Positions 1 through 64,000 of a stretch of 64,000 bases of DNA are shown here, piece after piece. The stretch covers positions 124,001-188,000 of the forward strand of contig CAIFEV010000004.1 in NCBI GenBank assembly GCA_903789615.1, in the 5' to 3' direction. The notes below the pieces were generated by a model. The model saw nothing but the letters and a program-made list of their open reading frames with translations. It ran no database searches and was not told the origin of the DNA. This stretch comes from an uncultured Lachnospiraceae bacterium (GTDB lineage Bacteria > Bacillota > Clostridia > Lachnospirales > Lachnospiraceae). Each line of letters opens with the position of its first letter. Positions within the stretch are counted from its first letter, which is position 1. The position numbers were made by a program, and so were the translations under genes.

Positions 1-372
1 AACCGCCTTTGCGCGCAGTCTCCTGACCAGAATCTCGCCGATAAAATCCTGCGCACTCATGTTCATGAGCTCTTCGGTGAATGGAAATTCCACCTCATAT
101 GCCAGTCCCATCTGCTCAAATGCGTGCCGCCTCTCCTCATTGGTGCTTAAAAACCTCTGTCCGGACGGCGGCAGCAGCCGGAGCGGGATGTGGTCAAACG
201 TGAAGGCAGCCGAGAGGAGACCTCGCTCCCTTGAAAGCTCCTCCACTTTCCGAATCAGCTTCTGGTGGCCTTTGTGCACCCCGTCAAATTTTCCGAGCGT
301 CACGGCACTGTCCGACGGCAGGTATAAATTTTTCGTTCCGTGCAGATACTGCATCCGTAAATTTTCTCCCAT
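1..372 (-). CDS. ribF: Riboflavin kinase/FAD synthetase RibF, N-terminal part (runs off the window)
   Basis: The first 124 codons are present and the 3' end lies outside the window. The protein begins MGENLRMQYL and soon has TLGKFDGVHKGH, the nucleotidyltransferase motif of the FAD synthetase half of RibF, followed by AAFTFDHIP and a segment typical of the family. RibF phosphorylates riboflavin to FMN and adenylylates FMN to FAD in the cytoplasm; only part of the adenylyltransferase domain is visible. The ATG overlaps the truB stop codon (TGATG), suggesting translational coupling. The truB-ribF order is the usual one at the end of the nusA-infB operon in Firmicutes. Confidence 0.93.
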   Translation of the reverse strand, partial: MGENLRMQYLHGTKNLYLPSDSAVTLGKFDGVHKGHQKLIRKVEELSRERGLLSAAFTFDHIPLRLLPPSGQRFLSTNEERRHAFEQMGLAYEVEFPFTEELMNMSAQDFIGEILVRRLRAKAV

Positions 373-1277
373 CAGACCATTCCCACCAGAAACATCTTCT
401 CCGGGACCAGCTGTCTTTTCTCCATCCGGTAGATTCCGATAAAATTCCCGTCCCTGTCGAACACGCGAACCCGCGCCTCTTCAGGAAAGTCTGCCCCGTC
501 TGCAGGAAAGCTCCCGCCATTTCTCACGCGAATGCCAAGAGCGGGCGGAACGGTTACAGACGGCAGGTCAGCATAGATGTCCTGTACCGGGAGCAGCAGT
601 CTCTCAGCCTCTCCCTTGTCAGCTGCCTGCTGAATCTGCTGAAGCGTCAGCGAGTCTTTCGCGTCATACTGCCCGACCCGGGTACGCAGAAGGCTTTCCA
701 TTGCGCCCCCGCAGCCAAGTACGCACCCCACATCCGCGCAGAAGGTGCGCACATAGGTTCCTTTGGAGCAGCGGATCGTGAAACGCACACGGTTTGAAGG
801 GCTGTCCCCTTCGATATCCATATCGTTGACGTGCACATCGTAGATGGTGACGTGCCTCGCCTCCCGTGCAACCGTCTCTCCTCTTCTCGCGAGCTCATAC
901 AGGCGCTTTCCGTTTACGTGCAGTGCAGAGTACATTGGCGGGACCTGGTCATATCCGCCGTCAAAAACGTGCAGTGCGGCGAGAAGTTCGTCCCTTGTCA
1001 CCCGCACGGCTTTACGCGAGAGGATGCTGCCGGTCATGTCCTGCGTGTCGGTCGTAACACCGAGCTGCAGGACCGCCTCATACGTCTTCACTCCGTCCGT
1101 CAGGTCCCCGATCGCCTTCGTCGCGCGGCCGAGTGCCACCAGAAGAACCCCCTCCGCCTCCGGGTCAAGCGTCCCCGCGTGGCCGATATGCTTCTCGTGC
1201 AGGATACCGCGGAGTTTCCGGCAGACATCAAAGGACGTATATCCCTTTTCCTTGAATATATTCAGAACACCGTCCAT
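372..1277 (-). CDS. truB: tRNA pseudouridine(55) synthase TruB
   Basis: This 301-residue protein isomerises U55 in the T-loop of tRNAs to pseudouridine. The family signature GHAGTLDPEAEGVLLV is at residues 32-47, with the catalytic aspartate at about position 38, and KGTYVRTFCADVG, typical of the catalytic core, lies further on. The length is normal. The start ATG has AGGAG eight bases upstream. It sits between nrnA and ribF in the long rimP-to-ribF operon and overlaps the ribF start by one base. Confidence 0.96.
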   Translation of the reverse strand: MDGVLNIFKEKGYTSFDVCRKLRGILHEKHIGHAGTLDPEAEGVLLVALGRATKAIGDLTDGVKTYEAVLQLGVTTDTQDMTGSILSRKAVRVTRDELLAALHVFDGGYDQVPPMYSALHVNGKRLYELARRGETVAREARHVTIYDVHVNDMDIEGDSPSNRVRFTIRCSKGTYVRTFCADVGCVLGCGGAMESLLRTRVGQYDAKDSLTLQQIQQAADKGEAERLLLPVQDIYADLPSVTVPPALGIRVRNGGSFPADGADFPEEARVRVFDRDGNFIGIYRMEKRQLVPEKMFLVGMV

Positions 1278-1314
1278 GTCGTTTGTCTCCTGTTAAATTT
1301 TATCGCCGGCAGCG

Positions 1315-2292
1315 TTATGTCCCGCTTTGCGCCTGCGCATCTTCAAGCTGCTGCGCGATCATCGCCGAGATCTCATTGATTATCGCCCGGGAGCGCCCGG
1401 AAGCCGTAAAGCCTGCCGCCCGCGCATGCCCTCCTCCGCCGTATGCGACGGCAATCTTTGACACATCGATGAATTTTTTCGATCGGAGGCTCACCTTATA
1501 GACGCCCGTCTGTGTCTCATACAGAAAAATCGCCACCTCGACGCCTTCGGTCAGCCGCAGCTGTTCGATGACGCCTCCCATATCCGCACCCGTGACGCCG
1601 TAAAACTTCATGACCGATTCCGGAATAACCGAGAAAATACAGCGGCCGTTGAAGAAGAGTACACTCTCCAGGAGCGCCCGCCCCAGAATCTGGTTCTGCA
1701 CATACGTCTTGGAGTAAAAACTGTTGTCGATGATGGATGTCGTGTCAAGACCTCTGTCCATAAGATCACCGGCGATTTCCATCGTGTGGCGGCTGGTGCA
1801 GGAATACTTGAACACACCTGTGTCGTGGACAATGCCGGTGTAAAGGCACTCTGCCGTGTTCCGGCCGATGTGTTCCGTCCCCATCAGATCATAGAGGATC
1901 TCACAGGTGGAGCTTACATCCGGGTACACTTCATTGTCCTCTGCAAAATCACCCGCATTGCTCTTGTGGTGATCCACGCAGAGTCTGCGGCCGGCTGACC
2001 GGTACGCAGGTGCGAACGGGTCGATCCTGTCCAGTGTGGAACAGTCGCAGATCATAAACAGATCATATACCTTGTCCGCGGAAAGTTCCGTGTGAATCTC
2101 GCCGCAGCCCGGCAGAAAGGCAAGTTCCTTTTCCGGTTCCTGCAGATACACATTTGTCTGTATCTCCGGATGATTGTCCTTCATATAATTCAGAACAGCA
2201 AGGACCGAACCCGTGGCGTCGCCGTCCGGGTTGATGTGCGCCGTCACAGCCAGACTGGATACACCCTTCAGGTATTCCTCAAGCTTCTTCAT
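1315..2292 (-). CDS. nrnA: DHH/DHHA1 phosphoesterase NrnA (oligoribonuclease / pAp phosphatase)
   Basis: This 325-residue protein degrades nanoRNAs and, in the studied family members, dephosphorylates pAp. The N-terminal DHH domain shows AHINPDGDATGS and the namesake VDHHKSN; the C-terminal DHHA1 domain ends with YGGGGHARAAGF, the substrate-binding glycine-rich motif. An upstream in-frame ATG at 2358 would place 22 basic residues inside rbfA. I chose the ATG at 2292 because GGAGGGG precedes it at normal spacing and the protein then starts MKKLEEYL, as in relatives. It overlaps the end of rbfA by 14 bases. The rbfA-nrnA-truB-ribF order is standard in Firmicutes. Confidence 0.93.
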   Translation of the reverse strand: MKKLEEYLKGVSSLAVTAHINPDGDATGSVLAVLNYMKDNHPEIQTNVYLQEPEKELAFLPGCGEIHTELSADKVYDLFMICDCSTLDRIDPFAPAYRSAGRRLCVDHHKSNAGDFAEDNEVYPDVSSTCEILYDLMGTEHIGRNTAECLYTGIVHDTGVFKYSCTSRHTMEIAGDLMDRGLDTTSIIDNSFYSKTYVQNQILGRALLESVLFFNGRCIFSVIPESVMKFYGVTGADMGGVIEQLRLTEGVEVAIFLYETQTGVYKVSLRSKKFIDVSKIAVAYGGGGHARAAGFTASGRSRAIINEISAMIAQQLEDAQAQSGT

Positions 2293-2689
2293 CTTCCGGT
2301 TCCCCTCCGGCCTCCCGGCGCTTCTCTTCGGCGGCCTTGTCCTTCGCAATGACATCATCGATGAGTTTGCTCATCCGGACGCCGTTTTCGATCGAGCGGT
2401 CCGGAACGAAGGTGAGCTCCGGCGTATTGCGCAGGTTTACGTCTGCCGCCAGCTCTTTCCGGATAAATCCGGCAGCGCTGGTAAGGCCTTCCATCGTCTT
2501 TTTCCGTTCCTCTTCATCTCCCAGGACACTGATCATGACCTTGCAGGTCTTGAGGTCCGGGGCTACATATACATCGGTCACGGAGGTCAGCGGAGCGATC
2601 CTCGGATCCTTCAGATTCCGGATAATTCCCGACAGCGATCTCTGAACTTCCGCGTTGATCCGTACGTTTTTTCGGCTGTTTTTGCGCAT
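2279..2689 (-). CDS. rbfA: 30S ribosome-binding factor RbfA
   Basis: This 136-residue KH-like protein binds the immature 30S subunit and helps 16S rRNA 5' end maturation. The N-terminus INAEVQRSLSGIIRNLKDPR and the following VTDVYVAPDLKTCKV match the family closely. The tail is acidic and lysine-rich, as often seen. The start is the ATG at 2689, which has AGGAGA six bases upstream; a longer in-frame start at 2716 lacks a ribosome-binding site. It lies directly downstream of infB and is separated from it by a terminator-like hairpin. Confidence 0.93.
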   Translation of the reverse strand: MRKNSRKNVRINAEVQRSLSGIIRNLKDPRIAPLTSVTDVYVAPDLKTCKVMISVLGDEEERKKTMEGLTSAAGFIRKELAADVNLRNTPELTFVPDRSIENGVRMSKLIDDVIAKDKAAEEKRREAGGEPEDEEA

Positions 2690-2725
2690 ATCTTTCTCCT
2701 GTAGGGTAACACGCATGTGTCTTAG

Positions 2726-2769
2726 AAAAGCGGGTCCTGCCGCTTAAAAGAATGTGACAAGACCCGCTT
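2726..2769 (-). terminator. Terminator-like hairpin between infB and rbfA
   Basis: A 9-bp perfect stem (AAGCGGGTC at 2728-2736, GACCCGCTT at 2761-2769) with a 24-base loop is followed on the minus strand by TTTTCT. It lies inside an operon normally read through, so it may attenuate rather than end transcription. On the minus strand a TATAAT hexamer lies just before the stem (2775-2780 region), but I find no good -35 for it. Confidence 0.55.
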
Positions 2770-2793
2770 CATGTATTATACACTTTTTCCCGT

Positions 2794-5700
2794 TTACTTT
2801 CTCGGAACTTCAACCATCTCGGATGCCTCCACGGTGTCGCCTTCTGCGAAACCGCCGAAGTTCTCAAACACAATGCCGCATTCCAGGCCGGCCTTTACTT
2901 CCTTTGCCTCGTCCTTGAAACGCTTGAGGGAAGCGATCTTTCCTTCGAAGATCTTGTCCTTGCCGCGGAATACACGGGCTGTGGACTTTGCGGTGATGCG
3001 GCCGTCTGTGACCAGTGCACCGGCGATGTTTCCGACGCCGGAAGCCTTGAAGATCTGACGGATCTCCGCGTGGCCCATGATCTTCTCCTCGTAGATCGGC
3101 TCCAGCATGCCCTTCAGAGCATCCTGAACATCTTCGATCGCGTTGTAGATGACCGTGTACAGGCGGATGTCGACATTTTCCTCGTCTGCTGCCGTCTTTG
3201 CCTGATTCTCCGGTTTGACGTTGAAGCCGATGATGATGGCATTGGACGCGGAAGCCAGAATAACATCGGATTCGTTGATGTTTCCGACGCCGGCGTGGAT
3301 AACCTTCACCACAACCTCGTCGTTGGAAAGCTTGAGAAGACTCTGCTTCACGGCTTCCACAGACCCCTGTACGTCCGCCTTCACAATCAGGTTCAGCTCC
3401 TTGACCTTGCCGGCCTTGATCTGGCTGAACAGATCCTCCAGCGACACGCGCTTCTTGGACTCCTCGACCAGCTGTTTCTTGCCCTGCGTGATAAATGTCT
3501 CGGAAAAGCTTCTCGCCTCGCGCTCCGTGTCAAATGCCTTCAGTACCTCGCCGGCATTCGGAACGCCGTTAAGTCCCTGAATCTCAACCGGGACAGACGG
3601 TCCGGCTTCGCGCACGCGCTTGTTCTTGTCATTGGTCATCGCGCGGACACGGCCGTAGTGCTCGCCGGCAGCTGCGAAGTCGCCGACATGCAGTGTACCT
3701 TTCTGAACCAGAACTGTGGCAACAGGACCTCTGCCCTTGGAGAGCTGTGCCTCGATGACGATTCCGCGGGCATCGCGGTCCGGGTTGGCGCGAAGATCGA
3801 GGATATCAGCGGTCAGCATGATGGTCTCAAGAAGATCGTCAACGCCCTCGCCGGTTTTCGCGGATACCGGACAGAACTCGGTGTCCCCGCCCCAGTCCGT
3901 TGCGACAAGACCGTACTCGACGAGTTCCTGCTTGACCTTTTCAACGTTGGCATTCGGCTTGTCGATCTTGTTGACTGCCACGATGATTGTGACATTGGCA
4001 GCCTTTGCGTGGTTGATTGCCTCAATGGTCTGCGGCATAACGCCGTCGTCCGCCGCAACAACCAGAACCGCGATATCGGTCGCCTGGGCGCCGCGCATAC
4101 GCATGGCGGTGAAGGCCTCATGTCCCGGGGTATCCAGGAACGTGATCTGGCGGTTGCTCTTGGTCTTTACGGTGTAGGCGCCGATGGCCTGGGTGATGCC
4201 TCCGGACTCCTTCTCGGTGACATGCGACTTGCGGATATAATCCAGCAGGGATGTCTTACCGTGATCGACGTGGCCCATGACGCAGACAACCGGCGGACGC
4301 GGCACAAGATCCTTCGGATCTTCTTCCGGTTCTTTGAGAAGTTCCTCGATCGGATCCTTGACAACTTCCTTCTCGCACAGACAGTTGTACTCGAGAGCCA
4401 GCTGCTCGGCTGTGTCATAATCGATCTCGTCATTGATGGTTACGGCCTTGCCGGACAGGAACAGCTTCTTGACAAGTTCCGCTGCCGGCACCTTCAGCAT
4501 GTCCGCAAAATCCGAAAGAGAGACAGATGCCGGAACCGTGATGGTACGGATGGAATCCTCTTCTTTCTTCTTCTGCTGTTTCTTGTGACTCTGCTTGGCG
4601 AGAACTGTCAGATTTTCCTTCTCATCGTCCAGAATCTCTTCTTTCTTGTGATTCTCCCGGCGGCGTGAGTAATTCTTTGCCTCCGGACGTGCCGAAGCTG
4701 CAAATCCGCCCTCTCCGGACATTTTCTTAGCCGCGCCCGGACGGGATCCTGCTCCGAAACTTCTGCCCTGCGCAGCCCTGTCCTTGTTATAACCGCCTTC
4801 CTGACGGTCATTTCCGCGGAAGCCTCCCTGCCTGCCGCGGTATCCGCCCTGGGACGAGCCCTGGCCGTTCCGGCTGTATCCGCCGGAATACGTGGACCGG
4901 TCGCGGTTTCCCTGACCGTTTCTGTCGTTTCCGCCGCGGCTGTAGCCTCCCTGGCCCTGGCTGCCGTTCCTGCGATAGCTGCCGTTTCTGTCGCCGCTGT
5001 TTCTGCGGTCGGAACCCGTACTGCGCGAACTCTGTCTTGCCTTCTGAAGCTCGCGCATCTGGGCAAATACATTCTGCCCGACTTTCAGGTCGTCGCTCGG
5101 TTTTCCGGTCGGAGCCGCCTCACTCTTCACTTCCTTTGCAGCCTGCTGCTTTGCTTTTTCCTTTTCCGGTCTGGCTGTTCTTTCCTGCTCCCGGTGGGCC
5201 TCAGCTGCAGGTTCCGCCTCCTTATGGTGCTGCTCTTCCTGGCGCTGCGGCGCTTTTTCGGCAGCCGGCTCGGATTTTTCCGGTGCGGAAGCCGCCTCTC
5301 TTTCCGGCTCCCTAGCCTGCTGTTCCTGCGGTTTTTTCGCAGCTTCTTGTACCTTTGTATGCTCAGCGGCAGTCTTATCTGCTGCCGGCTTCGTCTCTTT
5401 TACCGCCGGCTCGCTCTCCTGATTCAGGGCTGCGGCTTTCGCATTGCGGTTTCGGATCTGCTCCAGCATCTCTTCCTGTGTCAGTTCTCTGGCCTCTTTT
5501 ACCGGTGCCGTGCGCTCCTGCTCTTCTTCCATGGCTGCCCGCTGCTTCGCAGTGATCGGCCGCCTGGCCGCCGGCTTTGCACCGCCGTTTTTGCGGATCC
5601 CGCTGCGGTCTGAAGACTTCCTTCCGCCTGCCTGTCTGCCCCCTGTGAAAGCGCCGGAGTGATTCGCGTTTCCGGACTGACGGAAATCAAAATGGAAGAA

Positions 5701-5973
5701 GGTCCGCGTCTTCTTCTGCTTGTCGTCAGCAGCCTTGGCCTGCTGGGTCTTGTTCTCTTCTCTCTGTTCCGGCTTCTTTTCCGGATTCTTTTCGTTATCT
5801 GCCACTTTCCTGTCTGTACCCTTCTTCTTTCCGAACTTTTCACGGACCCTTTCGGCTTCTTCCTCCGTCAGGCCGCTGGAAGCTTTGTATTCTACATCCG
5901 CCGTACTTAAGAAATTCACGATGTCTCTTGAATTCTCAATCCCCAGTTCTTTTGCCAGTTCATAGATTCTCAT
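2794..5973 (-). CDS. infB: Translation initiation factor IF-2 with long low-complexity N-terminal arm
   Basis: IF-2 is the GTPase that delivers initiator tRNA to the 30S subunit. At 1059 residues it is long for the family. Residues 1-50 form the first IF2_N module ([11 protein letters not shown]). About residues 60-440 are low complexity: first Lys/Glu/Ala-rich, then an Arg-Gly-Asn-Ser-Tyr block with many GGYSRGG and RGG-like repeats. A second IF2_N module follows ([20 protein letters not shown], near 480-530). The G domain begins near residue 565 with [17 protein letters not shown] and NKID. Domains II-IV follow to the end. The start has AGGAGGAGG upstream. It is preceded by ylxQ and followed by a hairpin and rbfA. 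Confidence 0.97.
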
Positions 5974-6000
5974 ACCGACCTCCTCCTAAGAATGAGCCTT

Positions 6001-6327
6001 TCAGGGCGACATCCGTTTCCGGATTTGTTCTGCAAATCCCGGATCCGTGACTACAGCCACCGACCGGTATGCTTTTCCGCAGAACTTTCCGAGTTGTTCT
6101 TTTGTTCCCAGCCGTATGCACGGGACCTGGCGGTGCGCACTCATATCTGAAAAGTGCTTTACCGTGTTGTCCGACGCGTCCTCCGACAGAATGACAAGCG
6201 CCGCCTTTCCTTTCTTCAGGGCATTTTCAGCGGAAAATTCTCCGCTGCAGCTCTTTCCGGCTCTGGTCGCCAGTCCGAGCATGCCGAGCGCCTTTTCTCT
6301 GGATGTTTTCTCTTCACTGCTGTTCAA
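6001..6327 (-). CDS. ylxQ: L7Ae/L30e-family RNA-binding protein YlxQ
   Basis: About 108 residues containing LGLATRAGK near the N-terminus and KKGKAALVILSEDASDNT, the conserved core of the L7Ae-like YlxQ family, which binds kink-turn RNA in studied homologues. The open frame extends upstream to 6375 within rnpM, but those residues do not resemble the family. I chose the TTG at 6327, which follows GAGGAACTGG and overlaps the rnpM end by 14 bases; the ATG at 6282 would remove part of the fold. The rnpM-ylxQ-infB order is the classical one. Confidence 0.88.
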   Translation of the reverse strand: MNSSEEKTSREKALGMLGLATRAGKSCSGEFSAENALKKGKAALVILSEDASDNTVKHFSDMSAHRQVPCIRLGTKEQLGKFCGKAYRSVAVVTDPGFAEQIRKRMSP

Positions 6328-6589
6328 GTTTTTCCAGTTCCTCCCCAAGCTGCTCGTATACCCGGGGCGGGACATTTTCCCGGAATGCCTTGTTCAGTCC
6401 GCCTGTCATCTTTGCCTTCTGAAGGCACTGCGGATCGCGGCAGATGTAGGCACCCCGCCCGTTTTTCCTTCCCGTCGTGTCCAGGGCAAATGTGTCGTCC
6501 GGGAGCCTGACAATCCGGATCAGTTCCTTTTTCGGTTTCACCGTGCGGCATCCGACGCACTGGCGCATCGGGATCTTTTTTTCTGCCAA
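6314..6589 (-). CDS. rnpM: RNase P modulator RnpM (YlxR, DUF448)
   Basis: A 91-residue basic protein starting MAEKKIPMRQCVGCRTVKPK, the YlxR signature. It continues with the family features GRKNGRGAYICRDPQC and KAFRENVP. The four cysteines are arranged as CxxC and CxxxxC. In Bacillus subtilis the homologue binds RNase P RNA and modulates its activity; that role is inferred here from family membership. It lies between nusA and ylxQ in the nusA-infB operon. Confidence 0.92.
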   Translation of the reverse strand: MAEKKIPMRQCVGCRTVKPKKELIRIVRLPDDTFALDTTGRKNGRGAYICRDPQCLQKAKMTGGLNKAFRENVPPRVYEQLGEELEKLEQQ

Positions 6590-6606
6590 ACGATCACACT
6601 CCTGTC

Positions 6607-8013
6607 TTAATCTTCCCTGCCGTCTTCATCCGGAATGTCTTCCGGTGCGTTCTCTGCCGTACTGCCTTCCTCCGGCATATCGCCGTCATCCAGATAGATA
6701 CGGTCTTCTTCCGGCTCTCCGTCGTACTCTTCTTCGCCCTCAAAGTCTTCGGCCGCATCCGGGTTGGCTTCATAGAATTCACTTTCCGACTTGATGTCGA
6801 TGTGGTAATTCGTCAGCTGAGCCGCAAGCCGTACGTTCTGTCCGGTTTTGCCGATTGCAAGAGACAGCTGGTCGTCCGGAACGATTACGATTGCCTTGTT
6901 GGCGCTGTTGTTTGTCCGTCTGCGCCCTTCCGTCTCATCCTGGGTTTCGTCGTCATCGCCGATCTCACCGAAGATCTGGCTTACGGAAGCGGGGCTTAAG
7001 GCGTTGCCGATAAAGATGGCCGGATTTTCGTCCCAGGCGACGACATCGATCTGCTCGCCGCCCAGTTCGTTTACGATCGTGCGGACGCGGGTGCCTCCCG
7101 GTCCGACGCATGCGCCGATCGGATCGACATTCGGGTCACTGCTGCTGACGGCAATCTTGGTCCGGCTCCCGGCCTCGCGGGCGATGGACCGGATCTGCAC
7201 GATGCCGTCGTGAATTTCGGACACTTCTTCCTCGAACAGCTCCTTGACAAGCTCTTTCGCGGTTCTGGAGACCTCGATGGTCACACCGGCCTTTCCGCCG
7301 TCTTCGACTTTCTGGATGTACACGCGGATATGCTCACCCGGATGATATACCTCACCGCGGATCTGATCCTTCTCCCGGAGCATCGTCGGCGTGCGGTACT
7401 CTTCCGACTCGTCTTGTCCGGCTCTTCTGCCCGGCGTGATGGTGTCGCTTCTCAGGTTGATGAGAATATCGCCGTGATCGGTTACTCTCTCAACCTTGCC
7501 CGTGACAATGTGCCCGACCATCGGCGCGAACTCATTGACGATCGCTTCCTTCTCCTTCTCGCGGATCTTCTGGATGATGGTGCTCTTCGCCTTCTTTGCC
7601 GCCGTTCTCTTGAATTCGTCCGCGCGCATCTCAAGGCGCATCATCGAGCCGATCTGTGCGGAAGGGTCAAGCTGTCTGGCCTTTGTAATTCCGATGTTCA
7701 TCCACTTTTCCGGAGAAGTCCTGTGGTCCTCGTCGGAAACGACGGTACGCTCGGAATAAATGTGGATCTTTCCGGTCTCATGGTCAATATCAACTTCTAC
7801 ATTGGTGGCTTTCTTCGCGCCGGAACCGGCAGCCTGGCGGCGGGAATCCCCCTGCTTTTTTTCGTACTCCGCCTTGTACTCTTCCTTGAGCGCGTCTTCG
7901 ATCGTCTGGAACATGAGTTCCCTGCTGATTCCCTTTTCCTTCTCGATCAGATCGAGCGCTTCGAGAAGCTGCTTTCCGGAATCGACGACGGCATCTTTCT
8001 TCTTTCCAGCCAT
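6607..8013 (-). CDS. nusA: Transcription termination/antitermination factor NusA
   Basis: This 468-residue protein binds RNA polymerase and modulates pausing, termination and antitermination. The N-terminal RNAP-binding domain (about 1-130) is followed by an S1 domain (GHIVTGKVERVTDHGDILINL) and tandem KH domains containing IGACVGPGGTRVRTIVNELG and IGKTGQNVRLAAQLT. The last 50 residues are strongly acidic (Asp/Glu-rich). The N-terminal domain contains a lysine/arginine-rich linker (KKQGDSRRQAAGSGAKK). It follows rimP by 21 bases and precedes rnpM. Confidence 0.97.
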   Translation of the reverse strand: MAGKKKDAVVDSGKQLLEALDLIEKEKGISRELMFQTIEDALKEEYKAEYEKKQGDSRRQAAGSGAKKATNVEVDIDHETGKIHIYSERTVVSDEDHRTSPEKWMNIGITKARQLDPSAQIGSMMRLEMRADEFKRTAAKKAKSTIIQKIREKEKEAIVNEFAPMVGHIVTGKVERVTDHGDILINLRSDTITPGRRAGQDESEEYRTPTMLREKDQIRGEVYHPGEHIRVYIQKVEDGGKAGVTIEVSRTAKELVKELFEEEVSEIHDGIVQIRSIAREAGSRTKIAVSSSDPNVDPIGACVGPGGTRVRTIVNELGGEQIDVVAWDENPAIFIGNALSPASVSQIFGEIGDDDETQDETEGRRRTNNSANKAIVIVPDDQLSLAIGKTGQNVRLAAQLTNYHIDIKSESEFYEANPDAAEDFEGEEEYDGEPEEDRIYLDDGDMPEEGSTAENAPEDIPDEDGRED

Positions 8014-8034
8014 TTTCCTTTAATCCTCCTGTAA

Positions 8035-8502
8035 TCAGCCGGCAAATGCCAGACGTATGAGGGCCAGGTCTTTCCTGTCAAACGTCTGCTCAGAGCCGTC
8101 TTCCATCCCCAGCGTCACATGGTCTGCGTCAGCTTGCTTCAGAACAGCCGTGAATTCTTTCAGTCCGTCCTTCGCTTCGTAGAGCCGGACATCAACCTTT
8201 CGGCCGATGCTGTTTTCAAAATCCCTCGGGCGCCTGAGCACTCTCGTGAGCCCGGGTGAGCTCACTTCAAAAGTGTATGCGTCCTGAATCAGATCTGACT
8301 TATCCAGAATCTCATTTGCATCCCGGCTCACCGCCTCGCAGTCATCGATACTGACGCCTCCGTCCTTGTCGATCGTCAGCCGAAGGTACCAGTCTCTGCC
8401 CTCTCTGGTGTACTCACAGTCCCAGAGCCTGACGCCGTGCGCTTCAAGAACCGGTGTGAGCAGCTTCAGAGCTCCGCTCTCAATCCTGTCTTTTGCTTTC
8501 AA
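8035..8502 (-). CDS. rimP: Ribosome maturation factor RimP
   Basis: A 155-residue 30S assembly factor. The motifs LWDCEYTREGRDWYLRLTID and SIDDCEAVSRDANEILD followed by YTFEVSSPGLTRVL are the conserved RimP core. The start codon is TTG at 8502, preceded by AAAGGAG at seven-base spacing; no ATG in frame would give a complete domain. It is the first gene of the rimP-nusA-rnpM-ylxQ-infB operon. I could not identify a clear promoter in the 60 bases between it and the upstream tRNA terminator. Confidence 0.93.
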   Translation of the reverse strand: MKAKDRIESGALKLLTPVLEAHGVRLWDCEYTREGRDWYLRLTIDKDGGVSIDDCEAVSRDANEILDKSDLIQDAYTFEVSSPGLTRVLRRPRDFENSIGRKVDVRLYEAKDGLKEFTAVLKQADADHVTLGMEDGSEQTFDRKDLALIRLAFAG

Positions 8503-8561
8503 ATGTTTCTCCTTTTGATCAGATCTGTATGTTCCGCCGGTTAGTTGGCGCCGGACCTAAT

Positions 8562-8593
8562 AAAAAGAGTGAACCTTACGGTCCACTCTTTTT
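8562..8593 (-). terminator. Rho-independent terminator after tRNA-Glu
   Basis: AAAAAGAGTG(A/G)AC and its complement GTCCACTCTTTTT form a 13-bp stem with a short loop, ending in TTTTT on the minus strand. It ends the tRNA-Glu transcript, or makes read-through into rimP partial. Confidence 0.85.
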
Positions 8594-8606
8594 ACTGATA
8601 TCCGAG

Positions 8607-8678
8607 TAGCTTCTAGGAGAGTCGAACTCCTGTCTTCGCCGTGAGAGGGCGACGTCTTAACCACTTGACCAAGAAGCC
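8607..8678 (-). tRNA. tRNA-Glu(CTC)
   Basis: A 72-base cloverleaf on the minus strand. The acceptor GGCTTCT pairs with AGAAGCT (closing G-U) and the discriminator is A. The D-arm contains GGTCAAGTGGTTA, the anticodon loop is CTCTCAC giving anticodon CTC, and the T-arm contains GTTCGACTC. The CCA end is not encoded. It has its own promoter upstream and a terminator 13 bases downstream. Confidence 0.95.
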
Positions 8679-8696
8679 ATTCGCTCGCGCCCATTT

Positions 8697-8725
8697 AATA
8701 TACACAATATGGCAAATGATTGCAA
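8697..8725 (-). promoter_or_regulatory. Promoter of tRNA-Glu
   Basis: On the minus strand TTGCAA (8720-8725) and TATATT (8697-8702) are separated by 17 bases, about 18 bases upstream of the mature tRNA 5' end. This fits a sigma-A-type promoter. Confidence 0.75.
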
Positions 8726-8754
8726 GCACTTTTTTCGGATTTTCAAAAAAACTT

Positions 8755-9237
8755 TTACGACGCCGCAAAAATGGCTCCGAAGATCCCGGCTGACGCCAGT
8801 CCCATAATGACGCCGGCGATGACGACGCCGAGCAGTACAGCCGCGGTGCTTTTCTTGAACCCCATGTCCAGAATGGACGCAGCGAGAGTTCCTGTCCACG
8901 CTCCGGTTCCCGGAAGCGGCACTCCCACGAAGAGCATCAGTGCCACGAAAAGTCCTCTTCCCGCCTTGGCCTTCAGCTTTTCGCCTCCCTTTTCGCCTTT
9001 CTCCAGGCAGAAGGTGAAGAACTTTCCGATGAACCGCTTGTCCTTTCCCCATTCAAGGAGACGTCTCGCAAACAGATAGATGAACGGCACCGGCACCATG
9101 TTGCCGATGACACTGACAATGTAAGACGGCACGAGCGGCAGCTGCATGGCCTGCGACACGGGGATCGCGCCGCGCAGCTCCACGAGCGGCACCATGGAGA
9201 TCAGAAAGATCCACAGGTAATTTTTAATCATGATCAT
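8755..9237 (-). CDS. Small multidrug-export-type membrane protein (COG2426 family)
   Basis: A 160-residue protein with about four membrane segments. It begins with a hydrophobic segment that includes MVPLVELRGAIP, the signature of the family annotated as putative small multidrug export protein (Pfam Sm_multidrug_ex). LFVGVPLPGTGAWTG and the glycine/alanine-rich last helix also match. The transported substrate is unknown and the family name is weakly founded. It lies 34 bases after polC and may be the last gene of the pyrH/uppS-polC block. Confidence 0.8.
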   Translation of the reverse strand: MIMIKNYLWIFLISMVPLVELRGAIPVSQAMQLPLVPSYIVSVIGNMVPVPFIYLFARRLLEWGKDKRFIGKFFTFCLEKGEKGGEKLKAKAGRGLFVALMLFVGVPLPGTGAWTGTLAASILDMGFKKSTAAVLLGVVIAGVIMGLASAGIFGAIFAAS

Positions 9238-9271
9238 CCTCAGCTTCCTTTATCGTATCCGGTGTTCCGGA

Positions 9272-12200
9272 TCACAGCCCGCCCATCATGTCAAAGATGG
9301 ACAGCTGGTTCGATTCTGACATACCATCCAGCAGATGTAAAGAGTCAAGCTTGTCGATGACGGTCTGTCCGACCTTCGCGCGGTTTTTCAGATCTTCCTT
9401 TGACAGGAACTTTCCCTTCTCCGCTGCAATCTCAATCGACTCTCCGGCGACTTCGCCGATCTTGCTCACCACCTTGAAGGAAGGCATGATCTTTCCGTCA
9501 ATGATCTGGAACCGTCTCGCTTTGGCCTTGTAGATGTCAATCGGTACGAACCGGAAGCCTCTCGCATACATCTCCTCCACGATCCTCATGTCCTTGAGCG
9601 CGTCTTCCTCCGGTCCGGTAAGGGATCCCGTCTTCTTTTTCTCGCGGTACTCCGCCAGGTACCCAGCAAGCACCTCCGGCCCCTGCGCCATCATCTCATA
9701 GTCGAATGCGTTCGCGCGGATCGAGAAGTAGGCCGTGTAGTAGGCAAGCGGGTAGAACACCTTGCAGTAGGCGACGCGCCACGCCATCATTACGTAGGCT
9801 GCCGCGTGCGCCTTCGGGAACATGTACTTGATCTTCTGACAGGACCCGATGTACCAGTCCGGAACGCCGTGTGCCTTCATCTCCTCGATCCACTCGGGCT
9901 TAAGCCCCTTTCCCTTGCGGACTTTCTCCATGATGGTAAATGACTTCTCGTGGTCCATCCCCTTGCCGATCAGGTAGGTCATGATGTCATCGCGCGTGCA
10001 GATCGCCGTGGAAATCGTCGCCTTTCCCTCCCGGATGAGGTCCTGGGCGTTTCCGTGCCACACGTCGGTTCCGTGCGACAGACCCGATATGCGCACCAGG
10101 TCCGCAAACTGCTTCGGCCTGGTCTCCTTCAGCATCTGCATGGCGTTGTCCGTGCCGAATTCCGGTATGCCCAGCGCTCCCAGCTCGCACCCGCCGATCT
10201 GATCCGGCGTGATTCCCAGCGATTTCGTGCTCTCGAACAGCTCCATGACTTCTTTGGAATCCATCGGGATCTCCATCGGGTCAAGGCCTGTCAGATCCTG
10301 CAGCATGCGGATCATCGTCGGATCCAGGTGCCCCAGGATGTCCAGCTTCAGCAGGTTGTGGTCGATACTGTGATAATCGAAGTGCGTCGTTGTAATCGGC
10401 GTCTTCATATCATTTGCCGGGTGCTGCACCGGTGTGAAGGTGTTGATGTCCTCGCCGATCGGAAGTACGACGATGCCGCCCGGGTGCTGGCCTGTCGTGC
10501 GGCGCACATCCACGCACCCGGCTGCCAGACGTTCCATCTCGCACCGCCGCTTTCGGATAACGCGGTTCTCCTTTTCGCCCATATCCTCGAAATAGTGCAT
10601 CACAAATCCGTAAGCCGTCTTGTCCGCAACCGTGCCGATGGTTCCGGCCTTGAAGGTCTGGCCCTTTCCGAAGATAACCTCTGTATAGGCGTGCGCCTTA
10701 CTCTGATATTCGTTGGAAAAGTTCAGGTCGATATCCGGTTCCTTGTTCCCCTTGAACCCCAGGAACGTCTCAAACGGAATGTCAAATCCCATCTTCTTCA
10801 GCTTGTGGCCGCACTTCGGACAGTACTTGTCCGGCATGTCGATCCCGGCGCCTCCCGCGTGCTTCTTGCATTCCGGATCATCAAAATCCACGAAGTGGCA
10901 GACCGGGCACAGATAATGCGGCGCCAGCGAATTGACCTCCGTGATTCCGGCCGTATACGCGGCAAAAGAGCTCCCGACCGAACCCCGGGAACCGACCATA
11001 TATCCGTCGTCATTGGCCTTCCAGACGAGCTGCTGGGCGATGATGTACATGACCGAGTAACCGTTGGAGATGATGGAATTCAGCTCCTTGTCGAGCCGCT
11101 TTTCCACAATGTCCGGCAGGACGGGCCCGTAGATCTCGTGCGCTCTTGTCGTGCAGATCTTCCGCAGTGTCTGGTCAGAGTTGGCGATAACCGGAGGCCG
11201 CTTGTCCGGACGAACCGGAATGATGGGTTCGCACATGCGGCGGATTCTCTCCGGATTTCTTACCACGACTTCAAATGCCTTTTTTGGCCCGAGATAGTCA
11301 AACTCATGGAGCATCTCGTCCGTGGTGTGCAGATACAGTGGAGCCGGATCCTCACCGCCCATTCCCTTTCCGGCAAGAATTATGGACCGGTAGATCTCGT
11401 CCTCCGGGTTCAGGAAATGCGCGTCGGATGTGGCGACGACCGGTTTGTGAAACCGCTCGCCCAGATTCACGATGCGCCGGTTCATGTCCCGCAGGTCCTC
11501 GTCACTGTTTATGAAGCTCTCGTCATCTTCAATCAGAAAGTGGTTGTTGGCCAGCGGCTGAATCTCCAGGTAGTCATAAAAATTTACGATCCGCGCAATT
11601 TCCGTCGGTGTCACGCCGCGCAGAAGCGCCTGGTAGAGTTCGCCCGCCACACACGCGCTCCCGATGATGAGCCCCTCCCGGTATTTGAGAACAAGGCTCT
11701 TGGGGACCTTCGGATAGCGGTAAAAATACTGCATATGCGAGGCGGTGATCAGCCGGTAAAGGTTGATCCGCCCCTGCTCACTGGCCGCCAAGATAATGGC
11801 GTGATGCTGATGCAGCTTTTTTATCGTGTCATCACTCATGCAGCCCCGCTCATTGAGCGTGTCGAGATCAAAAATATCCCGTTCCGCAAGCATCCGGATC
11901 AGGCAGATGTAGATTCCGGCCGTCACCTCCGCATCATCCACAGCCCGGTGATGATGAAATCCCGTATTTACATTAAAATACCGGACCAGTGTCTCCAGTC
12001 TGTAGTTGTTCAGTGACGGGACGAGAAACTGGGCGAGCGTCATGGTATCCACGATCGTGAAGTCGGTCTCAATTCCCATCGCGGCCGCCTTCGCGGTGAT
12101 GAAGCTTGTGTCGAATTCCGCATTGTGCGCGACGACCGCCGCATCGCCGATGAACTCCAGGAACTTCGGAAGTACCTCCTCCACGGGCGGTGCTTCCCTC

Positions 12201-13791
12201 ACCATCTCTCCGGTGATACTGGTGAGCTCCGTGATCCGCGGCGGCACGCCCTCAAGCGGCCGCACAAACGTCGAAAAGCGGTCGGAGACTTCTCCGTTCT
12301 TTACCTTGACGGCGCCGATCTCGATAATCTCGTTGTGCTCCGCCGAGAAGCCGGTCGTCTCGATATCAAACACGACAAATGTATCCTTCAGGCTCTGTCC
12401 CTTCGGATTGACCACCAGCTTTCTTGTATCATCAACCAGGTACACCTCACAGCCGTACAGCACCTTGAAATCAAGATTCTCCCGCGTTTTGTCGTAATCC
12501 TTATAGAGCCCCTGCATCGTGTGATACGCATCGGTGAATGCCTGCACGACGCCGTGGTCCGTGATCGCGACTGCCTTGTGCCCCCATTTGATCGCCTGTT
12601 TAATGATGTCCTTTGCATAGGACACGCCGTCCATGTCGCTCATCTTGGTGTGGCAGTGCAGCTCCACCCGTTTGTCGGCGGACAGGTCCTCCCGTGTCTT
12701 CCGGTGATCAACAGACTTGCGGATACCCTCCACGCGCGTGATTGTAACATCGCCGCCCGCGTATGTGTCCACCTGCGTGATGCCGCGCAGCAGGATAAAA
12801 CTGCCCTCCCTGATGTACCCCTTTACATCCGGCAGTTCTTCATTCCTCAGAAACATCTTGCAGGAGATCGTATCCGTGAAATCCGTTACGTCAAACGTCA
12901 GAATCACACGCTCTCCGCGAATCGGAAACTCCTCGACCTTGCGGATCATGCCGTCAATCGTCACGCGGCCCATCTCCGTCTCAATCGAAGAAATCGGGAC
13001 CGGTTCGTCATCAAAATCCCGGCCGTAGAGCACATCCGGATTCTCCGGCTTGCGATAGAATTTCTTCTGTCCGTTTGTTTCTCCCTGCCGGTATCCTCCG
13101 TGACCTGTTCCTGCAGCAGTGGCAGCCGGTGCGGATGTCTTTGCTGCAGGGCGGCTCCCGCCGTCTGATGGCTGCGTCCGGGTGAGTTTCTGCGCGGCCG
13201 CCTGCCGCCTGGTGCCGGCCTCTGCCCGGTTCTGGATCTCCCGGACACGGCGGTCCATTCTGGCGGCCTTTTCTTTCAGAAATGCCTCCTGGTTGTCGGT
13301 TTTTTCCTGCATTTCAACCAGGACCGGACGGCCGAAGCGCACCCGGAATATCTGTTCAAAGTACTGCTGAAGCGAATCCTTGTACGAGTCGGCGATCATG
13401 CCGCCCGGCACACAGATCGTGAGGACATTGTCCGTCAGATCGATGTCAGACGCCGTGTAGAGCGAAAAAAGAAGGGGCCAGTACTGACGGAGTTCAAAGT
13501 CAATACTGTCCTTGTATTCTTCCACAATATATTTCGGCGTATACTGCTCCGGGAGGTGATAGCGGTCCATGATCCGCACCCGCCCGTCCTTCGGAAAATA
13601 CTGCTTTTTCAGCAGCTTTTCCGTCTCAAAGAGCTGCCGCTTCGGAAGAATCCGGGAGCTCATCGTGTAGATCAGCACACTTGTGTGCGTCGTGGTCTGG
13701 GATATTTTCGTGACAGTGACATCCGCCAGGCTCTCCCGCAGATTCTGCGGGAGATTCAGCTGGCGAAAAACATCAAAAAACAGCATAGAAC

Positions 13792-13795
<4 letters not shown>
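9272..13795 (-). CDS. polC: DNA polymerase III alpha subunit, Gram-positive type PolC
   Basis: The replicative polymerase with built-in proofreading, 1507 residues, normal for PolC. In order: N-terminal domain, an OB-fold (about 280-370), a PHP domain opening with ELHCHTKMSDMDGV near 382, and a DEDD 3'-5' exonuclease inserted in it (FVVFDIETTGF near 474). A cysteine zinc-binding element (CPVCHF and CPKCGH) lies near 960-1000, and the polymerase core has EPDIDLNFS near 1021. Two in-frame starts lie within nine bases of each other; I chose the ATG at 13795, which overlaps the ispG stop as ATGA, over the TTG at 13801. The ispG-polC neighbourhood is standard in Firmicutes. Confidence 0.97.
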
Positions 13796-14856
<1,061 letters not shown>

Positions 14857-14891
14857 TAGACTCCTTTTCTCTCCTGTAATTAAGAAGATGC

Positions 14892-16265
14892 TCAGAACAG
14901 TCTTGTTATGTCGTGGAACAGCACATAGATGCTCAGGGCGAACAGGAATACCATCCCCACCATCTGTACCATTCCCTCGTGCTCTTTCTTCATCGGTTTG
15001 CGGCGGACTGCCTCGATGATAAGGATCAGGATCCTCCCGCCGTCAAGTCCGGGCAGCGGGAGCAGATTCATGACCCCGAGATTCGCCGAGATCGCCTCCG
15101 TGAAGAACAGAAGGTTCATAACCACGTAGAATACGCCGTCCGGACGGCTGGCATTCACGACTTCACTGACTGTCTGAACGATGCCGACAGGGCCCGAGAG
15201 ATCGTTTACGGTCACCTGGCCTGTGAACATCATGCCGAGGCTCTGTATGACAGCCTTGCTCCAGTACCATACATCCTGCGCCGCAGCGGCAATCGCCGAA
15301 AGCGCTCCGACTTTCTGACGGGTCCCCGGAACCGTGATTCCGGTGTAGTACCCCACGCTCGTCTGAAGCTGCGGCGTCACGGAAACGGTCATGAGCTGAC
15401 CGTTTCTCTCGACCGTCACCGCTACGGAGCTGCCGCCGGCCGCGCGGATTGCTTCCACAGCGGAATTTCCGTCCGTTATATCTGTATCCCACACCTGGCG
15501 GATGATGTCGCCGGACCGGATGCCGGCCCTGTCAGCCGGAGAATCCTCCGTCACCGAGCTCACCGTGCTGTCGCTCTGCAGCAGGATGCCGATCCGGTAC
15601 GCCTGCTCCTTCTGCCGCTGCGGCACGACACTGGTCTCATACGTTACACCGTCCCGCACGTAGCTGATATCAAGCGTCTGCGAGCCATGGTACGAGATAT
15701 AGAAGTCATAATCCCTGGCAAATGTCATCAAGTGCCCGTTTACCCGTTTGATCTCATCTCCCGCCTGAAGGCCCGATGAAGCGGCAGGCGAATCTTCCGC
15801 CACGCTTCCGATGACCGGCTTATCAACTCCGACATTGCCGATCACCAGTACGCTCAGAACAAAAGCCAGAAGGAAATTAAAAAGAGGCCCCGCAAGCGCT
15901 ATGCTGATGCGAACGCCGACGTTCTTTTCCGAAAGCCTGGCACCATTTCCGTATTTTTTCAGCAGTTCCCGGGTATGGATATCCCGGTCCGTCAGTTCAT
16001 CTTCCCCCGCTTCGTCTTCCGGCGCCTCCCCCGCGCCCGGTTCTTCGTCATCCGCGCCCAGCATCATGCAGTAGCCGCCGAACGGAATCGCATTGATGCA
16101 GTAATCCGTGTCACCGTGCCGGTGTTTGAACAGATGCGGCCCGAATCCGATTGCAAATTCCAGAACCGCAACGCCATTTGCCCTGGCGGCGAGAAAATGC
16201 CCGAACTCATGGACGATGATCAGGACGCTGATGAGAAGTACAGACAGCAGTATGTTGATGATCAT
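14892..16265 (-). CDS. rseP: Site-2 intramembrane metalloprotease RseP/RasP
   Basis: A 457-residue membrane zinc protease that cleaves transmembrane substrates such as anti-sigma factors and signal peptides. The zinc site HEFGH is in the first membrane helix (about residues 18-22) and the third ligand motif LLPLPGLDGGRI is near residue 400. Two PDZ-like segments are visible (SPAASSGLQAGDEI near 165 and SPADRAGIRSGDII near 235). An acidic hydrophilic insertion (DDEEPGAGEAPEDEAGEDEL) sits after the first membrane region. It lies between dxr and ispG, its usual place. Confidence 0.95.
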   Translation of the reverse strand: MIINILLSVLLISVLIIVHEFGHFLAARANGVAVLEFAIGFGPHLFKHRHGDTDYCINAIPFGGYCMMLGADDEEPGAGEAPEDEAGEDELTDRDIHTRELLKKYGNGARLSEKNVGVRISIALAGPLFNFLLAFVLSVLVIGNVGVDKPVIGSVAEDSPAASSGLQAGDEIKRVNGHLMTFARDYDFYISYHGSQTLDISYVRDGVTYETSVVPQRQKEQAYRIGILLQSDSTVSSVTEDSPADRAGIRSGDIIRQVWDTDITDGNSAVEAIRAAGGSSVAVTVERNGQLMTVSVTPQLQTSVGYYTGITVPGTRQKVGALSAIAAAAQDVWYWSKAVIQSLGMMFTGQVTVNDLSGPVGIVQTVSEVVNASRPDGVFYVVMNLLFFTEAISANLGVMNLLPLPGLDGGRILILIIEAVRRKPMKKEHEGMVQMVGMVFLFALSIYVLFHDITRLF

Positions 16266-16277
16266 GTAGTTTATCCT

Positions 16278-17426
16278 TTATTTATGTTTCCTGCGGAGGA
16301 GTTCATATGTCTTTGCTTCTGTCTCCAGAATTTCCTCTACCGACGGGTCTGCGACATAGGTACAGGCCTGCATGGCCTCGTCGATCATGGCCGGAATGTC
16401 AAAGAAGCCGATTTCATCCTTTAAGAATCTGGCAACCGCGTACTCGTTGGCGGCATTAAACGCCGTCGGCACATTGCCGCCTGCTTCCGCCGCTTCGTAG
16501 GCAAGCTTCAGGCCTGTGAACGTATCCATATCAGGCTTCTCAAACGTGATTTTCCCGAGTTCAAAGAAATCGACGCGCTTTGAATTCAGCGGTTTTCTGT
16601 GCGGAAAATACAGGGCGTAGGCGATCGGAAGACGCATGTCCGGGCTGCCCAGCTGCCCCATGATCCCTCCGTCCTGAAACTGCACCATGGAATGAATGAT
16701 GCTCTGCGGCTGAACGATGACCTGAACCTTCTGTGCCGGTACGTCAAAAAGCCACTCCGCCTCCATGACCTCCAGTCCTTTATTCACCAACGTTGAGGAA
16801 TCAATTGTGATCTTGTGCCCCATGTTCCAGTTCGGATGTTTGAGGGCATCGGCGGCCTTTACATGGACAAGCTCATCGTGTTTCATTCCACGGAACGGCC
16901 CGCCGGAGCACGTCAGAAGAATCTTTTCGATCTCGTCATGAAACTCGCCGTGCAGAGACTGAAATATCGCGGAGTGCTCCGAGTCCACCGGGTAGATGGT
17001 AATTCCCTTCTGCTTCGCAAGCTTCGTGATGATGTGACCCGCCGTGACGAGTGTCTCCTTGTTGGCCAGCGCAATCTCCTTCCCGGCTGAGATAGCGGCA
17101 ATTGTCGGGCGGATTCCCATCATACCGACAACTGCGGTCAGAACCGTATCCGCTTTTCCGTACGTGGCGGCTTCCAACAGGCCTTCATCGCCGCTCACGA
17201 CCTTTACATCCGTGTCCGAGAGCAGTGCTTTCAGGTCACCCTCAAGCGACTTGTCCGCGACGCTTACCAGGCTCACGTGAAACTCCCTCGCCTGCTGCGC
17301 CAGCTTTTTAATGTTGTGCCCCGCAGCCAGAGCGACAGCCTGAAGTTCCCCATGGCTTTGCCGGATCACATCCAGTGTCTGACTTCCGATGGAACCGGTC
17401 GATCCCAGAATCGAAATTCTTTTCAT
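16278..17426 (-). CDS. dxr: 1-deoxy-D-xylulose 5-phosphate reductoisomerase Dxr
   Basis: The second enzyme of the MEP pathway, 382 residues, reduces DXP to MEP with NADPH. The N-terminal nucleotide-binding motif is ILGSTGSIGSQTLDVI. The metal-binding and substrate region has YPVDSEHSAIFQ and the flexible loop LTCSGGPFRG. NWNMGHKITIDSSTLVNKG is also typical. It sits between cdsA and rseP and is 12 bases from the rseP start. Confidence 0.97.
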   Translation of the reverse strand: MKRISILGSTGSIGSQTLDVIRQSHGELQAVALAAGHNIKKLAQQAREFHVSLVSVADKSLEGDLKALLSDTDVKVVSGDEGLLEAATYGKADTVLTAVVGMMGIRPTIAAISAGKEIALANKETLVTAGHIITKLAKQKGITIYPVDSEHSAIFQSLHGEFHDEIEKILLTCSGGPFRGMKHDELVHVKAADALKHPNWNMGHKITIDSSTLVNKGLEVMEAEWLFDVPAQKVQVIVQPQSIIHSMVQFQDGGIMGQLGSPDMRLPIAYALYFPHRKPLNSKRVDFFELGKITFEKPDMDTFTGLKLAYEAAEAGGNVPTAFNAANEYAVARFLKDEIGFFDIPAMIDEAMQACTYVADPSVEEILETEAKTYELLRRKHK

Positions 17427-17468
17427 ATCCGCTCCTTCTTTCCGGTGAATACCGTCTGTCTTTTGTCT

Positions 17469-18281
17469 TCAGCTCTTCAGCATGACCAGCAGCTGAAATG
17501 TGTAGTACACAGCCGGAGCCGTGAAAATAACAGAGTCAAAGCGGTCCAGAATACCGCCGTGTCCCGGAATAATCCGGCCGTAATCCTTAATGTCATGATT
17601 GCGCTTGATGGCAGATGCAGACAGGTCTCCGAAAATTCCGAACACTGCGCCGATGACACCAGTCATGAAGAAGATCATGCCCTGTCCCGGAATGTCCAGC
17701 ATTCCCAGTGAGTGCATTATGAATCCGAAGATGAGCGACGCCAGGCCGGATCCGAGGATGCCGCCGACAGCCCCTTCGATTGTCTTATGCGGCGAGAGCT
17801 GCGCAGCCATCTTGTGTCTTCCGAAGGCTCTGCCCGAAAAGTATGCACAGGTATCATTGACCCAGCTTCCGGCAAAGATAAGCCAGGCTGTGTACTCACC
17901 GTTCGGGAGGCATCTCGTCTGATAAATGAACGAAATCATGACGCCGGCCCACACAAGACCGAAATACGCATAGGAAATCTGCTCCGTCCGGTATTTCGGG
18001 AATGTCACAACATACACCATCATCTGTGCCAGAAATCCACAGCACAGGATCGCTGTCTGCAGAAGCATTCCGCCCGCCAGCAGACTCAGATAATAAATAA
18101 ACAGCGTTATAAAACCAGCCACAGCGGGCGCCGTTCTTCTCATATCCACCGCGCGGTAGAACTCAAACATCCCGACAGCTGAGCACACCAGGCAGAAGAA
18201 AAACAGGAACCAGCCCCCGAAGACCAGTGCTGTCACGATGAGAACTCCCAGTACGCATCCGCTGGCAATTCTTTTCTTCAT
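17469..18281 (-). CDS. cdsA: Phosphatidate cytidylyltransferase CdsA
   Basis: A 270-residue integral membrane enzyme that makes CDP-diacylglycerol, the precursor of anionic phospholipids and the donor for cardiolipin-pathway lipids. About eight hydrophobic segments are visible. The C-terminal signature is present as DYGRIIPGHGGILDRFDS, and WVNDTCAYFSGRAFGRHK also matches. It lies between uppS and dxr. Confidence 0.95.
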   Translation of the reverse strand: MKKRIASGCVLGVLIVTALVFGGWFLFFFCLVCSAVGMFEFYRAVDMRRTAPAVAGFITLFIYYLSLLAGGMLLQTAILCCGFLAQMMVYVVTFPKYRTEQISYAYFGLVWAGVMISFIYQTRCLPNGEYTAWLIFAGSWVNDTCAYFSGRAFGRHKMAAQLSPHKTIEGAVGGILGSGLASLIFGFIMHSLGMLDIPGQGMIFFMTGVIGAVFGIFGDLSASAIKRNHDIKDYGRIIPGHGGILDRFDSVIFTAPAVYYTFQLLVMLKS

Positions 18282-18304
18282 GTTCTGTCTCTCCCTTCAT
18301 GCTT

Positions 18305-19036
18305 TCAGGATTTAACCCCTCCGAAACGCCTCTCGCGCTGATTGTACTTCTTCACCGCTTCGATCAGTTCTTCTCTTCCGAAATCCGGCCAGAAAACATC
18401 GGTGAAATAAAATTCCGTGTATGCAAGCTGCCACGGCAGATAATTACTGAGCCGCTCTTCGCCGCTGGTGCGTATGAGCAGGTCCGGGTCCGGCAGGTCT
18501 CTTGTGTCAAGATGCCGGCTGATCGTCTCTTCCGTGATCAGGTCCGGACCAAGCTTTCCTTCCTGCACCTCTGTTGCGATCTGCTGTACCGCGCGGGTTA
18601 TCTCATCCCTCCCGCCATAGTTGATCGCAATGGTGAACTGAAGACCGGTATTGGTCTTCGTCGCCTCTTCCAGCGCGACAATCTCGGCGAGCAGATCTTC
18701 TCTCAAGCCTTCCCGGCGCCCGATGATGCGGCAGCGGACGTTGTTCTCATTGCACTCGCCGATGTAGTCGTGAAGGTATTTCTTCAGAAGCGTCATCAGC
18801 GCCGAGACCTCTTCTGCCGACCGTTTCCAGTTTTCCGTTGAAAAAGCATAGATTGTCAGGTACTGGACACCGATATCATCGGCGATCCTGACGACTGACT
18901 TTACATTGGATGCACCCGCCGCATGCCCGTATGTGCGCGGCATATGGCGCTTTTTTGCCCAGCGTCCGTTTCCGTCCATGATGATGGCAACATGACAGGG
19001 GATAACAAGACCCAGCTTCTCATTTCTGATATCCAT
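18305..19036 (-). CDS. uppS: Isoprenyl transferase (undecaprenyl diphosphate synthase) UppS
   Basis: A 243-residue cis-prenyltransferase that makes the C55 lipid carrier for peptidoglycan. The N-terminal signature IPCHVAIIMDGNGRWAK carries the catalytic Asp, followed by YLTIYAFSTENWKR. The C-terminal part has DLLIRTSGEERLSNYLPWQL. I chose ATG 19036, preceded by GAGGAA, over the GTG at 19048. A strong terminator separates it from frr, so it probably has additional promoter input not seen here. It is 23 bases from cdsA. Confidence 0.96.
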   Translation of the reverse strand: MDIRNEKLGLVIPCHVAIIMDGNGRWAKKRHMPRTYGHAAGASNVKSVVRIADDIGVQYLTIYAFSTENWKRSAEEVSALMTLLKKYLHDYIGECNENNVRCRIIGRREGLREDLLAEIVALEEATKTNTGLQFTIAINYGGRDEITRAVQQIATEVQEGKLGPDLITEETISRHLDTRDLPDPDLLIRTSGEERLSNYLPWQLAYTEFYFTDVFWPDFGREELIEAVKKYNQRERRFGGVKS

Positions 19037-19051
19037 CGCATTCCTCACTGC

Positions 19052-19096
19052 AAAAAAATCCGTAAGTGTCCCGCAGATTAAGGGGCCCCTACGGAT
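19052..19096 (-). terminator. Rho-independent terminator after frr
   Basis: On the minus strand ATCCGTA and TACGGAT (19058-19064 with 19090-19096) close a stem with further GC pairing inside (GGGGCCCC opposite GGGACAC), directly followed by seven Ts. It falls between frr and uppS, so it separates pyrH-frr from the lipid and isoprenoid genes or attenuates read-through. Confidence 0.75.
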
Positions 19097-19114
19097 CAGA
19101 AACCTGATCAGGCA

Positions 19115-19666
19115 TCACAAAGTCATGACTTCGGTCATCTTGTTCTTCACTGTATCATCAATCTTTTTCGTGAATTCGTCTGTCAGCTTCTGAATGCTGT
19201 CCTCCATGTTGGAGAGCTCATCATCCGAGATCGTCCCGGCCTTGTTCTCTTTCTTGAAGCTGTCATTTGCGTCGCGGCGGATATTGCGGATGGCGACCTT
19301 CGCGTCCTCGCCTTTCTTCTTGACTTCCTTCGCGAGTTCCTTTCGCCTGTCTTCCGTCAGCTCCGGATATACAAGCCGCACGACCTTGCCGTCCGTGCCC
19401 GGCGTGATGCCGATGTCGGAGGTCTGGATCGCCTTCATGATCTCTTTGATAAGTGACGGATCCCACGGCTGAATCTGAAGCATTCTCGCCTCAGGGACCG
19501 ATACATTGGCAACCTGCGGCAGCGGTGTGGGGGCTCCGTAATACAGAACCGTAAGCTTGTCGAGAATGTGCGGATTCGCGCGTCCCGCGCGGATTGCGGT
19601 GAGTTCCTCGCGAAGTGCTTCGTGGGATTTCTTCATCTTGTCTTCATATTCTTTCAGGTCGCTCAT
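19115..19666 (-). CDS. frr: Ribosome recycling factor
   Basis: A 183-residue protein that, with EF-G, splits post-termination ribosomes. The conserved elements are LTAIRAGRANPHILDKLTV at the N-terminus, QIQPWDPSLIKEIMKAIQ in the middle and LTEDRRKELAKEVKKKGED in the helical domain. Full length. It follows pyrH by 10 bases and ends before a terminator. Confidence 0.97.
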   Translation of the reverse strand: MSDLKEYEDKMKKSHEALREELTAIRAGRANPHILDKLTVLYYGAPTPLPQVANVSVPEARMLQIQPWDPSLIKEIMKAIQTSDIGITPGTDGKVVRLVYPELTEDRRKELAKEVKKKGEDAKVAIRNIRRDANDSFKKENKAGTISDDELSNMEDSIQKLTDEFTKKIDDTVKNKMTEVMTL

Positions 19667-19676
19667 ATCTGTCCTT

Positions 19677-20378
19677 TCAGGCGGTGACGAGTGTTCCGTT
19701 CAAATGGCCTGTCATCGCATTTACTATGCTGTTTTTTTCTTTCAGATCAAAGATCATCAGCGGAATGTGATTCTCCATACACATCACGGAAGCGGTGAGA
19801 TCAATGACTCCCAGTTCCTTCTCCACGACTTCTTTGATGGAAATCTGTTCATAGCGCTTTGCCTGCGGGTCGATCTTCGGATCCGCCGTGTACACGCCGT
19901 CGATATTCTTTGCGAGCAAAATCGCATCCGCGTCAAGCTCTGCCGCGCGCAGGGCAATACCGGTATCCGTCGAAAAGTACGGATGTCCGGTGCCGCCGGC
20001 AAAGAACACAACCGTCCCCGAATCAAGAAGTGACACAGCCAGGTCCTTTGAGAACAGGCTCGTCATCGTTCCCACGGCAAATGGTGTCAGAATCCGCGTT
20101 GCAAGACCGTGATTGCGGAAAATCTCCGACACATAGATGCAGTTCATCACAGTCGCCAGCATGCCGATCTGATCCGCTTTTGTCCGGTCTATACCGCTGC
20201 TGGCCCTGCCTCTCCAGTAATTTCCTCCGCCGATCACGATGCCCACAGAGCTCCCGTTCTCCCGGATCTGCTTCACCTGATCTGCAATATTGCCGATGAG
20301 GTCATTATCATATCCGGATCCGCCGCCTGTCAGCGCCTCCCCGGAAAGCTTCAGAATAACCCTTCTGTATACAGTCAT
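19677..20378 (-). CDS. pyrH: UMP kinase PyrH
   Basis: A 233-residue amino-acid-kinase-fold enzyme phosphorylating UMP to UDP. It starts MTVYRRVILKLSGEALTG and contains GIVIGGGNYWRGR and ILLAKNIDGVYTADPK. I chose the ATG at 20378, which has GGGGTGAT upstream, over a longer in-frame start at 20426 that would lie inside the promoter. The usual upstream rpsB-tsf pair is absent here; pyrH begins its own transcription unit pyrH-frr. Confidence 0.96.
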   Translation of the reverse strand: MTVYRRVILKLSGEALTGGGSGYDNDLIGNIADQVKQIRENGSSVGIVIGGGNYWRGRASSGIDRTKADQIGMLATVMNCIYVSEIFRNHGLATRILTPFAVGTMTSLFSKDLAVSLLDSGTVVFFAGGTGHPYFSTDTGIALRAAELDADAILLAKNIDGVYTADPKIDPQAKRYEQISIKEVVEKELGVIDLTASVMCMENHIPLMIFDLKEKNSIVNAMTGHLNGTLVTA

Positions 20379-20403
20379 TACATCACCCCGCCTGATTTTC
20401 TGT

Positions 20404-20432
20404 ATTATAGCATATCCGCCCGGCACTTAAAA
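20404..20432 (-). promoter_or_regulatory. Promoter of pyrH-frr
   Basis: On the minus strand a perfect TATAAT (20404-20409) with an extended -10 TGC stands 17 bases after a weak -35 TTTTAA (20427-20432). It lies 26 bases upstream of the pyrH ATG. Confidence 0.7.
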
Positions 20433-20474
20433 CATAAAACTGGCCGCTGCTTCCGGCTGCATTCCGATGCAGCT

Positions 20475-21515
20475 TCAGTATCGCGCATCGTTTCCAAACG
20501 CCGCGAAGCTGTACCCCTGGCTTCTCGCATAATCGAGAAAATCACCCAGGACCGCCGTATTCGTGTCCGACACGGCATGCAGCAGATAAATCGCACCGGG
20601 GTGAAGCTGATCTTGCATCTCCTGAAGCGCTTCCGTCTGATCCGGCTGTGCAGAAGTGTCCCAGTCGTGGTACGCGAAACTCCAGAACACACACTCAAAC
20701 CCCATCGAGTTCATCAGCGCAAGGCTCTGCTCGGAGAACTGCCCTTCCGGATACCGGAAATAGCGCATCTCATACCCGTATGTGTCGTACACCTCGTCTT
20801 CCAGCGGCATCACATCCTCAACCTGCTCCTCGAGTGAATACGACGGCTCACCGGCCGACGGATGACTTATGGTGTGATTGCCAACCGTGTGTCCCTCTGA
20901 AATCATGCGCTGCAGAATATCCGGCTTGGAATCAAAGAACGCCTGCGTTATAAAAAATGTGCCCCGGATGCCCCGTGCGTCCAGTGTATCCAGGATTTTT
21001 TCCGTGTTCCCCACGTCATACCCGCAGTCAAAGGTCACATAGATCGTCTTTTCACTGGTGTCGGCCAGCCATACGGCATCATAATTCGTGCCGTACTTGC
21101 TCATGTAATACTTGTATCCGTTCGGGACGTTGTTTTCGTCTCTGTCGTTCAGGTTTGCCCCCGTTCCGATCGAAGTATTATCGAGTGCGCGAAGACTGTC
21201 CGTGATCTCAACCCGGTGGATCTGCCGTCCGCCGGACTGTGTCGTGACAGCTGCCGCCGTCTGGGACTGTGCGGACGTCTCACCCCTGGTCTCCTCCCCG
21301 GACGAAGCGCTTGCGATTCCGGATGCAGTCGGATCCTGCCCCGCCGCATTCCTGCGGCTGCTGAACGCGCTGACTCCGCCGACAAGAGCCACGACGACAG
21401 CCGCCGCAGAGAAGGCGGCCAGAATCATCTTCAGTCTGCTTCTGTTCGAGTACCATCGGCGCATATCCCGTCGGATCGGCACTCTTTTATTTTCTTTTCT
21501 TTCTTCCTCTTCCAT
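20475..21515 (-). CDS. Membrane-anchored PdaA-like polysaccharide (MurNAc) deacetylase
   Basis: A 346-residue protein: a basic cytoplasmic start, one membrane segment (about 30-50), a Ser/Thr/Gln-rich linker (55-95), then a NodB-fold deacetylase domain. The catalytic motifs are intact: TFDCGYD (motif 1), GNHTISHPS with both metal-binding histidines, FRYPEGQFS, and LLHAVSDTN with the motif-5 histidine. TFDxGY and the C-terminal layout resemble PdaA, which deacetylates muramic acid on the way to spore-cortex delta-lactam; that role is inferred. The second of two adjacent ATGs is chosen for better spacing from GGAGG. Two close paralogues lie at 46.7-48.8 kb. Confidence 0.88.
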   Translation of the reverse strand: MEEEERKENKRVPIRRDMRRWYSNRSRLKMILAAFSAAAVVVALVGGVSAFSSRRNAAGQDPTASGIASASSGEETRGETSAQSQTAAAVTTQSGGRQIHRVEITDSLRALDNTSIGTGANLNDRDENNVPNGYKYYMSKYGTNYDAVWLADTSEKTIYVTFDCGYDVGNTEKILDTLDARGIRGTFFITQAFFDSKPDILQRMISEGHTVGNHTISHPSAGEPSYSLEEQVEDVMPLEDEVYDTYGYEMRYFRYPEGQFSEQSLALMNSMGFECVFWSFAYHDWDTSAQPDQTEALQEMQDQLHPGAIYLLHAVSDTNTAVLGDFLDYARSQGYSFAAFGNDARY

Positions 21516-21546
21516 CATTCCTCCATATATACAGCTGCGGTCTCTT

Positions 21547-21602
21547 AAAGGAAATTTCCCGGAAGATCCGCCAACGTTTAAAGGATAAAGGAAATTCCCG
21601 GA
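21547..21602 (-). promoter_or_regulatory. Direct repeats and candidate promoter upstream of the PdaA-like gene
   Basis: Two near-identical repeats, AAAGGAAATTTCCCGGA (21547-21563) and AAAGGAAATTCCCGGA (21587-21602), start 40 bases apart, each with a near-palindromic GGAAATTTCC core. On the minus strand a possible promoter, TTGTTT-17-TATCCT, has its spacer over the distal repeat. This looks like a two-site operator; the regulator is unknown. Confidence 0.45.
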
Positions 21603-21648
21603 TAAAACAAGAGAAACACCGGTAAAACTTTTCCATTTGCAGGCAGTT

Positions 21649-21690
21649 AAAAAGCAGCTGTACGGAGAAATCCCGCACAGCCGCTTTTTT
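21649..21690 (-). terminator. Terminator after ilvC
   Basis: AAAAAGCAGCTGTACGG pairs with CGCACAGCCGCTTTTTT across an 8-base loop with a few mismatches. T-tracts occur on both strands. It lies 20 bases beyond the ilvC stop and separates it from the PdaA-like gene. Confidence 0.8.
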
Positions 21691-21709
21691 AAAACTGTTG
21701 ATTTTGAAA

Positions 21710-22756
<1,047 letters not shown>

Positions 22757-22766
22757 TTACCTTTAT

Positions 22767-23258
22767 TCATTTTAAAATCGAAGTGCCGCGCTCCAGGGCC
22801 GTGATTCCGGTCCTCGCGATTTCTTCGATCTTAAAATCTTTGAGAAGCTCGATAAATGCGTGAAGTTTATCCTGTTCTCCGGTAATCTCGATAATCATGG
22901 ATTCCGGTCCGGCATCGATAATGTTCGCGCGGAAAATGTCTACAATGGAAAGAATGTCCTTTCGGGTGGCAGCATCGCATCTTACCTTAATCAGCATCAG
23001 CTCCCGGTTGACAGAAGAATCCGGCGGAAGTTCCTTGATTTCCTTGACATCAATCAGCTTGGCCAGCTGCTTCTGAATCTGTTCAAGCACGGCATCGTCT
23101 CCGCTTGTGGCGATTGTGATCCGGGTGAGGCCCTCATCCAGAAGATGCCCGGCAGTAATACTCTCGATGTTGTATCCCCTGCGGGTGAAAAGACCCGCTA
23201 CCCGGCTAAGAACTCCTGTCGAATTCTCAACCAGTATGGAAAAGACTGCATTTCTCAA
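22767..23258 (-). CDS. ilvN: Acetolactate synthase regulatory (small) subunit IlvN
   Basis: A 163-residue protein with an N-terminal ACT domain (FSILVENSTGVLSRVAGLFTRRGYNIESITAG) and a C-terminal ACT-like domain. It binds valine and regulates the catalytic subunit. Full length. It is the first gene of an ilvN-ilvC unit behind a consensus promoter with a very short leader. The large subunit ilvB is not adjacent, so it must be encoded elsewhere. Confidence 0.95.
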   Translation of the reverse strand: MRNAVFSILVENSTGVLSRVAGLFTRRGYNIESITAGHLLDEGLTRITIATSGDDAVLEQIQKQLAKLIDVKEIKELPPDSSVNRELMLIKVRCDAATRKDILSIVDIFRANIIDAGPESMIIEITGEQDKLHAFIELLKDFKIEEIARTGITALERGTSILK

Positions 23259-23293
23259 GCTGTTTCCTGCCTTTCTGCTTGAAATTATCGCAT

Positions 23294-23322
23294 ATTATAG
23301 TGATTGCAATTTAAACTGTCAA
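23294..23322 (-). promoter_or_regulatory. Consensus promoter of ilvN-ilvC
   Basis: On the minus strand TTGACA (23317-23322) and TATAAT (23294-23299) match consensus exactly with a 17-base spacer. The predicted start leaves only about 30 bases before the ilvN ATG, too short for a T-box or attenuator leader. Confidence 0.9.
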
Positions 23323-23335
23323 CCTGATTCCGCAT

Positions 23336-24190
23336 TTACTTTGATTTTTTCGCTTTTACGCGTCGAATCACTCTGTCTTTCACCAGAAGTACGCGGAAAT
23401 TCCAGCCATCGCATTCCGTTTCGAACGTATCGCCCACTTCCGGTATCCGCCCCATTCGGTCTGTCATAAACCCGTTGACAGTGGTGATGTCCTCGGGAAC
23501 GTCAAAATGGACTCCCAGTTTCTCCTCCACGTCATCAAGTTGTGCCTGTCCGCTGATGATCCACGAGCCGTCCGTATCCGGGATAATGTCCCGGTCCTCC
23601 TCGTCGTGCTCGTCCTCTATATCTCCGACGAGCTCCTCCAGGATATCTTCCATCGTGACAATCCCCGCCGTCTGACCGTACTCGTCGATTACGACCGCCA
23701 TGTGGATCTTGCGGTGCTGCATGATGCGGAAGAGCTTATTGATATTCTGCGTCTCCGGGATGAAATACGGCGGGATCAGCAGGTCATCCCCCAGATCCGA
23801 GAGCTGCCGGTTCCGGAGCTCCGGCTTAAGATACCCGCCGGCGAGATCCTTCAGGTGCATGATGCCAATGACATTGTCGATGTCGCCATTTATCACCGGG
23901 TGCCTGGAATACCGGTCCTCGACCGCCCTCTCAAGCGCCTCTTCCACAGTCATGGACCCGCTGAAGCTGTCGATCTCGGCCGTGTGCGTCATGATCTCAT
24001 GCACCTGCGTATCGGAAAAATTCAGAACATTCCCGATCATCTCGGCTTCACTGTCACGCAGAGCTCCGCTCTCCTGCCCCTCATTCACAAGGTCGAGAAT
24101 CTCCTCCTCCGTCACCTTGTCAGCTTTTTTTCTGTGAAAGAGTCCGGAAAAAAAAGTATCCTTTCGGTCCCCAGGATCATCCCCGTTCAT
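23336..24190 (-). CDS. CorC/HlyC-type CBS-domain protein
   Basis: A 284-residue cytosolic protein of the CorC/TlyC family. A short charged N-terminus leads into VTEEEILDLVNEGQESGAL, then a tandem CBS pair (IMTHTAEIDSF and AVVIDEYGQTAGIVTMEDIL) and a C-terminal CorC_HlyC domain (EKLGVHFDVPEDITTVNGFM). The membrane DUF21 domain of longer relatives is absent, as in Escherichia coli CorC. The family is linked to magnesium/cobalt efflux and, by older annotation, haemolysin; the function here is unproven. It lies downstream of alr. Confidence 0.88.
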   Translation of the reverse strand: MNGDDPGDRKDTFFSGLFHRKKADKVTEEEILDLVNEGQESGALRDSEAEMIGNVLNFSDTQVHEIMTHTAEIDSFSGSMTVEEALERAVEDRYSRHPVINGDIDNVIGIMHLKDLAGGYLKPELRNRQLSDLGDDLLIPPYFIPETQNINKLFRIMQHRKIHMAVVIDEYGQTAGIVTMEDILEELVGDIEDEHDEEDRDIIPDTDGSWIISGQAQLDDVEEKLGVHFDVPEDITTVNGFMTDRMGRIPEVGDTFETECDGWNFRVLLVKDRVIRRVKAKKSK

Positions 24191-24218
24191 GTGTATCCCC
24201 TGTTCCTTTCCATTCGAT

Positions 24219-25418
24219 TTATTGTAAATTCCAGTCTGTGTAAAACCAGTCCCGGCGCAGTACGGTTTTGCCGCCCTTCAGATATACCCTCGGGATCCGC
24301 TTCCCGAGATCACAGACAAACTCATAATTAAACGTTCCGGCCTTCGCAGCAGCATCCTCAACCGTTATGACCGCTTCCCCCTGGCGCCCGATGAGCGTCA
24401 CCGGCATATGCCGCTTCGCATCCGGGATGTCCGTCACGTCCGCCATGAACTGGTCCATGCACACGCGGCCTATGATCGGTGCTTTTTTTCCGCCTATGAT
24501 GACCTGGCCTCTGTTTGACAGATTCCGCGGATATCCGTCGCCGTATCCGGCCGTCACCGTCGCAATGCGCGTCGGTCTCTTCGTGACAAATGTTCCGCCG
24601 TACCCGACAGCCGTTCCTGCCGGGACATCTTTAATCATTGCGATCCGGCTGGTGAGCGAGATGACCGGTTTAAGCTGCACCCCCGCTTTATTCACCGCAT
24701 CGGAAGGATACATGCCGTAGAGCGATATTCCCAGCCGCACGCCGTCCATCCTGAAGTCCGGAAGATCGATGACAGCCGCCGAATTGGCGCAGTTGTACAC
24801 CGGAATATCCACTCCAAGCCTTTCCAGCTCCCTGCGGAATGCATCAAAAAGGGCATACTGGTGTTTTGCTGATGCCTTGTTCGTCTCATCGGCTTTTGCA
24901 AAATGTGTAAAGGCACCGCGGATGGAGAGCTGCGGCAGAGCGGCGATCCGTTTCACCATTTCGGCATTTTCTTTTGTCGGCTCCATGCCGATCCGCCGCA
25001 TACCGGTGTCAACCGCTATCTGGCACAGCGCCTCGTGGTTTATTTTTACAGCTGTATCCGAGAGCGCAGCTGCCGTCTCAAAATCAAAGACGACCGCCTC
25101 GATATCATTGGCGATGAGAAGACGGTACTCCTCCGGTTCTACATATCCCAGAAGTTTGACAGCTTTGTCTTTTCCGATTCCGTTGCGGCGCAGATTGACC
25201 GCCTCCGGAAGCGTCGCGACGCAGTACCCGTCCACAAGATCCTCAAGAGCCTTTGCAACGGGAACATCACCGCACCCGTATGCATCCGCCTTGACAACCG
25301 CATAGATCTTTGTCCCGGGACTCACGTTTGAGATCAACGCCTTTGCGTTGGCCCTCACCGCATCCAGATCGACAGTCTCATATAGCCTCTCATACCCGTC
25401 CGTAATACAGACCTCCAA
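24219..25418 (-). CDS. alr: Alanine racemase
   Basis: A PLP enzyme making D-alanine for peptidoglycan, about 399 residues. The PLP lysine lies in IYAVVKADAYGCG and the catalytic tyrosine of the partner subunit in AVGYGGTFV. CMDQFMADVTD also matches. The open frame reaches a GTG at 25436 without a ribosome-binding site; I chose the TTG at 25418 because CGGAGG stands six bases upstream. The exact start is uncertain. It lies between nnr and corC. Confidence 0.92.
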   Translation of the reverse strand: MEVCITDGYERLYETVDLDAVRANAKALISNVSPGTKIYAVVKADAYGCGDVPVAKALEDLVDGYCVATLPEAVNLRRNGIGKDKAVKLLGYVEPEEYRLLIANDIEAVVFDFETAAALSDTAVKINHEALCQIAVDTGMRRIGMEPTKENAEMVKRIAALPQLSIRGAFTHFAKADETNKASAKHQYALFDAFRRELERLGVDIPVYNCANSAAVIDLPDFRMDGVRLGISLYGMYPSDAVNKAGVQLKPVISLTSRIAMIKDVPAGTAVGYGGTFVTKRPTRIATVTAGYGDGYPRNLSNRGQVIIGGKKAPIIGRVCMDQFMADVTDIPDAKRHMPVTLIGRQGEAVITVEDAAAKAGTFNYEFVCDLGKRIPRVYLKGGKTVLRRDWFYTDWNLQ

Positions 25419-25449
25419 ACCATGCCTCCGGGGCACGCGAATTTGCCAT

Positions 25450-26979
25450 TCATTTTAGCACATCCGGCAGATGTCTAACAATATCTTCCGCCAGCATGCA
25501 TCGCTCTCCGAGGGACTTCGCCGCCGCGTCGCCGGCCGCTCCGTGAATATAGACACCGAGTGCAGCAAGCAGCGTATCATCCCGGCCTTTTGCATGCGCA
25601 TATGCCTGAGCGAAAAGTCCGGCGAGCAGCCCGGTCAGCACATCGCCGGACCCTCCGACCGACATGCCGGAATTCCCCGCACAGGAAAGCCAGGTGCGTT
25701 TCCCATCCGTTATCACCGTACGTGCATCCTTCAGAACAACAAGGGTTCCAGTATTGCCGGCAAATTCCGATGCGGCACCGATACTGTCTTTTTTCAGTTC
25801 TGCAACCGGCAGTCCGGTCAGGCGGCTCATCTCCCCCATGTGGGGCGTTATCACCGTGAGGGCCTGCCTGCTCTTCATAAGTCCGATTCCTGCTTCCTTT
25901 TCAGCGGCCAGGCAGTTGAGGGCATCCGCGTCAAGAATCAGAGGGAGATTTTGGCACAGGCACTCGTGCACCAGGCGGTGTGCCGTCTGCCCGGTGCCAA
26001 GGCCCGGCCCTGCGGCGATGCAGGCGGCCCGCTGCGCAGATGCCGCAAGCGTCTGTGCAGCCTGTGTTTCGCTCTCCCAGGTGCTCACGATGGCCTCCGG
26101 CAGCCGGTTTAAAACCGCCAGCCGGTTGTCTTTATGTGTCAGTACCTCCACCAGTCCGGCACCTGCGTGGTATGCCGCTGAAGCGGCAAGACAGGCGGCA
26201 CCGCCGAATTCCTGTGAACCGGCGGCAAGCAGCGCTCTCCCATAGGTTCCTTTGTTGGAGTCGGCCGTCCGGGCCGGCAGAAACGCAAGCTCTTCCTCAC
26301 CGGGACAGCGGACCCAGTTTTCCGTTCCCGTCAGCACCGGCTCCGGCGCAAAACCGATCGGGGCGACGATGAGTTTTCCCGTGCAGGATGCACCCGGATA
26401 CAGGAAATGCCCCCGCTTTGCGTACCCGAATGTCACGGTTTCATCCGCCCGGATCGCGGCCCCCTCCGCCTGACCGGTCGTGGCCATGACGCCGGAGGCT
26501 ATGTCTATGGAGAGAACCCTTGCGCCCGCGTTATTGACCGCCTTGATAAGGGAAGCGTACGGCTCTTTCACAGGACGGTTCAGCCCGATCCCGAAAATCG
26601 CGTCCACGATGATATCGTAACCGGCAAGAACCGGCATCTCATACGCGTAATAGACCGGAATATTCAGCGCGGCGAGAATTTCCCGCTGCCGTTCGAGTTC
26701 CTCCGTTCCTTTTTTCTCCCGGCTGCCGAAAAGCAGAACATCTGCCTTAAATCCTCTTTCGTGCAGCTGCCTTGCGGCAGCAAGTCCGTCCGCACCGTTG
26801 TTCCCATATGTGCAGACACAAAGAATGCGGGTGTTAATGCCTGGCCTGAAATCGCGTATCAGAGCTTCGGTCACAGCCAGCGCCGCCCGCTCCATCAGAA
26901 CCAAAGAAGGGATGCGGAACTTCTGAATCGATTCCGCATCCACCCGTTTTGCTTCTTCTGCTGTCAGAAGTGCTCTCAT
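25450..26979 (-). CDS. nnr: Bifunctional NAD(P)H-hydrate repair enzyme Nnr (epimerase + dehydratase)
   Basis: A 509-residue fusion that repairs hydrated NADH/NADPH. The N-terminal YjeF_N epimerase domain (1-210) has VCTYGNNGADGLAAARQL and VDAIFGIGLNRP. The C-terminal ribokinase-like dehydratase has TVITPHMGEMSRLTG and the nucleotide-binding GNSGMSVGGSGDVLTGLLAG. Its ATG overlaps the rex stop codon (ATGA), so NADH sensing and NAD(P)H repair are co-expressed. It is followed by alr. Confidence 0.95.
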   Translation of the reverse strand: MRALLTAEEAKRVDAESIQKFRIPSLVLMERAALAVTEALIRDFRPGINTRILCVCTYGNNGADGLAAARQLHERGFKADVLLFGSREKKGTEELERQREILAALNIPVYYAYEMPVLAGYDIIVDAIFGIGLNRPVKEPYASLIKAVNNAGARVLSIDIASGVMATTGQAEGAAIRADETVTFGYAKRGHFLYPGASCTGKLIVAPIGFAPEPVLTGTENWVRCPGEEELAFLPARTADSNKGTYGRALLAAGSQEFGGAACLAASAAYHAGAGLVEVLTHKDNRLAVLNRLPEAIVSTWESETQAAQTLAASAQRAACIAAGPGLGTGQTAHRLVHECLCQNLPLILDADALNCLAAEKEAGIGLMKSRQALTVITPHMGEMSRLTGLPVAELKKDSIGAASEFAGNTGTLVVLKDARTVITDGKRTWLSCAGNSGMSVGGSGDVLTGLLAGLFAQAYAHAKGRDDTLLAALGVYIHGAAGDAAAKSLGERCMLAEDIVRHLPDVLK

Positions 26980-27629
26980 TGCTCTTCCCTTTCCTTCATA
27001 CTCCCCTGGCCGGACAGACTGTATGACAGACGCATCAGACTCTCCGAGAGATGAACATTCTCAACCGGGATAGAATCCGGCACATTCAAATCCGTGTGCG
27101 CGAAATTCCAGATTGCTTTGATTCCGCTGTCTACAAGCACTTTTGTGATCGACGCGGCCGCAGATTTCGGCACCAGCAGTGCCGCGATCTCGATATGATT
27201 GTCACGGATGAAATCCGGCAGTTTGTCCATCATCTGAACTTTCACGCCGGAGATCTCTTTCCCCTCCTTTGCCGGATCATTGTCAAAAATTCCCTCCAGG
27301 CAGAATCCCCTTTTGCGGAAATCGCTGTACTTTGCAATGGCCTGCCCGAAATTTCCGGCTCCGATGATGATCATCGAGTGCGGGCGGTCAATCCCAAGAA
27401 TCTTCGCGATTTCATTGAAAAGATGCTCAACATTATACCCATATCCCTGCTGCCCGAATCCTCCGAAATTGTTCAGGTCCTGCCGGATCTGGGAAGCTGT
27501 CACCTTCATCCGGGCGCTGAGCTCTTTCGAGGATATCCTCTCGACTCCGCTGTCCTTCAGTTCTCCCAGATACCGGTAATACCGCGGCAGTCTGCGGATG
27601 ACAACCGATGAAATTTTTTTAGTACCCAT
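26976..27629 (-). CDS. rex: Redox-sensing transcriptional repressor Rex
   Basis: A 217-residue repressor that leaves DNA when NADH/NAD+ rises. The winged-helix N-terminus has ISSVVIRRLPRYYRYLGEL and KVTASQIRQDLNNFGGFGQQG. The Rossmann domain has MIIIGAGNFGQAIAKY. I chose the ATG at 27629, which follows GGAGGTGTAC, over an in-frame GTG six bases earlier that overlaps the ribosome-binding site. Likely targets are fermentation genes, but I found no convincing Rex operator in this window. Confidence 0.95.
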   Translation of the reverse strand: MGTKKISSVVIRRLPRYYRYLGELKDSGVERISSKELSARMKVTASQIRQDLNNFGGFGQQGYGYNVEHLFNEIAKILGIDRPHSMIIIGAGNFGQAIAKYSDFRKRGFCLEGIFDNDPAKEGKEISGVKVQMMDKLPDFIRDNHIEIAALLVPKSAAASITKVLVDSGIKAIWNFAHTDLNVPDSIPVENVHLSESLMRLSYSLSGQGSMKEREEQ

Positions 27630-27668
27630 GTACACCTCCGCCGGAAACGTTCATCCCGGTGACAGATT

Positions 27669-27782
27669 ATTATAGAAAGGCAGTTTCCTCCAACTATAAC
27701 TCTTATATGATAATTCTTTCACAGCAAAAATAAAAGTCCTGTCTCCCGTATTTCTTTCATTTCGCCGGGAATGATGTATACT
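27669..27782. promoter_or_regulatory. Divergent promoter region between rex and the ABC-F gene
   Basis: A TATAAT on the minus strand at 27669-27674 (for rex) has no good -35. A TATACT on the plus strand at 27777-27782 (for the ABC-F gene) has a poor -35 (CTTTCA, 17-base spacing). The 220-base region otherwise shows no hairpin or clear operator. Confidence 0.4.
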
Positions 27783-27849
27783 GAAAAGGATTATGCGCTT
27801 TTTGGGAAGGCAGAAAACCATCTGCTCACTTCCGGATCTGGAGAATACT

Positions 27850-29778
27850 ATGCTGCTAAGTGTATCGGGCATTGAGAAAACATTTGCCGGGAAAACCGTT
27901 CTGAAGGATGCATCCTTCACGCTGGACAGCCGCGAAAAGGCCGCAATTGTCGGCATCAACGGCGCAGGAAAGTCGACATTCTTAAATATCATCACCGGGG
28001 AACTTGACACGGATGCGGGAACTGTCGCCCTCGCGCAGGGTGCTGTCACCGGCTATCTTCATCAGAATCAGAATCTGCACGGCACGCAGTCCATCTACGA
28101 GGAGCTTCTGCACGTGCGCCAGGATCTTCTCGATGAGGAAGCAGCCATTGTCGCCATGGAGAAAAATATGGCCGGGGTACCGGAAGGGAAGCTTACCGGA
28201 TACCTTGAGAAATATCACGCACTCTCGGATGATTTCCAGCGCAAGAACGGGTATGCCTACAAGGGAGAGGTGACCGGTATCCTGAAAGGACTGGGCTTTT
28301 CTGAAGACGACTTCCGCCTGCCGGTCGGAACACTTTCAGGCGGTCAGAAGACCCGCGTTGCGCTGGGAAAACTGCTGCTGATGAAGCCGGATCTGCTTCT
28401 GCTGGACGAGCCGACCAACCACCTGGATATCCATTCGATCCAGTGGCTCGAAGGATATCTGAACAGTTATCCCGGTGCAGTACTTCTGGTTGCCCACGAC
28501 CGGTACTTCATGGACCGGACCGTGAATAAAATCATCGAAATCGAAAACGGTCACTGCACCGTCTTTACCGGCAATTACACGGATTACTCCCGGAAAAAAG
28601 AAATCATCCGCAACATGCAGATGAAGGAATATCTGAATCAGCAGCGGGACATACAGCATCAGGAAGCTGTCATCCGGAAGCTGAAACAGTTCAACCGGGA
28701 GAAGTCGATCCGCCGGGCTGAGTCCAGAGAGAAAATGCTGGACAGAATCACCCCGGTGGAGAAACCCGAAGAATTGAATGATTCCATGCAGATCCGCCTC
28801 TCACCGCGTGTGGAGTCGGGTAAAGACGTGCTGAGTGTGGATGGGCTTTCCAAGGCTTTTGACGGAAACGCTCCGCTTTTTAAAGATCTGTCCTTTGAGA
28901 TTTACCGCGGCGAACGGGTCGCTCTGATCGGCGACAACGGGACCGGAAAGACCACGATCCTGAAAATCCTGAACGGAATTATTCCGGCCGATTCCGGGAC
29001 TGTCCGGATCGGCACGAAGGTATCCATCGGATACTATGACCAGGAGCACCACGTCCTTGATCCGGACAAGTCTCTCTTTGACGAACTTCACGACGCCTAT
29101 CCGGATCTGGACAATACCACAATCCGCAGCACGCTGGCGGCATTTCTGTTCACCGGCGATGACGTGTTCAAACTCATCCGGGATCTCTCCGGCGGTGAGC
29201 GCGGCCGTGTGTCGCTTGCAAAGCTCATGCTGTCCAATGCAAACTTTCTGATTCTGGATGAGCCGACCAATCACCTGGACATCACATCAAAAGAGATCCT
29301 CGAGAGCGCCATTAACAGCTATACCGGCACGGTCCTGTATGTCTCGCATGACCGGTACTTCATCAACAAAACAGCAACCCGGATCATGGAGCTCACGGAA
29401 GGGACACTTCTAAACTACATCGGAAATTACGATTATTATCTTGAGAAAAAGGAGGCTGTCACCGCCGCCGCGAAAATCTCCGGTACACCGGATAACGCAG
29501 AACCTTTGCCAAAGTCAGAAAACAGGGCCGAACAGTTCCGGAAAGATAAGGAAGCGAAAAAGGAAGAAAAACGCAGAAAGGCGGCCTTAAAAGACTGCGA
29601 GGATACAATCGGCCGTCTTGAGGAAAAACTTTCGGATATCGAAAGAGAAATGGCCGATCCCGCCAATTCCACAAACGCGGGAAAACTCGGAGAACTTCAG
29701 AAACAGAAGGATGAGACCGACTCCAGACTCGAAGCATTATATGAACAGTGGGAACAACTGTCCCAGGAAGTGCTGTAA
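27850..29778 (+). CDS. ABC-F family ATP-binding protein
   Basis: A soluble protein of 642 residues with two ABC ATPase domains and no membrane segments. Domain 1 has GINGAGKST, LSGGQKTRVALGKLL and LLLDEPTNHLDI; domain 2 has GDNGTGKTT, LSGGERGRVSLAKLM and LILDEPTNHLDI. The interdomain P-site linker contains KLKQFNREKSIRRAESREK, and a basic coiled-coil tail follows domain 2 (about 560-640). ABC-F proteins act on ribosomes; some protect against antibiotics, others such as Uup-like proteins are housekeeping, and I cannot assign the subfamily. I chose ATG 27850 (GGAG upstream) over an upstream ATG at 27793 near the predicted transcript start. Confidence 0.93.
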   Translation: MLLSVSGIEKTFAGKTVLKDASFTLDSREKAAIVGINGAGKSTFLNIITGELDTDAGTVALAQGAVTGYLHQNQNLHGTQSIYEELLHVRQDLLDEEAAIVAMEKNMAGVPEGKLTGYLEKYHALSDDFQRKNGYAYKGEVTGILKGLGFSEDDFRLPVGTLSGGQKTRVALGKLLLMKPDLLLLDEPTNHLDIHSIQWLEGYLNSYPGAVLLVAHDRYFMDRTVNKIIEIENGHCTVFTGNYTDYSRKKEIIRNMQMKEYLNQQRDIQHQEAVIRKLKQFNREKSIRRAESREKMLDRITPVEKPEELNDSMQIRLSPRVESGKDVLSVDGLSKAFDGNAPLFKDLSFEIYRGERVALIGDNGTGKTTILKILNGIIPADSGTVRIGTKVSIGYYDQEHHVLDPDKSLFDELHDAYPDLDNTTIRSTLAAFLFTGDDVFKLIRDLSGGERGRVSLAKLMLSNANFLILDEPTNHLDITSKEILESAINSYTGTVLYVSHDRYFINKTATRIMELTEGTLLNYIGNYDYYLEKKEAVTAAAKISGTPDNAEPLPKSENRAEQFRKDKEAKKEEKRRKAALKDCEDTIGRLEEKLSDIEREMADPANSTNAGKLGELQKQKDETDSRLEALYEQWEQLSQEVL

Positions 29779-29822
29779 AGAGGTCCGATGTCCGCAAACC
29801 CGCACCAGCTCTTGAGTTTCCA

Positions 29823-29851
29823 TTGACAGTACCGGTTAAATAGAGTATAAA
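29823..29851 (+). promoter_or_regulatory. Promoter of the HU gene
   Basis: TTGACA (29823-29828) and TATAAA (29846-29851) are separated by 17 bases. AAGGAGGT (29873-29880) is the ribosome-binding site, eight bases from the ATG. Confidence 0.9.
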
Positions 29852-29888
29852 TAGTACATATCAATCAGGCACAAGGAGGTCCCTCTTA

Positions 29889-30170
29889 ATGAACAAGAGT
29901 GAGTTAATTGCCGCTGTTGCTGAGAAATCCGGTCTCTCAAAAAAGGATTCCGAGAAGGCTCTCGCAGCTTTCACTGCAGCTGTGACAGAGGAGCTGAAGA
30001 AGGATCAGAAGGTACAGCTTGTAGGGTTCGGAACATTTGAAGTATCCAGCAGAGCTGCACGCACGGGAAAGAATCCCCAGACAGGGAAGGAAATTGAGAT
30101 CCCTGCATCAAAGGCTCCGAAATTCAAAGCCGGAAAGACTTTGAAAGCAGCAGTCAATGCAAGCAAGTGA
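29889..30170 (+). CDS. hup: HU-family nucleoid DNA-binding protein
   Basis: A 93-residue histone-like protein beginning [20 protein letters not shown]. The beta-arm region has [25 protein letters not shown], including the conserved GFGTF and RxGxNPxTG signatures, and the lysine-rich end [10 protein letters not shown]. It bends and compacts DNA as a dimer. Strong promoter, near-perfect Shine-Dalgarno sequence and an immediate terminator suggest a highly expressed monocistronic gene. Confidence 0.97.
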
Positions 30171-30184
30171 ATTTCTGTGATCTG

Positions 30185-30219
30185 AAAAAGCCGGTTCGGT
30201 ATCCGAGCCGGCTTTTTCT
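30185..30219 (+). terminator. Rho-independent terminator after the HU gene
   Basis: AAAAAGCCGGTTCGG pairs with CGAGCCGGCTTTTT across a tiny loop, followed by TTTTTCTTTG. The hairpin ends about 20 bases before the CYTH ATG. Confidence 0.9.
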
Positions 30220-30240
30220 TTGCGCCTGAAGGAGCATTTT

Positions 30241-30741
30241 ATGGAACATGTAGAGATTGAGCGCCGTTTCCGCGTCCGGAGTATTCCGCAGGATCTGTCC
30301 GCCTTTCGGAAACGGGTGATTGAACAGGGATACTTAAGTGTCTCACCGACTGTCAGAGTCCGCCGCGATGACGGAGAATTCTATCTCACCTATAAGAACG
30401 GCAAAGGCACCGCGCACACGGAGTATAATCTCCCGCTCACGCCGGAAAGTTATGCCCACCTGCTCGCAAAGGCCGACGGCATCCGCATCTGCAAAGACCG
30501 GTACGAAATTCCGGACGGGAATCTCATAATCGAGCTGGACATCTTTCACGGAGATCTTGAAGGACTCCGGTGGGCAGAAGTGGAATTTCCGACCCTTGAA
30601 GAGGCCGAGGGTTATCAGAAGCCTGCCTGGTTTGGCGAGGAAATCACCGGCATCTGCACCAATGCCGCATTAAGCCGTATGAGTCATGCGGAAGCGGCAG
30701 CATTGGTCAGCAGGGAGATGAAGGAGCCTTCTGCGTCTTGA
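30241..30741 (+). CDS. CYTH-domain protein (triphosphate tunnel enzyme family)
   Basis: A 166-residue protein beginning MEHVEIERRFRV, the ExExR/K start of the CYTH fold, followed by VRVRRDDGEFYLTYKNGKG and a later ELDIFHGDLEGLRWAEVEF, which supply alternating charged residues lining the tunnel. Relatives hydrolyse inorganic triphosphate or make cAMP; bacterial short forms are usually triphosphatases, so this is an inference. The ATG at 30241 has AAGGAG upstream. Its last 35 bases overlap the 3' end of the convergent recJ gene. Confidence 0.85.
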   Translation: MEHVEIERRFRVRSIPQDLSAFRKRVIEQGYLSVSPTVRVRRDDGEFYLTYKNGKGTAHTEYNLPLTPESYAHLLAKADGIRICKDRYEIPDGNLIIELDIFHGDLEGLRWAEVEFPTLEEAEGYQKPAWFGEEITGICTNAALSRMSHAEAAALVSREMKEPSAS

Positions 30742-32440
30742 ATTTGCGGATCACGATCTGCAGAGACTCCCGTCCCTGATATACGTTGACGGACGGTTCG
30801 TAGCAGGCGGCGATCGTACTGCCCGGCGCGGGCAGATCCCTTCCGCCGTTAAACCCGGAGGATCCGAACATTCTGGCGTGCAGAGTGTTTCCGCGCGCCG
30901 TGCGCAGCGTGACATCACACACGTTGCGGCTTCGCCCGAACACCCTCGTTCCGGCCACATACAGGCCGCGGTCCGCAAAGGCGGGCGAGGCATTCCCCTC
31001 TCCGAAAGGTTCAAGGAGAGGAATCTGTCTCGCCACGCGCTCCATGCCGCTGTAATCCATGTTCAGCGGGTCCACCTGTGTCACTTCCGTCAGTTCGCGG
31101 TCCGTCAGCGTCTGCAGTTCATTGAGACGCCTGTCAAGCTCTCCCACATTTTCCGTCGGCAGCGAAAAGCCGGCCGCCTTCGGATGTCCTCCGAATGCCG
31201 TAAAGAGTTCCTTCACACGGCTTAACTCCCGGAACATATCATACCCTTCTATGGAGCGGCCGGATCCCTTTGAACCTTTATCCGTATCAACGACCACCAG
31301 TGTCGGGCGGTAGCAGCGCTCTTTCACGCGTCCGGCAACAATGCCGGCCACGGCCTCCGGGCACTCCGGCAGATGCAGAACAAGAACCGGCTTTTTGTCA
31401 ACATCTCTCTTCCGGACGAGTTCAAGGGCCTCCTCTGTCTGCTTTTCCGTCATATCTTTTCTCTTTTCATTCAGGTCTCGCAGCGTGCGGGCCAGATCCG
31501 CCGCCTCTGATGGATCCCGCGTCAGAAGAAGTTTCACGGCGATGTCAGCCGACGCCAGTCTCCCGCTCGCATTCAGACACGGTCCGATGACAAATCCCAG
31601 AATGTACGATGTAAATGTTCTTCCCTGTATCCCTGTGCTTTCATAAAGCGCCTGAAGCCCTTTATTTTCTGTGGACGGCAGGTGCGCAAGTCCGTACTTC
31701 ACAAGAATCCGGTTGTCTTTTTCAAGCGGCATGACATCGGTCACTGTGGCGACAGACGCAAGGCACGCGAGTTCCGAGAGAAGCCGCGCATCCCCGGTCA
31801 GAAGCCGGGCAAGCTGAAAGGAAAGTGCCGCGCCGCAGTAATCCCGGAATGACGCCGTCTCATCCGGCCTCCGGCAGTCCACTGCCACGTCAGAGGCCGG
31901 GCGCTGACTGATACCATCTATAACCGGCAGTTCATGGTGATCTGTTATGATGACCGTCATCCCGGCCGCTTTTGCTGCCTTGACCGCTTCTGCGGCCGAT
32001 ATTCCATTGTCACACGTCAGAATCGTGTCAACACCGTCCGAGACGGCCTCCCGGATCATGCGGACATTCATGCCATACCCGTCCGCGATGCGGTCCGGTA
32101 TAGAAAAACTTACGTCTGCGCCAAGATTTTCGAGAACCTTCATCAGGATCGCCGTCGAGCAGATCCCGTCGGCATCGTAATCGCCTATAATCCGGATTCT
32201 CTTTCCTTCCGCACACTTGCGCTTCAGCAGGGCAGCCGCCTGCGGGAGTTCTTTGATTTTTTCCGGCGCCTGCAGATCCTTCATGCCGCCTTCCAGATAC
32301 AGCCGGACGGTCTCCGGATCCGTGCTGCCGAGATTCTCTGCCAGAACACGTGCCACGACCGGATCCAGTTCCCGCTTTCCGGCAAGTGCCCTGTAATCTG
32401 CGCTGCAGCGCCTGGCCATCCAGACAGATTGGTCTTCCAA
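30707..32440 (-). CDS. recJ: Single-stranded-DNA-specific exonuclease RecJ
   Basis: A 577-residue 5'-3' ssDNA exonuclease used in recombination and repair. The DHH domain has IIGDYDADGICSTA, CDNGISAAEA and ITDHHELP. The DHHA1 domain has TAFGGHPKAAGFSLP, and an OB-like segment follows near the C-terminus. The start is TTG at 32440 with GAGGTG upstream; no better ATG exists. The gene ends inside the convergent CYTH gene. Confidence 0.93.
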   Translation of the reverse strand: MEDQSVWMARRCSADYRALAGKRELDPVVARVLAENLGSTDPETVRLYLEGGMKDLQAPEKIKELPQAAALLKRKCAEGKRIRIIGDYDADGICSTAILMKVLENLGADVSFSIPDRIADGYGMNVRMIREAVSDGVDTILTCDNGISAAEAVKAAKAAGMTVIITDHHELPVIDGISQRPASDVAVDCRRPDETASFRDYCGAALSFQLARLLTGDARLLSELACLASVATVTDVMPLEKDNRILVKYGLAHLPSTENKGLQALYESTGIQGRTFTSYILGFVIGPCLNASGRLASADIAVKLLLTRDPSEAADLARTLRDLNEKRKDMTEKQTEEALELVRKRDVDKKPVLVLHLPECPEAVAGIVAGRVKERCYRPTLVVVDTDKGSKGSGRSIEGYDMFRELSRVKELFTAFGGHPKAAGFSLPTENVGELDRRLNELQTLTDRELTEVTQVDPLNMDYSGMERVARQIPLLEPFGEGNASPAFADRGLYVAGTRVFGRSRNVCDVTLRTARGNTLHARMFGSSGFNGGRDLPAPGSTIAACYEPSVNVYQGRESLQIVIRKFKTQKAPSSPC

Positions 32441-32455
32441 GTTTCTTCACCTCTT

Positions 32456-32495
32456 AAAAAGCCGCACCAGAGCTTCTGTTCTCTGATGCGGCTTT
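32456..32495 (-). terminator. Terminator after secDF
   Basis: On the minus strand AAAGCCGCATCAGAG pairs with CTCTGGTGCGGCTTTTT (one G-U pair), followed by TTTTTAAG. It lies between secDF and recJ. Confidence 0.88.
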
Positions 32496-32507
32496 ACCGT
32501 TTCTTCT

Positions 32508-34754
32508 TTAAACAACAGCACCGTCGCTGCGTTTTTTCGGCTTTTCCTTTATTTTCTTCTGATACGCGTCCGCTGCACCCTTCTTCTTCCCTCCGAAATC
32601 ATACCAGAGAGCGGATGTGATGAAGATGGACGAATACGCACCGCAGATAACGCCGACCATCAGCGGAGCCGAGAACTCACGGACACTTGATACGCCGAAG
32701 ATGAACAGCGCCGCCAGCATGATAAATGTCGAAATATTCGTATTCAGGCTTCGCTGGAGTGTATTGGTGATTGCCCGGTTCACAAGTTCCGTTATGTCCG
32801 TCCTGCTGTTCGCGCTCTTCAGCAGTTCGCGGATACGGTCGAAAATGATGATCGTCGCATTGATCGAATAGCCGAGGATCGTGAGCATACAAGCGATGAA
32901 TGTCGTGCCGACCGTCGTGCGGGACCACGCGTAGAAGGCAAAGACAACCAGGATATCGTGGAACAGAGCAAGTACCGCTGCGCTCGCAAACTTGATGTCA
33001 CGGAATCTCAGCCAGATGTACAGGAGCATGCACGCAAGGGCGATTACAACCGACACAAGGGCGTCACGCCGCATCGTCGAGCTCACGGAGCCCGATATCG
33101 AGTCGGATTCTACAACCGTTCCGTCCTGAATCGGGAACTGTGCGGTGACTGCATCCTCAACGGCACGGCGCTGATCCTGATCCAGTGTCGAGGTCTTGAA
33201 GGTCACCTGCGTGGAATCTTTCACCTTCTGCTGCTGAACCTGGGAGATGCCGGCAGCCTGCTGGATTACCGGAATGATCTGCGATTCGATTTCTCCCTGC
33301 GTGTATTCCTTATCAAACGTAAATGTCGTCTGCGTACCGCCGGCAAATTCAATCGAGAAATTCAGGATGCTGCCGGTTGAAGCCTTGAAGATGCCGAGCG
33401 CGGCAAATCCGGATGCGATAAGCGCAGCGGAGAAGATGTAGCACTTTTTGCGCACCTTCAGGAAGTCGTAATTCTTCTTGTATACTGTCTTGCCGTAGAA
33501 CTTCGGATCTTTAAAGCCTAAGTTGTAGAACAGGCGCATAATCGTGCGTGTCACGATGAACGCCGTGAACATGGACAGGACATTGCCCAGGATCAGTGTC
33601 GTCGCGAAGCCCTTGATCGTGCCGGAACCGAAGATCTCCAGAACAATGCCGGCAATGATTGTTGTCACGTTTCCGTCGACGATGGAGGACATTGCCTTGT
33701 GGTAGCCTGCGCCGATCGCATTGTCAACACTTCTTCCGAGACCAATCTCTTCCTTGATGCGCGAGTAAATGATGATGTTCGCGTCAACCGCCATGCCAAG
33801 TCCGAGGATGATGCCGGCGATTCCGGGCAGCGTCAGGGTCAGCTGGTAAGCGGAGAGAATGACCATCTCCATGGCGAGATACAGCCACAGCGCGATCATG
33901 GCCACAACGCCCGGCATACGGTAAAGCACAATCATGAAGACGGCAAGCACGATCAAACCGACAACCGCCGCGATCTTGGCCAGATGGATCGCACTGCTTC
34001 CCAGCTGTGCGCCTACGATATTGGACGAAACTTCCGTCAGAGTCAGCGGAATGGCACCGATACGGATATATGTAGCCAGGTTGTTTGCCGCATCATACGT
34101 CTCCATGCCCGTGATGACAGCAGAGCCGCCGCTGATGGCCTCATTAACTCTCGGGGCCGATACAACCTCGCCGTCATACACGATGTAGATGTAGCTGCCG
34201 ACATTGTCCGATGTCGCCTGCTCGAACTTCGCCGCGCCATCGTCGGTAAATGTGAGGGACACCCCGTACGGTGAGTTTGACGAGCTGGAGGAAGTGTCGG
34301 TGTAAGCCTGTGCTTCCTTCACGTCCGATCCGGTCAGAAGCGGTGTGTAATCCTCGCCGTTCTTCATCGACGTGTAACCGGTTGAATCCAGAAACTCAAG
34401 CGATCCCGGAGTCCCCAGCTCCTGCAGGATCTCGTCTGCGTTGGTCACACCCGGGATCTCAACTGTGATCCGGTTCGAACCGGACTGATACACCTGGGAT
34501 TCGGTGCTGTCGCCCTCGACACGTTTCTGCAGCTTGTAGATCGTGTCCTCCATGTCCTGCGCGGACGGATTTTCATCCTGTGCCTCATACGTGACGCTCA
34601 CACCACCGGCCAGATCAAGACCGCGGCGGATCGCGCTGATCGAACCGGAAGCATCCGGTCCGATGCCGATGAGCGAGACAACCGAGAGGCCGATGAGCGC
34701 CACCAGAAGGATGATGCTGTACACGGCCATCCTGGCTTTACTGTACTTTACCAT
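32508..34754 (-). CDS. secDF: Fused protein translocase subunit SecDF
   Basis: A 748-residue membrane protein joining SecD and SecF, which use the proton gradient to pull exported proteins through SecYEG. The SecD half begins with a membrane helix and GLDLAGGVSVTYEAQ, has the extracytoplasmic P1 domain, and GMAVDANIIIYSRIKEE in a later helix. The SecF half starts near residue 430, with IEFAGGTQTTF and GYSINATIIIFDRIRE. About 12 membrane segments. The acidic/basic tail ends KKRSDGAVV. It follows scfB and ends at a terminator. Confidence 0.96.
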   Translation of the reverse strand: MVKYSKARMAVYSIILLVALIGLSVVSLIGIGPDASGSISAIRRGLDLAGGVSVTYEAQDENPSAQDMEDTIYKLQKRVEGDSTESQVYQSGSNRITVEIPGVTNADEILQELGTPGSLEFLDSTGYTSMKNGEDYTPLLTGSDVKEAQAYTDTSSSSSNSPYGVSLTFTDDGAAKFEQATSDNVGSYIYIVYDGEVVSAPRVNEAISGGSAVITGMETYDAANNLATYIRIGAIPLTLTEVSSNIVGAQLGSSAIHLAKIAAVVGLIVLAVFMIVLYRMPGVVAMIALWLYLAMEMVILSAYQLTLTLPGIAGIILGLGMAVDANIIIYSRIKEEIGLGRSVDNAIGAGYHKAMSSIVDGNVTTIIAGIVLEIFGSGTIKGFATTLILGNVLSMFTAFIVTRTIMRLFYNLGFKDPKFYGKTVYKKNYDFLKVRKKCYIFSAALIASGFAALGIFKASTGSILNFSIEFAGGTQTTFTFDKEYTQGEIESQIIPVIQQAAGISQVQQQKVKDSTQVTFKTSTLDQDQRRAVEDAVTAQFPIQDGTVVESDSISGSVSSTMRRDALVSVVIALACMLLYIWLRFRDIKFASAAVLALFHDILVVFAFYAWSRTTVGTTFIACMLTILGYSINATIIIFDRIRELLKSANSRTDITELVNRAITNTLQRSLNTNISTFIMLAALFIFGVSSVREFSAPLMVGVICGAYSSIFITSALWYDFGGKKKGAADAYQKKIKEKPKKRSDGAVV

Positions 34755-34778
34755 AACAATCCTGCTCTTCCTTTCTCC

Positions 34779-36164
34779 TTATGAATTTACTTCCGCATCT
34801 TCACCGCGCGCGTCGGCAAGCGCCGCCCGGATCATCAGAGCGCACTCGATGCGCTTGCGCTGCATCTCGCATCCGATCTCGTACGGTTCATCGATGGACT
34901 GATTGAAATTATAGGCATTGGCAGAACATCCGCCGCTGCAGTAATACTTGGCAAAGCAGTTCCGGCACTTTTCTCTTGTGTACACATTGCTCTGGCGGAA
35001 CATCTGCCGGATATCCGGGCGTGTGATGCCTTCATCGACATTGCCCATAAGGAACTTTTCATCCCCCACAAACTGGTGGCACGGATACAGATCCCCCCAC
35101 GGAGTCACCGCAAGGTACTCACATCCGGACCCGCAGCCCTGAAGCCTTTTGGCAACACACGGACCGCGGTCGATATCAATCATAAAGTGAAAGAAATTGA
35201 AACCGCGCCCCTCGAGTTTGCGCTTTAGCAGCTCAGCCGCCAGTTCCTCATAGTTCTCCATGATCTGCGGCATGTCCTCTTCGCGGATCGCATAGTCATC
35301 TTCCGGCTTTGCCACAACCGGTTCCACGGAAATCTGCTCGAATCCCTCGTCGGCGAAGTGCAGGACATCTTTTGCGAAGTCCAGATTGTAATGCGTGAAT
35401 GTGCCGCGGACATAATAATTCATCTGATGACGGCTTTCCGCCAGCTTTTTGTACTTCGGCATGATGATGTCATACGTGCTGCCGGCATGATTGCGCGTCG
35501 GACGCATGAAATCATTGATCTCCTTGCGGCCGTCGATGCTCAGTACAACATTGGACATCTCCCGGTTGATGAATTCACACATGGAATCATCGAGCAGGAT
35601 GCCATTGGTTGTCAGCGTAAAACGGAAATTCTTGTTGTAAGGCTTTTCAAGACTTCTTCCGTAAGCAACCAGCTGCTTAACGACTTCAAAATTCATTGTC
35701 GGCTCGCCGCCGAAGAAATCAACCTCCAGGTTCCGGTGGTTTCCGGAATTCCTGACCAGAAAATCAAGCGCTTTTTTCCCGACCTCATAGCTCATGAGCG
35801 CACGGCGTCCGTGATACTCCCCTTCTCCTGCAAAACAGTAGCGGCATGCAAGATTGCAGTCGTGTGCGATGTGCAGGCAGAGAGCCTTTACCTGAACCGG
35901 CCTTGACTTGAACGCGTCCACATAATCCCTGTAGATATCCTCCGTGAACAGGCGTCCTTCTTTCTTCAGCTCTCCGATCTCGTCATATGTGTCGCGGATG
36001 TCCTCTTCCGGATAGCGGTCCCGCATTTTCTGGACCAGTTCTTCTCTGCTGCTGCTCTGCCAGAGCGGAATCATCTCATAGGCAAGGTCATCCACCAGAT
36101 GAACCGAACCTGACTCCACGTCCATGACGATATTATATCCGTTTAATTTATACTGATGAATCAT
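34779..36164 (-). CDS. scfB: Radical SAM/SPASM maturase of the SCIFF peptide
   Basis: A 461-residue radical SAM enzyme. An N-terminal RRE-like segment (1-85, YKLNGYNIVMDVESGSVHLV) precedes the radical SAM core with HDCNLACRYCF (CxxxCxxC) and DFFGGEPTMN. The C-terminal SPASM domain holds auxiliary cluster cysteines (CVAKRLQGCGSGCEYLAV, CHQF, CRNCFAKYYCSGGCSANAYN). In characterised clostridial systems this enzyme forms Cys-to-Thr thioether cross-links in the SCIFF peptide. The peptide gene is immediately upstream, separated by an attenuator-like hairpin. secDF follows closely, a common arrangement in Clostridia. Confidence 0.96.
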   Translation of the reverse strand: MIHQYKLNGYNIVMDVESGSVHLVDDLAYEMIPLWQSSSREELVQKMRDRYPEEDIRDTYDEIGELKKEGRLFTEDIYRDYVDAFKSRPVQVKALCLHIAHDCNLACRYCFAGEGEYHGRRALMSYEVGKKALDFLVRNSGNHRNLEVDFFGGEPTMNFEVVKQLVAYGRSLEKPYNKNFRFTLTTNGILLDDSMCEFINREMSNVVLSIDGRKEINDFMRPTRNHAGSTYDIIMPKYKKLAESRHQMNYYVRGTFTHYNLDFAKDVLHFADEGFEQISVEPVVAKPEDDYAIREEDMPQIMENYEELAAELLKRKLEGRGFNFFHFMIDIDRGPCVAKRLQGCGSGCEYLAVTPWGDLYPCHQFVGDEKFLMGNVDEGITRPDIRQMFRQSNVYTREKCRNCFAKYYCSGGCSANAYNFNQSIDEPYEIGCEMQRKRIECALMIRAALADARGEDAEVNS

Positions 36165-36200
36165 ACGTCCCCGAAATCTTTTGAAATAAAAAACTTTAAA

Positions 36201-36238
36201 AATAATAAGAGAGCGCCAAAACGAAACGGCACCCCCTT
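36201..36238 (-). terminator. Attenuator/terminator hairpin between scfA and scfB
   Basis: On the minus strand AAGGGGGTGCC pairs with GGCGCTCTCTT (11 pairs, three of them G-U) around a 10-base loop, followed by ATTATTTTT. It would give more peptide than maturase transcript. Confidence 0.65.
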
Positions 36239-36259
36239 ATGTACAACTCTGACTGTCAG

Positions 36260-36406
36260 TTACCGGTTTTTGTTCTCGCAGTGCTGATTGCCCACTGTGC
36301 AGGATGTCTTGCATGCAGACTGGCAGGAAGTCTGGCATTCGCCGCAGCCGCCCGCTGCCATGGAATCCTTGAGAACCGTGTGATTAATCGTCTTGATGTG
36401 CTTCAT
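36260..36406 (-). CDS. scfA: SCIFF ranthipeptide precursor (six cysteines in a short peptide)
   Basis: A 48-residue peptide too short for routine ORF calling. It reads MKHIKTINHTVLKDSMAAGG and then has cysteines at 21, 24, 28, 32, 36 and 43 in a CGECQTSCQSACKTSC context, ending ENKNR. The KHIKTIN start and the six-cysteine core match the SCIFF family. Thr26, Ser27, Thr34, Ser35 and Thr37 are candidate thioether partners. AGGAGG lies five bases before the ATG and a strong promoter lies just upstream. The adjacent maturase confirms the assignment. The biological role of mature SCIFF peptides remains poorly defined; no export or protease gene is adjacent. Confidence 0.96.
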   Translation of the reverse strand: MKHIKTINHTVLKDSMAAGGCGECQTSCQSACKTSCTVGNQHCENKNR

Positions 36407-36437
36407 AGCGTCCTCCTTGCTTTCAAACCTGAAGAGA

Positions 36438-36466
36438 ATTATAGCATACGCCTATATAAGATTCAA
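36438..36466 (-). promoter_or_regulatory. Promoter of the SCIFF operon
   Basis: On the minus strand TTGAAT (36461-36466) and TATAAT (36438-36443), with an extended -10 TGC, are 17 bases apart. The leader to the scfA ATG is about 25 bases. The promoter overlaps the region just after the AEC transporter stop. Confidence 0.85.
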
Positions 36467-36472
36467 ACCGTT

Positions 36473-37441
36473 TTATATCATCCCGGCCGCGCGGCAGATG
36501 AAAATAAAAAGCGTCAGCGTGACAGACGAGAGCAGCGTCGTGAGCACAATGATCGACGACGACAGATCGGCGTCATTGCCCATGTTCTGCGCCATCACGT
36601 AGCCTGTCGCCGTGGCAGGCGAACCCAGCATGATGATGATCGCGACAAGTTCCTGATTCCGGAAACCTATCCAGGCGGCGAGCGGAAGAAAGATGACCAT
36701 CTGCCCCACCAGCTTGATAAAACCGGCTCCTATGGTCGGCCTGATTTTCTTTATCGCCTGCGCCCCCTTGAATCCCGCCCCGATGCACAGCAGCGCAACC
36801 GGTGTAGCCGTCTGGGACACAAGGCTCATCGTCTTGCTCACGATCACGGGGAACTGCACGTTAAAATACGAAAACGGCAGTCCCAGTACGATTCCGATGA
36901 TAATCGGATTCTTCAGAATGTTGACAAATGCTTTCTTCATCTGAGCGGACAGCTTCATGCCGCGCATATCGTCTCCGCCGTACTTTTCCGATGAGCCGAA
37001 TGTGAGGACCAGAACCGAAAAGATGTTGTACAGCGGAACCGCACTCGCGATCATCAGCGGGGCCATACCGGTGTCCCCGTACATATTCTGGATGAATGCC
37101 ATGCCGAGAATGGCCGCGCTCGAGCGGAAAGCCCCCTGCACGAAAGCCCCCACGCTCTCCTTTTCCTTCAGGGTAAGCTCCGCGAGAAGCCACTCCGCTG
37201 CAAAACACACCGTTGTCACAATGGCGCAGTACAGGACAAACCGAAGGTCAAAATTATTGCGGATATCGCTTCCTGCAATCTGCTGAAACAGCATCACCGG
37301 CAGTGCGCACTTGAACACGAACCGGTTTGCTTCAATCTCAAATCCTTTTCCTATCACGTTCAGCCGTCCCAGCACCCAGCCGATGACCATGACAAGAAAT
37401 ACCGGAAGTGTCGAGTTGACTGCAAAAATAAAGCTTTCCAT
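36473..37441 (-). CDS. AEC-family transporter (auxin efflux carrier type)
   Basis: A 322-residue membrane protein with about ten hydrophobic helices in two halves. The start FIFAVNSTLPVFLVMVIGW, the conserved NRFVFKCALPVMLF and the C-terminal AIIIMLGSPATATGYVMAQ with polar breaks are typical of the AEC/malonate-carrier family. Bacterial members carry organic acids such as malate or malonate; the substrate here cannot be read from sequence. It has its own promoter and lies upstream of scfA on the same strand. Confidence 0.88.
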   Translation of the reverse strand: MESFIFAVNSTLPVFLVMVIGWVLGRLNVIGKGFEIEANRFVFKCALPVMLFQQIAGSDIRNNFDLRFVLYCAIVTTVCFAAEWLLAELTLKEKESVGAFVQGAFRSSAAILGMAFIQNMYGDTGMAPLMIASAVPLYNIFSVLVLTFGSSEKYGGDDMRGMKLSAQMKKAFVNILKNPIIIGIVLGLPFSYFNVQFPVIVSKTMSLVSQTATPVALLCIGAGFKGAQAIKKIRPTIGAGFIKLVGQMVIFLPLAAWIGFRNQELVAIIIMLGSPATATGYVMAQNMGNDADLSSSIIVLTTLLSSVTLTLFIFICRAAGMI

Positions 37442-37486
37442 AAACCTGCCTGCTTCTTATCTGAAATCCTCTGTCGTTTCTTCAGC

Positions 37487-37515
37487 ATTATACGGTAGCA
37501 GAACTGTCTGCACAA
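37487..37515 (-). promoter_or_regulatory. Promoter of the AEC transporter gene
   Basis: On the minus strand TTGTGC (37510-37515) and TATAAT (37487-37492) are 17 bases apart, about 46 bases upstream of the ATG. Confidence 0.65.
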
Positions 37516-37589
37516 GCCGGACTGCCACACCCGCCTTTTGGCGGTACGCCCCTCTTTTCGCGCAAATCCGGATTATTTCAAATTTCCTG

Positions 37590-37618
37590 TTGACAGAAAA
37601 TGCCCGTTTTGCTATTAT
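37590..37618 (+). promoter_or_regulatory. Promoter of the tandem tRNA-Leu genes
   Basis: TTGACA (37590-37595) and TATTAT (37613-37618) with an extended -10 TGC are 17 bases apart, about 36 bases before the first tRNA. Confidence 0.88.
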
Positions 37619-37653
37619 ATACGAGTCGCAGGCAAGCGGCAGACAATTCAAAT

Positions 37654-37738
37654 GCAGTCGTGGCGGAATTGGCATACGCGCTAGACTAAGGATCTAGTGA
37701 GCATTGCGCTCGTGCGGGTTCAAGTCCCGCCGACTGCA
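37654..37738 (+). tRNA. tRNA-Leu(AAG)
   Basis: An 85-base class II tRNA. Acceptor GCAGTCG pairs with CGACTGC, discriminator A. The anticodon stem CTAGA/TCTAG encloses CTAAGGA, giving anticodon AAG. It has a long variable arm and a GTTCAAGTC T-loop. The CCA is not encoded. The first anticodon base is A, which would need deamination to inosine to read several CUN codons. Confidence 0.95.
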
Positions 37739-37743
37739 CTTAA

Positions 37744-37830
37744 GCGGAAGTGTCGGAATAGGCAGACGAGCAAGATTCAGGTTCTTGTGGGATATTACTT
37801 CCCGTGTGAGTTCAAGTCTCATCTTCCGCA
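37744..37830 (+). tRNA. tRNA-Leu(CAG)
   Basis: An 87-base class II tRNA five bases after the first. Acceptor GCGGAAG pairs with CTTCCGC, discriminator A. The anticodon stem CAAGA/TCTTG encloses TTCAGGT, giving anticodon CAG. It has a long variable arm and is co-transcribed with tRNA-Leu(AAG). The CCA is not encoded. Confidence 0.96.
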
Positions 37831-37833
37831 TCT

Positions 37834-37866
37834 AAAACCGTTCTGGTTTCCAGAGCGGTTTTTTTT
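37834..37866 (+). terminator. Terminator after the tRNA-Leu pair
   Basis: AAAACCGTTCTGG pairs with CCAGAGCGGTTTT around a 3-base loop and runs into eight Ts. Confidence 0.93.
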
Positions 37867-37952
37867 ATGTCTGCAGGCCCCGGCGCATGAACGCTGGATT
37901 TCTCATACTCACACTTTAAGTGCCATACCGTTTTTATATAACATGCCTTCAC

Positions 37953-37980
37953 GAAAAAAGAGCTCCTTTCGGAGCTCTCA
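37953..37980 (-). terminator. Terminator after the HPr-like gene
   Basis: The perfect AGAGCTCC/GGAGCTCT stem with a 4-base loop is followed on the minus strand by TTTTTTCG. It ends the minus-strand block that runs towards it from 43.2 kb. Confidence 0.9.
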
Positions 37981-37993
37981 GAGATTCATCGTA

Positions 37994-38227
37994 TTACGCA
38001 AGGTACTCGCCGATATCCCGGAGAATGTCTTCCAGTTCTCCGTGGTCATCATTGATTGTGAGCCTGAGCGGCTGGCTCAGGTCCAGGCTGAACATTGCGA
38101 TCATCGACTTCGCGTCGACTGTCGTGTGTCCTGATTCGATATCAAAGCCGCAGGCGTATTTGCTGATACGACTGATGAAATCCTCCACTTTTTCTACGGA
38201 ATCAAGCAGCACCGAGACCGTAAACAT
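37994..38227 (-). CDS. HPr-like protein lacking the phosphorylatable histidine
   Basis: A 77-residue protein. SRISKYACGFDIESG and VDAKSMIAMFSLDLSQPLRLTI align with the HPr fold of PTS phosphocarrier proteins, and the regulatory serine position (HPr Ser46) is kept in AKSM. The active-site IHARPA segment is missing: the corresponding N-terminal stretch reads SVEKVEDF with no histidine. It therefore cannot act as an ordinary PTS phosphocarrier; a regulatory or structural role is possible but unknown. It follows the DUF6465 gene by about 30 bases and is the last gene before a terminator. Confidence 0.75.
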   Translation of the reverse strand: MFTVSVLLDSVEKVEDFISRISKYACGFDIESGHTTVDAKSMIAMFSLDLSQPLRLTINDDHGELEDILRDIGEYLA

Positions 38228-38257
38228 CTCTACCTCCTGTTATCCTTCAAAACCGTT

Positions 38258-38458
38258 TCAGAAATTTACCATTCCGGCATTGTCGTTGATCACGTAATAC
38301 GCCGCCTTATCCTCCGGCTTGAGATATATATTCACTGTCCGGATCTCATCGCTGTGATCCTTTTTGTACTGCTCCTGTGCCTTTTTCACGAGGTCGGCCT
38401 CTTTATACTGAACGCCGCCGTACTCGAGAAATGCTTCTACAGAGATTTTCTTCGTCAT
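38258..38458 (-). CDS. DUF6465 family small protein
   Basis: A 66-residue protein resembling DUF6465 proteins of Lachnospiraceae. Visible are an N-terminal FLEYGGVQYKEADLVKKA, a lysine-rich helix, and the C-terminal VNIYLKPEDKAAYYVINDN. No membrane segment, signal or catalytic motif is seen. AAAGGGG lies upstream of the ATG. Function unknown. It is followed directly by the HPr-like gene, probably co-transcribed. Confidence 0.75.
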   Translation of the reverse strand: MTKKISVEAFLEYGGVQYKEADLVKKAQEQYKKDHSDEIRTVNIYLKPEDKAAYYVINDNAGMVNF

Positions 38459-38549
38459 GTGTATACCCCTTTCTTCGTATGCTATTTTGTGTTTCCACCT
38501 AAATCAGTATACTGCATAAATATACACCTATACGCTCCGAAAAAGCAAG

Positions 38550-40226
38550 TTACAGGAGCGGTGCAATGATACGCAGGAACATGCTGCCGAGCAGAAACAG
38601 TTTCGGGAACTGCTCCGCGCGGGTCAGCGTGATTTCCTCGCACGCTTCCAGAGTCTTCTGAAAATCCGCTTCCATATCATCGATGATTCCGACCCGTGAG
38701 AAATACACGGCATCCTCAAAGTGCAGATAGAAACTCCGGTAATCCAGGTTGATCGTGCCGCAGGTTGCCCGCACGCCGTCCGAAATAAACTCCTTGGCGT
38801 GCACAAATCCCGGAACAAACTCATAGATCTTCACGCCGTGCCGGATCAGATTCTTGTAATATGTTCTCGCAACGGCATAGATCAGCTTTTTATCGGGGAT
38901 GTGCGGCATAATAATCGATACATCCACACCGCGCTGGGCGGCATAAATAAGTGCCGTCACCATTTCGTCGTCAAGAATCAGATACGGCGTCATGATATGT
39001 ACATAGTGCTGCGCCCGGTTCAGAATATCCATGTAGACAGTCCGCCCGATGAGATAATCGTCGTACGGATTGTCGCCAAACGGCACGACAAATCCGCCCT
39101 CTCTCCGGCAGCGGATTTCCGAGAGCGCCGTTCTCTCGTCTAGTGTCAGGCTGTTTTCATGGCAGTACGCATATTTCTTCATCTCTTCTTCGGACAGTTC
39201 CGGTTCTTTGCCCGCAATGGTCCACATTTTAAGAAACATATATGTGAACGCCGTCACGCTCTCACCGGCTACCATGACACCGCTGTCCTTCCAGTATCCG
39301 AACCGGACAATCCGGTTCGCATACTCGTCCGCCAGATTGATACCGCCGGAAAACGCAACCTTGCCGTCGATCACGACTATCTTGCGGTGGTCCCGGTTAT
39401 TCTGGTAAGTCGACAGTACCGGCCGGATCGGGGCGAATGCACGGGAGTGGATTCCCATCTTTTCGAGCTTCTTGAAATACCCGATCGGAAGCCGCGTGAG
39501 AGACGACATGCCGTCGTACAGGACCCTCACTTCAACTCCCTCAGCAGCCTTCTCCTTCAGCACCGCCAGAACATCATCCCAGACGGAGCCTTCGAAGATG
39601 ATGAAATACTCCAGAAAGATAAAGCGTTTTGCTTTCTTCAGCATTTCAATCAGTCTCGGAATCTTCTCCTCTCCGGATGAAAAGAACTGCGCATACTCAC
39701 AGGAAAAAGCCGGTGTGTTGCCGGATTTCCGGAAATATTCCAGAATCCCCCGCTCGTCCGGCGCCTCTTGCCGGAAATGTTCCTGTTCCCGCTCATCGAC
39801 CTTCATCTGACTGGAGACAATGTCCTCAATCTTCAGCGTCTTCTTTATCAGCCGTCTCTTTCCCAGGTCCAGCTCACAGTACAGATAGAAGAAGCCGCCA
39901 AACACCGGAAAGACGAGAATTGGCGTGATCCAGGCGATCTTAAAGCTGGAGTTCATGTCCGAATTCACGATACTGACGAAAATGCAGAAGCCAAGCACAC
40001 TCAGGCTCAGATTTATATACTGGGAGATGTCGATCGCGGCGACAAGCATCAGGTACAGCACATATGCCTGCAGCAGGATCAGAACCACAACCACGGTCGT
40101 GCGGCCGAACAGCATCCGCAGCACACCGACGCCCTTGATCTTCTTTCCGGTCTGCTTCAGTTTTTCAAGATGATTCTGATTTTCTTTCTTCCAGCGTTCC
40201 AGAATCTCCAGCTCATCAGGTTTCAT
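38550..40226 (-). CDS. cls: Cardiolipin synthase (phospholipase D family)
   Basis: A 558-residue membrane protein that condenses phosphatidylglycerol into cardiolipin. Two N-terminal membrane helices (about 40-100) are followed by two HKD catalytic motifs: DHRKIVVIDGKVAFSGGINL and FVHAKEFISDGVRATCGTINLDYRS. The second reads HxK with the Asp replaced by spacing typical of this family. I chose the ATG at 40226, which overlaps the stop of the preceding gene (TAATG); a GTG 12 bases earlier is also in frame. It belongs to the MATE-MBL-cls block. Confidence 0.94.
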   Translation of the reverse strand: MKPDELEILERWKKENQNHLEKLKQTGKKIKGVGVLRMLFGRTTVVVVLILLQAYVLYLMLVAAIDISQYINLSLSVLGFCIFVSIVNSDMNSSFKIAWITPILVFPVFGGFFYLYCELDLGKRRLIKKTLKIEDIVSSQMKVDEREQEHFRQEAPDERGILEYFRKSGNTPAFSCEYAQFFSSGEEKIPRLIEMLKKAKRFIFLEYFIIFEGSVWDDVLAVLKEKAAEGVEVRVLYDGMSSLTRLPIGYFKKLEKMGIHSRAFAPIRPVLSTYQNNRDHRKIVVIDGKVAFSGGINLADEYANRIVRFGYWKDSGVMVAGESVTAFTYMFLKMWTIAGKEPELSEEEMKKYAYCHENSLTLDERTALSEIRCRREGGFVVPFGDNPYDDYLIGRTVYMDILNRAQHYVHIMTPYLILDDEMVTALIYAAQRGVDVSIIMPHIPDKKLIYAVARTYYKNLIRHGVKIYEFVPGFVHAKEFISDGVRATCGTINLDYRSFYLHFEDAVYFSRVGIIDDMEADFQKTLEACEEITLTRAEQFPKLFLLGSMFLRIIAPLL

Positions 40227-41836
40227 TATCTGTCCCACTTGTCACAAAGCATATTGATCTGATTCGTAAACTTTGCGAGGTCTTTGTTTGCTCCGCCCTC
40301 GTTGTGTCGGATGACCTCCATCAGGCGCTCGCCGGCTGCGACGAGACGCGCAAATACGCCCTCGGCGCGCCGCTGTTTTGCAGTCGTCCGTCTGGATCTG
40401 CGCTCCCGGTTCCCCTCGCGCAGCATCTGCCCCGTCTTTAGATCAAAGCTCATCCCGGTGTACGGAGCCGTGGTGTTATACCCGTATTTGTCATGGAGAA
40501 GTGCCGCAAAGGAGTCACAGACTGCATCCTCGCCGTGGACGATAAAGACGCGTTCCGGCTTTTTCGTATCGATCGACATAAGCCAGCGTATCAGGCCGTC
40601 CCTGTCCGCGTGTCCGGAGCTGTCGGGAATCTGTACGATCTCCGCCTTGACAGAGATTGGTTCGCCAAACAGGGTAATCTCCTTTTTCCCGTCAAGAATC
40701 GCGCGTCCCGTCGTGCCGACTGCCTGATACCCTGCAAAAAGGATCGTGCACTCCGGCCTCCACAGATTGTGCTTCAGGTGATGCCGGATCCGCCCTGCCT
40801 CGCACATGCCCGATGCCGAGATGATTACCTTCGGCGTCGGATCGAAATTGATCTGTTTGGACTCTTCACTCGTAGTCGCAAACTTAAGCCCCGGGAACAC
40901 CAGCGGATTGATCCCCTGCTTCACCAGCGCGAGTGCCTCGTCGTCAAAGTATCCGTAGATATTTTCCTGAAAGATGTTCGTCGCCTCGATCGCCAGCGGG
41001 CTGTCCACATAGACGTCAAAATCCTGCTTCTCCAGATGCTGCTCCTTCAGCTCCCGGATAAAATACAAAAGCTCCTGCGTTCTCCCGACGGCGAATGACG
41101 GTATGACTACATTGCCTCCGCGCGAAAGCGTGCGGTTGATGACATCCGCGAGGAAGTGCACATAGTCCGGTTCCGGAGCGTGTTCGCGGTCGCCGTAGGT
41201 CGACTCCATGATCACATAATCCGCTTCTTTTACATTGTATGTGGGATCCCGGATGACCGGCTTGTCGACATTGCCCAGATCGCCGGAGAAAACCAGTTTT
41301 TTCGTGGTATCGCCTTCGGTGATCCAAATCTCCATGCATGCGCTGCCCAGCAGATGTCCCACATCCTGAAACCGGAGTTTCAGTCCGTCCGCGATCGTAT
41401 AAATCTTGTTATACGAGCACCCGTCGAACAGCTCCAGGCATCCGACGGCATCTTCCATCGTATAGATCGGCTCAAAGGTCTGAAGAACATTTCCGGAACG
41501 TCTGGCCTTCCGGTTGCGCCACTGTGCCTCGGACTCCTGAATATGTGCGGAGTCCTTCAGCATGATCCCGCACAGATCCTTTGTCGCCTCGGTCGTCACG
41601 ACGCGGCCGCGAAATCCGTGACCGTACATCATCGGAATCAGCCCGGAATGGTCGATGTGCGCGTGGGACAGAAAGATATAATTCACCTCTTTCGGGTCAA
41701 CCGGAAGTGTCTGATTTTCATAGACATCATTGCCCTGTTCCATGCCGCAGTCCAGGAGAATATTCAGGCCGCAGGCCTGCAGAAAATGGCAGCTTCCGGT
41801 CACCTCATGGTCCGCTCCCAAAAATGTCAGCTGCAT
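40226..41836 (-). CDS. MBL-fold/beta-CASP RNA-processing metallohydrolase
   Basis: A 536-residue protein. The metallo-beta-lactamase domain has LSHAHIDHSGLIPMM (HxHxDH), VGHLLGSACMEIWI and a VFSGDLGN metal-ligand segment. The beta-CASP domain follows, with PSFAVGRTQELLYFI, ISASGMCEAGRIRHHL and DSSGHADRDGLIRWL, ending with VHGEDAVCDSFA. Members of this group are ribonucleases of the YSH1/RNase J-like superfamily; the substrate here is unknown. Its stop overlaps the cls start, and the MATE gene is 40 bases upstream. Confidence 0.9.
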   Translation of the reverse strand: MQLTFLGADHEVTGSCHFLQACGLNILLDCGMEQGNDVYENQTLPVDPKEVNYIFLSHAHIDHSGLIPMMYGHGFRGRVVTTEATKDLCGIMLKDSAHIQESEAQWRNRKARRSGNVLQTFEPIYTMEDAVGCLELFDGCSYNKIYTIADGLKLRFQDVGHLLGSACMEIWITEGDTTKKLVFSGDLGNVDKPVIRDPTYNVKEADYVIMESTYGDREHAPEPDYVHFLADVINRTLSRGGNVVIPSFAVGRTQELLYFIRELKEQHLEKQDFDVYVDSPLAIEATNIFQENIYGYFDDEALALVKQGINPLVFPGLKFATTSEESKQINFDPTPKVIISASGMCEAGRIRHHLKHNLWRPECTILFAGYQAVGTTGRAILDGKKEITLFGEPISVKAEIVQIPDSSGHADRDGLIRWLMSIDTKKPERVFIVHGEDAVCDSFAALLHDKYGYNTTAPYTGMSFDLKTGQMLREGNRERRSRRTTAKQRRAEGVFARLVAAGERLMEVIRHNEGGANKDLAKFTNQINMLCDKWDR

Positions 41837-41876
41837 ACGTTTGCCTTTCTGAAATCAATCCGACGTTCTGTCAGTT

Positions 41877-43229
41877 TTAACCGTTTCCTTTTTTCTTTGC
41901 TCCCGCCAGCGGATGATTGAATTTTCTGAGCAGCAGCGGGACCTCGGCAGCAAGCATGGCGATCCAGCCGGCCAGGTACGCCCACGGGAACGCTTCGATT
42001 TCCATGCCGAATCCATAGACGAGGAAAAAGCCGGCTGCCACGCGTACCGCCATGTTGACGGTACTCGAGATGAGTGTAACCTTCATATCCCCGATACCCC
42101 TGAAAAATCCCTGCACGCCGTTGGTCATAGCAGGAAGAAGATACATAAACGCAATGAGTTCCAGATACCGGACGCCCGTGCTGATGACTTCCATATCATC
42201 GATGAAAAGCTTCATCAGCGGTCCGGCGAAAAAGAAGCAGATCAGCGCGATGGCAATCCCGTATACCGCCTCGATCCGCATCCCTGCAAGGAATCCCTTT
42301 TTAACACGGTCCTCTCTGCCGGCGCCCTCGTTCTGCGCCATAAAGCTTGACATCGCATGGCCGATGTTCTGCTGCGGCGTATACGCAAAATCGTCGATCC
42401 GGTTGACCGCGGCAAATGTTGCCATAACCGTGACGCTCATCGAATTGGCAAGTGCCTGCATTGCGATCTTGCCGAGCTGAACCGTAGCCTGCTGCATCGC
42501 ACTCGTGAGACCGAACGCCACGGTTTTTCCGAACAGTTTCCGGTCAAAAACCAGCCACTCCCGCCCCAGTTCCAGGATCGGGATCCGCTTCGAGACATAG
42601 AGTACACAGAACAGCGCCGAGAGTGCTTCCGAGACAACCGTCGCTATGGCGCATCCGACACTGCCGAGGTTAAATACGATGACAAATATCAGATCCCCCG
42701 CGACATTGAGCGCAGCAGAAATCACCAGAAACAGAAGCGGTGTGTTTGCATCACCCAGCGCCCGCATCGTGTTGGCAAAAAAATTATAGACAAAGGTGAA
42801 GACAAGTCCGACAAGCACAATCCGCAGATATACGACAGCCTCGTCCATAACCTCTTCCTGCGTGCGGATCAGCCGGAGAAGCTGCGGCGCAAAGAGGATA
42901 CATACCGCCGCGAAGCAGAGGGAAAAAATCAGTCCGCCGATCATCGCTGACGAGATCTGCCGCTTGAGCGCGGCGATGTCCTTCTTTCCGTAATACATAC
43001 CCATCAGGATACCGGCGCCGATGCACATTCCCGTAATAAACAGAATAGCCAGCGTCATGATCGGATTGCTGGTTCCAACCGCCGCCAGAGCTTCTTCACC
43101 GACGAACTTTCCGACGATGATGCTGTCTGTCGCGTTGTACAGTAGCTGAAATACATTCCCCAGCACCAGCGGAATCGTGAAGCGGATCAGCATCGGCGTG
43201 ATCCGTCCCTCCGTCATATCATGAACCAT
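41877..43229 (-). CDS. MATE family efflux transporter
   Basis: A 450-residue protein with twelve predicted helices. The family pattern begins MTEGRITPMLIRFTIPLVLG, with LLYNATDSIIVGKFVGEEAL and the matching second-half QQNIGHAMSSFMAQNEGAG. MATE proteins exchange drugs or metabolites for Na+ or H+. The basic tail ends LAGAKKKGNG. It is the first gene of the probable MATE-MBL-cls unit. Confidence 0.93.
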   Translation of the reverse strand: MVHDMTEGRITPMLIRFTIPLVLGNVFQLLYNATDSIIVGKFVGEEALAAVGTSNPIMTLAILFITGMCIGAGILMGMYYGKKDIAALKRQISSAMIGGLIFSLCFAAVCILFAPQLLRLIRTQEEVMDEAVVYLRIVLVGLVFTFVYNFFANTMRALGDANTPLLFLVISAALNVAGDLIFVIVFNLGSVGCAIATVVSEALSALFCVLYVSKRIPILELGREWLVFDRKLFGKTVAFGLTSAMQQATVQLGKIAMQALANSMSVTVMATFAAVNRIDDFAYTPQQNIGHAMSSFMAQNEGAGREDRVKKGFLAGMRIEAVYGIAIALICFFFAGPLMKLFIDDMEVISTGVRYLELIAFMYLLPAMTNGVQGFFRGIGDMKVTLISSTVNMAVRVAAGFFLVYGFGMEIEAFPWAYLAGWIAMLAAEVPLLLRKFNHPLAGAKKKGNG

Positions 43230-43344
43230 TACGGTTCCCTCCCCATCAGACTGTTTATGCCCATCTTACAACCACAGCCGGTCTTTTACAAGAAATCCGG
43301 GATTTTCCCGTGCAAACGGTAATTTAACACCGCTGCTGTGAAAG

Positions 43345-43375
43345 CAAAAAGCAGCCTCCAATCAGGAAGCTGCTT
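43345..43375 (-). terminator. Terminator after pflA
   Basis: On the minus strand AAGCAGCTTCC pairs with GGAGGCTGCTT around a 5-base loop and is followed by TTTTTGC. It lies about 10 bases beyond the pflA stop. Confidence 0.88.
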
Positions 43376-43383
43376 GCCTTTCA

Positions 43384-44133
43384 TTATTTCCGGAATCCGT
43401 CGTACTTATTCGTTTCCAGGATTTTTTCTGCCCGCTCAATTTCTTCTTTTGTCGGCGGTTTAACTCCTTCAAGTGTGTACGGAATGCCAAGCTTCTTCCA
43501 CTTGGCCAGTCCGAGTGTATGGTACGGCAGAACTTCAAACCGCTTCACACTTTTCAGCCCGGCGACAAAATCACGGAGTGCCTTCAGCTCTTCATCCGAG
43601 TCGGTCAGTCCCGGAACGAGCACCTTGCGGATCCACAGATCCACGCCGTGATCCGAACACCAGCGCGCCATCTCAAGGATGTTTTCATTGGTCCAGCCTG
43701 TCAGCGCTTTGTGCTCATCCGGATTCATCTGTTTGATATCCAGGATCACAAGGTCGGTCACCTTCATCAGCCGCTTAAATTTCGAGAAGAAAGGTTCCTG
43801 AGTGGTAAACGGATTTCCGGCCGTGTCGAGTGCCGTGTTAATTCCCTCTGCTTTGGCCAGCTCAAACAGTTCCGTCACAAAATCGATCTGCAGCAGTGCT
43901 TCTCCGCCGCTAACCGTGATGCCGCCCTTGTCTCCCCAGTAATTCCGGTAGCGAAGAGCCTTGTCGAGTGCTTCCCGCGCGGTCATCCCCTCGCCTCCCT
44001 TCAGGCTCCAGGTCTCCGGGTTGTGGCAGTACCGGCAGCGCATATGACACCCCTGCAGGAAAAAGATGTAGCGCACGCCCGGTCCGTCAACAGATCCGAA
44101 GCTTTCAACGGAATTCACATACCCTGTCGTCAT
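43384..44133 (-). CDS. pflA: Pyruvate formate-lyase activating enzyme
   Basis: A 249-residue radical SAM enzyme that installs the glycyl radical on PflB. The cluster motif is LQGCHMRCRYCHNPETW, followed by GGITVSGGEALLQIDF (glycine-rich SAM site) and LDTAGNPF. FEVLPYHTLGLAKWKKLG at the C-terminus is typical. It lies downstream of pflB behind a terminator-like hairpin, so it is probably expressed at a lower level. Confidence 0.96.
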   Translation of the reverse strand: MTTGYVNSVESFGSVDGPGVRYIFFLQGCHMRCRYCHNPETWSLKGGEGMTAREALDKALRYRNYWGDKGGITVSGGEALLQIDFVTELFELAKAEGINTALDTAGNPFTTQEPFFSKFKRLMKVTDLVILDIKQMNPDEHKALTGWTNENILEMARWCSDHGVDLWIRKVLVPGLTDSDEELKALRDFVAGLKSVKRFEVLPYHTLGLAKWKKLGIPYTLEGVKPPTKEEIERAEKILETNKYDGFRK

Positions 44134-44151
44134 GCTGGTCTCCTCTCTTAT

Positions 44152-44198
44152 AAAAAGCGGAACTGCCGCACTGTAAAGGACAGTCTGCGGCAGTTCCG
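44152..44198 (-). terminator. Terminator-like hairpin between pflB and pflA
   Basis: A stem of about 15 pairs on the minus strand (CGGAACTGCCGCA with TGCGGCAGTTCCG plus inner ACTGT/ACAGT) is followed by TTTTTATAAG. It would allow partial read-through from pflB to pflA. Confidence 0.85.
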
Positions 44199-44247
44199 GG
44201 TCAGAAGCATATTGCGTGTGTCATCTGTGCTTCGTGCACAGATATCA

Positions 44248-46500
44248 TCACATATGATCGTGGAAGGTTCTGGAAATTACATCCATCTGCTGCTCTTTGG
44301 TCAGGTCGATGAACTTGACCGCATAGCCGGATACACGGATGGTGAAGTTTGCATACTCTTCCTTCTCCGGATGAGCCATAGCGTCCAGAAGCTTTTCCTT
44401 GCCGAATACGTTGACATTCAGATGATGCGCACCCTGATCGAAATATCCGTCGAGAACATGTGTCAGGTTCTCAACTCTCTCCGCCTCATCGTGTCCCAGT
44501 GCATCCGGGTTCATGGTCTGGGTGTTGGAGATACCATCCAGTGCCCACTCGTACGGAAGCTTGGCGACAGAGTTGAGAGAAGCCAGAAGTCCGGACTTCT
44601 CAGCGCCGTATGCCGGATTTGCACCCGGAGACAGCGGCTCGCCTGCCTTTCTGCCGTCCGGCATAGCGCCGGTTCTCTTTCCGTAAACCACGTTGCTGGT
44701 GATTGTGAGGATCGAGGTGGTCGGCTCGGAATCGCGGTATGTGTGATGCTTCTTTACGTCCTTGATAAACTCATGCAGAAGCCATACAGCGATGTCATCA
44801 GCGCGGTCATCGTCGTTTCCGTATCTCGGGAAGTCGCCTTCTGTCTCGTAATCGACAACCAGTCCGTTCTCATCGCGGATCGTCTTTACCTTCGCATACT
44901 TGATAGCGGAGAGTGAATCAACCACATGTGAGAATCCGGCAATACCGGTGGCAAATGTACGGCGCACATCCGTGTCGATCAGAGCCATCTCAGCTGCTTC
45001 GTAGTAATACTTGTCATGCATGTACTGGATCAGGTTCAGGGTATTCACATACAGGCCTGCCAGCCAGTCAAGCATCTTCTTGTACTTCTCGATCACTTCA
45101 TCGTAGTCAAGATACTCGCTCGTGATCGGTCTGTAAGCCGGTCCGCACTGCTGCTTCGTCAGGACATCGACACCGCCGTTTACCGCGTACAGAAGGCACT
45201 TGGCCAGGTTTGCGCGGGCACCGAAGAACTGCATCTCCTTGCCGGTCTGGGTTGCGGATACGCAGCAGCAGATGCTGTAGTCGTCGCCCCAGATCGGACG
45301 CATAACATCGTCGTTCTCGTACTGGATGGAGCTGGTATCAACGGAAATCTTTGCTGCGTATTTCTTGAAGTTCTCCGGAAGCGAGGAGGAATACAGAACC
45401 GTGAGGTTCGGCTCCGGGCTCGGTCCCATGTTCTCAAGTGTGTGCAGGAAACGGAAATCGTTCTTTGTCACCATCGAGCGGCCGTCGCTGCCCTTGCCGG
45501 CAACTTCCAGGGTTGCCCATACCGGGTCTCCGGAGAACAGCTGGTTGTAGGACGGGATTCTCGCGAACTTGACCATGCGGAACTTCATAACCAGATGGTC
45601 GATGAGCTCCTGTGCTTCCTTCTCTGTGATCTTTCCGGCCTTGAGATCGCGGCTGATGTAGATGTCAAGGAAGGTGGAAACACGGCCTACGCTCATTGCG
45701 GCGCCGTTCTGAGTCTTGATGGCTGCAAGATATCCGAAGTACAGCCACTGAACCGCTTCCTTCGCATCCCTGGCCGGCTGGGAGATATCATAGCCGTAGG
45801 AAGCAGCCATAACCTTCATTGCCTTCAGGGCCTTGATCTGATCGGCAATCTCTTCGCGAAGACGGATAACATCGTCTGTCATCGTGCCGTCACCGCAGTT
45901 TGCAAGGTCTTCCTGCTTCTGGGAGATCAGATAATCAATTCCGTACAGAGCTACTCTTCTGTAGTCTCCGACGATACGGCCGCGGCCGTAGGTGTCCGGA
46001 AGACCGGTGATGATGTGGTTGTGACGCACGGAGCGCATCTCCGGTGTGTACGCGTCAAACACCGCCTGATTGTGTGTCTTGTGATACTCGGTGAAGATCT
46101 TGTGAAGCTCCGGATTCGGAGTATAGCCGTATGTCTGGCAGGCCTCCTCCGCCATCTTGATGCCGCCGTACGGCATGAATGCTCTCTTGAGCGGCTTGTC
46201 TGTCTGAAGGCCTACAACCTTCTCCAGATCCTTTGTCGCCTCATCAATATATCCCGGCTTGTGAGAAGTGATTCCGGAAACAATATCGGTGTCCATATCC
46301 AGGACGCCGCCCTTGGCTCTCTCTTCTTTCTGCAGTTCCTTCAGTTTGCCCCAGAGAGTGTTTGTGGCTTCTGTCGGTCCCTCAAGAAAAGACTCATCGC
46401 CGTCATACGGTGTATAGTTGTTCTGAATGAAATCCCGTACATTGACTTCTTCCTTCCAGAGCCGGCCTTTGAATGTTTCCCACTGTTCCTTAGTCTGCAT
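44248..46500 (-). CDS. pflB: Formate C-acetyltransferase (pyruvate formate-lyase) PflB
   Basis: A 750-residue glycyl-radical enzyme that converts pyruvate and CoA to acetyl-CoA and formate in anaerobic fermentation. The active-site cysteines are in [19 protein letters not shown], where a third Cys precedes the usual pair. The glycyl-radical site is [13 protein letters not shown] near the C-terminus. [19 protein letters not shown] also matches. I chose the ATG at 46500 (GGAGG upstream); a longer in-frame start at 46590 would lie in the promoter. pflA follows downstream. Confidence 0.97.
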
Positions 46501-46526
46501 GTCAACCTCCGATGGACTAACATAAA

Positions 46527-46555
46527 TTGTATAGATGTTTGTACATTGTATACAA
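46527..46555 (-). promoter_or_regulatory. pflB promoter region with TTGTATA repeats
   Basis: Three related heptamers are seen on the plus strand: TTGTATA (46527), TTGTACA (46539) and TTGTATA (46546). The last lies in a perfect 10-bp palindrome TTGTATACAA (46546-46555). On the minus strand a plausible promoter is TTGTAT-18-TACAAT or TTGTAT-16-TATACA. The palindrome resembles operators bound by GntR-type regulators; this is inference. Confidence 0.5.
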
Positions 46556-46659
46556 GAATCGCCTCTAAAAATCGCCGTTGCCGGCGTCATTTCTTTTTTG
46601 CGGTTCCTGAATCTCTTTACACTGTGAATATAACAAAGGGCTGATAAAAATGCAAGCGA

Positions 46660-46693
46660 TTCTCATTAAGTACTTAAAAAAGTACAATGAGAA
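46660..46693. repeat. Inverted repeat between the deacetylase-like gene and pflB
   Basis: TTCTCATT...GTAC and GTAC...AATGAGAA form a 12-bp stem with a 2-base bulge and an 8-base A-rich loop. On the minus strand it follows the deacetylase-like stop codon by 35 bases; TTTTT comes only about ten bases after the stem, so it is a weak terminator or a protein-binding site. Confidence 0.5.
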
Positions 46694-46727
46694 CCGCCTG
46701 AAGAAGTCATATTCCGGTCATGGTGAA

Positions 46728-47714
46728 TTAATACCGTTCGTCACTGCCGAATACCGCGAATTTGAATCCCTGGTCGTGCGCATAGCTGATATAGTCTGCA
46801 AGCGCGCCGGAAACTGCATCGGACCGCACGCCGAGGCGCATGATCTCTCCCGGATGGATCTGTTCTTCCATCGTCTGAAGGGCCTCGGAAGCAGAAGCCT
46901 GCGTGTCGGTATAGGAGAAACTCCAGAAAACACTGCGAAATCCCATCTTCTGCGCGATCATCAAAGACTGGTCACTGAACTTTCCGTTCGGGAAGCGGAA
47001 ATACTGCATCTCATAGTTATATTTCTGATAGACATCATCCTCCAGCGGCATGATATCCTTCACCTGTTCTTCCGGAGAAAGGGACGGCTCGCCTTCCGTC
47101 GGGTAGCTCACTGATCCGTTTCCAAGAGTATGGCCGTCCTCAAGAATTTCCTGAACCAGCTGCGGCTGTTCATTTACAAAATCCTGCGTCACAAAAAAGG
47201 TCGCCTTCACGCCGGCTTCCTTTAATGTCGAGAGGATAGCGGAGACATTAGCCTCAGGCCCGGTACAGTCAAAGGTCAGATAGACAATATTCTGTGCCGT
47301 ATCACCGAGCCAGGATGCGTTCCGGCTTGTCCCCCAGTTCGTCATGTAGTACCGGTATCCGTTCGGCACGTTGCTGGAGTCTCTGTCATCCAGCCTGGCT
47401 CCTGTGTCATAGCTTGTGCTATCCGCAGCGAGTATATCGTCTGTGATTTCAATCGAAGAGATCTGCCGTGCGGATGCGGCCGCAGTCGTCTCCGATGCCG
47501 GCGTTGTCGTCTGTGCTGCCTGACCTGAGGTGCCGGAAGAACCGGATGATACTGACTTCGGTGATGATCCGGCGAGAAGAGCGTTGGCGGAAGCCGCTGC
47601 CGCAGCCGGATCCGGAACGGCTCTGACCGTGCATCCCGCCGTGAGCACCGCGCCAAGGCAAAGAGCTCCTGCTGCCATAAGCCGCCTCATTCCACGTAAA
47701 TTTTTCAATTTCAC
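46728..47714 (-). CDS. Lipoprotein with degenerate PdaA-like deacetylase domain (probable pseudoenzyme)
   Basis: A 328-residue paralogue of its upstream neighbour. The N-terminus MKLKNLRGMRRLMAAGALCL leads to a lipobox LTAGC, then a Ser/Thr/Ala-rich linker and a NodB-type domain. Motif 1 reads TFDCTGPEAN instead of TFDxGYD. The metal-binding motif GNHTISHP of the paralogues is GNGSVSYP here, so both histidines are lost. FRFPNGKFS remains, but the motif-5 LLHAVSD histidine is replaced (IMRLGVRSD). The fold seems preserved while zinc binding and catalysis should be lost. It starts 15 bases after the active paralogue ends, so the two are co-transcribed. Confidence 0.85.
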   Translation of the reverse strand: MKLKNLRGMRRLMAAGALCLGAVLTAGCTVRAVPDPAAAAASANALLAGSSPKSVSSGSSGTSGQAAQTTTPASETTAAASARQISSIEITDDILAADSTSYDTGARLDDRDSSNVPNGYRYYMTNWGTSRNASWLGDTAQNIVYLTFDCTGPEANVSAILSTLKEAGVKATFFVTQDFVNEQPQLVQEILEDGHTLGNGSVSYPTEGEPSLSPEEQVKDIMPLEDDVYQKYNYEMQYFRFPNGKFSDQSLMIAQKMGFRSVFWSFSYTDTQASASEALQTMEEQIHPGEIMRLGVRSDAVSGALADYISYAHDQGFKFAVFGSDERY

Positions 47715-47729
47715 CCTTCCTCAAAAAAG

Positions 47730-48767
47730 TTAATACTGGTTGTCATTTCCAAATGCCGCAAATGTGTATCCCTGCTGCCTCGCAGCGTCGATCAGACTCC
47801 CGAGAACCGCGGTATTCGTGTCAGACACTGCGTGAAGAAGATATACAGCTCCGGGATGCAGCTGGCTCACCATTTCATTCAGCGCCTCTGTCTGATCCGG
47901 CTGGCTGGAGGTATCCCAGTCCTTATAGGAAAAGCTCCAGAACACGCATGTAAATCCCATCGCGTTCAGAAGTGCAAGACTCTGGTCGGAAAATGTCCCC
48001 TCCGGATACCGGAAATACCGCATCTCGTAGCCTGTCTCGCTGTACACCTGCTCCTCGAGCGGCAGAATGTCGCTTACCTGTTCCTCAAGGGACAGAGACG
48101 GTTCACCGGCAGAAGGATGACTGATCGTGTGATTGCCGACCGTATGGCCGTCACGGATCATGCGCTTGAGCGTATCCGGTTCACTGTCCACCAGCGCCTG
48201 CGTCACAAAGAATGTCGCCTTCACATTTTTCTCAGCCAGCGTGTTCAGGATCTTCTCCGCGTTGCCCTCATCATATCCAACATCAAAAGTGAGATAGATT
48301 GTCTTTTCACTCGTGTCCCCGAGCCACACGGCATTGTACTGCGATCCCCAGCGGTTCTGATAGTACTTGTACCCGTTTGGGACATTGTTCTCATCCCGGT
48401 CGGTTGTATTGGCACCGGTGCCGACAGATGTATTGTCAAGGGCCCGGATCGCATCGGTGATCTCCGGTTCATGAATCTGCCGTCCGCCGCTCTGAGCGGC
48501 AGCTGTCTGGGCTTCCGTTTCCGTACTGCCGGAAACAGATGTCGTCTGCGCTCCGGCAGCTGCATCCGTCTTTGCTGCCGCAGTCGTTGTGGTCTGCGTT
48601 TTTACGGCCGTGCCGCCCTGAGGCGCCTCATAGCTGATGCTGTTGGCATTCTGCGCGGCCTGTTCCCAGTCCGGCGTGAATTTCACTCCGCAGCCTGCAA
48701 GGCTGCCGGCGCCCAGTACTGCCGCCAGAATAAGTCCTGCGGATTTCTTTAGGATTCCTTTTTTCAT
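47730..48767 (-). CDS. Lipoprotein PdaA-like polysaccharide deacetylase (active-site intact)
   Basis: A 345-residue protein. A lipoprotein signal (MKKGILKKSAGLILAAVLGA, lipobox SLAGC) and a Thr/Ala/Gln-rich linker (about 45-100) precede a NodB-fold domain. The motifs are complete: TFDVGYD, GNHTISHPSAGEPS, FRYPEGTFS and LLHAVSDTNTAVLG. The shared sequence with the protein at 20.5 kb is extensive, including DRDENNVPNGYKYY and EEQVSDILPLEEQVY. It probably deacetylates peptidoglycan sugars at the outer membrane face. The N-terminal anchor differs from the 20.5 kb paralogue (lipid versus membrane helix). Confidence 0.88.
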   Translation of the reverse strand: MKKGILKKSAGLILAAVLGAGSLAGCGVKFTPDWEQAAQNANSISYEAPQGGTAVKTQTTTTAAAKTDAAAGAQTTSVSGSTETEAQTAAAQSGGRQIHEPEITDAIRALDNTSVGTGANTTDRDENNVPNGYKYYQNRWGSQYNAVWLGDTSEKTIYLTFDVGYDEGNAEKILNTLAEKNVKATFFVTQALVDSEPDTLKRMIRDGHTVGNHTISHPSAGEPSLSLEEQVSDILPLEEQVYSETGYEMRYFRYPEGTFSDQSLALLNAMGFTCVFWSFSYKDWDTSSQPDQTEALNEMVSQLHPGAVYLLHAVSDTNTAVLGSLIDAARQQGYTFAAFGNDNQY

Positions 48768-48875
48768 GTCGGTTTCGTTCCCTTACATTTTCGTTTCATA
48801 GCATACGAACTTATTTTAACACGTTTGCCATCAGGATAACAGGTGCACAAGAGCGGATGCACAGCCGCCTTCACT

Positions 48876-48905
48876 AAAAAAAGGCCGCTCTTCTTCAGAG
48901 CAGCC
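48876..48905 (-). terminator. Terminator after the zinc-ribbon membrane protein gene
   Basis: On the minus strand GGCTGCTCT pairs with AGAGCGGCC (one G-U) around a short loop, followed by seven Ts. It lies 35 bases beyond the 48940 stop. Confidence 0.85.
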
Positions 48906-48939
48906 CAGCCCAGCGGGTCATTCATTTCTGTTTCCGGTC

Positions 48940-49341
48940 TTACGTGTGTTTCCGGAACTCGATTCCGCACTTCGGGCATCGGATCAGGATATTGCCCTTG
49001 CCCTTCGGCACCCGGATTTTCTGCCTGCAGTTCGGGCAGCGGAAAATCCGGTGCGTCTTTCTGTCTGCCAACTGCGCCCTGAATTTGCGGAAGCTGTTTC
49101 CTGTCTGGGAACAGAAATACAGGAACTTGTCGTTTTCCGATCTTCTGGCACCGATGTTTCTCGAGTACATCCGGAATATACTGTAAAACAGGAAGATCAT
49201 GCCGATCAGATACACAATATTGTTTGTGAAGATCGAGATGATCATCAGGATCAGCGCCGTCCAGAGGCTGACCCGGCTCAGATCATCGGTACCGTTGCGG
49301 CCGTACATGAATTGCTGCATTTTCTGACGAATACGGTTCAT
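48940..49341 (-). CDS. Small membrane protein with C-terminal zinc ribbon
   Basis: A 133-residue protein with two adjacent hydrophobic segments (about 27-62: SLWTALILMIISIFTN and NIVYLIGMIFLFYSIF). A basic linker follows, then a CPNCRQ...CPKCG zinc ribbon (about 100-125). The C-terminal RIFRCPNCRQKIRVPKGKGN is typical of proteins annotated only as hypothetical or zinc-ribbon. It has its own promoter and terminator, so it is a monocistronic gene. Function unknown. Confidence 0.75.
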   Translation of the reverse strand: MNRIRQKMQQFMYGRNGTDDLSRVSLWTALILMIISIFTNNIVYLIGMIFLFYSIFRMYSRNIGARRSENDKFLYFCSQTGNSFRKFRAQLADRKTHRIFRCPNCRQKIRVPKGKGNILIRCPKCGIEFRKHT

Positions 49342-49377
49342 AGTACAAATTTCTCCTGCGTGGAAATCTTATATCCG

Positions 49378-49406
49378 TTTATACTGTATCCGCCGCGCCA
49401 GGTAAA
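49378..49406 (-). promoter_or_regulatory. Promoter of the zinc-ribbon membrane protein gene
   Basis: On the minus strand TTTACC (49401-49406) and TATAAA (49378-49383) are 17 bases apart, 37 bases upstream of the ATG. Confidence 0.65.
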
Positions 49407-49443
49407 TTCAATTAAGCCGGTATAAAATTACAGCGAAAATTTA

Positions 49444-49992
49444 TCACGAGACGTCCGTTTCTTCCATAAACACCGATCCCTCCAGGTCTTTCCAGACGAA
49501 ATGGTCGGTAAAAATACAGTAGCTGTGGGGACTGTTTTCCTTCGGGATGGAAACAGAGCCAGGATTTACGTACCAGTAGCCGCCTTCCCGCTTCTCTATC
49601 TTCGGGACATGGGTGTGTCCGCAGACAAGATATTCCCCCGGCTGTACAGGCGGCAGATCCATGCCGGACAACCTGTGGCCGTGCTTCAGCACCAGTGTTT
49701 TCCCGTTCACGAAAAGAATCGCCTGCTCGGAGAGGACGCTGAAATCCAGAACCATCTGATCCACTTCCGTGTCACAGTTTCCGCGGACACAGAGAATCCG
49801 GCCGCGCAGCGGATTCAGCATGGCAATAACTTCCTTCGGCGCGTAGCCGGCAGGAAGATCGTTTCTCGGGCCGTGGTACAGGATATCACCGAGCAGAATC
49901 AGCTTATCCGGCTTCTCCCGCTGCATCGCCTCAAGCATCTTCCGGCAGTAAACGGCTGATCCGTGAATATCGGAAGCAATCATCAGTTTCAT
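49444..49992 (-). CDS. yfcE: YfcE-family metallophosphodiesterase
   Basis: A 182-residue calcineurin-like phosphoesterase with every metal motif: ASDIHGS, LGDILYHG, RGNCD, LKHGHRL and CGHTHVP, with NPGSVSIPK near the end. YfcE-type enzymes hydrolyse small phosphodiesters in vitro; the in vivo substrate is not known. It starts five bases after the acidic anchored protein ends, so it belongs to a two-gene unit. Confidence 0.9.
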   Translation of the reverse strand: MKLMIASDIHGSAVYCRKMLEAMQREKPDKLILLGDILYHGPRNDLPAGYAPKEVIAMLNPLRGRILCVRGNCDTEVDQMVLDFSVLSEQAILFVNGKTLVLKHGHRLSGMDLPPVQPGEYLVCGHTHVPKIEKREGGYWYVNPGSVSIPKENSPHSYCIFTDHFVWKDLEGSVFMEETDVS

Positions 49993-49997
49993 ACTGC

Positions 49998-50687
49998 TTA
50001 ATCCTTGTCGACTTCGTCGACCTCGAGGTCATCGCCGCTGTCTCCGGAAATCGGAATCTCTTCGCCTTCTTCCGTTCCCTTTGTTTCCGGCGCGTCATCT
50101 TCCCTGGCTTCTTTTGCTTCGGAAGCCGCGGTTTCCGGCTCATCTGCTTTCTGTTCCTGTAAGGAAGCGGCTTCTTCCGTTTTCTGCTCGTCTTCCTCGT
50201 CAAAATCATCATCCGCGTAAAAACTCATCGGAATGACCTCAATGCGGCTTCCGATCGCATCGCCGATGACGAAAATCCGGCAGTCATATTCCTCTGCCGT
50301 ATCCTCGGCAAAGTTCTGTACCACACTCGCCGTTCTTGTGATATCACACTGTGCGCCGACATTCTGCGGGAGAATGATCTTTACGCTGCTTGCCTTGGCC
50401 GACAGACTGATGTACACATCCTTGGTAAAGACCGACTTGCCGAGATCCAGGATGAAATGCGCGCCGACGGCATTGATCTCACACCCCTGGAACGTCTCCT
50501 CATCTGCCTCAACGACACGGCGCTCGAAAATCGTATTGTACTTGCGGATCAGTTCGCTTTCGCTCTCCTGCTCCTGTCTCTCGAACTTTTCTTTGGTCTT
50601 CTTATACTGGTCGTAGCCCACCTTCGCGGCACCGGCCGCAGCCGCCAGGCCGACAACAGTCTTGAATACAGAATGACGTCTGCTCAT
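49998..50687 (-). CDS. Unknown protein with N-terminal hydrophobic segment, beta-rich core and acidic tail
   Basis: A 229-residue protein. The N-terminus MSRRHSVFKTVVGLAAAAGA has a short hydrophobic stretch, then a charged helix (KKTKEKFERQEQESESELIR). The middle (about 55-150) is beta-rich: AHFILDLGKSVFTKDVYISL and SVKIILPQNVGAQCDITRT, resembling the toast-rack domains of LiaF/DUF2154 proteins, which is a weak structural guess. The last 75 residues are disordered and strongly acidic. It sits upstream of yfcE behind a clear promoter. I do not recognise a function. Confidence 0.65.
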   Translation of the reverse strand: MSRRHSVFKTVVGLAAAAGAAKVGYDQYKKTKEKFERQEQESESELIRKYNTIFERRVVEADEETFQGCEINAVGAHFILDLGKSVFTKDVYISLSAKASSVKIILPQNVGAQCDITRTASVVQNFAEDTAEEYDCRIFVIGDAIGSRIEVIPMSFYADDDFDEEDEQKTEEAASLQEQKADEPETAASEAKEAREDDAPETKGTEEGEEIPISGDSGDDLEVDEVDKD

Positions 50688-50738
50688 ATGCAGAACCCTC
50701 CTCAGTTTCTGGTAAAATACGGATCAAATACTGTCATT

Positions 50739-50767
50739 ATTTTATCAGGAGCGTTCTTCAAGTTCAA
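50739..50767 (-). promoter_or_regulatory. Promoter of the acidic anchored protein-yfcE unit
   Basis: On the minus strand TTGAAC (50762-50767) and TAAAAT (50739-50744) with an extended -10 TGA are 17 bases apart, about 50 bases before the ATG. Confidence 0.72.
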
Positions 50768-50815
50768 GGCGAACCCTCTGGCAAATGCGGCCTTCCCGCC
50801 ATTTTTCAGACTTTT

Positions 50816-51448
50816 TTAATTCTTCCCGTCCCGCACGGAAAAGCGGCATCCGCAGTAGTTCTGGCGGTACAGGCCGTATTCACGGGAGAGTTCCACCGAA
50901 CGGCGGTATCCGTTCTTTTTCTTGAAATCGCTGTACAGATACGAAACGCCATACTGCTTCTCGAGCGCCTGCCCGATGGCGTTGAGAACCGGGGATTTTT
51001 TGAGCGGGCTGATGCTGAGCGTCGTCGTGAAATAGTCAAAGCCCCTGCTTTTTGCGAACCTGGCCGTCTCCTCCAGGCGGAGCCGGTAGCACTTCACACA
51101 CCTTGCACCGCCCTCCGGTTCCTCCTCAAGTCCTTCGGACATTTCCTCGAACCGCTGCGGCTCATACGCCCCTTCAATCAGAGAGACCGGGTATTTCGCC
51201 GGAAACTCACGGATAAACCGCTTCTCTTCACTGACGCGCTTCTGATACTCCGCGGACGAAGTGATGTTCGGATTGTAGTAAAAGACGGTGACATGAAAGT
51301 ATTCCGAAAGATATTCAATGCAGTAGCTGGAACACGGTGCACAGCAGGCATGAAGGAGCAGTGTCGGCACCTTTTCCTCTGCCTGCAGCCTGCCCGTAAG
51401 CGCATCCAGCTCCTTCTGAAAATTCCGGTTCTCAAAGGGAATAGCCAT
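50816..51448 (-). CDS. queH: Epoxyqueuosine reductase QueH
   Basis: A 210-residue protein of the former DUF208 family. It has LLHACCAPCSSYCIEYL near the N-terminus, GGARCVKCYRLRLEETA in the middle and QNYCGCRFS at the C-terminus; these cysteines bind iron-sulfur and metal in characterised QueH. It reduces epoxyqueuosine to queuosine in tRNA, the non-homologous replacement of QueG. The ATG is inside the end of hisC (17-base overlap) with GGAG upstream. The pairing with hisC has no obvious metabolic logic. Confidence 0.93.
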   Translation of the reverse strand: MAIPFENRNFQKELDALTGRLQAEEKVPTLLLHACCAPCSSYCIEYLSEYFHVTVFYYNPNITSSAEYQKRVSEEKRFIREFPAKYPVSLIEGAYEPQRFEEMSEGLEEEPEGGARCVKCYRLRLEETARFAKSRGFDYFTTTLSISPLKKSPVLNAIGQALEKQYGVSYLYSDFKKKNGYRRSVELSREYGLYRQNYCGCRFSVRDGKN

Positions 51449-52511
51449 GGATTAGCTCTCCCAGCGCCTTTACAAGCGCATCCATCTGCTCATCTGTCCC
51501 TATGGTGATCCGCAGATAATCGTCGATCCGCTTCTGCGGAAAATACCGCACATAGATCCTTCGCTTCTTCAGCTCCTCAAAGAGCCAGGAAGCCGGGACC
51601 GACCGGTGCTTTGCAAAGATAAAATTGGTCTTCGAGTCCGGGAAAGAGAAGCCGAGATCCTGCAGTCTTTTCTTTGTCTCCTCGCGGGTCTTCACGATCT
51701 TTGCGCAGCAGCTTTCAAAATATTTCCTGTCTTCAACAGCTGCCGTACCCATCGCCAGTGCGGCTGCGTTCATCGTGTAGGAATTAAAGGAGAATTTAAC
51801 ATCCTTCATGGCCCGGATGAGCTCTCTGTTTCCGAATGCGAAACCGATGCGCATCCCCGCCATGCTCCTGGACTTGGAAAATGTCTGCGTGATCAGCAGG
51901 TTGTCATACTTTTCAATGAGCGGAAGTGCGGATACTCCGCCGAAATCGATATACGCCTCATCCACGATGACGACACTGTCCCGGTTGGCCCTGACAATTT
52001 CCTCAACGCTGTCAAGCCCTAGAAAAACACCGGTCGGTGCATTTGGATTCGGAAAAACGATACCGCCGTTTTCTCTGCCGACGTAATCGGCCGGAACAAT
52101 GTTAAAATCCGCGTCAAGCGGCTGGGTGTCATACGGAATGCGGTAGAGCTCTGCCCATACAGGATAGAACGAATACGTGATGTCCGGAAAGAGAATCGGC
52201 TTTCTGGAATTGAAAAATGTCAGAAACGCCATGGAAAGCACATCGTCCGACCCCACGCCGACAAATATCTGATCCTGCGGCACGTGATAGAATTCCGACA
52301 GTGCCTGCGTCAGTATGCCGGCGTCAGGATCCGGATATTTCCGAAGTCTGGCGGAATTGTCATTCCCGAACATCTCAGCAGCCGAAAGGACTCCCGGTGC
52401 CGGCGGATACGGGTTCTCATTGGTGTTCAGCTTGATGACGTCATCCGCTTTCGGCTGCTCGCCGGGGACATAAGGCTCTACAGTCCGTACATTGTCTTTC
52501 CAGGATGCCAT
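51432..52511 (-). CDS. hisC: Histidinol-phosphate aminotransferase
   Basis: A 359-residue class I/II PLP aminotransferase of histidine biosynthesis. NTNENPYPPAPGV and VDEAYIDFGG are typical of HisC, and the PLP lysine is in QTFSKSRSMAGMRIGF. I chose the ATG at 52511, preceded by GGGAGG; a longer frame to 52631 would run through the terminator of the upstream gene. A minus-strand TATAAT at 52549-52554 is the likely -10. The other his genes are not in the window. Confidence 0.92.
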   Translation of the reverse strand: MASWKDNVRTVEPYVPGEQPKADDVIKLNTNENPYPPAPGVLSAAEMFGNDNSARLRKYPDPDAGILTQALSEFYHVPQDQIFVGVGSDDVLSMAFLTFFNSRKPILFPDITYSFYPVWAELYRIPYDTQPLDADFNIVPADYVGRENGGIVFPNPNAPTGVFLGLDSVEEIVRANRDSVVIVDEAYIDFGGVSALPLIEKYDNLLITQTFSKSRSMAGMRIGFAFGNRELIRAMKDVKFSFNSYTMNAAALAMGTAAVEDRKYFESCCAKIVKTREETKKRLQDLGFSFPDSKTNFIFAKHRSVPASWLFEELKKRRIYVRYFPQKRIDDYLRITIGTDEQMDALVKALGELIHGYSL

Positions 52512-52558
52512 GTGCTTATCCTCCCTGATATTTAATCGTATGCGCCCCATTATACCAT

Positions 52559-52596
52559 AAAAGCTTCCGACGGAAACTGCGCCGTCAGAAGCTTTT
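52559..52596 (-). terminator. Terminator after the fucose/arabinose isomerase-family gene
   Basis: AAAAGCTTC(C)GACGG pairs with CCGTC(A)GAAGCTTTT around an 8-base loop. It ends the upstream isomerase gene and sits just before the hisC -10 hexamer. Confidence 0.82.
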
Positions 52597-52627
52597 GATG
52601 CTGTATATGCCGGCATTGCGGCATTTG

Positions 52628-54103
52628 TCATGATCTGCCGAACGGATTCTCGCCCGGATACGGGAGAGACTTCGGCTGATTGTATCCGATGTCGCTCACG
52701 CCGAGGTAACGGAAGAGGTTGAAAAGCGCCTTGCCGTTGTGCGCGAATGTCACGGCACCGTGATGCGGATAGTTCTTCTCCAGAAGCACGTGGCGGTAGA
52801 AGCGTCCCATCTCCGGGATCGCAAAGATGCCGATGCCGCCGAAGGACCGGGTGGCAACCGGAAGGATCTCGCCTTCCGCGATGTAGGCGCGAAGCTTTGC
52901 GTCGGCTGTGCTCTGCAGGCGGTAGAAGGTCACCGGTCCCGGAACAAGATCGCCCTCGATGGTGCCGTTGGTGTACTCCTCCGGCAGAGTGCGTGCCATG
53001 ATCCGCTGGTTGCGCATCTCGTAGAACGAAAGCTTGCAGCTGGCTGTGTTGCCGCAGTGGAAGCCCATGAACGTATCCTTGATATCATACGGGAATTTCC
53101 CTTTGATCTGGGACTCGTACAGATCCCTCGGCACCGTGTTGTTAATGTCAAGAAGTGTCACGACATCCTGGCTGACAACCGTGCCGATGAACTCGGACAG
53201 GGCTCCGTATATATCGACTTCACAGGACACCGGAATTCCCATCGCGGTGAGGCGGGAATTCACGTAGCAGGGCACAAAGTGAAACTGCGTCTGGAATGCG
53301 GGCCAGCACTTGCCGGCGACAGCGACATACTGTCTCTTTCCCTTGTGGTCACGGATCCAGTCCAGAAGCGTGAGCTCGTACTGCGCGAGTTTCGGAAGGA
53401 TCTGCGGCTTGCGGTTGCCCGCCTTCAGGTCTTCTTCCATGGATTTTACGGTTTCCGGTATTCTCGGATCGTTCTCATGCTTGTTGAATGCCTCGAACAA
53501 ATCCAGCTCCGAATTCTCTTCGATCTCAACGCCCAGATCATACAGTCTCTTAATTGGCGCGTTGCAGGCGAGGAAATCCTGCGGGCGCGGTCCGAAGGAA
53601 ATGATCTTGAGATTCTTCAGCGCGATGACGCCGCGAGCAACCGGAAGGAAATCCGCGATCATATCGGCCACTTCCTGAGCCGTGCCGACCGGATATTCCG
53701 GAATATACGCCCGGATGCCACGAAGTGCAAGGTTGTAGCTGGCATTGAGCATGCCGCAGTATGCATCGCCGCGTCCGTCGATCAGATCGTCACCGGTCTC
53801 CTCGGCGGCCGCCGCGAACATCACCGGTCCGTCAAACTCTTTTGCCAGCAGAGTCTCACTTGTCTCCGGGCCAAAGTTGCCAAGGTATACGACAAGTGCA
53901 TTGGCGCCCGAAATTTTCAGCTCATCCAGTGCTCTGCGCACATCGGTTTCCTTCTCGATGCACACCCCGCACTCGATGATCTCACCATACTTTTTCCGGT
54001 ATGCTTCCACAACCGCCTTCCGCCTTCCGACGGACAGGCTCATCGGGAAACAGTCACGGCTGACTGCCACGATACCAATCTTTACTTCTGGAATATTCTG
54101 CAT
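52628..54103 (-). CDS. L-fucose/L-arabinose isomerase family protein
   Basis: A 491-residue protein of the fucose isomerase superfamily (COG2407-like). It opens KIGIVAVSRDCFPMSLSVGR, includes VVYLGNFGPETSETLLAKEF, CWPAFQTQFHFVPCYVNSRL and CEVDIYGALSEF, and ends HHGAVTFAHNGKALF with the expected C-terminal metal histidine. It is shorter than classical FucI (about 590). The sugar is not evident. The ATG at 54103 follows GGAGGGG; the frame extends to 54160 without a ribosome-binding site. No sugar transporter or kinase is adjacent. Confidence 0.82.
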   Translation of the reverse strand: MQNIPEVKIGIVAVSRDCFPMSLSVGRRKAVVEAYRKKYGEIIECGVCIEKETDVRRALDELKISGANALVVYLGNFGPETSETLLAKEFDGPVMFAAAAEETGDDLIDGRGDAYCGMLNASYNLALRGIRAYIPEYPVGTAQEVADMIADFLPVARGVIALKNLKIISFGPRPQDFLACNAPIKRLYDLGVEIEENSELDLFEAFNKHENDPRIPETVKSMEEDLKAGNRKPQILPKLAQYELTLLDWIRDHKGKRQYVAVAGKCWPAFQTQFHFVPCYVNSRLTAMGIPVSCEVDIYGALSEFIGTVVSQDVVTLLDINNTVPRDLYESQIKGKFPYDIKDTFMGFHCGNTASCKLSFYEMRNQRIMARTLPEEYTNGTIEGDLVPGPVTFYRLQSTADAKLRAYIAEGEILPVATRSFGGIGIFAIPEMGRFYRHVLLEKNYPHHGAVTFAHNGKALFNLFRYLGVSDIGYNQPKSLPYPGENPFGRS

Positions 54104-54201
54104 AATGCCCCTCCCCTGCGCGCATTGCCGCAGTATGATATGCTTTTTAAGACTCTTCACGACTCACGGCATTTTCCTGCCGCGCGATTCGTATTGAAAT
54201 A

Positions 54202-54230
54202 ATACTATCATCAACTTCCGGAGCTTGCAA
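54202..54230 (-). promoter_or_regulatory. Promoter of the isomerase-family gene
   Basis: On the minus strand TTGCAA (54225-54230) and TAGTAT (54202-54207) with an extended -10 TGA are 17 bases apart. The leader to the ATG is about 95 bases. Confidence 0.6.
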
Positions 54231-54241
54231 GAAGACATACA

Positions 54242-54895
54242 TTAAAGCAGGCCGGCGCTTTTCTTCGCCAGCCGGTCCGCCTCTTCATTTCCCTCCACGC
54301 CGGTGTGGCTCCTGATTTTCGCGAATCGAATCTCCATCTGTTTCATGGCTTCCTGCATCTCTTCATGATACCGGCGCGTCGCCGTCAGATTGCGCTTCCA
54401 CCGCCCGGTCGCCCACATCTCAACGCCCAGATAATCATAACAGATGGTCAGCCTGGCCAGTCCCAGTTCCAGCCCCCTCTTCACCGCCGCTTCCGAGCCC
54501 AGAATCTCCCCGGCGACATTGCGCATGGACGCAAGCTCCGGATCCTTTCCGCTTCCGGTCAGTACTTCCCGCGTATCGTCATACACAAGAAATCCGCCGA
54601 ATCCGTACGTCTTCGTCCGGCTGTTAAAAGACCCGTCGACAAATGCATACGGTTTCTGCGGCGTGAAATCTGCCTGTGCATCACCCGCCAGGCCGCCGTT
54701 TTCTTTATGTTTCAGCGCGCGCCTGCTGCCTGCCGGACCCGGCCCGTCCTTCACAAACTGCACCGCGCTCATAAAATCCTGAAATCCTTTGTACACCGGC
54801 CCGTCAAAACCTTCGATCTGCTTCCGGCAGGAGGGCCAGTCCGTGTACACACCCGGATTCTTTCCCCGGTGAACCGCATAAAATTTATACGCCAT
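54242..54895 (-). CDS. rnhA: Ribonuclease HI with N-terminal viroplasmin-like domain
   Basis: A 217-residue protein. The first 45 residues, KFYAVHRGKNPGVYTDWPSC, form the caulimovirus viroplasmin-type hybrid-binding domain of eukaryotic and some bacterial RNases H. After a linker, the RNase HI domain has the acidic catalytic residues: YAFVDGSFN, GEILGSEAA, CYDYLGVEMW and GNEEADRLAKK. It degrades RNA in RNA/DNA hybrids. It lies beside prfA on the same strand. Confidence 0.92.
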   Translation of the reverse strand: MAYKFYAVHRGKNPGVYTDWPSCRKQIEGFDGPVYKGFQDFMSAVQFVKDGPGPAGSRRALKHKENGGLAGDAQADFTPQKPYAFVDGSFNSRTKTYGFGGFLVYDDTREVLTGSGKDPELASMRNVAGEILGSEAAVKRGLELGLARLTICYDYLGVEMWATGRWKRNLTATRRYHEEMQEAMKQMEIRFAKIRSHTGVEGNEEADRLAKKSAGLL

Positions 54896-54908
54896 AAATG
54901 CATCCCCT

Positions 54909-55994
54909 TTACAACTGTCCCGCAGCCTGAGCCTCGAATTTCTTCGCCTGGTCTGCCGTCATCAGCGCGTCCAGAAGCCCGTCCAGATCGCCGTCCATGA
55001 TCTCATCGATCCTGTACAGCGTCAGATGAATCCTGTGATCCGTGACCCGTCCCTGTGGAAAATTGTACGTGCGGATCTTCTCCGAGCGGTCGCCGCTGCC
55101 GATCTGGGACCGTCTGGCATCCGCCTGTGCGTCATGCGCCTTCTGACTCTCCAGAACATACAGCTTTGCTCTCAGCAGGGCAAATGCTTTCTCCCTGTTC
55201 TGAATCTGCGACTTTTCCGTCTGCGAATAAATTACGATTCCGGTCGGATAATGCGTGAGGCGCACGGCCGAATCGGTCGTATTGACACACTGTCCCCCGT
55301 TCCCGGATGCCCGCATGACGTCGATCCGGATGTCCTTCTCATCGATGTGGACATCCACTTCCTTCGCCTCCGGCAGAACGGCAACAGAAGCTGCAGATGT
55401 GTGGATCCGACCTGCCGACTCTGTCTCCGGCACACGCTGTACCCGGTGAACGCCGCTCTCGTACTTGAGCACCGACCAGGCACCTTTCCCTTTCACCATG
55501 AACTCCACTTCCTTCATGCCGCCCAGCTGGGTAGGAAACGCATTGACCACCTCAAGTTTCCAGCCCCTGCGCTCCACAAACCGGGAGTACATGCGGAAGA
55601 GCTGCGCCGCAAACAGAGCTGCCTCCTCTCCTCCGGTTCCGGCGCGGATCTCCATGATGACATTCCGCTCATCATTCGGATCTTTCGGCAGAAGCAGAAT
55701 TTTAAGCTCTCTCTCCAGACTTTCCTGCTGTGTCGTGAGCCGGGAGAGCTCCTGTTTTTCCATTTCCTTCATTTCCGGGTCTGTCTCGCTTAGAAGCATC
55801 TGCCGCGTCTCCTGCGCCGCATCCGCGCACTCCCGGAATTTCCGGAACGTATGGATGAGAGGTGTCAGACTGCCCTCTTCTTTTAAAAGCTTCGTCATCC
55901 GGTCCTGATTCGCCGCCGTTTCCGGCGCCGCCAGTTGTGCCATGATATCCTCATAATGCCGCTCGATATTGTTCAGTCGTTCAAGAACGTCCAT
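54909..55994 (-). CDS. prfA: Peptide chain release factor 1
   Basis: A 361-residue class I release factor for UAA and UAG. The tripeptide codon-reading motif is PET in [13 protein letters not shown] (PxT of RF1). The catalytic GGQ is in [17 protein letters not shown]. The N-terminal helical domain is complete. GGAG stands just before the ATG. The start overlaps the end of prmC by 14 bases, matching its modification partner. Confidence 0.97.
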
Positions 55995-56847
55995 ACACTC
56001 CTCTTATCACCCGGTCATTTCCGCCATAGTCCCGCGTCACAGTGATATCCGTGAAACAGGCGTTCCGCAGGATCTGGCTCACCGCCTGTGCCTGGTCATA
56101 TCCGATCTCAAGGAAAAGAAGGCCGTCAGGCTTAAGGAACTCTCCTGCTCCGGCCGCTATCCGCCGGTAAAAGACAAGCCCGTCCTCCCCGCCGTCAAGG
56201 GCCTGAAGCGGATCGTGATCTTTCACCTCCGGCGCAAGCTGCGGGATCACGCCGGCCGGGATATACGGAGGATTGGAGACAATCACGTCAAATTTCCTTC
56301 CTGCGGCAGGCTCCAGCAGATCCCCCTGTGCAAACGCAGGCACGCATCCCCGGATTTCTTCGGACAGACGTTTCCGGTTTTCCTGTGCCACAGCAAGTGC
56401 CTTCGCGGATATATCCGTGCCAAGGCTCTCCCCCAGCTTTTGTTCGCAGGCGATCGTAAGCAGAATACATCCGCTGCCGGTGCACACGTCAAGCACGCTG
56501 TCGCCCGGCTGTATCTCTTTCATGGCTTCTTCAACGAGGATTTCGGTATCCGGGCGCGGTATCAGAACATCGCCGTTCACGAAAAATTCCCGGCCGTAAA
56601 ACCACGCGCTTCCAAGGATCAGCTGAAGCGGGATCCTCTGTTCCCGAAGTGAGATAAGCTGCCGGTATCGCTTCTGCACCTCCTGCGGCACGCTTCTATC
56701 CGGATCTGCCAGGTAGGACGCTTCCGTCAGGCCTGTGCAGGAAAACAGAAGCTGTTTCGCGTCGTAATCTGCGCACTCAACGCCGGCCGCCTGCAGCCTT
56801 GCCTTTCCCAGCGCCGCCAGCTGTCTGACATGCATGTCACCGGTCAT
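55981..56847 (-). CDS. prmC: Peptide chain release factor N5-glutamine methyltransferase PrmC
   Basis: A SAM-dependent enzyme that methylates the GGQ glutamine of release factors, about 288 residues. The N-terminal helical domain ([20 protein letters not shown]) is followed by [28 protein letters not shown] and the catalytic NPPYIPAG. Several starts are possible: the ATG at 56847 (chosen, after GAGG), the ATG at 56835 and the far upstream TTG-type start at 56919 that overlaps DUF1385 heavily. The prmC-prfA adjacency is classical. Confidence 0.93.
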
Positions 56848-57775
56848 TTTCCTCAAGATATTCTCTCCAGTCAAAAACAGCCTCCACGGCCTGTATCGCC
56901 ACTTCCGCCATAGCAGCATCCGGTTCTTTCGTCGTCAGGCGCTGCATGAGCAGGCCCGGCGCTGACATGGCGCGGGCCAGGACATTGTCATGGCTTCCGG
57001 CGTACATAAGAAGCTCAAACGAGATTCCGGAGATAAGCGGAATCAGCAGAATCCGGAGAAGCAGCTGGACAGCCGGATTGCCGGATCGTATAAAAATGAA
57101 CAGAACTACACTGATAAATACGACAACAAACAGAAAACTGGTGCTGCATCGTCTGTGAAAACGGCTTGCCGCGAGCACATTGTCAACTGTCAGTTCGTGC
57201 CCGGTCTCCAGACAGTTGATGCATTTGTGCTCCGCGCCATGGTACATATACGTCCGGCGGATGTCTTTTACCAGGGAAATGCCGGCAAGATACGCAATAA
57301 AAATCAGGATCCGGATGGCACCCTCGATCAGGTTCAGAGCCGTCACGGAAAACCCGAAACCGGAAAACAGTCTGGACAGCCGGAACGGAAGAACCGTGAA
57401 GAGAAAAACAGCCAGGGCGAACGCGAACAGAACCGTCAGAACCATCCCAAAGCCGGCCCCGGAATCTTTGTGCGTTTTTTCTCCTGTATTTTTCTCTTCT
57501 TTTCCGCCGTCGTCTTTCCCTTCCTCCCCGTCGTCGAGCATATCGGCGGAATCGTTGATTGCCCTGATTCCGTCAAGCATCGACACGAAAAAGGAACACA
57601 CGCCCCGGACGACCGGAACCTTTCTGACCTTTTTCAGCCAGGCCGGTGTGCTAAGCATCTGTGTTTTCACCTGTACAGAGCCGTCGCTTTTCCGCACTGC
57701 GACAGCCTGAGAAGCGGCGCTTCTCATCATGATGCCCTCCAGAACTGCCTGGCCTCCGATGCCGGAATTTTTCAA
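56837..57775 (-). CDS. DUF1385 (YqhQ-type) membrane protein
   Basis: A 312-residue protein beginning GIGGQAVLEGIMMRSAASQA, the DUF1385 signature. An acidic, lysine-rich loop (about 85-115) is followed by four or five hydrophobic segments and the conserved MYHGAEHKCINCLETG and RFHRRCSTSFL, with cysteine/histidine residues. The family often neighbours prfA-prmC, as here; its function is not known. Its stop overlaps the prmC start. Confidence 0.88.
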   Translation of the reverse strand: MKNSGIGGQAVLEGIMMRSAASQAVAVRKSDGSVQVKTQMLSTPAWLKKVRKVPVVRGVCSFFVSMLDGIRAINDSADMLDDGEEGKDDGGKEEKNTGEKTHKDSGAGFGMVLTVLFAFALAVFLFTVLPFRLSRLFSGFGFSVTALNLIEGAIRILIFIAYLAGISLVKDIRRTYMYHGAEHKCINCLETGHELTVDNVLAASRFHRRCSTSFLFVVVFISVVLFIFIRSGNPAVQLLLRILLIPLISGISFELLMYAGSHDNVLARAMSAPGLLMQRLTTKEPDAAMAEVAIQAVEAVFDWREYLEENDR

Positions 57776-57797
57776 GATTTGTTCCTTTCTCTTATTT

Positions 57798-57834
57798 AAA
57801 AAGCTCCCCGCGGGCTAAATGCCTCGCGGGGAGC
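57798..57834 (-). terminator. Terminator after rpmE
   Basis: On the minus strand GCTCCCCGCG pairs with CGCGGGGAGC around a short loop, followed by TTTTTAAA. Confidence 0.92.
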
Positions 57835-57855
57835 CTGATTTCACGAATCCCGGAA

Positions 57856-58059
57856 TTAGTTGAGACCGTATTTCTTGTTGAACTTGTCGATACGGCCGCG
57901 GGCAGAAATCTGTTTCTGCTGGCCGGTGTAGAACGGATGGCACTTGGAGCAGATTTCTACGTGAATCTCCGGCTTTGTGGAGCCCGTCGTGAACTCATTG
58001 CCGCAGTTGCAGATAACCTTTGCGTCGTGATAGTAGGTCGGCTGAATGTCCTTTTTCAT
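57856..58059 (-). CDS. rpmE: Large-subunit ribosomal protein bL31 (zinc-binding form)
   Basis: A 67-residue protein beginning [20 protein letters not shown]. Zinc ligands are the cysteines of ICNCG and [11 protein letters not shown], so this is the C+ form. [18 protein letters not shown] matches the family. It has its own terminator and an about 150-base 5' region with a hairpin that may be a leader. Confidence 0.97.
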
Positions 58060-58096
58060 AATATTTCACCTCTTATTCTTTTCATTGCTGTCCGCC

Positions 58097-58117
58097 CGTC
58101 GGAATCTGCCTCCGACG
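58097..58117 (-). promoter_or_regulatory. Hairpin in the rpmE 5' leader
   Basis: CGTCGGA and TCCGACG form a perfect 7-bp stem with a 7-base loop, about 40 bases upstream of the rpmE ATG. Leaders bound by L31 itself have been proposed in Firmicutes; whether this fits that motif is an inference. Confidence 0.4.
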
Positions 58118-58288
58118 AAGAAAACAATCGGCTTATCTTACGGCACCGGTACTGGTTACATGCACACTAATGAAGAAGCTCTTCACCGCATCCCTTGTGC
58201 TTACAAGTCCGCCGTCGAATAATGCCGTCTTTACAACAGCTTTTTAAGAGTATCATATATTGATAGCAAGTTCAAGCCGATTTTTCAC

Positions 58289-60109
58289 TCAGATATAATT
58301 TCTCTGGAGCAGAAGCTTTACCAGTGTGTCATTGGAGCGTGTCTTATAGAACAGATCGATGATCCGCTCTGCCGCTTCCTCCGGCCGGACACCGTTTAAG
58401 GCTCTCCGCAGCTTGCTCACGGCGATCTCCTCATCCGACGTCAGAAGAAGGTCCTCCCGGCGCGTGCTGGATTTCGCCAGATCAATGGCAGGGAACACTC
58501 TTTTTTCGGAGAGCTTGCGGTCAAGGACCAGTTCCATGTTGCCGGTACCCTTGAACTCCTCGAAAACGACATCGTCCATCTTGCTCCCGGTCTCTACAAG
58601 CGCACTTGCAAGTATCGTCAGGCTTCCGCCTTCTCTGGTGTTCCGGGCGGCGCCGAAGAAGCGTTTCGGCCCGTACAGTGCAGTCGGATCGAGACCTCCG
58701 GAGAGCGTCTTGCCAGACGGCGTAACCGTCAGGTTGTATGCTCTTGCGAGCCTCGTGATAGAGTCAAGCAGGATAATGACGTCCTCGCTTTGCTCTACCA
58801 GGCGTTTTGCCCGCTCGATTGTCATCTCGGCAACGCGCTTGTGATGCTCCGGCAGCTCGTCAAATGTCGAGTAGATCACTTCCACATTGTCGCCGAGCAC
58901 AGTTTCCTTCATATCCGTGACTTCCTCGGGGCGCTCGTCGATCAGAAGGATGATCACATGCATCGACGGCTCGTTGGCAACAACCGAACGCGCAATCTGT
59001 TTCAGCAGGGTCGTCTTTCCGGCTTTCGGCTGGGCGACAATCATGCCGCGCTGTCCCCTGCCGATCGGCGAGATGAGATCCACCATGCGCATGGCCAGCG
59101 GACTTTCCTCACTCTCCAGCCGGATCCTCTTATCCGGAAAAATCGGCGTCAGTTTCTCAAAGACAGGCCGCCTTGCGAGCTCCATCGGAGACCGCCCGTT
59201 GACCGTCGAGAGAAAGGAAAGAGCCATAAACTTGTCGCCGGGCTTGTTGTACTTGCGGATACCGGTGAGAACATCGCCCGTTCTCAGATGAAAGCGGTGG
59301 ATCAGTGTCTGGGAGACATAGACATCATTTTCACCAGGAAGATAGTTGTCACTGCGGATGAAGCCGTAGCCTTCCGTCATGATCTCCAGTATCCCGAGCG
59401 CATGTTCGTCTTTCACCTCTTCCTGTTCGCCGTAAAGATCCCTGGGCTTTTCTGTCCCCGCCCGTTCCGGCTGCCTATCAGGAGAAACAGACGTGCTTTC
59501 CGCTCCCATCCGCCCGGATGCAGGCCGGATTTCCTCGGTCCTTTCCGGCTCCGTCTTCCCCGCCGGGCGGTCCTGGCGTGTTTCGCTGCCGTGCGCCGGC
59601 GTCGTTTTTTCCGCTTTTTTCGCACCGCTGCGCCCAGACGGAACATCCCGGGAAGCTCTCTTTACACCGGGGCGCTGCTGTGCCTTTGCTGACCGCCTTC
59701 CTTTTCCGGAAGTTCCCGCTGCCGGCGCGTCCTTTCCGGCCTCTTCTTTTCCGGTTTCCTCAGCCGCCTTTTCCGCGGACTCTGCCGCAGGTTTTACTTT
59801 TTCCACAGCATGAGAGGCTGCCTTTTCCGGGGCGGTCTTCTGCGCCGGCACGGCTGTCTTTTTTCTTCGAACCGGATTCCGGCGCACTGAAGCGCGCCCT
59901 GTCTCTTTCTCCTGTACTCTGTCAGGAACCGGAGCCTCTTCCGGTTGCTCCTGTATCTCCTGTTTTTCCTTTTTTTCCTGTTCCGCGAGAAGAAGATCGA
60001 TCAGTTCATTCTTGCGCACCTTGGAGATCCCCTTCAGTCCTAAAGACGAAGCGGTCTCGCGCAGACTTGCAAGAGACAGTGAACCAAGCTGTTCTCTGGT
60101 AATCGCCAT
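58289..60109 (-). CDS. rho: Transcription termination factor Rho with N-terminal low-complexity insert
   Basis: A hexameric RNA helicase that ends transcription, 606 residues versus about 420 for Escherichia coli Rho. Residues 1-45 are the Rho_N domain. About 45-225 are an added low-complexity segment rich in Lys, Glu, Ala, Pro and Arg. The RNA-binding cold-shock-like domain (LEIMTEGYGFIRSDNYLPG) and Walker A (PKAGKTT near residue 363), LLIDERPEEVTDM and the C-terminal core follow. Promoter upstream and AGGAG ribosome-binding site are clear. Confidence 0.96.
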   Translation of the reverse strand: MAITREQLGSLSLASLRETASSLGLKGISKVRKNELIDLLLAEQEKKEKQEIQEQPEEAPVPDRVQEKETGRASVRRNPVRRKKTAVPAQKTAPEKAASHAVEKVKPAAESAEKAAEETGKEEAGKDAPAAGTSGKGRRSAKAQQRPGVKRASRDVPSGRSGAKKAEKTTPAHGSETRQDRPAGKTEPERTEEIRPASGRMGAESTSVSPDRQPERAGTEKPRDLYGEQEEVKDEHALGILEIMTEGYGFIRSDNYLPGENDVYVSQTLIHRFHLRTGDVLTGIRKYNKPGDKFMALSFLSTVNGRSPMELARRPVFEKLTPIFPDKRIRLESEESPLAMRMVDLISPIGRGQRGMIVAQPKAGKTTLLKQIARSVVANEPSMHVIILLIDERPEEVTDMKETVLGDNVEVIYSTFDELPEHHKRVAEMTIERAKRLVEQSEDVIILLDSITRLARAYNLTVTPSGKTLSGGLDPTALYGPKRFFGAARNTREGGSLTILASALVETGSKMDDVVFEEFKGTGNMELVLDRKLSEKRVFPAIDLAKSSTRREDLLLTSDEEIAVSKLRRALNGVRPEEAAERIIDLFYKTRSNDTLVKLLLQRNYI

Positions 60110-60131
60110 GTATACTCCTGACTCTGATCAG

Positions 60132-60160
60132 TTTATAACCATCTGTGAAAGAATTGCGAA
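60132..60160 (-). promoter_or_regulatory. Promoter of rho
   Basis: On the minus strand TTCGCA (60155-60160) and TATAAA (60132-60137) are 17 bases apart, about 22 bases before the ATG. Confidence 0.6.
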
Positions 60161-60304
60161 TAGATTGTCGGATTTGCGTGAGAAGAATAAAGTCCTGACA
60201 AATGGAATTCCTGTTACCTTACCCAATTATATCGTTGGTTCAATTTTTGTCAATCGCGCGGAAGTGTCCCTGAACCATGTAATTTTAATTTCATTTTACA
60301 TTCT

Positions 60305-60333
60305 TTCCCACAGGGGCGGCAATATGATAGAAT
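60305..60333 (+). promoter_or_regulatory. Promoter very close to the DUF4364 start codon
   Basis: TTCCCA (60305-60310) and TAGAAT (60328-60333) with an extended -10 TGA are 17 bases apart. Only seven bases separate the -10 from the ATG at 60341, so transcription would start at or next to the start codon. Confidence 0.6.
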
Positions 60334-60340
60334 ATCCTCT

Positions 60341-60889
60341 ATGAACAATGAAGCTGAAACATTATATAAACTGATTATCCTGTATATGCTGCGCAATGTG
60401 CGCTTTCCGCTGAATAACTCGCACATAACGGATTTCCTGATCTCGCACAATTACACGAATTTCTTCAAAGCTCAGGAAACACTCCATTCGCTGGTTGAGG
60501 ACCGGCTGCTTGACGAGACAACTGTCCGGAACGCGACACAGTACAGGCTGACCGACAGCGGCCGGTACACGATCGACTCCTTCCGTTCCATGCTCCCGAA
60601 GGCTATACAGGAAGATGTCGAAGGATATCTGAAAGACCACCGGTATGACTATCAGGCGGAAGTGGGCATCACATCCGACTACTATAAGTCCACCTCCGGC
60701 GATTATATTGTGCACTGCCAGATCCGTGAGGACGCACAGACCGTATTTGAACTGAATCTCTCGGTGCCGGACCGGACGGAAGCCGAGCGGATGTCCGGAA
60801 GATGGCGCGATGCCTCACAGGATATTTATTCTACCGTGATGCACCGGCTTTTAAGAGACGACGAAACACATAACCCGGAAGAGCCATGA
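60341..60889 (+). CDS. DUF4364 family protein (winged-helix-like)
   Basis: A 182-residue protein. The N-terminus LYKLIILYMLRNVRFPLNNS is followed by HITDFLISHNYTNFFKAQET and a YRLTDSGRYTIDSF segment, together looking like a winged-helix DNA-binding or PadR-like domain, as DUF4364 members are described in Clostridia. The C-terminal half is beta-rich (DYIVHCQIREDAQTVFELNL). No Shine-Dalgarno sequence precedes the ATG. It is convergent with ysxC across a shared terminator. Target and ligand are unknown. Confidence 0.82.
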   Translation: MNNEAETLYKLIILYMLRNVRFPLNNSHITDFLISHNYTNFFKAQETLHSLVEDRLLDETTVRNATQYRLTDSGRYTIDSFRSMLPKAIQEDVEGYLKDHRYDYQAEVGITSDYYKSTSGDYIVHCQIREDAQTVFELNLSVPDRTEAERMSGRWRDASQDIYSTVMHRLLRDDETHNPEEP

Positions 60890-60910
60890 GACTCTTCCGG
60901 GTTTATTTTT
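60872..60910. terminator. Bidirectional terminator between DUF4364 and ysxC
   Basis: AACCCGGAAGAG and CTCTTCCGGGTT form a perfect 12-bp stem with an 8-base loop, followed by TATTTTT on the plus strand. It overlaps the last codons and stop of DUF4364. On the minus strand the stem follows the ysxC stop but the T-tract is weaker. Confidence 0.88.
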
Positions 60911-61494
60911 CACAGCTGTTTTTCGATTTCTTCCAGAATCTGCTCTCGCCCGAGCCCGGTCTGAGCCGAAAACGGTATCAGCTTTTCCACTTCACCAAGG
61001 GAAAATCCGCGCCGCAGCGCTTCAAGTCTGCCTTTCACTTCACTTCTTTTCAGCTTGTCCATCTTTGTCGCAATGATCACCGGCTCAAACCCGGCTGCGT
61101 GAATCCAGTCCAGCATCATGCGGTCATTTTCAGCCACCTCGCGCCTGGCGTCAGCAAGCAGGAAAACCTGCCGGAGCTGACCGGAGGTATTCAGGTACTT
61201 CTCGATCATCCGGCTCCACGCCGCCTGTGCCTGCTCCCCAGCCTTTGCATAGCCGTAGCCCGGCAGATCGACCAGAAGGAATGCATCATTGACAGTGTAG
61301 TAGTTAATCGTCTGCGTCTTCCCCGGTTTCTGGGAAACACGGGCATACGACTTCCGGTTCATCAGGCTGTTGATCAGTGAGGACTTTCCGACATTGCTCT
61401 TCCCGGCAAAGGCGAATTCCGGAATGTCATTTTCCGGGATCCGGCTGGTCGGTCCGATGACCGTCGTAAGATTTACGGATTTTACGGTTATCAT
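60910..61494 (-). CDS. ysxC: Ribosome biogenesis GTPase YsxC/EngB
   Basis: A 194-residue GTPase needed for 50S assembly. FAFAGKSNVGKSSLINSL is the G1 P-loop, VDLPGYGYAKAG the G3 region, and IIATKMDKLKRSE the G4 NKxD-type motif (here TKMD). I chose the ATG at 61494 with AAGGA upstream; the frame extends to 61515 inside lon. Its start is next to the lon stop (separated by 1 base), consistent with a lon-ysxC unit. Confidence 0.95.
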   Translation of the reverse strand: MITVKSVNLTTVIGPTSRIPENDIPEFAFAGKSNVGKSSLINSLMNRKSYARVSQKPGKTQTINYYTVNDAFLLVDLPGYGYAKAGEQAQAAWSRMIEKYLNTSGQLRQVFLLADARREVAENDRMMLDWIHAAGFEPVIIATKMDKLKRSEVKGRLEALRRGFSLGEVEKLIPFSAQTGLGREQILEEIEKQL

Positions 61495-61495
61495 A

Positions 61496-63847
61496 TCATT
61501 CCTTCCCGGTTTCATCTGTCAGCGCCTGATCAAGGACCTGCCGGAACGTGCGCACATATACAATTTCCATCCCGTGCGTCACCTCCGGGTCCAGTTCTTC
61601 AATGGCGGGACGGTTCTGTTCTGACACAATCACCCGGCGCATTCCGGCCGACTGGGCTGCCAGAAGTTTTTCTTTCAGTCCTCCGACCGGGAGGACCTTG
61701 CCGCGCAGCGTGATCTCGCCGGACATAGCCACATCTTTGCGGACCCTGCGTTCCGTGATGGCCGAGTAAAAGGCTGTCGCCATGGTAATGCCGGCGCTCG
61801 GTCCATCCTTCTTCACCGCGCCCTCCGGGACGTGGAGATGAAACTGATGGGTTTCATAATAGTCCGCCGGTTTCCCTGCGATGGAGCGCGCATAGCTGAC
61901 CGCGATCTGGGCGGATTCCTTCATCACATCGCCGAGCTGGCCTGTCATGATCAGTCCCGGCTTGCCTTCCAGCACGAGCACCTCAATCTCAAGTGTTGTG
62001 CCGCCGGCCTGAGTCCATGCGAGTCCGTTCACGACGCCGACCTCATCTTTCGAGTGCAGGACCGGCTTTTCAAATTTCTGCCTTCCGAGATACTTTGAGA
62101 CATTCCGTTCCGTCACCGAAACTGCATCGGAGCGGATCTGTCCGTCCCTGTACAGTCTTTTCACGCTGATCCGGCAGATCTTTGCGATCTGTCTCTCGAG
62201 CTGTCTCACGCCCGCCTCGGCTGTATACCCTTCGACGATCCGTATCAGGGCGTTGTCGGAAATTTTCAGCTGTCCGGCAGCAAGCCCGTTTTTCTCCACC
62301 TGCTTGGGGATCAGATGTTCCTTGGCGATGTGAAGTTTCTCATTTGCCGTATATCCGGAAAGCTGGATGATCTCCATGCGGTCGTACAGAGGCTGACTGA
62401 TCCTGCCAAGATCATTGGCGGTGCATATGAACAGAACGTTGGAGAGATCGGTCTCCATATCAATGTAGTGATCGACAAAATGCCGGTTCTGCTCTCCGTC
62501 CAGCACTTCCAGGAGAGCCGCCTGCGGATCGCCCTGAAAACCGTCTCCGCCGACCTTGTCGATCTCATCCAGCAGCATAAGCGGATTGTTCACGCCTGCA
62601 CTTTTCAGTCCTGCTGCGATCCGCCCCGGGAGCGCGCCCACATAGGTTCTGCGGTGGCCGCGGATCTCTGCTTCGTCGTGAACGCCGCCGAGCGCAACCC
62701 GGATATAAGGAATGCCCAGTGCCGATGCAACCGAACGGGCAATCGAAGTCTTGCCGGTTCCCGGAGGGCCGGCGAGGCACAGAATCGGAGCGTCTCCCTT
62801 TTTCCCACGCGTGGCTATGCGCACGCTAAGTGCCTCAATGATCCGCTCCTTCACCTCTTCCAGTCCGTAGTGATCCCGGTCGAGCACTTCTCTGGCGCTT
62901 TCAAGGTCTGTTTTGACCGGAGCGCTCTTGTCCCACGGCATGGAAACAAGCGTCTCGATATAGGCGCGGCTCATGCTCGCGTCCGGCGATCCGGGCTGCA
63001 GAGCCTTGAACCGCTGAATCTCCCGGCGGATTTTCTTTTTCACTTCCCCGGAAGCCGTCAGGCTGTCCACTCTCTTCAGGAACTCATCCGCCTCGGACTC
63101 CGGCGTCAGATCCCCGAGCTCCTGGCCGATGACCCGCATTTCCTCGCGGAGCACATAATCCCGCTGGTTCTTATCGAGGCTGCTGTGCACCTTGGAAGCG
63201 ATTTCCGCACGGATCCGGGCGATCTCGGCAGCCTTCTTCAGAAATGTCACGGTAAATGCAAACTGCTCATCCACGCCGGTCAGTTTCAGAAATTGCTGCC
63301 GGTCTTCATTGTCGGAAGCAAAACGGCTGATGATATTAGCCATGATGCTCTGAAGACTGCTGTCGGACGTCACGGAGTTAAACCTGCGCATGGCATCTTC
63401 CGGAACGCCCGGAAGATTCTTTATCAGTCCCGACAGATCATCGGCAAGCTCCGCCTCCATTGCTTTTTTCTTCAGAATATCCGGGTCCGCCGGTTCGTCC
63501 TGAAGCAGCACAGACCCGCGCAGTCCGTCGCTGTCATAAGTGACTTCCGTGAGCACGCCGCGGGTCCGTCCTTCCAGTGCCACCTTCCATGTGATCGGAT
63601 CTGTCATCCTGCTTTCCTGGATGATAGCAAGCGTCCCGTTCGGATACAGCTGTTCGTATACATGCGGCGGCGCGGAGATGTCCGCGTCCTTCCGGCGGCA
63701 CACGGCAAAGACTTCCGTTTCGCCGTGGTTCTGAAGCCACTGAAGCGTCGCCGTATTTTCCGGGTGCCTGAACGAAAAAGATATGACCGCGTGTGGCAGC
63801 ACGGTCATATCATCAAGCACCAGGACAGGTAATTTCACTTGTTCCAT
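61496..63847 (-). CDS. lon: ATP-dependent protease La (Lon)
   Basis: A 783-residue AAA+ serine protease. The N-terminal substrate domain (1-200) and helical region are followed by Walker [10 protein letters not shown] near residue 362 and Walker [17 protein letters not shown]. The protease domain has the catalytic serine in [15 protein letters not shown] near 683 and the lysine in [13 protein letters not shown] near 719. Full length. The clpX-lon-ysxC order is standard. Confidence 0.97.
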
Positions 63848-63868
63848 ATTCCTTCCTCACCGGTGCGT

Positions 63869-64000
63869 TTATTCGGCTTTCTTCACCGGCACTTCCGTTT
63901 TTACGGCTGTGTCGTTCCTGTATTCGACGATCGGGTCGGACTCCTTGTCCACCGCCTGCTTTGTGATGAGAACCTTCTTGATATTGTCATCCGACGGTAT
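63869..64000 (-). CDS. clpX: ATP-dependent Clp protease ATP-binding subunit ClpX, C-terminal end only
   Basis: The last 43 residues plus stop are present; the start lies beyond the window. The reading IPSDDNIKKVLITKQAV is the conserved end of ClpX, followed by a variable tail ending VPVKKAE. ClpX unfolds substrates for ClpP. Its stop codon is 22 bases before the lon start. Confidence 0.88.
   Translation of the reverse strand: MPSDDNIKKVLITKQAVDKESDPIVEYRNDTAVKTEVPVKKAE

Follow-up and report, generated by a model that had tools for sequence, protein, structure and literature searches.

A gene in a 64,000-nucleotide stretch of DNA from an uncultured Lachnospiraceae bacterium (the window) appears to encode a retained pseudoenzyme rather than a decaying copy. 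The product, P0001, is predicted to be a catalytically dead PdaA-like (CE4/NodB) lipoprotein, and its retention is supported by the presence of the same substitutions in two congeners and by purifying selection resembling that on its active twin. Since the dead copy is under roughly as much constraint as the working one, it probably has a job of its own, for example in holding a wall sugar chain or in guiding partner enzymes.

Results

A predicted inactive PdaA-like lipoprotein beside an intact twin

The window lies on contig 4 of a 2.45 Mb genome that is 99.57% complete, and it carries two neighboring open reading frames on the minus strand, both of which, as a first-pass annotation of the sequence had described, are present without a frameshift. 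The downstream gene, P0001 (46728..47708), specifies a predicted inactive protein of 326 aa from a TTG start, with a NodB domain spanning approximately residues 126-319. The upstream gene, P0002 (47730..48767), encodes an intact PdaA-like CE4/NodB lipoprotein of 345 aa with an SLAGC lipobox (by eye). In agreement with the shared fold originally proposed for the two lipoproteins, both exceed the gathering score of 23.1 for the CE4/NodB profile PF01522 (P0001, 95.4 bits, 3.3e-27; P0002, 116.9 bits, 7.1e-34), and an alignment of 331 columns gives 46% identity between them (E 7e-100). The best NCBIfam model for each is the PdaA equivalog TIGR02884, a delta-lactam-biosynthetic de-N-acetylase model, at 139.5 bits for P0001 and 226 bits for P0002 against a cut-off of 298, and the nearest solved structures by sequence are for both B. 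subtilis PdaA (1W17, 1NY1) and B. anthracis 2J13. Two AlphaFold2 models, built on 7-row alignments, have mean pLDDT values of 55.1 and 56.0; this low confidence allows the fold of P0001 to be placed by Foldseek, which returned B. subtilis PdaA and B. anthracis 2J13 as top matches, and leaves the residue geometry of the pocket unreadable.

The dead gene had been assigned to 46728-47714, and the open reading frame is real, but its GTG at 47714 is the less probable start. That codon abuts a Shine-Dalgarno-like GAGGAAGG (47715-47722, minus strand) in the gap ahead of P0001, an in-frame TTG, at 47708, lies at a more suitable distance from this site, and an ATG occupies the place of the TTG in both relatives that carry the locus (UBA4285 and hRUG884); TTG 47708 is the probable start. 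The gap between P0002 and P0001 is 20-21 nt across genomes (21 nt in the window), and contains a Shine-Dalgarno-like site in the relatives too. As the first reading had it, P0001 also possesses a lipobox, LTAGC, and a linker, which is long and Ser/Thr/Ala-rich; the orthologs in the two relatives have IAAGC and TAAGC, and in all three the lipobox, read by eye, follows a hydrophobic stretch.

The tandem pair is real, but the window holds three paralogues rather than two. The third, P0003 (20475..21518, minus strand), is intact and has an N-terminal hydrophobic anchor with no lipobox by eye; TIGR02884 is again its best NCBIfam model, at 222 bits and thus below 298. It lies between genes that, judged by their sequences, are presumably pyrH- and ilvC-like, in the company of frr-, uppS-, cdsA-, dxr- and rseP-like genes.

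Upstream of the P0002-P0001 operon, an element at 48812..48829 on the minus strand (GGCAAACGTGTTAAAATA / GGCAAACGTGTTARAATA) is kept in three species with one A/G difference and likely corresponds to a promoter region. A terminator-like hairpin (48882..48906, minus strand) lies between the gene pair and the upstream gene, and hairpins with T-runs occur by eye at the corresponding place in both relatives. We considered and rejected a regulon sharing this promoter footprint, as the genome holds a single exact copy of the element and three copies with three mismatches, versus 1 in the control. Between P0001 and a pflB-like gene, at approximately 46660-46695, inspection by eye revealed an inverted repeat, TTCTCATT..AATGAGAA, centered on GTACTT/AAGTAC, which could be a terminator or an operator.

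P0001 lacks the zinc and motif-5 histidines and keeps other motif residues

The motifs of P0002 read TFDVGYDEGN / GNHTISHP / FRYPEG / YKDW / YLLHAVS, and those read directly in P0001 are TFDCTGPEAN, GNGSVSYP and FRFPNG, as had been reported, and IMRLGVRSD. At the six positions that characterize active CE4 enzymes (D, H, H, R, D, H), P0002 and P0003 are intact (D-H-H-R-D-H), whereas P0001 reads D-G-Y-R-D-G. The two histidines of the zinc site are replaced (H198G, H202Y), as is that of motif 5 (H293G). P0001 has also lost L291, the G-Y pair in motif 1 and the Trp of motif 4, and four residues are deleted shortly after the position of this Trp. The earlier statement that exactly the zinc-binding and catalytic residues had disappeared nevertheless goes too far: the three histidines are gone, but the motif-1 Asp (D147), the motif-3 Arg (R238) and the motif-4 Asp (D268) are kept.

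Nineteen alignment columns are invariant in 75 intact domains. Five of them are changed in P0001 (G149, H198, H202, L291 and H293), and most of the invariant scaffold columns are kept along with the three residues above. The changes affect 5 of 10 catalytic-motif columns and 0 of 9 others (Fisher p 0.03), a comparison that is partly circular, since 6 of the 19 columns are invariant by the very rule that defines an intact domain and the motif flags were our own assignments; when those six columns are set aside, the counts become 2 of 4 and 0 of 9 (p 0.08). Comparison of the dead trio (P0001 and its two orthologs) with seven intact relatives identified 35 substitutions and 3 deleted columns that are fixed in the trio, including L291R and V295R. 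The Cys that follows D147 was examined as a possible new nucleophile and rejected; because the intact P0003 carries TFDC too, this residue does not count as a loss in P0001.

The altered gene is conserved in three species

A search of 10 other genomes from the same genus, several of them incomplete, located the locus in two, Lachnospira sp. UBA4285 (G005) and the uncultured Lachnospiraceae hRUG884 (G007). Both have motif substitutions and a gene order identical to those of the window, although the dead gene of hRUG884 is broken by a contig end and spread over two contigs. Comparison of homologues in close relatives had been set beforehand as a test of the pseudoenzyme proposal, and neither of the two carriers retains the histidines. 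No P0001 ortholog was found in the remaining eight of the ten genomes, several of which are incomplete; one of these, G010, has a single intact copy, and seven gave no match to P0001 or its family at the thresholds used. The common order, with gene names presumed from sequence, runs yfcE-like gene, 133-aa gene, active copy, dead copy, pflB-like gene. Outside the genus, among the matches listed from 397 family genomes, the closest match to P0001 is about 42% identical, no nearer than to intact copies.

Nei-Gojobori estimates of dN/dS for the dead domain in the three species pairs are 0.036, 0.052 and 0.055. The corresponding domain values are 0.044, 0.049 and 0.040 for the active twin and 0.031, 0.029 and 0.032 for the membrane-anchored paralogue, with two flanking genes providing a yardstick of 0.051-0.106; all these ratios are rough, as domain dS (0.8-1.5) is near saturation. 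By sequence, P0001 thus presents both marks of a pseudoenzyme, loss of residues and conservation of that loss under purifying selection in three species. The retained pseudoenzyme that the first-pass annotation had suggested is thereby supported, the same substitutions being present in both congeners that hold the locus and dN/dS resembling that of the active twin.

The three copies arose within the genus

For phylogenetic analysis, 91 NodB domains were classified by the six positions, with later additions, and the final tree comprised 94 domains with the motif columns removed. L014, a domain of <150 aa at a contig end, was left out of both this tree and an earlier one, and L022_534, a very long row, was left out of the second; L149, an amidase ORF matched falsely, and the five intact domains L180-L184 likewise stayed out of the second tree, in which L177 is a long row. 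The dead, lipoprotein and membrane trios form one group (98/87), and the single copy of G010 lies next outside (100/92), which places the triplication within the genus; the branching order among the three trios is unsettled (97/51). The stem branch leading to the dead trio measures 0.68 changes per column, and its tips measure 0.046-0.064. A viral origin was rejected on the strength of two scans of viral contigs, in which the family alignments yielded no relative.

Dead NodB domains recur across the family

In the final tree, 19 of the 94 NodB domains of the bacterial family, P0001 and its two orthologs included, depart from D-H-H-R-D-H. Counts of dead copies are lower bounds: in most genomes no more than 5 candidates were scored, the counts cover the matches listed, and the 397 genomes were drawn from a larger family. 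On the final tree the dead/intact label needs at least six changes, each of them forced by well-supported branches, and the 5-95% bootstrap range is likewise six; an earlier tree with 90 domains, whose bootstrap had not settled, gave six as well. The plain reading is that these changes are losses rather than gains, the count alone being blind to direction. At least one motif-2 histidine is missing from 14 of the 19 dead domains. In the other five, both zinc histidines are present and it is the motif-1 Asp that is missing, together with the Arg in two cases, which makes their inactivity less sure.

The 19 domains are distributed over 15 genomes, every one of which also holds an intact copy, a co-occurrence that is partly ascertained because it was chiefly by resemblance to the intact copy that the genomes came to light. 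Elsewhere in the family, an active and a dead copy directly adjoin each other in one genome, G402 (L053). In the genus of this genome, several dead paralogues per genome are seen next to an intact copy (L053, L175 and L177 in G402; L152 and L176 in G100), some of them on long branches.

Amidase domains accompany intact and dead NodB domains

Pfam profiles place an Amidase_3 domain, of the CwlD type, N-terminal to NodB in 10 open reading frames. The NodB domain is intact in seven (L034, L050, L051, L056, L068, L104, L110) and dead in three (L063:634-2355, L116:2369-4042, L121:3150-4964), in which one or both zinc histidines are lost; a profile made from the three dead fusions found the same ten in the loci examined. 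In three more loci an amidase ORF lies beside a NodB ORF, dead in L120 and intact in L049 and L057. Dead domains were not commoner in fusions, accounting for 3 of 10 fused versus 16 of 84 unfused domains (Fisher p 0.42), with five later-added domains taken as unfused from ORF length. PdaA is described in PMC10116595 as acting only on strands that CwlD has stripped of peptide, and as closing the lactam as well. Together with this requirement, the fusions suggest the same two-step chemistry in the family, and in the seven intact fusions the whole two-step lactam pathway may sit in one chain. By eye, the GHGG, SxHR and E motifs are preserved in the amidase domains of L063, L116 and L121.

In the host genome, the strongest CwlD-type match is L142:7871-8605 (the same as L086:1339-2070), a 244 aa product encoded on contig 3 and so unlinked to P0001. 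Its best-matching model is the CwlD equivalog TIGR02883, at 107.2 bits against a cut-off of 221.55. It directly follows a gene that is presumably ftsZ-like and precedes one that is presumably lepA-like. In both G005 and G007 a counterpart adjoins that ftsZ-like gene, and G010, which is without a dead copy, has only weaker Amidase_3 matches.

The host is probably not a spore former

SpoIVA had no match in any of seven genomes, among them the host (G000), G005, which is 83% complete, G007 and G010 (the B. subtilis positive control matched), and Spo0A_C, found in 4 of the 12 genomes of its own search, gave no match in the same four. Judged by these two markers, the host is probably not a spore former, a departure from the setting of PdaA as a spore cortex enzyme. 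SpoIVA is present in 14 of 18 and 18 of 26 other genomes that match the PdaA-like family, and in 32 of 51 overall, which indicates that the family resides largely in spore formers and that it was retained and expanded in the host lineage in spite of the lack of these genes. We considered and rejected the idea that dead copies mark the loss of sporulation: SpoIVA is absent from 9 of 15 dead-copy genomes versus 10 of 36 in which no dead copy was seen among the part of their NodB genes that was read (Fisher p 0.055, kinship ignored), and before the dead copies of G100 were counted the figures stood at 8 of 14 versus 11 of 37 (p 0.106).

Discussion

CE4 pseudoenzymes as such are already established, through BA3943, BA0150, 2VYO and BA0330/BA0331. 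We take BA3943 to belong to the YlxY sporulation family and BA0150 to be PdaB-like. With PdaA itself (TIGR02884; 1W17, 1NY1; 2J13), P0002 and P0003 share all five motifs; unlike it, P0001 is without the three histidines, P0001 and P0002 score below the equivalog cut-off, and the host has no SpoIVA or Spo0A match. BA3943 (7BKF, 6HM9, 6HPA) is called a CE4 family pseudoenzyme in its PDB titles, and resembles P0001 in having a NodB fold with an altered catalytic motif 1; it differs in that motif 1 is where it departs, the relevant part of PMC6115787 not naming it among the motif-2 exceptions. BA0150 (4M1B) is regarded in PMC10967932, which also counts 2VYO as a CE4 pseudoenzyme, as lacking catalytic activity and as a possible descendant of a MurNAc deacetylase; in PMC6115787 it is given as having no metal and as membrane-anchored, and not as a lipoprotein. 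BA0330 and BA0331 of B. anthracis are, as described in PMC4505593, CE4-type lipoproteins that bind peptidoglycan and have no deacetylase activity, but both inactive proteins keep Asp-His-His (zinc is seen in BA0330) and have an extra Fn3 domain. In C. difficile, a lipoprotein, GerS, is presented as the partner that CwlD needs for peptide removal in the muramic-lactam pathway (PMC8496864, PMC6021603); GerS is described as specific to Peptostreptococcaceae (PMC6021603), and its likeness to P0001 is one of functional analogy only. CspC and CspA of the same species are likewise described as dead paralogues that have been kept, CspC as a regulator and CspA fused to the active CspB (PMC6021603), but belong to an unrelated protease family.

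Homology, residue loss, conserved neighbor order, three-species conservation and selection are matters of observation; from them we infer, with somewhat less than even confidence, that P0001 is a glycan-binding, non-catalytic partner in vegetative MurNAc processing. A PdaA-like MurNAc deacetylase was triplicated inside the genus, and in one copy the metal and acid histidines disappeared during a burst of change that gave way to strict purifying selection. As a membrane-anchored lipoprotein, P0001 would still bind the peptidoglycan glycan strand in the old substrate groove, with peptide-stripped MurNAc as its most likely ligand, and, while the vegetative wall is being processed, would hold the strand for, or dock with, P0002 and/or the CwlD-like amidase. 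The first-pass annotation had proposed a sugar-binding or regulatory partner of the active neighbor; a partner role gains likelihood from the amidase fusions and adjacency seen in relatives, which may point to the amidase in place of the deacetylase or in addition to it. This amidase link comes from other genera.

Two other functions deserve weight. It is possible, if rather unlikely, that P0001 is a stand-alone structural wall lipoprotein that binds peptidoglycan and tethers wall to membrane independently of P0002. Its lipobox and long Ser/Thr/Ala-rich linker would suit such a role, as would the precedent of BA0330/BA0331, for which it has been proposed and which without deacetylase activity are reported to affect cell shape or salt tolerance (PMC4505593); those proteins, however, have a different domain layout and a preserved zinc site, and a solitary function fits poorly with a gene order that is kept with the active twin in three species and leaves the amidase fusions of dead domains in relatives unexplained. 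Those fusions speak instead for P0001 as an activator of the CwlD-like amidase, which would do the work of GerS with a dead PdaA fold. Besides the three fusions, this proposal draws on one dead gene elsewhere in the family that immediately follows an amidase ORF, on the reported binding and activation of CwlD by GerS (PMC8496864), and on the CwlD-like amidase beside the ftsZ-like gene in the same three genomes, with weaker Amidase_3 matches in G010, which has no dead copy. Yet 7 of the 10 fusions have an intact NodB domain, so that fusion need not mean regulation, and in the host genome the amidase is unlinked to P0001; the activator role is unlikely.

The remaining alternatives concern whether P0001 retains or has gained chemistry. 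P0001 might have acquired an activity that needs no metal, or a ligand site involving the new conserved arginines R291 and R295, which lie in and just after motif 5; the changes fixed in the dead trio (35 substitutions, 3 deleted columns) and its long stem branch followed by constraint would be compatible with this. We consider this quite improbable, as no catalytic constellation was recognized, the motif-1 Cys is shared with an intact paralogue and the models are too poor to place the arginines. Persistence of deacetylase activity through another metal site, to which the kept D147, R238 and D268 might lend themselves, is scarcely credible when none of the three species has kept any of the three histidines that belong to CE4 motifs 2 and 5. 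Recent inactivation on the way to loss is nearly as implausible: the lack of an ortholog in eight of the ten same-genus genomes would fit it, though seven of these gave no family match at all, but three species, at a dS above 1, share exactly the same losses in an open frame with a domain dN/dS of about 0.05, which led us to reject recent decay.

The favored partner reading admits a broader version, which we regard as speculative and on balance doubtful. In this lineage, which is probably not spore-forming, the sporulation pair of CwlD, a stem-peptide amidase, and PdaA, a MurNAc deacetylase and lactam former, may have been turned into a vegetative, division-linked wall-editing module with a dead PdaA as dedicated adaptor, and the same solution, in which a dead domain serves beside a live copy and is sometimes part of the amidase, may have evolved at least six times in the family. 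We found no match in the open-licence literature for a catalytically inactive NodB paralogue, nor, among the titles listed, one on CwlD-PdaA fusions with dead deacetylase domains. Whereas CE4 pseudoenzymes are described singly in the papers considered, here the losses are repeated in one family, beside an intact copy in all 15 genomes, with three of the dead domains sitting inside an amidase fusion; these features make the function of dead deacetylases testable by comparison. They also raise the question of whether muramic-delta-lactam, or another peptide-free MurN form, occurs in the vegetative wall of non-spore-forming gut bacteria.

Two further variants emerged from the family survey. L124:1455-4262 encodes a protein of 936 aa with fibronectin-type repeats and a C-terminal NodB domain that is without the motif-1 Asp and motif-3 Arg. 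L006, from G010, has TSDEGYE as motif 1 in place of TFDxGYx and is otherwise intact.
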